Assembly (NCBI GenBank): GCA_902782505.1
Contig: CACZNO010000106.1
Coordinates: 1-11,730 of the forward strand
Direction: 5' to 3'
Length of the DNA: 11,730 nt
From: an uncultured Erysipelotrichaceae bacterium
GTDB taxonomy: Bacteria; Bacillota_I; Bacilli_A; Erysipelotrichales; Erysipelotrichaceae
The notes below the pieces were generated by a model, which was not told the origin of the DNA, did not search any database, and saw only the letters and a program-made list of their open reading frames with translations. Shown here piece by piece: positions 1 through 11,730 of the stretch (position 1 is the first letter of the stretch; each line of letters begins with the position of its first letter). A program made the translations under genes and the position numbers.

Positions 1-1
1 A

Positions 2-1408
2 ACCCCGCATTACCAGTATGATTTACCGTTGGTTCTGTTTACGAAGACGCAGATTCCTGCGGATTCTTCGTTGGAAGACGCGGCGGAGCTTCTGCGTCAA
101 AACGGAAAGATCACGGTCTGGTACCAGGCGCAGATCCATCCGAACGAACCGGCTGCCGGAGAAGGGGCTTTGGTTATCATCGACGATTTCTGTACGAATC
201 ATGAAGGTGCAGCAAATCTTCTGGAGAACATTAATCTGGTGATCGTTCCTCGGATCAATCCGGAAAGCTCCTATCTGTTCCATCGATTGTCGTACGACAA
301 CATCGATATGAACCGCGATCATCTGGCCTTGCGCTCACAAGAACTGGTGAAAGTCCACGCCGCATACCGCCTGTTCATGCCGGAAGTAACGATTGACGCG
401 CATGAATATCCCTACTTCGGAGGGCTTACGGAAACGGAAACCGGCAAGGGCTATACGTATCATGCCTATGATGCGGAAACGACGCCGGCGACCAGTTTAA
501 TGCACGCTCCGGCGGTAAACGCTTTGGCGCTGGAAATGTGCGGCGCTGCGTTTACAGACGCGAAAGATGCCGGTCTTCGTGTATACCACTACGGGACAAC
601 GACGGACTCTACGATCGGAAGAGCGTATTACGGATTGTTTAACAGCGTTTCTTTTCTGGTGGAAACGGCAGGAATCGGTGCCGGAAAATCTCTTTGGGAG
701 CGGCGCATCTTTGCGCAGGAAACCATCATTCTCTCGTATATCCGTCATGCTGCAGAAAGGCATGAAGAAATCATGGAGGCTGTTTCCGCTGCCCGGGAGA
801 ATACCGTAGCGAAAGGGAAAATCTATGGAGAGGAAGATGATTTGATTTATCTTCAGCACGGGAAGACCGGCGATACGGTAACCGAATTTACCGCGGAGGA
901 TACGAAGTATTATCTGGACGGCACATTGAAATCGGCGTTATCTCATGCGCTGGCCTTGGAAGATACCGGTCTTCGCACCCGGAAGCGGCCGACGGCATAT
1001 CTGATTCCCTCAAATACGGAGAACCTTGAAAAGATCCTGCAGATTTTGGAAAATCACGGAGCGGAATACTACTACCTATCCGGCGGCGCAGAAATTCCGC
1101 TGGAACAGTATTATTTCCTGGGATTACGAAACGGGGCAGTGAATGCCAAAGATATCGAAGCCGGTCTGCGGGAAGAAAGCGATATCGCGTTCCCGGAAGG
1201 CGCGTACGTGATACCGATGGATCAAACGGCTGCGAATGTGATTGCGGTCTTGATGGAGCCGGATATCACCGATACAATCAACGGAAAAGGATCTCTGTTC
1301 CAGCAAGATCTTCTTGGTTACGAAGAGGAATCAAGCAATTTCCCGTTATACCGATATACCAAAGAAGATCCTCGAACGGCTCTCTTAGGGCAATATTCCG
1401 GAGAATAA
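2..1408 (+). CDS. M14-family zinc carboxypeptidase, 5'-truncated by the window edge
   Basis: The frame is open from the first complete codon (bases 2-4), so the gene begins upstream and 468 residues are visible. Counting from that codon, the M14 metallopeptidase signature is present: the HPNE motif supplies zinc ligands His46 and Glu49, the region DNIDMNRDH around 99-107 corresponds to the family's Asn-Arg substrate-binding segment, IDAHE supplies the third zinc ligand His134, and SFLVETAG supplies the catalytic glutamate Glu221. Members hydrolyse C-terminal residues of peptides or peptidoglycan stems and are usually exported; the signal peptide would lie outside the window. The C-terminal 200 residues have no motif I recognise. 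An internal TTG at 29 has no ribosome binding site and is not a likely start. The family call is firm; the substrate is unknown. Confidence 0.85.
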   Translation, partial: TPHYQYDLPLVLFTKTQIPADSSLEDAAELLRQNGKITVWYQAQIHPNEPAAGEGALVIIDDFCTNHEGAANLLENINLVIVPRINPESSYLFHRLSYDNIDMNRDHLALRSQELVKVHAAYRLFMPEVTIDAHEYPYFGGLTETETGKGYTYHAYDAETTPATSLMHAPAVNALALEMCGAAFTDAKDAGLRVYHYGTTTDSTIGRAYYGLFNSVSFLVETAGIGAGKSLWERRIFAQETIILSYIRHAAERHEEIMEAVSAARENTVAKGKIYGEEDDLIYLQHGKTGDTVTEFTAEDTKYYLDGTLKSALSHALALEDTGLRTRKRPTAYLIPSNTENLEKILQILENHGAEYYYLSGGAEIPLEQYYFLGLRNGAVNAKDIEAGLREESDIAFPEGAYVIPMDQTAANVIAVLMEPDITDTINGKGSLFQQDLLGYEEESSNFPLYRYTKEDPRTALLGQYSGE

Positions 1409-1419
1409 AACAGATTTAT

Positions 1420-1452
1420 AAAGCGGAGATGAGAATCTCCGCTTTGTTATTT
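1420..1452. terminator. Intrinsic terminator between the convergent M14 and proC genes
   Basis: A perfect 11-bp stem (AAAGCGGAGAT at 1420-1430, ATCTCCGCTTT at 1435-1445) with a GAGA tetraloop is followed by GTTATTT on the forward strand. It begins 12 bases after the M14 stop codon and abuts the proC stop codon at 1447-1449. The flank on the reverse strand (TATAAATCTG) is poorer in T, so it should work best for the M14 transcript. Confidence 0.85.
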
Positions 1453-2247
1453 CGCTAAATCCTTTGTCTTTTCATAAGCCGCGATCACGGCTTCTATCAC
1501 AGCCGACCGTAAACCGCCTTTTTCTAACGCGCGGATGCCTTGGATGGTGGTTCCTCCGGGGGAACAGACGTCATCTTTGAGCTGATCGGGATGTTCGAGG
1601 GTTTGTAGATAGAGTTCCGCGGCTCCTTTACATACTTCGGCCGCGTATTGACGGGCTTTGACGCGCGGAACGCCGACGGCTACGGCGCCGTCCGCCATGG
1701 CGTCCATGAAGGTATATGCGAAGGCCGGTCCGCATCCTGCGGGAACAGCTGCGGCAGCCATGAGGTGTTCATCGATGAGGTCAAACGATCCCGAGTTACG
1801 GAAAATGTACAGGTATTCTTCGCGTTCTTCGTCGGTGATTCCTTCATCGGAAACGAGGGTGATACCCTTGCCGACAAGGATCGCGGTATTGGGATTGGTG
1901 CGGATCACGGGGTAATCGGCGCCGAGAAGCTCACGGATTTTCCCGATGGTGTACCCCGCGACGATGGACAAGAAGACGAAGCGGTCGTTCCGCGAAGAAA
2001 GCGCGTCTTTCAGTGAAGGAAGGACCTCCTTCATCATCTGAGGCTTGATGGCCAAAACGATCAGATCGCAGGTTTTGGCGATCGTGATGTTGTCGGTAAC
2101 GGTGCCGTGCAGTTTTTCTGCCAGAATTTCCGCCTTGGAAGGCGTACGGTTCGAAAAGTAGCATTCTCTTCCTTCGGCGTCCAAGGAATACGCTAAGGCG
2201 CTTCCCATCTTTCCGCAGCCGATGAATCCGATTTTCCGATAGTTCAT
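1447..2247 (-). CDS. proC: Pyrroline-5-carboxylate reductase
   Basis: Cytoplasmic NAD(P)H-dependent reduction of 1-pyrroline-5-carboxylate to L-proline, the last step of proline synthesis. The 266-residue protein has the family's usual length. The N-terminal Rossmann motif is visible as GCGKMGSA (Gly10, Gly12, Gly15). The C-terminal helical domain carries the P5CR signature SPGGTTIQGIRALEKGGLR beginning at Ser229. The ATG start at 2245-2247 has a GGAGG ribosome binding site 7 bases upstream. It is transcribed alone from its own promoter, divergently from the ROK kinase gene. No proA or proB is adjacent. Nothing in the sequence suggests damage. Confidence 0.96.
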   Translation of the reverse strand: MNYRKIGFIGCGKMGSALAYSLDAEGRECYFSNRTPSKAEILAEKLHGTVTDNITIAKTCDLIVLAIKPQMMKEVLPSLKDALSSRNDRFVFLSIVAGYTIGKIRELLGADYPVIRTNPNTAILVGKGITLVSDEGITDEEREEYLYIFRNSGSFDLIDEHLMAAAAVPAGCGPAFAYTFMDAMADGAVAVGVPRVKARQYAAEVCKGAAELYLQTLEHPDQLKDDVCSPGGTTIQGIRALEKGGLRSAVIEAVIAAYEKTKDLAK

Positions 2248-2268
2248 AGAGATACCTCCGATAAAATC

Positions 2269-2297
2269 ATCTTAGAAAAGGGAAGATGTTCTGTCAA
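2269..2297 (-). promoter_or_regulatory. Sigma-A-type promoter for proC
   Basis: On the reverse strand a perfect TTGACA (-35, 2292-2297) is separated by 17 bases from TAAGAT (-10, 2269-2274). It lies 22 bases upstream of the proC start codon. The -35 box faces the divergent ROK promoter, whose -10 box begins 27 bases away. Confidence 0.8.
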
Positions 2298-2320
2298 GAA
2301 AACCGGAGAGAGGGAAAAGT

Positions 2321-2350
2321 GTGTATAATAGAAATAACAGGATTATACAC
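2321..2350 (+). promoter_or_regulatory. Inverted-repeat operator over the -10 box of the ROK kinase gene
   Basis: GTGTATAAT (2321-2329) and ATTATACAC (2342-2350) are exact reverse complements of 9 bases, with 12 bases between them, so the arm centres are 21 bp (two helical turns) apart. The left arm contains a consensus -10 box, TATAAT (2324-2329); no good -35 box is seen 17 bases upstream. The right arm ends one base before the GGAGG ribosome binding site at 2351-2355. Transcription should start near 2336, so the left arm would not be in the mRNA. That favours a DNA operator for a dimeric repressor over an RNA hairpin. The regulator is not encoded nearby. Confidence 0.65.
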
Positions 2351-2360
2351 GGAGGTTCAT

Positions 2361-3254
2361 ATGAAATACGCAATTGGAATCGACATCGGGGGAACCAATA
2401 CCCGTGTCGCGTTAGTGAATGAAAATCATGAAGTTATCGAGCGCCAACAGTTCCGCACCGACGCGGATCACCCGGCGAATACCGTCGCGGCGATCAAGGA
2501 AGTCACGGATTCGTTTGACGTGGAAATCGTCGGAATGGGCGTCAGCTGTCCCGGACCGCTCGATCTGATCAACGGCATTGTGCTGGATACCCCGAATCTG
2601 CACGGGGAATGGCATGGCTTCCCGATCGCGGAAGAACTCACCAAGGCGACCGGTCATAAAACGTACTTACAGAACGACGCGAATCTCGCGGCGCTGGCGG
2701 AAGCCGTCGTAGGGGAAGGAAAGGATTATCGCTTTGTCCAGTTTTTGACGGTATCGACCGGCGTCGGCGCAGGATTTACGATCGATAAGAAGATCTACAT
2801 CGGCGCACATGGGTTTGCGCAGGAAATCGCGTGGATGTGCCTTTGGAAAAACGGTCCGCACCACGGCGAGATTTATCCGGGCGGAATCGAAGGCATCGCA
2901 AGCGGCACCGCGATCACGACCCGTGCGAAAGCCGCGGGACTGGATGTCGGGCATGCGGGACATGTGAACGATCTGGCGTTACAAGGCAATTTATCGGCGA
3001 TGCAGATCATGGATGACGCGAAGGAATACTTAGCCAACGGAATCGCCGCGATCATTGAAGTTCTGGATCCGGATATCATCATCCTGGGCGGCAGCGTTTC
3101 CCTCAAGACCGAAGGCTTTGTGGAAGAAGTCGAAGAACGCGTCAGGACGAAAGTATTCCCGTGTGTACGTCCGTACGTGAAAATCCGCCGGAGCACTCTC
3201 GGGGAAGACAGCGGTCTTCTCGGGGCGGCCTGCCTGGCTTTCGAAAACGCATAA
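2361..3254 (+). CDS. ROK-family sugar kinase (glucokinase-like), without the zinc motif
   Basis: The 297-residue protein starts at ATG 2361, 5 bases after GGAGG. The open frame reaches further upstream, but that part would contain the promoter. The ATP phosphate-binding motif GIDIGGTNTR is at residues 6-15, the catalytic Asp106 lies in QNDANLAA, and the second glycine-rich stretch STGVGAGFTI is at 132-141. The sugar-contacting glutamates fit Glu155 and Glu177. Most ROK kinases have a zinc site made of the His of an ExGH motif and a CxCGxxGCxE cluster. Here Trp158 takes the place of the His and residues 164-177 contain no cysteine. Zinc-free ROK kinases exist, so this is a subfamily feature rather than proof of inactivity. 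The substrate cannot be named; no sugar operon is adjacent. Confidence 0.88.
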   Translation: MKYAIGIDIGGTNTRVALVNENHEVIERQQFRTDADHPANTVAAIKEVTDSFDVEIVGMGVSCPGPLDLINGIVLDTPNLHGEWHGFPIAEELTKATGHKTYLQNDANLAALAEAVVGEGKDYRFVQFLTVSTGVGAGFTIDKKIYIGAHGFAQEIAWMCLWKNGPHHGEIYPGGIEGIASGTAITTRAKAAGLDVGHAGHVNDLALQGNLSAMQIMDDAKEYLANGIAAIIEVLDPDIIILGGSVSLKTEGFVEEVEERVRTKVFPCVRPYVKIRRSTLGEDSGLLGAACLAFENA

Positions 3255-3264
3255 TAATAGAAAG

Positions 3265-3295
3265 AAAAAATCTCCGGGAGTTCCGGAGATTTTTT
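3265..3295. terminator. Bidirectional terminator between ROK kinase and zinc-ribbon genes
   Basis: A perfect 13-bp stem pairs AAAAAATCTCCGG (3265-3277) with CCGGAGATTTTTT (3283-3295) around a GAGTT loop. The A-run on one side and T-run on the other make it a proper intrinsic terminator on both strands. It sits 10 bases after the ROK stop codon and 6 bases from the stop of the convergent gene. Confidence 0.93.
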
Positions 3296-3301
3296 GTTGT
3301 C

Positions 3302-4189
3302 TTAGCCGTTCATCTTGGTGCCGCATTCCGGACAGAACTTCGGAGCCGCGTTCGGATCATCCGGTTTCCATCCGCATTTCGGGCAGACGTTGGTCGGTTT
3401 CGGCGTGCCGCAGTCCACACAGAATTTTCCGCGGTTCGCACGGTGGCACTTCGGGCATTCCCAAAGTTCATCGGACGCCGGAGCCGCAGGCTGGGGCGTG
3501 CCGCATTCCATACAGAACTTGCCGGTATTCTTCGCATGGCAGTTCGGGCATTCCCAGGTGCCGTCTTCCGCAGGTTCCGTGATCGGCGCGGGGGTGAATT
3601 CCTTTCCGAGTAACGCGGCGCAGATTTCTTCCGCCAGATTGACCATCATCCGGTATTCTTCGCTGGTGTTGGAATCCGGGCGCGTGTCGCTTAACTCAAA
3701 GTCGATTTCATTGAAATACGGGGAATCCACGGAAATGTTGATGTCGAAACGGTATTCGTATTCATACTGTTTCGGATCGTAGCTGACGTTCTTGCCTTCC
3801 GCGTCCTTGTAGTAGATTTCGTCCTTGTCTTCGGTGATCTTGTAGGTCGCGTTCATGACCTGGGAAAGATCGATGACATCCGGATTGCCGTCGCGGAAAT
3901 CACGGCGTCTTGTGACTAAGAATTTCTTCAGCGCTTCGTCGATGTAGACCTTGGTGTTGTTGCCGAGAATTTTCGAAGGATGGATATTCGCCAGCATCAT
4001 CGCGTTGCGGTCACGATACGCTAAGTGTTCCTTGATGTCGGCAACGGTGGAATGTCTTCTTTCATTGAACCACGGCGATAATTTGGAAGCGCAGTCCTTG
4101 CAGAGGTTTCCGTCTTCCAGTTTGCGGTTTCCCAATAAACCGATTTTATTGCCGCAGACACTGCAATATTTCGCATCAAATAAACCCAT
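3302..4189 (-). CDS. DUF4428-type zinc-ribbon protein with three C-terminal zinc ribbons
   Basis: A 295-residue soluble protein of unknown function. The N-terminus carries a treble-clef-like pair of CxxC motifs (Cys9, Cys12, Cys30, Cys33) with the GNRKLEDG spacing that I associate with DUF4428. The middle (about 45-200) has no cysteine cluster; it is acidic and rich in Tyr and Asp, with alternating segments that look like a beta-rich domain. The C-terminus has three zinc ribbons in a row. The first two (WECPNCH...CMECGTP and WECPKCH...CVDCGTP) are near copies, and the third reads CPKCG...CPECG. The ATG start at 4187-4189 has a CCTCCC complement (GGGAGG) 7 bases upstream. It has its own promoter and ends at a shared terminator, so it is probably monocistronic. 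Such ribbons usually bind protein or nucleic acid. Confidence 0.75.
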   Translation of the reverse strand: MGLFDAKYCSVCGNKIGLLGNRKLEDGNLCKDCASKLSPWFNERRHSTVADIKEHLAYRDRNAMMLANIHPSKILGNNTKVYIDEALKKFLVTRRRDFRDGNPDVIDLSQVMNATYKITEDKDEIYYKDAEGKNVSYDPKQYEYEYRFDINISVDSPYFNEIDFELSDTRPDSNTSEEYRMMVNLAEEICAALLGKEFTPAPITEPAEDGTWECPNCHAKNTGKFCMECGTPQPAAPASDELWECPKCHRANRGKFCVDCGTPKPTNVCPKCGWKPDDPNAAPKFCPECGTKMNG

Positions 4190-4237
4190 ATGATTACCTC
4201 CCGATGATTACGGCCGGGGCCGCTTTTCTTTATATTC

Positions 4238-4266
4238 ATTATGAAAAAGAATAGGAAAACTTGCAA
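4238..4266 (-). promoter_or_regulatory. Promoter for the DUF4428 zinc-ribbon gene
   Basis: On the reverse strand TTGCAA (4261-4266) and CATAAT (4238-4243) are exactly 17 bases apart. The untranslated leader contains a GC-rich 5-bp inverted repeat (CGGCC, GGCCG, 4211-4222) shortly before the ribosome binding site; its meaning is unclear. Confidence 0.55.
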
Positions 4267-4292
4267 GCGCCAAACGGATAAATCACGCAAGG

Positions 4293-4316
4293 AAAAGCCG
4301 GAACCAACGTTCCGGC
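4293..4316 (-). terminator. Terminator of the peroxidase-ohrR operon
   Basis: On the reverse strand an 8-bp stem (GCCGGAAC and GTTCCGGC, 4297-4304 and 4309-4316) with a 4-base loop is followed by TTTTCC. It lies 10 bases after the ohrR stop codon, so it separates the oxidative-stress operon from the promoter of the zinc-ribbon gene. Confidence 0.8.
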
Positions 4317-4326
4317 ACAAGAGGGA

Positions 4327-4749
4327 CTATATCGCTTTCAGTAAATCGTAAAGCTGTGTATAGAGGAAATACGCTTTTTCTTTGTCCAGCGGAATACAGG
4401 AACCTACCGCGGCGGGAATATGCGCGCACTTTTCTTCCAGTGCAGCGCCTTTTTCCGTCAGGCGGATCTTTACGACGCGCTCGTCTTCTTCGCTGCGCGT
4501 GCGGGTCACATATCCTTCGGCCTCCAGTTTTTTGAGAAGGGGAGTCAGAGTGCCGTTATCCAGATACAGTTTTTCGCAGAGTTCCCCGACGGAAGCCTCT
4601 TTTTTATCCCACAGCACCATCATCGCGATGTATTGGGTATACGTAAGTCCAAGAGGCTTTAGATACGGCGTGTATTTGGCGGTTACCTTGCGCGCGGCCG
4701 CATACAGAGGGAAACAAAGCTGGTTTTCCAGTTTCAGGGATTCGCTCAT
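4327..4749 (-). CDS. ohrR: OhrR-type MarR-family peroxide-sensing repressor
   Basis: A 140-residue winged-helix repressor. The N-terminal LENQLCFPLY segment matches the organic-hydroperoxide sensor OhrR. The reactive cysteine is Cys12, and Tyr16 and Tyr26 sit at +4 and +14, the same spacing as the two tyrosines that hydrogen-bond the sensing Cys15 of B. subtilis OhrR. The recognition helix region LYLDNGTLTPLLKKLE (61-76) and wing TRSEEDERVVKIRLT (84-98) are also typical. Further cysteines are Cys58, Cys108 and Cys118. I chose the ATG at 4747-4749, one base after the peroxidase stop codon, which implies translational coupling; an in-frame TTG at 4767 would add six residues. It is co-transcribed with the peroxidase. 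It probably represses its own operon through the palindrome at 5318-5341; that link is inferred. Confidence 0.88.
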   Translation of the reverse strand: MSESLKLENQLCFPLYAAARKVTAKYTPYLKPLGLTYTQYIAMMVLWDKKEASVGELCEKLYLDNGTLTPLLKKLEAEGYVTRTRSEEDERVVKIRLTEKGAALEEKCAHIPAAVGSCIPLDKEKAYFLYTQLYDLLKAI

Positions 4750-4750
4750 C

Positions 4751-5293
4751 TTATAAAAGCTCTTCAACGGCTTTCGCGACCTTCTTCATATCGGCGGTCG
4801 GTTCAAAGCGCGCCGCGACGTTTCCCTGACGGTCGATCAGGAACTTCGTGAAATTCCATTTGATTTCCGGGTTGTTCTTATAGTCCTTGTCGATTTTCTT
4901 TAACATTGCGCTCATTGCCAGGGCGACCGGACCGCTTCCGAATCCTTCGAAGCCTTTCTGGCTCTTCAGATATTTGAACAGTTCGATGGCGTTTTCACCG
5001 TTGACGTCGCTCTTTTTCATGTGCGGGAACTGCGTGTTGTAGTGCAGCTGGCAGAATTCATGGATCTCCTCGTCCGTGCCCGGGGTCTGACCGGCGAACT
5101 GGTTGCAGGGAACATCGATGATTTCGAAGCCTCTGTCATGGAAGTTTTCGTACATTTCTTCCAGATCTTTATAGTGCTTGGTAAAGCCGCAGCCGGTTGC
5201 GGTATTGACGACCAGGACGACCTTGCCTTCGTAATCTTTCATGGAGACGGTTTCACCTTTCGGGGTTTGTACTGTTAAATCGTAGAAATTCAT
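4751..5293 (-). CDS. gpx: Glutathione peroxidase-family thiol peroxidase
   Basis: The 180-residue length is normal for bacterial GPx-family enzymes, which reduce H2O2 and organic hydroperoxides and in bacteria are often thioredoxin-dependent. The peroxidatic residue is Cys35 in NTATGCGFT, a cysteine rather than selenocysteine. The rest of the catalytic set is Gln69 (NQFAGQTPG) and Trp146-Asn147 (WNFTKFLID). Cys81 in the following helix is positioned to be the resolving cysteine. The ATG at 5291-5293 has a strong AGGAGGA ribosome binding site. It is the first gene of an operon with ohrR, transcribed from a TTGACA promoter covered by a palindrome. The protein should be cytoplasmic: there is no signal peptide. 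Family identity is firm; the reductant and preferred peroxide are inferred. Confidence 0.95.
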   Translation of the reverse strand: MNFYDLTVQTPKGETVSMKDYEGKVVLVVNTATGCGFTKHYKDLEEMYENFHDRGFEIIDVPCNQFAGQTPGTDEEIHEFCQLHYNTQFPHMKKSDVNGENAIELFKYLKSQKGFEGFGSGPVALAMSAMLKKIDKDYKNNPEIKWNFTKFLIDRQGNVAARFEPTADMKKVAKAVEELL

Positions 5294-5311
5294 AGGATCC
5301 TCCTTTATATT

Positions 5312-5340
5312 TTGCTCAATTATATTTTATCAAATATAAT
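5312..5340 (+). promoter_or_regulatory. Divergent forward promoter into the 5347-5575 region
   Basis: TTGCTC (5312-5317) is followed after exactly 17 bases by a perfect TATAAT (5335-5340). Transcription would start near 5347, running away from the peroxidase gene. The spacer and -10 box are almost entirely the palindrome 5318-5341. Confidence 0.5.
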
Positions 5341-5341
5341 T
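5318..5341. promoter_or_regulatory. Perfect palindrome, probable OhrR operator
   Basis: AATTATATTT (5318-5327) and AAATATAATT (5332-5341) are exact reverse complements of 10 bases around TATC. The AT-rich palindrome resembles operators of MarR-family repressors. It lies over the -10 box and spacer of the peroxidase-ohrR promoter, and over those of the divergent promoter as well. Each arm includes a TATAAT, one per strand. Assignment to OhrR rests on position and on the regulator encoded in the same operon. Confidence 0.7.
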
Positions 5342-5351
5342 AGTTTGTCAA
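5324..5351 (-). promoter_or_regulatory. Promoter of the peroxidase-ohrR operon
   Basis: On the reverse strand a perfect TTGACA (5346-5351) is followed after 16 bases by TAAAAT (5324-5329). An alternative -10, TATAAT at 5319-5324, would need an over-long 21-base spacer. The -10 and most of the spacer are inside the palindrome, so a bound repressor would exclude RNA polymerase. Confidence 0.75.
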
Positions 5352-5355
5352 GGAA

Positions 5356-5376
5356 ATCCCCGGAAAATCCGGGGAT
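5356..5376. other. Isolated 9-bp GC-rich hairpin beside the peroxidase promoter
   Basis: ATCCCCGGA (5356-5364) and TCCGGGGAT (5368-5376) form a perfect stem with an AAA loop, ending five bases from the -35 box of the peroxidase promoter. On the forward strand it would be the 5' hairpin of the candidate RNA. On the reverse strand it is followed only by TTCC, so it would be a weak terminator. Confidence 0.6.
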
Positions 5377-5535
5377 CCGAAGATGAACGAAAGCGGGGGG
5401 TCGGGTGCTTTCGCTTCCTCGACAGAAAATAGGGCGGCAGACGCCGTGCGTATTCTGTAGGAGAATGGTTTTCGAGGATCTCTTGCAACTTCAGTATAAC
5501 ATGCGGAGCACCGCGACCTAAAGGAGAATGCACGA

Positions 5536-5571
5536 AAAAACGCTGAAAACTCTTTATTTTTCAGCGTTTTT
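5536..5571. terminator. Bidirectional intrinsic terminator
   Basis: AAAAACGCTGAAAA (5536-5549) pairs perfectly over 14 bases with TTTTCAGCGTTTTT (5558-5571), with an 8-base loop. On the reverse strand it is followed by further T and ends the membrane-protein gene, 17 bases after its stop codon. On the forward strand it would end the candidate small RNA. Confidence 0.9.
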
Positions 5572-5588
5572 GCGCATTTTGGAACGAT

Positions 5589-6125
5589 TTATTTCGCCAG
5601 CATCAGCTTGAGATGGTAGAACGCGAAGACCGTACATCCGGCCATGATGACCGCGTGGAACACAATGACGATCGTGTCGTAATGATTCAATAAACTGTAC
5701 ACGAACATTACTACGCCGAGCGCGAAAGTCAAAAGACTTTTGGCGATCGTCATAACCTTGTCTCTTTTGACAATGTCCTTGTAGGAAGTCCATCCTTCGG
5801 TCTTGGCCTTGTTGACAGGCATGCCTTTACAGAACAGATAGAACCAGATTTCCAGGGCCAGCCAGGTGACAACACCGATGATGACCGGAATGAATCCCGC
5901 ATATCCTTTCTGATCGACCAGGAAAATCAAAGACACGGTATAAATCAGTAGGAAATAGAGATACCGGGTCTGTAACAGGGTGAACTGCCCGTAATCCGGA
6001 CGCTGGACCGTGCGCATTTCCGGTAACAGTGGATGCTTATACACAACACGTCCTTTGGCGGACGCCTGTTCGGAGAGAACTCCGATGCCGTAGACTTCAG
6101 GAAGTTTGGATTTTTTCGTGCTCAT
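5589..6125 (-). CDS. Four-helix integral membrane protein, function unknown
   Basis: I do not recognise this 178-residue protein. A basic, hydrophilic N-terminus of about 54 residues is followed by four predicted membrane segments at about 55-70, 77-99, 127-146 and 151-171. A charged loop (100-126) lies between the second and third, and the C-terminus is short. There are no cofactor or catalytic motifs. The start is the ATG at 6123-6125 (MSTKKSKLPE), with GAAGG 8 bases upstream. The open frame runs 59 residues further, but that part would include the promoter. It is probably monocistronic, divergent from the zinc-ribbon membrane protein gene with 148 bases between start codons, which hints at shared use in the membrane but proves nothing. 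Confidence 0.8.
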   Translation of the reverse strand: MSTKKSKLPEVYGIGVLSEQASAKGRVVYKHPLLPEMRTVQRPDYGQFTLLQTRYLYFLLIYTVSLIFLVDQKGYAGFIPVIIGVVTWLALEIWFYLFCKGMPVNKAKTEGWTSYKDIVKRDKVMTIAKSLLTFALGVVMFVYSLLNHYDTIVIVFHAVIMAGCTVFAFYHLKLMLAK

Positions 6126-6152
6126 AGAGATACCTTCTTCTTTGCTGTTCTT

Positions 6153-6180
6153 ATTATACTCTTTTTGCGTGCTCTGACAA
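6153..6180 (-). promoter_or_regulatory. Promoter of the four-helix membrane protein gene
   Basis: On the reverse strand TTGTCA (6175-6180) and a perfect TATAAT (6153-6158) are 16 bases apart. They lie 27 bases upstream of the chosen ATG, which supports that start over the longer open frame. Confidence 0.75.
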
Positions 6181-6273
6181 ATGGCCGTGATTTTTATCCG
6201 CTTGGCATTCCATCCTTTTCCGGAATCCGTCATAATAAAGATAATCAAACAACGTTTCGGACAAGGTGGAAAA

Positions 6274-7938
6274 ATGGAAAAAACGATTCCTTTACGCATC
6301 ACGTGTACTTCCTGCGGTTCGCCGCTGGGTTTTGATATTGTACATCAGACCTATGCCTGCCGTTTTTGCGGAAAGGTGATGTCCGACGAGGAATCCAAAG
6401 ACCAGGTCCGGAAATGGCGGGACCGGTATCGTATCAAGGCGAAATCCAGCGCGGCGGAAATCACGTGCTGCGATTGTCCTTCCTGCGGATCCCGTGTGAT
6501 TTTTCCTTCGGAAGAAGCTTCCGAGACCTGCGACTACTGCGGCTCAAAACTGGTGCGCCATGAATTCCTGGAAGAAGAGACGTTACCGGAACTGATCATT
6601 CCGTTTACCTTTACCGCGGATGAAGCGAAAAAACGTCTTCTTTCGTGGGCGGAGAAACATCCCTTAAAGAAAGAAGCCCGGCGTATCCGGCAGAACATCG
6701 AAGACCTGAAGGAATACTATCTGCCGTATGATATCATGCGCGGCAAGGTGAGCGCATGGGCGTCCCGGGATAACGGCAAACGGAGATACCGCGTGCGCGG
6801 GTTTATTGAATCCGCGGCGGTGGTTACTTCGCGGCAATTCAGCAATCCTCTTCTGGACAAAGTCGAACCGTACGACTGGGCTGTGGCGGAACCGTTCCAT
6901 CTGGGGTATGTGACAGGACCGAGAGTCCGGATCCCCAATCTGACGAAAACCGAGAAAGACGCCCGCGTCACGCAGGAAATCAAGGAGATTTTCTTGCCGG
7001 AAGTCGAGAAAACCTTACAGACCACCGGCGTGGACGTCGATGTTTCCACGAAGGATCTTTTCGGCGTATCGGCGTTATTGCCGGTGTATTATCTGCGCGC
7101 GGGAGAGTATTTCGCGGTGATGAACGGACAGACCGGCCGGATCGCGGTTACGGATTTCCGTAAGAAGAAGACCTATCCGTGGGTTCTGGAGCCGCTTTTC
7201 TATACGATCCTTTCCACGGTCCTGTTGTCCGTTCCGTACCGTTTCGCGCCGGAAGCCGTATGCCTTTTCGCGGCCGTCTTCGCGTGCATTTATTTCTCCG
7301 TGTTTAGCGAAGGAAGAAACTCGTTGATCCGCCGGATCATCACCCAAAGCGAAAAGGCCCGCGCCTTGCGGGAAAACGAAGAGATCCGTTTCATCGAAGG
7401 AAAAGACGTCCTGCAGAACACGTTTGACAATACGCCGGTTTTCGTCGAGAAGGACAAAAACGGTGAAGAGGTGCCGGTAAAGATCCGGTTCTATACACCC
7501 GGAAGAATCGTGCGAATGATTTTGTCGATGGTGTTGACGATCGGACTGCCGGTTCTTCCGGCGGGATTGATCCATTTAGCGCAGATCGAAGAAACCGGGG
7601 AACCCTTCATGGAAAACTTCCATTGGCAATACGGCGGCGCCTGGTATATCATCGCGGTGTTCCTCTGTATCCTGTACTGGATCAAGGGCATGCGTATCGA
7701 TGTCTATGATCATCCGTTATTCTGGCGGATCATGGACGACGGATCGTATAAGCGCATGCGTTCTCCCGATTCCCGCATGGGCGGCATTCTTTCCATGTTC
7801 GGGGTCGGAGAAATCGATGATAACGGGCACCGGGTCGGTTTATTACGTTTATTATGGAGTATGGGCGGTTTAGGAGCGTTTTTGGGAATCACGTTGCTGG
7901 TGATCCTGCTCGGATCGACAGCCGCGATCATCGGATAA
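6274..7938 (+). CDS. Double zinc-ribbon, multi-spanning membrane protein
   Basis: The 554-residue protein starts at ATG 6274, with AAGGTGG just upstream; an in-frame ATG at 6181 lies inside the divergent promoter and has no ribosome binding site. Two zinc ribbons open the protein: Cys11/Cys14/Cys29/Cys32 and Cys68/Cys71/Cys86/Cys89, the second with extra Cys65 and Cys66. A soluble region (about 95-300) begins with LPELIIPFTFTADEAKKRL. Five membrane segments follow, at about 303-325, 327-346, 416-433, 457-471 and 526-553, with a charged stretch at 347-410. Similar proteins are often annotated as 'TFIIB-type zinc ribbon-containing' or even PriA-like because of the ribbons alone; there is no helicase motif here. 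Function is unknown. It is followed after 18 bases by the VOC gene and is probably co-transcribed with it. Confidence 0.8.
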   Translation: MEKTIPLRITCTSCGSPLGFDIVHQTYACRFCGKVMSDEESKDQVRKWRDRYRIKAKSSAAEITCCDCPSCGSRVIFPSEEASETCDYCGSKLVRHEFLEEETLPELIIPFTFTADEAKKRLLSWAEKHPLKKEARRIRQNIEDLKEYYLPYDIMRGKVSAWASRDNGKRRYRVRGFIESAAVVTSRQFSNPLLDKVEPYDWAVAEPFHLGYVTGPRVRIPNLTKTEKDARVTQEIKEIFLPEVEKTLQTTGVDVDVSTKDLFGVSALLPVYYLRAGEYFAVMNGQTGRIAVTDFRKKKTYPWVLEPLFYTILSTVLLSVPYRFAPEAVCLFAAVFACIYFSVFSEGRNSLIRRIITQSEKARALRENEEIRFIEGKDVLQNTFDNTPVFVEKDKNGEEVPVKIRFYTPGRIVRMILSMVLTIGLPVLPAGLIHLAQIEETGEPFMENFHWQYGGAWYIIAVFLCILYWIKGMRIDVYDHPLFWRIMDDGSYKRMRSPDSRMGGILSMFGVGEIDDNGHRVGLLRLLWSMGGLGAFLGITLLVILLGSTAAIIG

Positions 7939-7956
7939 ATTCAGGAGGTTCATCGA

Positions 7957-8331
7957 ATGCGAATTAATAATGTCGGAATCAATGTCAAGGATCTGGAAGG
8001 TGCGAAAAAGTTCTTTGAGGACTATTTCCATGCGGTCGAGCACGCGTACTACGAGGAAGACAACGGGTTCAAGGAGTACATTCTGCGTCTGGATGAAGGG
8101 GCTAAGCTTGAAATCATGACGAAGCCTGAGATCATCGACCGCGAAAAGCACAACAACGACGCCGGTCTGGTGCACATCTGCATCAAAGTCGCCGACCGCG
8201 AAGAACTTGACCGGATCATCGCGAAGATCCACGCGGACGGTTACGAAGTTCAATACGAACCCGCGACCGTCGGCGGAAAGGAAATCCGCGCCGTCACCTT
8301 TGAAGATATTATTCTGGAAGTGTGCTGTTAG
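7957..8331 (+). CDS. VOC (glyoxalase/bleomycin-resistance fold) family protein
   Basis: A 124-residue protein with the paired beta-alpha-beta-beta-beta modules of the vicinal oxygen chelate fold: the first module opens with INNVGINVKDLEGAKKFFEDYF and the second with LVHICIKVADREELDRII. Of the four usual metal ligands, three are visible: Glu52 (KLEIMT), His73 (LVHICIKV) and Glu121 (ILEVCC). The first, normally a His in strand 1, is replaced by an Asn-rich start (Asn4, Asn5). An AGGAGG ribosome binding site lies 8 bases before the ATG. The stop codon is 2 bases before the lipid-kinase start, so the two are coupled. The substrate cannot be inferred from the family, which includes glyoxalases, dioxygenases, epimerases and binding proteins. 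Confidence 0.88.
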   Translation: MRINNVGINVKDLEGAKKFFEDYFHAVEHAYYEEDNGFKEYILRLDEGAKLEIMTKPEIIDREKHNNDAGLVHICIKVADREELDRIIAKIHADGYEVQYEPATVGGKEIRAVTFEDIILEVCC

Positions 8332-8333
8332 CC

Positions 8334-9317
8334 ATGCATTACCATATACTGATCAATCCGGTCGGGGCTTCGGGAAAGACAAAGGTCTTCTTTGAAGAAA
8401 AAATCCGTCCGCGTTTCGACGCGAGCGGACATGCCTATACCGTCCATTATTCCGCAATCGACCGCAAATTCGACAGGATCGTCGAAGAAATCCTGCGGGA
8501 CGCGAAAGAACCGCAGAACATCGTCGTCATCGGCGGAGACGGCACCTTCAATGACGCGATCAACGGGATCACGGACTTTTCCCTTGCGCGGTTCGCGTTT
8601 ATCCCTTCCGGATCGGCCAACGACCTCGCGAAGGACCTGGGCATTCTGGGTCAGACGGATCAACTGCTGGAGAAGGTATTTGAAGGAAAAGTCCGGCGGG
8701 TCATGGATATCGGGATGCTGGTGTATCACAATCAGACCGCACATCTGAACGTGCGGACGAAAACCGTTGAACCGGCCGATCTTAGGGAAGATATCGTGCG
8801 CTATTTCAATAACGGTGCCAGCGTCGGATTTGACGCGGAAATCTGTGAAAAGGTGGAAATCTCCAAAGCCAAAGGAGCTCTCAACAAGATCGGTTTAGGG
8901 AAATTAGTGTATCTCTATCACGCCATCGGGCTGATCTTCACCGCCAAACGCGCCGCGATCACGATGGAATTTGACGACGGACGGATCCGTAAGATCCCCA
9001 ACTGCCTTTTCGCCGTGGGTATGAATCACCGTTACGAGGGCGGAGGGTTCATGTTCGGACCCAACGGCAAAGACGATGACGGGATGCTGGATTTCACGAT
9101 TGCGGCTCCCAAACACAACGCGGCGTTTTTCCGCGGTTTCCCGCTGGCATATAGCGGCAATCATTTCCGTCTGGAAGGCGTGGACGAGGAAATCGCGAAG
9201 GAAGTGCGCATCCGTCTGGAAAAACCGATGTGGGTACAGACGGACGGAGAGATATCGGCGATGAGTTCCGATGTCACGATCAAGGTGCTTCCGAGAGTCT
9301 TGCAGCTTCTGATATGA
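8334..9317 (+). CDS. Diacylglycerol kinase-like lipid kinase (YegS/BmrU family)
   Basis: A 327-residue ATP-dependent lipid kinase, normal in length for the DgkB/YegS/BmrU group; members phosphorylate diacylglycerol or related lipids at the inner face of the membrane. Motifs in order are INPVGASGKTK (7-17), the nucleotide-binding GGDGTFND (67-74), PSGSANDLAKDL (91-102) and the C-terminal QTDGE that supplies the catalytic glutamate region. I chose ATG 8334, 2 bases after the VOC stop codon. A GTG at 8322 overlaps the VOC gene and leaves no space for a ribosome binding site; GGAAG at 8316-8320 and coupling to VOC probably drive initiation. It is the last gene of the forward run from 6274. The exact lipid is not determined. 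Confidence 0.9.
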   Translation: MHYHILINPVGASGKTKVFFEEKIRPRFDASGHAYTVHYSAIDRKFDRIVEEILRDAKEPQNIVVIGGDGTFNDAINGITDFSLARFAFIPSGSANDLAKDLGILGQTDQLLEKVFEGKVRRVMDIGMLVYHNQTAHLNVRTKTVEPADLREDIVRYFNNGASVGFDAEICEKVEISKAKGALNKIGLGKLVYLYHAIGLIFTAKRAAITMEFDDGRIRKIPNCLFAVGMNHRYEGGGFMFGPNGKDDDGMLDFTIAAPKHNAAFFRGFPLAYSGNHFRLEGVDEEIAKEVRIRLEKPMWVQTDGEISAMSSDVTIKVLPRVLQLLI

Positions 9318-9339
9318 AAAGATCCCGCGCTGCGGGATC
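9317..9339 (-). terminator. Terminator of the XRE-type regulator gene
   Basis: GATCCCGC (9321-9328) and GCGGGATC (9332-9339) form a perfect 8-bp stem with a GCT loop. On the reverse strand it is followed by TTTT, so it ends the regulator transcript. On the forward strand the stem is followed by CAAAAC, making it poor for the lipid-kinase transcript, which may read on into the antisense of the regulator. Confidence 0.75.
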
Positions 9340-9348
9340 CAAAACCGG

Positions 9349-9786
9349 TTATTTCAAGGCGGTCTCTTCGAATTGATCCAACAGAAGGTTGGTATCATCC
9401 GCGGAGAGACCGTTTTGTATGGCATACACCAGAATCATATCGCGTTTATTGCGGGCATATAGTCCCGGCGCACCCGCGATTTCCAGGGCGCGGATCGTTT
9501 CGTTCAGCGTACACCCGGCTGCCAGACAAAGCCGTAAGATCTTGTCCTTGGAAGGATTTCTTTTCCTGCCGTTCAGAATCTGGTAGACGTAGGTGCGTTC
9601 GATTCCGCTTTTGCGGATCAGTTCCGCGGTGCTTGTGTTTTGGACTTCCGGCAGGGAAAGAAAGTACTCGTAAAACGAATCAAAGCCCGGAAGAGTGCCT
9701 TCCGCCTTCATGTATTGGCTCAGCGAGGATTCGCTGTCGATGTTCCGGAGGGTTTCCTCCAGTTTTTGTGTTGTCCGCTTGTCCAT
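9349..9786 (-). CDS. XRE-type helix-turn-helix DNA-binding protein
   Basis: A 145-residue protein with an N-terminal helical region (about 1-48) rich in charged residues, then an XRE/Cro-type five-helix domain at about 52-106. In this domain TAELIRKSGIERTYVYQILNG fits the recognition helix pair, and DKILRLCLAAGCTLNETIRAL the following helices. A short helical C-terminus (107-145) may be for dimerisation. The start is ATG 9784-9786, with AAAGGA 9 bases upstream (9796-9801). It is divergent from the Ser/Thr kinase gene, with only 28 bases between start codons. Its ribosome binding site lies inside the kinase promoter spacer, so binding there could affect both genes. No known specificity can be assigned. 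Confidence 0.82.
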   Translation of the reverse strand: MDKRTTQKLEETLRNIDSESSLSQYMKAEGTLPGFDSFYEYFLSLPEVQNTSTAELIRKSGIERTYVYQILNGRKRNPSKDKILRLCLAAGCTLNETIRALEIAGAPGLYARNKRDMILVYAIQNGLSADDTNLLLDQFEETALK

Positions 9787-9808
9787 GATACGAAATCCTT
9801 TCTATAAT
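9779..9808 (+). promoter_or_regulatory. Kinase promoter giving an apparently leaderless mRNA
   Basis: TTGTCC (9779-9784) and a perfect TATAAT (9803-9808) are 18 bases apart. The -10 box ends 6 bases before the kinase ATG at 9815, so the predicted first base of the mRNA is at or next to the A of the start codon. A second TTGTCC lies at 9771-9776. The -35 box overlaps the start codon of the divergent regulator gene. Confidence 0.55.
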
Positions 9809-9814
9809 GAAGTT

Positions 9815-10888
9815 ATGAATGGGAATGTGTCTTTGTTTGATCCTGCCGTCTATCAGGAATTATATCACCTTGACGGTGCCGGCAGAAGCGTCGTGATGGA
9901 TCGCAAGAATCAGAGAATCTGTGTGCGCAAGGTGCTGGATGTGTACAATCCGGAGGTTTATGCGTGGCTCGGAACACATCATCATCCCCATGTGGCCGCA
10001 GTTTACGAAACAGAGAAAACAGAAGACGGGAAACTGGCGGTTTTGGAAGAATTCACGGAAGGGGAAACGCTGGAAAAACTCCTGGATCAAAATGTGTTAT
10101 CCGGCGAGGAGAAGTTCCGGCTTCTTCTGGAAATCCTCGACGGCGTATCGTTTTTGCACAGCGCGGAGCCGCCGATCATTCACCGCGATATCAAGCCCTC
10201 CAACATCATCGTTTCCAAAGACCGTCACGCAAAAGTCATTGACTATGACGCAGCCAAGATTTACCGGGCTGATGAAAAGCGCGATACAGTTCTGATCGGA
10301 ACCGAGGGAAGCGCTGCCCCGGAACAGTACGGTTTCGGTTCTTCTGCCAGACAAACCGATATCTACGGCTTGGGGATCTTAATAAAGAAGATGTTCCCGG
10401 AAGAATCCTGGGTTAAGCCGGTCATCACGAAAGCCACGAAAATCGATCCCGACGACCGGTATGACAGTGTTCCCGCCATGAAGGCCAGCCTCAAAAACCG
10501 TCATGCGTTCCGTCATATTCCGGTGCCTGAAGTCATCCGGTTCAATGTTCCGGGATTCCGCAGCGGAAATCTCTGGTACAGTCTTCTGGCATTGGCCGGC
10601 TACGGGCTTCTTCTCTGGGTCATTCTGTCCTTTGAGGTCCATGACGCTAACGGAGAACTCGTCACCGGACGGGAACTGCTTGTTTACCAGGTCACGCTGT
10701 CTTTGATCGCCGTGGCGGAAATCGATCTATGGAGCGACTGGACGCATTTGTTCAAAAAGTGTATTCCGGTTTTGTCCCATGACAATCCCGCGGTGCGGAT
10801 CATTGCGATGGCTGTAACGGCGGCCGTTCTGCCGTTTGTCATCATCTTCCTTATGGCTCTTATCATTATAATCTTCTTCCGGCATTGA
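9815..10888 (+). CDS. Membrane-anchored Hanks-type Ser/Thr protein kinase
   Basis: The 357-residue protein has a kinase domain (about 15-235) followed by three membrane segments at about 252-272, 288-305 and 329-355. Lys39 (CVRK) fits the ATP-binding lysine, HRDIKPSN (123-130) holds catalytic Asp125, and GTEGSAAPEQYG (162-173) is the activation-segment APE region. Two things are odd. The metal-binding DFG motif reads DYD (143-145), keeping the Asp. Also, the C-lobe is short: DIYGLGILIKKM is followed almost at once by VITKATKIDPDDRY. The start is ATG 9815: the frame upstream overlaps the divergent gene, and there is no good ribosome binding site, as expected for a leaderless message. Unlike PrkC there are no PASTA repeats, and almost nothing lies outside the membrane. 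It probably pairs with the divergent XRE gene; the substrates are unknown. Confidence 0.88.
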   Translation: MNGNVSLFDPAVYQELYHLDGAGRSVVMDRKNQRICVRKVLDVYNPEVYAWLGTHHHPHVAAVYETEKTEDGKLAVLEEFTEGETLEKLLDQNVLSGEEKFRLLLEILDGVSFLHSAEPPIIHRDIKPSNIIVSKDRHAKVIDYDAAKIYRADEKRDTVLIGTEGSAAPEQYGFGSSARQTDIYGLGILIKKMFPEESWVKPVITKATKIDPDDRYDSVPAMKASLKNRHAFRHIPVPEVIRFNVPGFRSGNLWYSLLALAGYGLLLWVILSFEVHDANGELVTGRELLVYQVTLSLIAVAEIDLWSDWTHLFKKCIPVLSHDNPAVRIIAMAVTAAVLPFVIIFLMALIIIIFFRH

Positions 10889-10901
10889 TGTGTGTGCTGC
10901 G

Positions 10902-10930
10902 AGCCGACCTTTGCGGAAAGGTCGGCTTTT
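10902..10930 (+). terminator. Terminator of the kinase gene
   Basis: AGCCGACCTTT (10902-10912) and AAAGGTCGGCT (10917-10927) form a perfect 11-bp stem with a GCGG loop, followed by TTT and then ATAAT. It starts 13 bases after the kinase stop codon. The T-run merges with a TATAAT (10930-10935), a possible -10 box for the lipoprotein gene, although no convincing -35 box is visible at 16-18 bases. Confidence 0.9.
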
Positions 10931-10963
10931 ATAATGAGATTGTTCAAATAAGGGGGAAATATC

Positions 10964-11730
10964 ATGCGAAAGAAAAACAAGACATTCTCCGCTTTTCTGA
11001 TTACCGCACTGCTGGTGCTTGCCGGATGCGGTTCATCGGGCGGAAATGAGCCGGTCAAACCGGATGATGCAGGAAACAAGCCTGCCAAAGAAGAAAAAGT
11101 CACGGTAGAGGAAACGGTATTGCTGGATGAAGGAGGCATCAAGATCACCGCAACCGGATTCGATGAAAAAGGATTCTGGGGACCGGAACTGAAACTTCTG
11201 TTGGAAAACAACACCGAAAATAACATCATCGTGTCAACGGACGCCTTGATCGTCAATAACTACATGGTTTCGGATCTGTTCTCGGAAAACGTTGCGGCCG
11301 GCAAGAAGTCCAATGTTTCCATGCAAGTGTTCTCGTCCGCGCTGGAAAAGGCGGGAATCACGAAAATCGGACAGATCGAAATTGATTTTCATATTCTGAA
11401 CGAGACATATGACAGAATTCTGGATCCTGCGCCGGTCACTTTGAAAACATCGGTTTATGATTCGATGGATACCAAGCCGAATGATGTCGGGACGGAACTC
11501 TACAACAAAGACGGCATCCGTATTGTCGGAAAGTATACCGACAAGAACAGTTTCTGGGGAACAGCAATCGTCGTTTATATCGAAAACAAGACCGGACGCA
11601 ACGTTATGATCAGTTCGGAAGATCTCTCGGTCAACGGATTCATGGTCAGCGGAGGCCTTTACTCGACGGTGTATGACGGAAAGATGATCATTGATGAAAT
11701 CGAGATCATGGATTCTTCCCTGAAAGAAAA
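10964..11730 (+). CDS. Lipoprotein with tandem 126-residue repeats, 3'-truncated by the window edge
   Basis: The frame is open from ATG 10964 to the right edge (255 codons visible) and follows a strong AGGGGGA ribosome binding site. The basic N-terminus MRKKNK, a hydrophobic stretch and the lipobox LAGC with Cys22 mark a type II signal peptide, so the mature protein should be lipid-anchored on the outer face of the membrane. A Gly/Ser/Pro/Lys linker (23-45) leads to a module at about 50-170 that recurs exactly 126 residues later. Matching points are GI (58/184), FWG (71/197), ENxT (81/207), VNxxMVS (97/223) and GK (113/239). The second copy is cut by the edge. The modules look like small beta-sandwich domains of the kind seen in DUF4352/DUF5067-type lipoproteins, a tentative comparison. 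Its position next to the kinase gene suggests a shared role. Confidence 0.85.
   Translation, partial: MRKKNKTFSAFLITALLVLAGCGSSGGNEPVKPDDAGNKPAKEEKVTVEETVLLDEGGIKITATGFDEKGFWGPELKLLLENNTENNIIVSTDALIVNNYMVSDLFSENVAAGKKSNVSMQVFSSALEKAGITKIGQIEIDFHILNETYDRILDPAPVTLKTSVYDSMDTKPNDVGTELYNKDGIRIVGKYTDKNSFWGTAIVVYIENKTGRNVMISSEDLSVNGFMVSGGLYSTVYDGKMIIDEIEIMDSSLKE

Follow-up and report, generated by a model that had tools for sequence, protein, structure and literature searches.

The gap between a membrane-protein-like gene and a glutathione peroxidase gene (gpx) in the draft genome of an uncultured Erysipelotrichaceae bacterium may well hold a gene for a small RNA (sRNA) of ~135 nt, encoded on the minus strand and carrying a C-rich loop that would pair with G-rich ribosome-binding sites. 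We favour this explanation, drawn from comparison of sequences, but hold it tentatively. An earlier note on this DNA had proposed a structured small RNA in the same gap. A core conserved in two species speaks for such an RNA, but not for the strand, the boundaries or the domain structure that were proposed; the candidate RNA gene is probably real, but lies on the opposite strand and begins and ends elsewhere.

The gpx locus and the candidate RNA

The source genome (G000) is a 1.46 Mb draft in 270 contigs, and the window, that is the whole stretch of 11,730 nt analysed here, is its contig 106. On the minus strand the order across the window is membrane-protein-like gene, gap, gpx and OhrR-like regulator gene. 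The features are as follows, where P1–P3 are the helices of the proposed RNA and R1 is a model of P2.

5589..6125, minus strand: membrane-protein-like gene, with no Pfam or NCBIfam match
5534..5572, either strand: terminator hairpin of bidirectional appearance, at the membrane-protein gene's 3′ end (from the sequence and the folds of both strands)
5493..5501, minus strand: extended −10 element TGTTATACT of the proposed RNA, with a −35 that is weak by eye (G001 counterpart TGTTATTAT, locus L035, 2246–2238)
5352..5487, minus strand: proposed sRNA, its putative start ~7 nt past the −10 and its putative end at the P3 tail
5472..5478, minus strand: P1 5′ arm TCCTCGA, pairing with 5416–5422
5416..5422, minus strand: P1 3′ arm TCGAGGA, forming seven Watson–Crick pairs and adjoining P2
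5387..5414, minus strand: P2 hairpin GCGAAAGC - ACCCGACCCCCC - GCTTTCGT with a C-rich loop (14-base word in common with G001; R1 score 43.7 bits)
5356..5376, minus strand: P3 hairpin, intrinsic-terminator-like (T-run weak in G000, GGGGGTTTTTAT in G001)
5324..5351, minus strand: gpx promoter TTGACA-16-TAAAAT with the AATTATATTTTATCAAATATAA palindrome (consensus promoter scan)
4751..5293, minus strand: gpx, glutathione-peroxidase family (PF00255, E 7.8e-37)
4327..4767, minus strand: MarR-family OhrR-like regulator (top NCBIfam match NF052638 OhrR, 155.7 bits, under the cut-off of 200)

The gpx promoter (5351–5324) matches the consensus at 11 of 12 positions in the promoter scan, and its palindrome is a probable OhrR operator, since the OhrR-like gene is adjacent. 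Both are retained upstream of gpx in G001 (TTGACT-16-TAAAAT and the same palindrome). The earlier note had placed the RNA under the palindrome of the peroxide-response operon; the palindrome, however, belongs to the gpx promoter, which follows the minus-strand RNA downstream, and shared OhrR control of the RNA is therefore not indicated. Two other proposals held: the 14-pair terminator hairpin lies within 5534–5572 and is part of the minimum free energy (MFE) fold, and the gap has no credible protein gene as far as tested, its 61-aa minus-strand open reading frame (5348–5533) matching neither Pfam nor NCBIfam.

The gpx protein is 76–84% identical to those of the best 80 of at least 581 confirmed GPx-encoding stretches; among the titles of these 80, 40 are Lachnospiraceae and 15 further ones Pseudobutyrivibrio or Butyrivibrio, many from rumen samples. 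At E 1e-20 a gpx relative is found in 26 of 60 genomes, our own included. Such identity in other bacteria, with relatives in 26 of the 60 genomes, suggests that gpx has been transferred horizontally. The membrane-protein gene has relatives of 22–27% identity in eight other genomes of the family. Elsewhere in the window (3247–3322) a T-run hairpin, with a below-threshold BSnc120 match (20.4 bits versus 114), lies between converging reading frames (2286–3254, plus; 3302–4189, minus) and is probably a shared terminator.

Conservation in a syntenic relative

Besides G000, the 272 family genomes searched include a single member of the genus, G001. Its gap is syntenic, with the same neighbours (gpx 83% identical, membrane protein 53–54% identical). 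When aligned, the two gaps have little sequence in common beyond the palindrome-bearing gpx promoter region, a C/G hairpin and the word CGAAAGCGGGGGGT. The longest shared word has 14 bases, whereas 2000 shuffled pairs gave at most 13 (mean 7.3).

The order of parts on the minus strand is common to both genomes: the hairpin of the upstream gene, the extended −10, P1, P2, a short linker, P3 and, abutting P3, the gpx promoter. By eye, the upstream-gene hairpin of G001 is a different one from that at 5534–5572. The extended −10 precedes the P1 5′ arm by 14 nt in G000 and 17 nt in G001, the variable loop between the P1 arms is 49 and 40 nt long, respectively, and a single base separates the P1 3′ arm from P2. 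The P2 loop is ACCCGACCCCCC in G000 and AACATAACCCCCC in G001, with ACCCCCC predicted to be unpaired in both. As for P1, TCCTCGA/TCGAGGA in G000 corresponds to TACTTCC/GGAAGTA in G001, so that four of the seven pairs are changed on both sides with pairing kept.

We compared these motifs with shuffled sequences. A Watson–Crick helix like P1 arose in 2.25% (G000) and 1.85% (G001) of 2000 dinucleotide shuffles, and an extended −10 (TGN plus at least five of six TATAAT matches, 8–25 nt ahead of P1) in 0.6% and 1.7% of single-base shuffles, respectively. These percentages flatter the motifs, because the motifs were picked after both sequences had been viewed. When G-U pairs were allowed, a helix of the size of P1 appeared in 19.1% (G000) and 16.4% (G001) of 2000 dinucleotide shuffles, and P1 is for this reason a suggestive rather than a proven helix. 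The minus-strand MFE fold of G001 contains P2 and P3 and not P1, and two sequences cannot prove the RNA structure of P1–P3.

It is conceivable, though rather unlikely, that the gap holds no RNA gene, and that the core acts at the level of DNA (as a protein-binding site or as part of a bidirectional terminator), its helices having arisen by chance. That only two genomes carry the core, that P1 is its weaker part and that it consists of a short G-run/C-run set within an inverted repeat would all suit such an element. It would not explain why the order and similar spacing of the parts, the promoter element included, are conserved, why P1 changes on both sides, or why the G-U pairs (see below) suit one strand.

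The main rival keeps the transcript on the minus strand and reads it as a long leader, starting at a second, upstream promoter of gpx–ohrR, in which P3 would be a conditional terminator and P1/P2 a sensor deciding read-through. As in riboswitch and attenuator leaders, a promoter, a structured region and a terminator-like hairpin lie upstream of the operon on the same strand, and they do so in both species; the weak P3 tail of G000 would leak; and by eye the G001 loop AACCCCC could pair over 7 bp with GGGGGUU of P3 as an antiterminator. The same pairing in G000, however, extends over 4–5 bp only (by eye), P3 of G001 looks like a plain strong terminator, and no Rfam family, known riboswitch classes included, is matched at threshold. 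Unlike in such leaders, the operon also has a well-formed promoter of its own beyond P3, conserved in G001, which this explanation would have to account for. We consider such a leader improbable. A bolder version, in which a recently born, genus-restricted attenuator or sensor ahead of gpx–ohrR would add an RNA switch (C-run loop and terminator G-run) to control by OhrR, is more doubtful still.

The minus-strand sRNA remains our preferred reading because of the synteny, the 14-base word, the two-sided changes in P1, the spacing of the −10, the G-U pairs possible on the minus strand only and the T-run of G001. Against it count the number of sequences (two), the post hoc choice of motifs, the weak T-run after P3 in G000 and the −35, which looks weak in both genomes.

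Strand of the proposed transcript

The earlier note had drawn the RNA on the plus strand, divergent from gpx. The folding energy does not choose between the strands, since both beat their shuffles and hairpins fold either way: the z-score of the gap region was −4.78 on the plus and −5.47 on the minus strand, with none of 200 shuffles equalling it on either strand, and that of the proposed 120-nt domain alone, on the plus strand, was −3.14 (0 of 200).

The strands differ in P2. In each genome one P2 pair (a one-pair extension of the hairpin in G000, an inner pair in G001) can form as G-U when read on the minus strand, but is an A·C mismatch on the plus strand. Consensus folding of the two sequences, in an alignment hand-fitted to P1–P3, gave −27.8 kcal/mol on the minus versus −24.7 kcal/mol on the plus strand (structure conservation index, SCI, 0.66 versus 0.54). 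In G001, TTTTTAT comes directly after P3 on the minus strand, and the plus strand offers nothing comparable; in G000 the T-run is broken, and P3 is missing from the list of the consensus terminator scan of the window.

Several helices of the plus-strand drawing exist and find a place in the minus-strand model. Its 9-bp hairpin (5356–5364/5368–5376, AAA loop) is there and is the same as P3. The nested 7-bp arm TCCTCGA/TCGAGGA is present in the sequence and in the minus-strand MFE fold, but not in that of the plus strand. The 120-nt domain's closing helix of 11 bp (5399–5409/5507–5518, with a bulge) occurs in the plus-strand MFE fold, but is missing in G001, where the longest run is 5 bp and the corresponding 3′ stretch is A+T-rich. 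The alternative hairpin (5388–5394/5407–5413) is present as the core of P2, which is conserved better than any other part of the candidate RNA; the switch between two forms that was built on it is not upheld, because one form is lost in G001 together with the closing helix.

The plus-strand promoter fared similarly. TTGCTC (5312–5317), a 17-bp spacer and TATAAT (5335–5340) are all there, but the consensus scan does not list them, as TTGCTC matches the −35 consensus at 3 of 6 positions and the scan requires 4; over the same DNA it lists the minus-strand TTGACA-16-TAAAAT. By eye the plus-strand hexamers score 9 of 12 both in G000 and in G001 (TTAACC-17-TATAAA). Their sequence is at the same time that of the conserved gpx operator, and this can explain why it has been kept. 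A plus-strand sRNA starting here would have its low folding energy and the terminator hairpin at 5534–5572 in its favour; with the closing helix absent from G001, an A·C mismatch in P2 of each genome, the unlisted promoter and the weaker consensus energy, we regard it as very unlikely.

Distribution, known RNAs and possible targets

To search for relatives we built R1 (39 positions) from the G000 and G001 sequences themselves; for the family and the order, stricter Infernal filters were used, with which some weak matches are lost. At E 0.01, R1 found G000 and G001 only (2 of the 315 genomes of the order), and the P2 pattern likewise occurred in 2 of the 272 family genomes. At E 0.1, 3 of the 272 were matched; the additional hit (G248, 24.6 bits, E 0.016) follows closely on a reading frame and by eye resembles a terminator hairpin, and we judged it a chance match. 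Among the best 80 of the at least 581 gpx loci, R1 gave one match (L086, 19.1 bits, E 0.12), also taken as chance. The 14-base core, with up to two mismatches, was found in the G000 and G001 loci among 145 searched, plus L115 and L118 (two mismatches each), which we take as chance. At 15 of the 28 gpx loci outside G000 and G001 no such element was seen by eye upstream of gpx, the remaining 13 being covered by the core search only.

At the DNA level, a similarity search of 60 genomes (our own included) returned our own genome only, besides 28 bases of G024 that match the terminator hairpin within the query. Plasmids and phages gave no DNA match at E 0.01, and viral contigs no match to the core pattern. 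In the eight family genomes with remote membrane-gene relatives, tblastn found no gpx within ~1.5 kb on either side. As the R1, gpx-locus and membrane-gene-locus searches add no credible relative, the RNA and its place beside gpx look restricted to the genus, as far as these searches reach.

Known RNA families gave no match either. In agreement with the earlier note, which could assign the RNA to no family, no Rfam family approached its gathering score, whether the whole window, the gap by itself or the G001 gap was scanned; for the gap alone the lowest E-values (0.053 and 0.056) belonged to microRNA families placed on the terminator hairpin. RsaE is among the Rfam families, and no match to it was listed in the scans of the window, the gap and the G001 gap, up to the E-values used. 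We tested 6S RNA (RF00013) because of the general shape of the plus-strand fold, which resembles it in size class and in a long closed helix with internal loops. The genome's single RF00013 match (E up to 1) lies elsewhere (G000:C130:1411–1594; 35.2 bits, E 9.6e-6, below the cut-off of 46.4), and 6S RNA was rejected for the gap.

We propose that an sRNA gene runs from ~5487 down to 5352, between the membrane-gene terminator and the gpx promoter. RNA polymerase would start ~7 nt past the extended −10 and stop at P3, and P1 and P2 would present the C-rich loop, which, by analogy with RsaE and RNAIII, could pair with G-rich Shine–Dalgarno regions of target mRNAs and block their translation. GGGGGG 3–9 nt before ATG, as a crude pattern, is not enriched in G000 (4 sites versus 3 for the reversed pattern) and weakly enriched in G001 (8 versus 2). 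By eye, none of the reading frames that follow these 12 sites is common to both genomes, and three are shorter than 10 aa. In G000, GGGGGG stands a few bases before two frames (L152 and L154) that we take to be xanthine phosphoribosyltransferase-like and DNA ligase LigA-like, and which a C-rich RNA might target.

A review (PMC3053349) describes C-rich motifs, placed in hairpin loops or in single strands that are accessible, as a signature of mRNA ribosome-binding-site recognition by several Staphylococcus aureus sRNAs and RNAIII. When the C-rich motifs of S. epidermidis RsaE were changed to A's, the effect on PIA and eDNA was undetectable, according to PMC6435200, which also treats such loop motifs as a signature of ribosome-binding-site recognition. 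Like RsaE/RoxS, RNAIII and other C-rich sRNAs, our candidate is short, its end resembles a terminator, and its C-run sits in the loop of a hairpin. Unlike RsaE/RoxS and RNAIII, it has no Rfam match, one model match per genome, a C-run of six and different neighbours. It is thus a candidate for a lineage-specific RNA of a known kind, the sRNAs with C-rich motifs.

If transcribed as proposed, this would be a young, lineage-specific sRNA gene beside a peroxidase–regulator cassette. It would also show how a strong fold on one strand can merely mirror a conserved RNA of the opposite strand, and that one syntenic relative may suffice to bring this to light.
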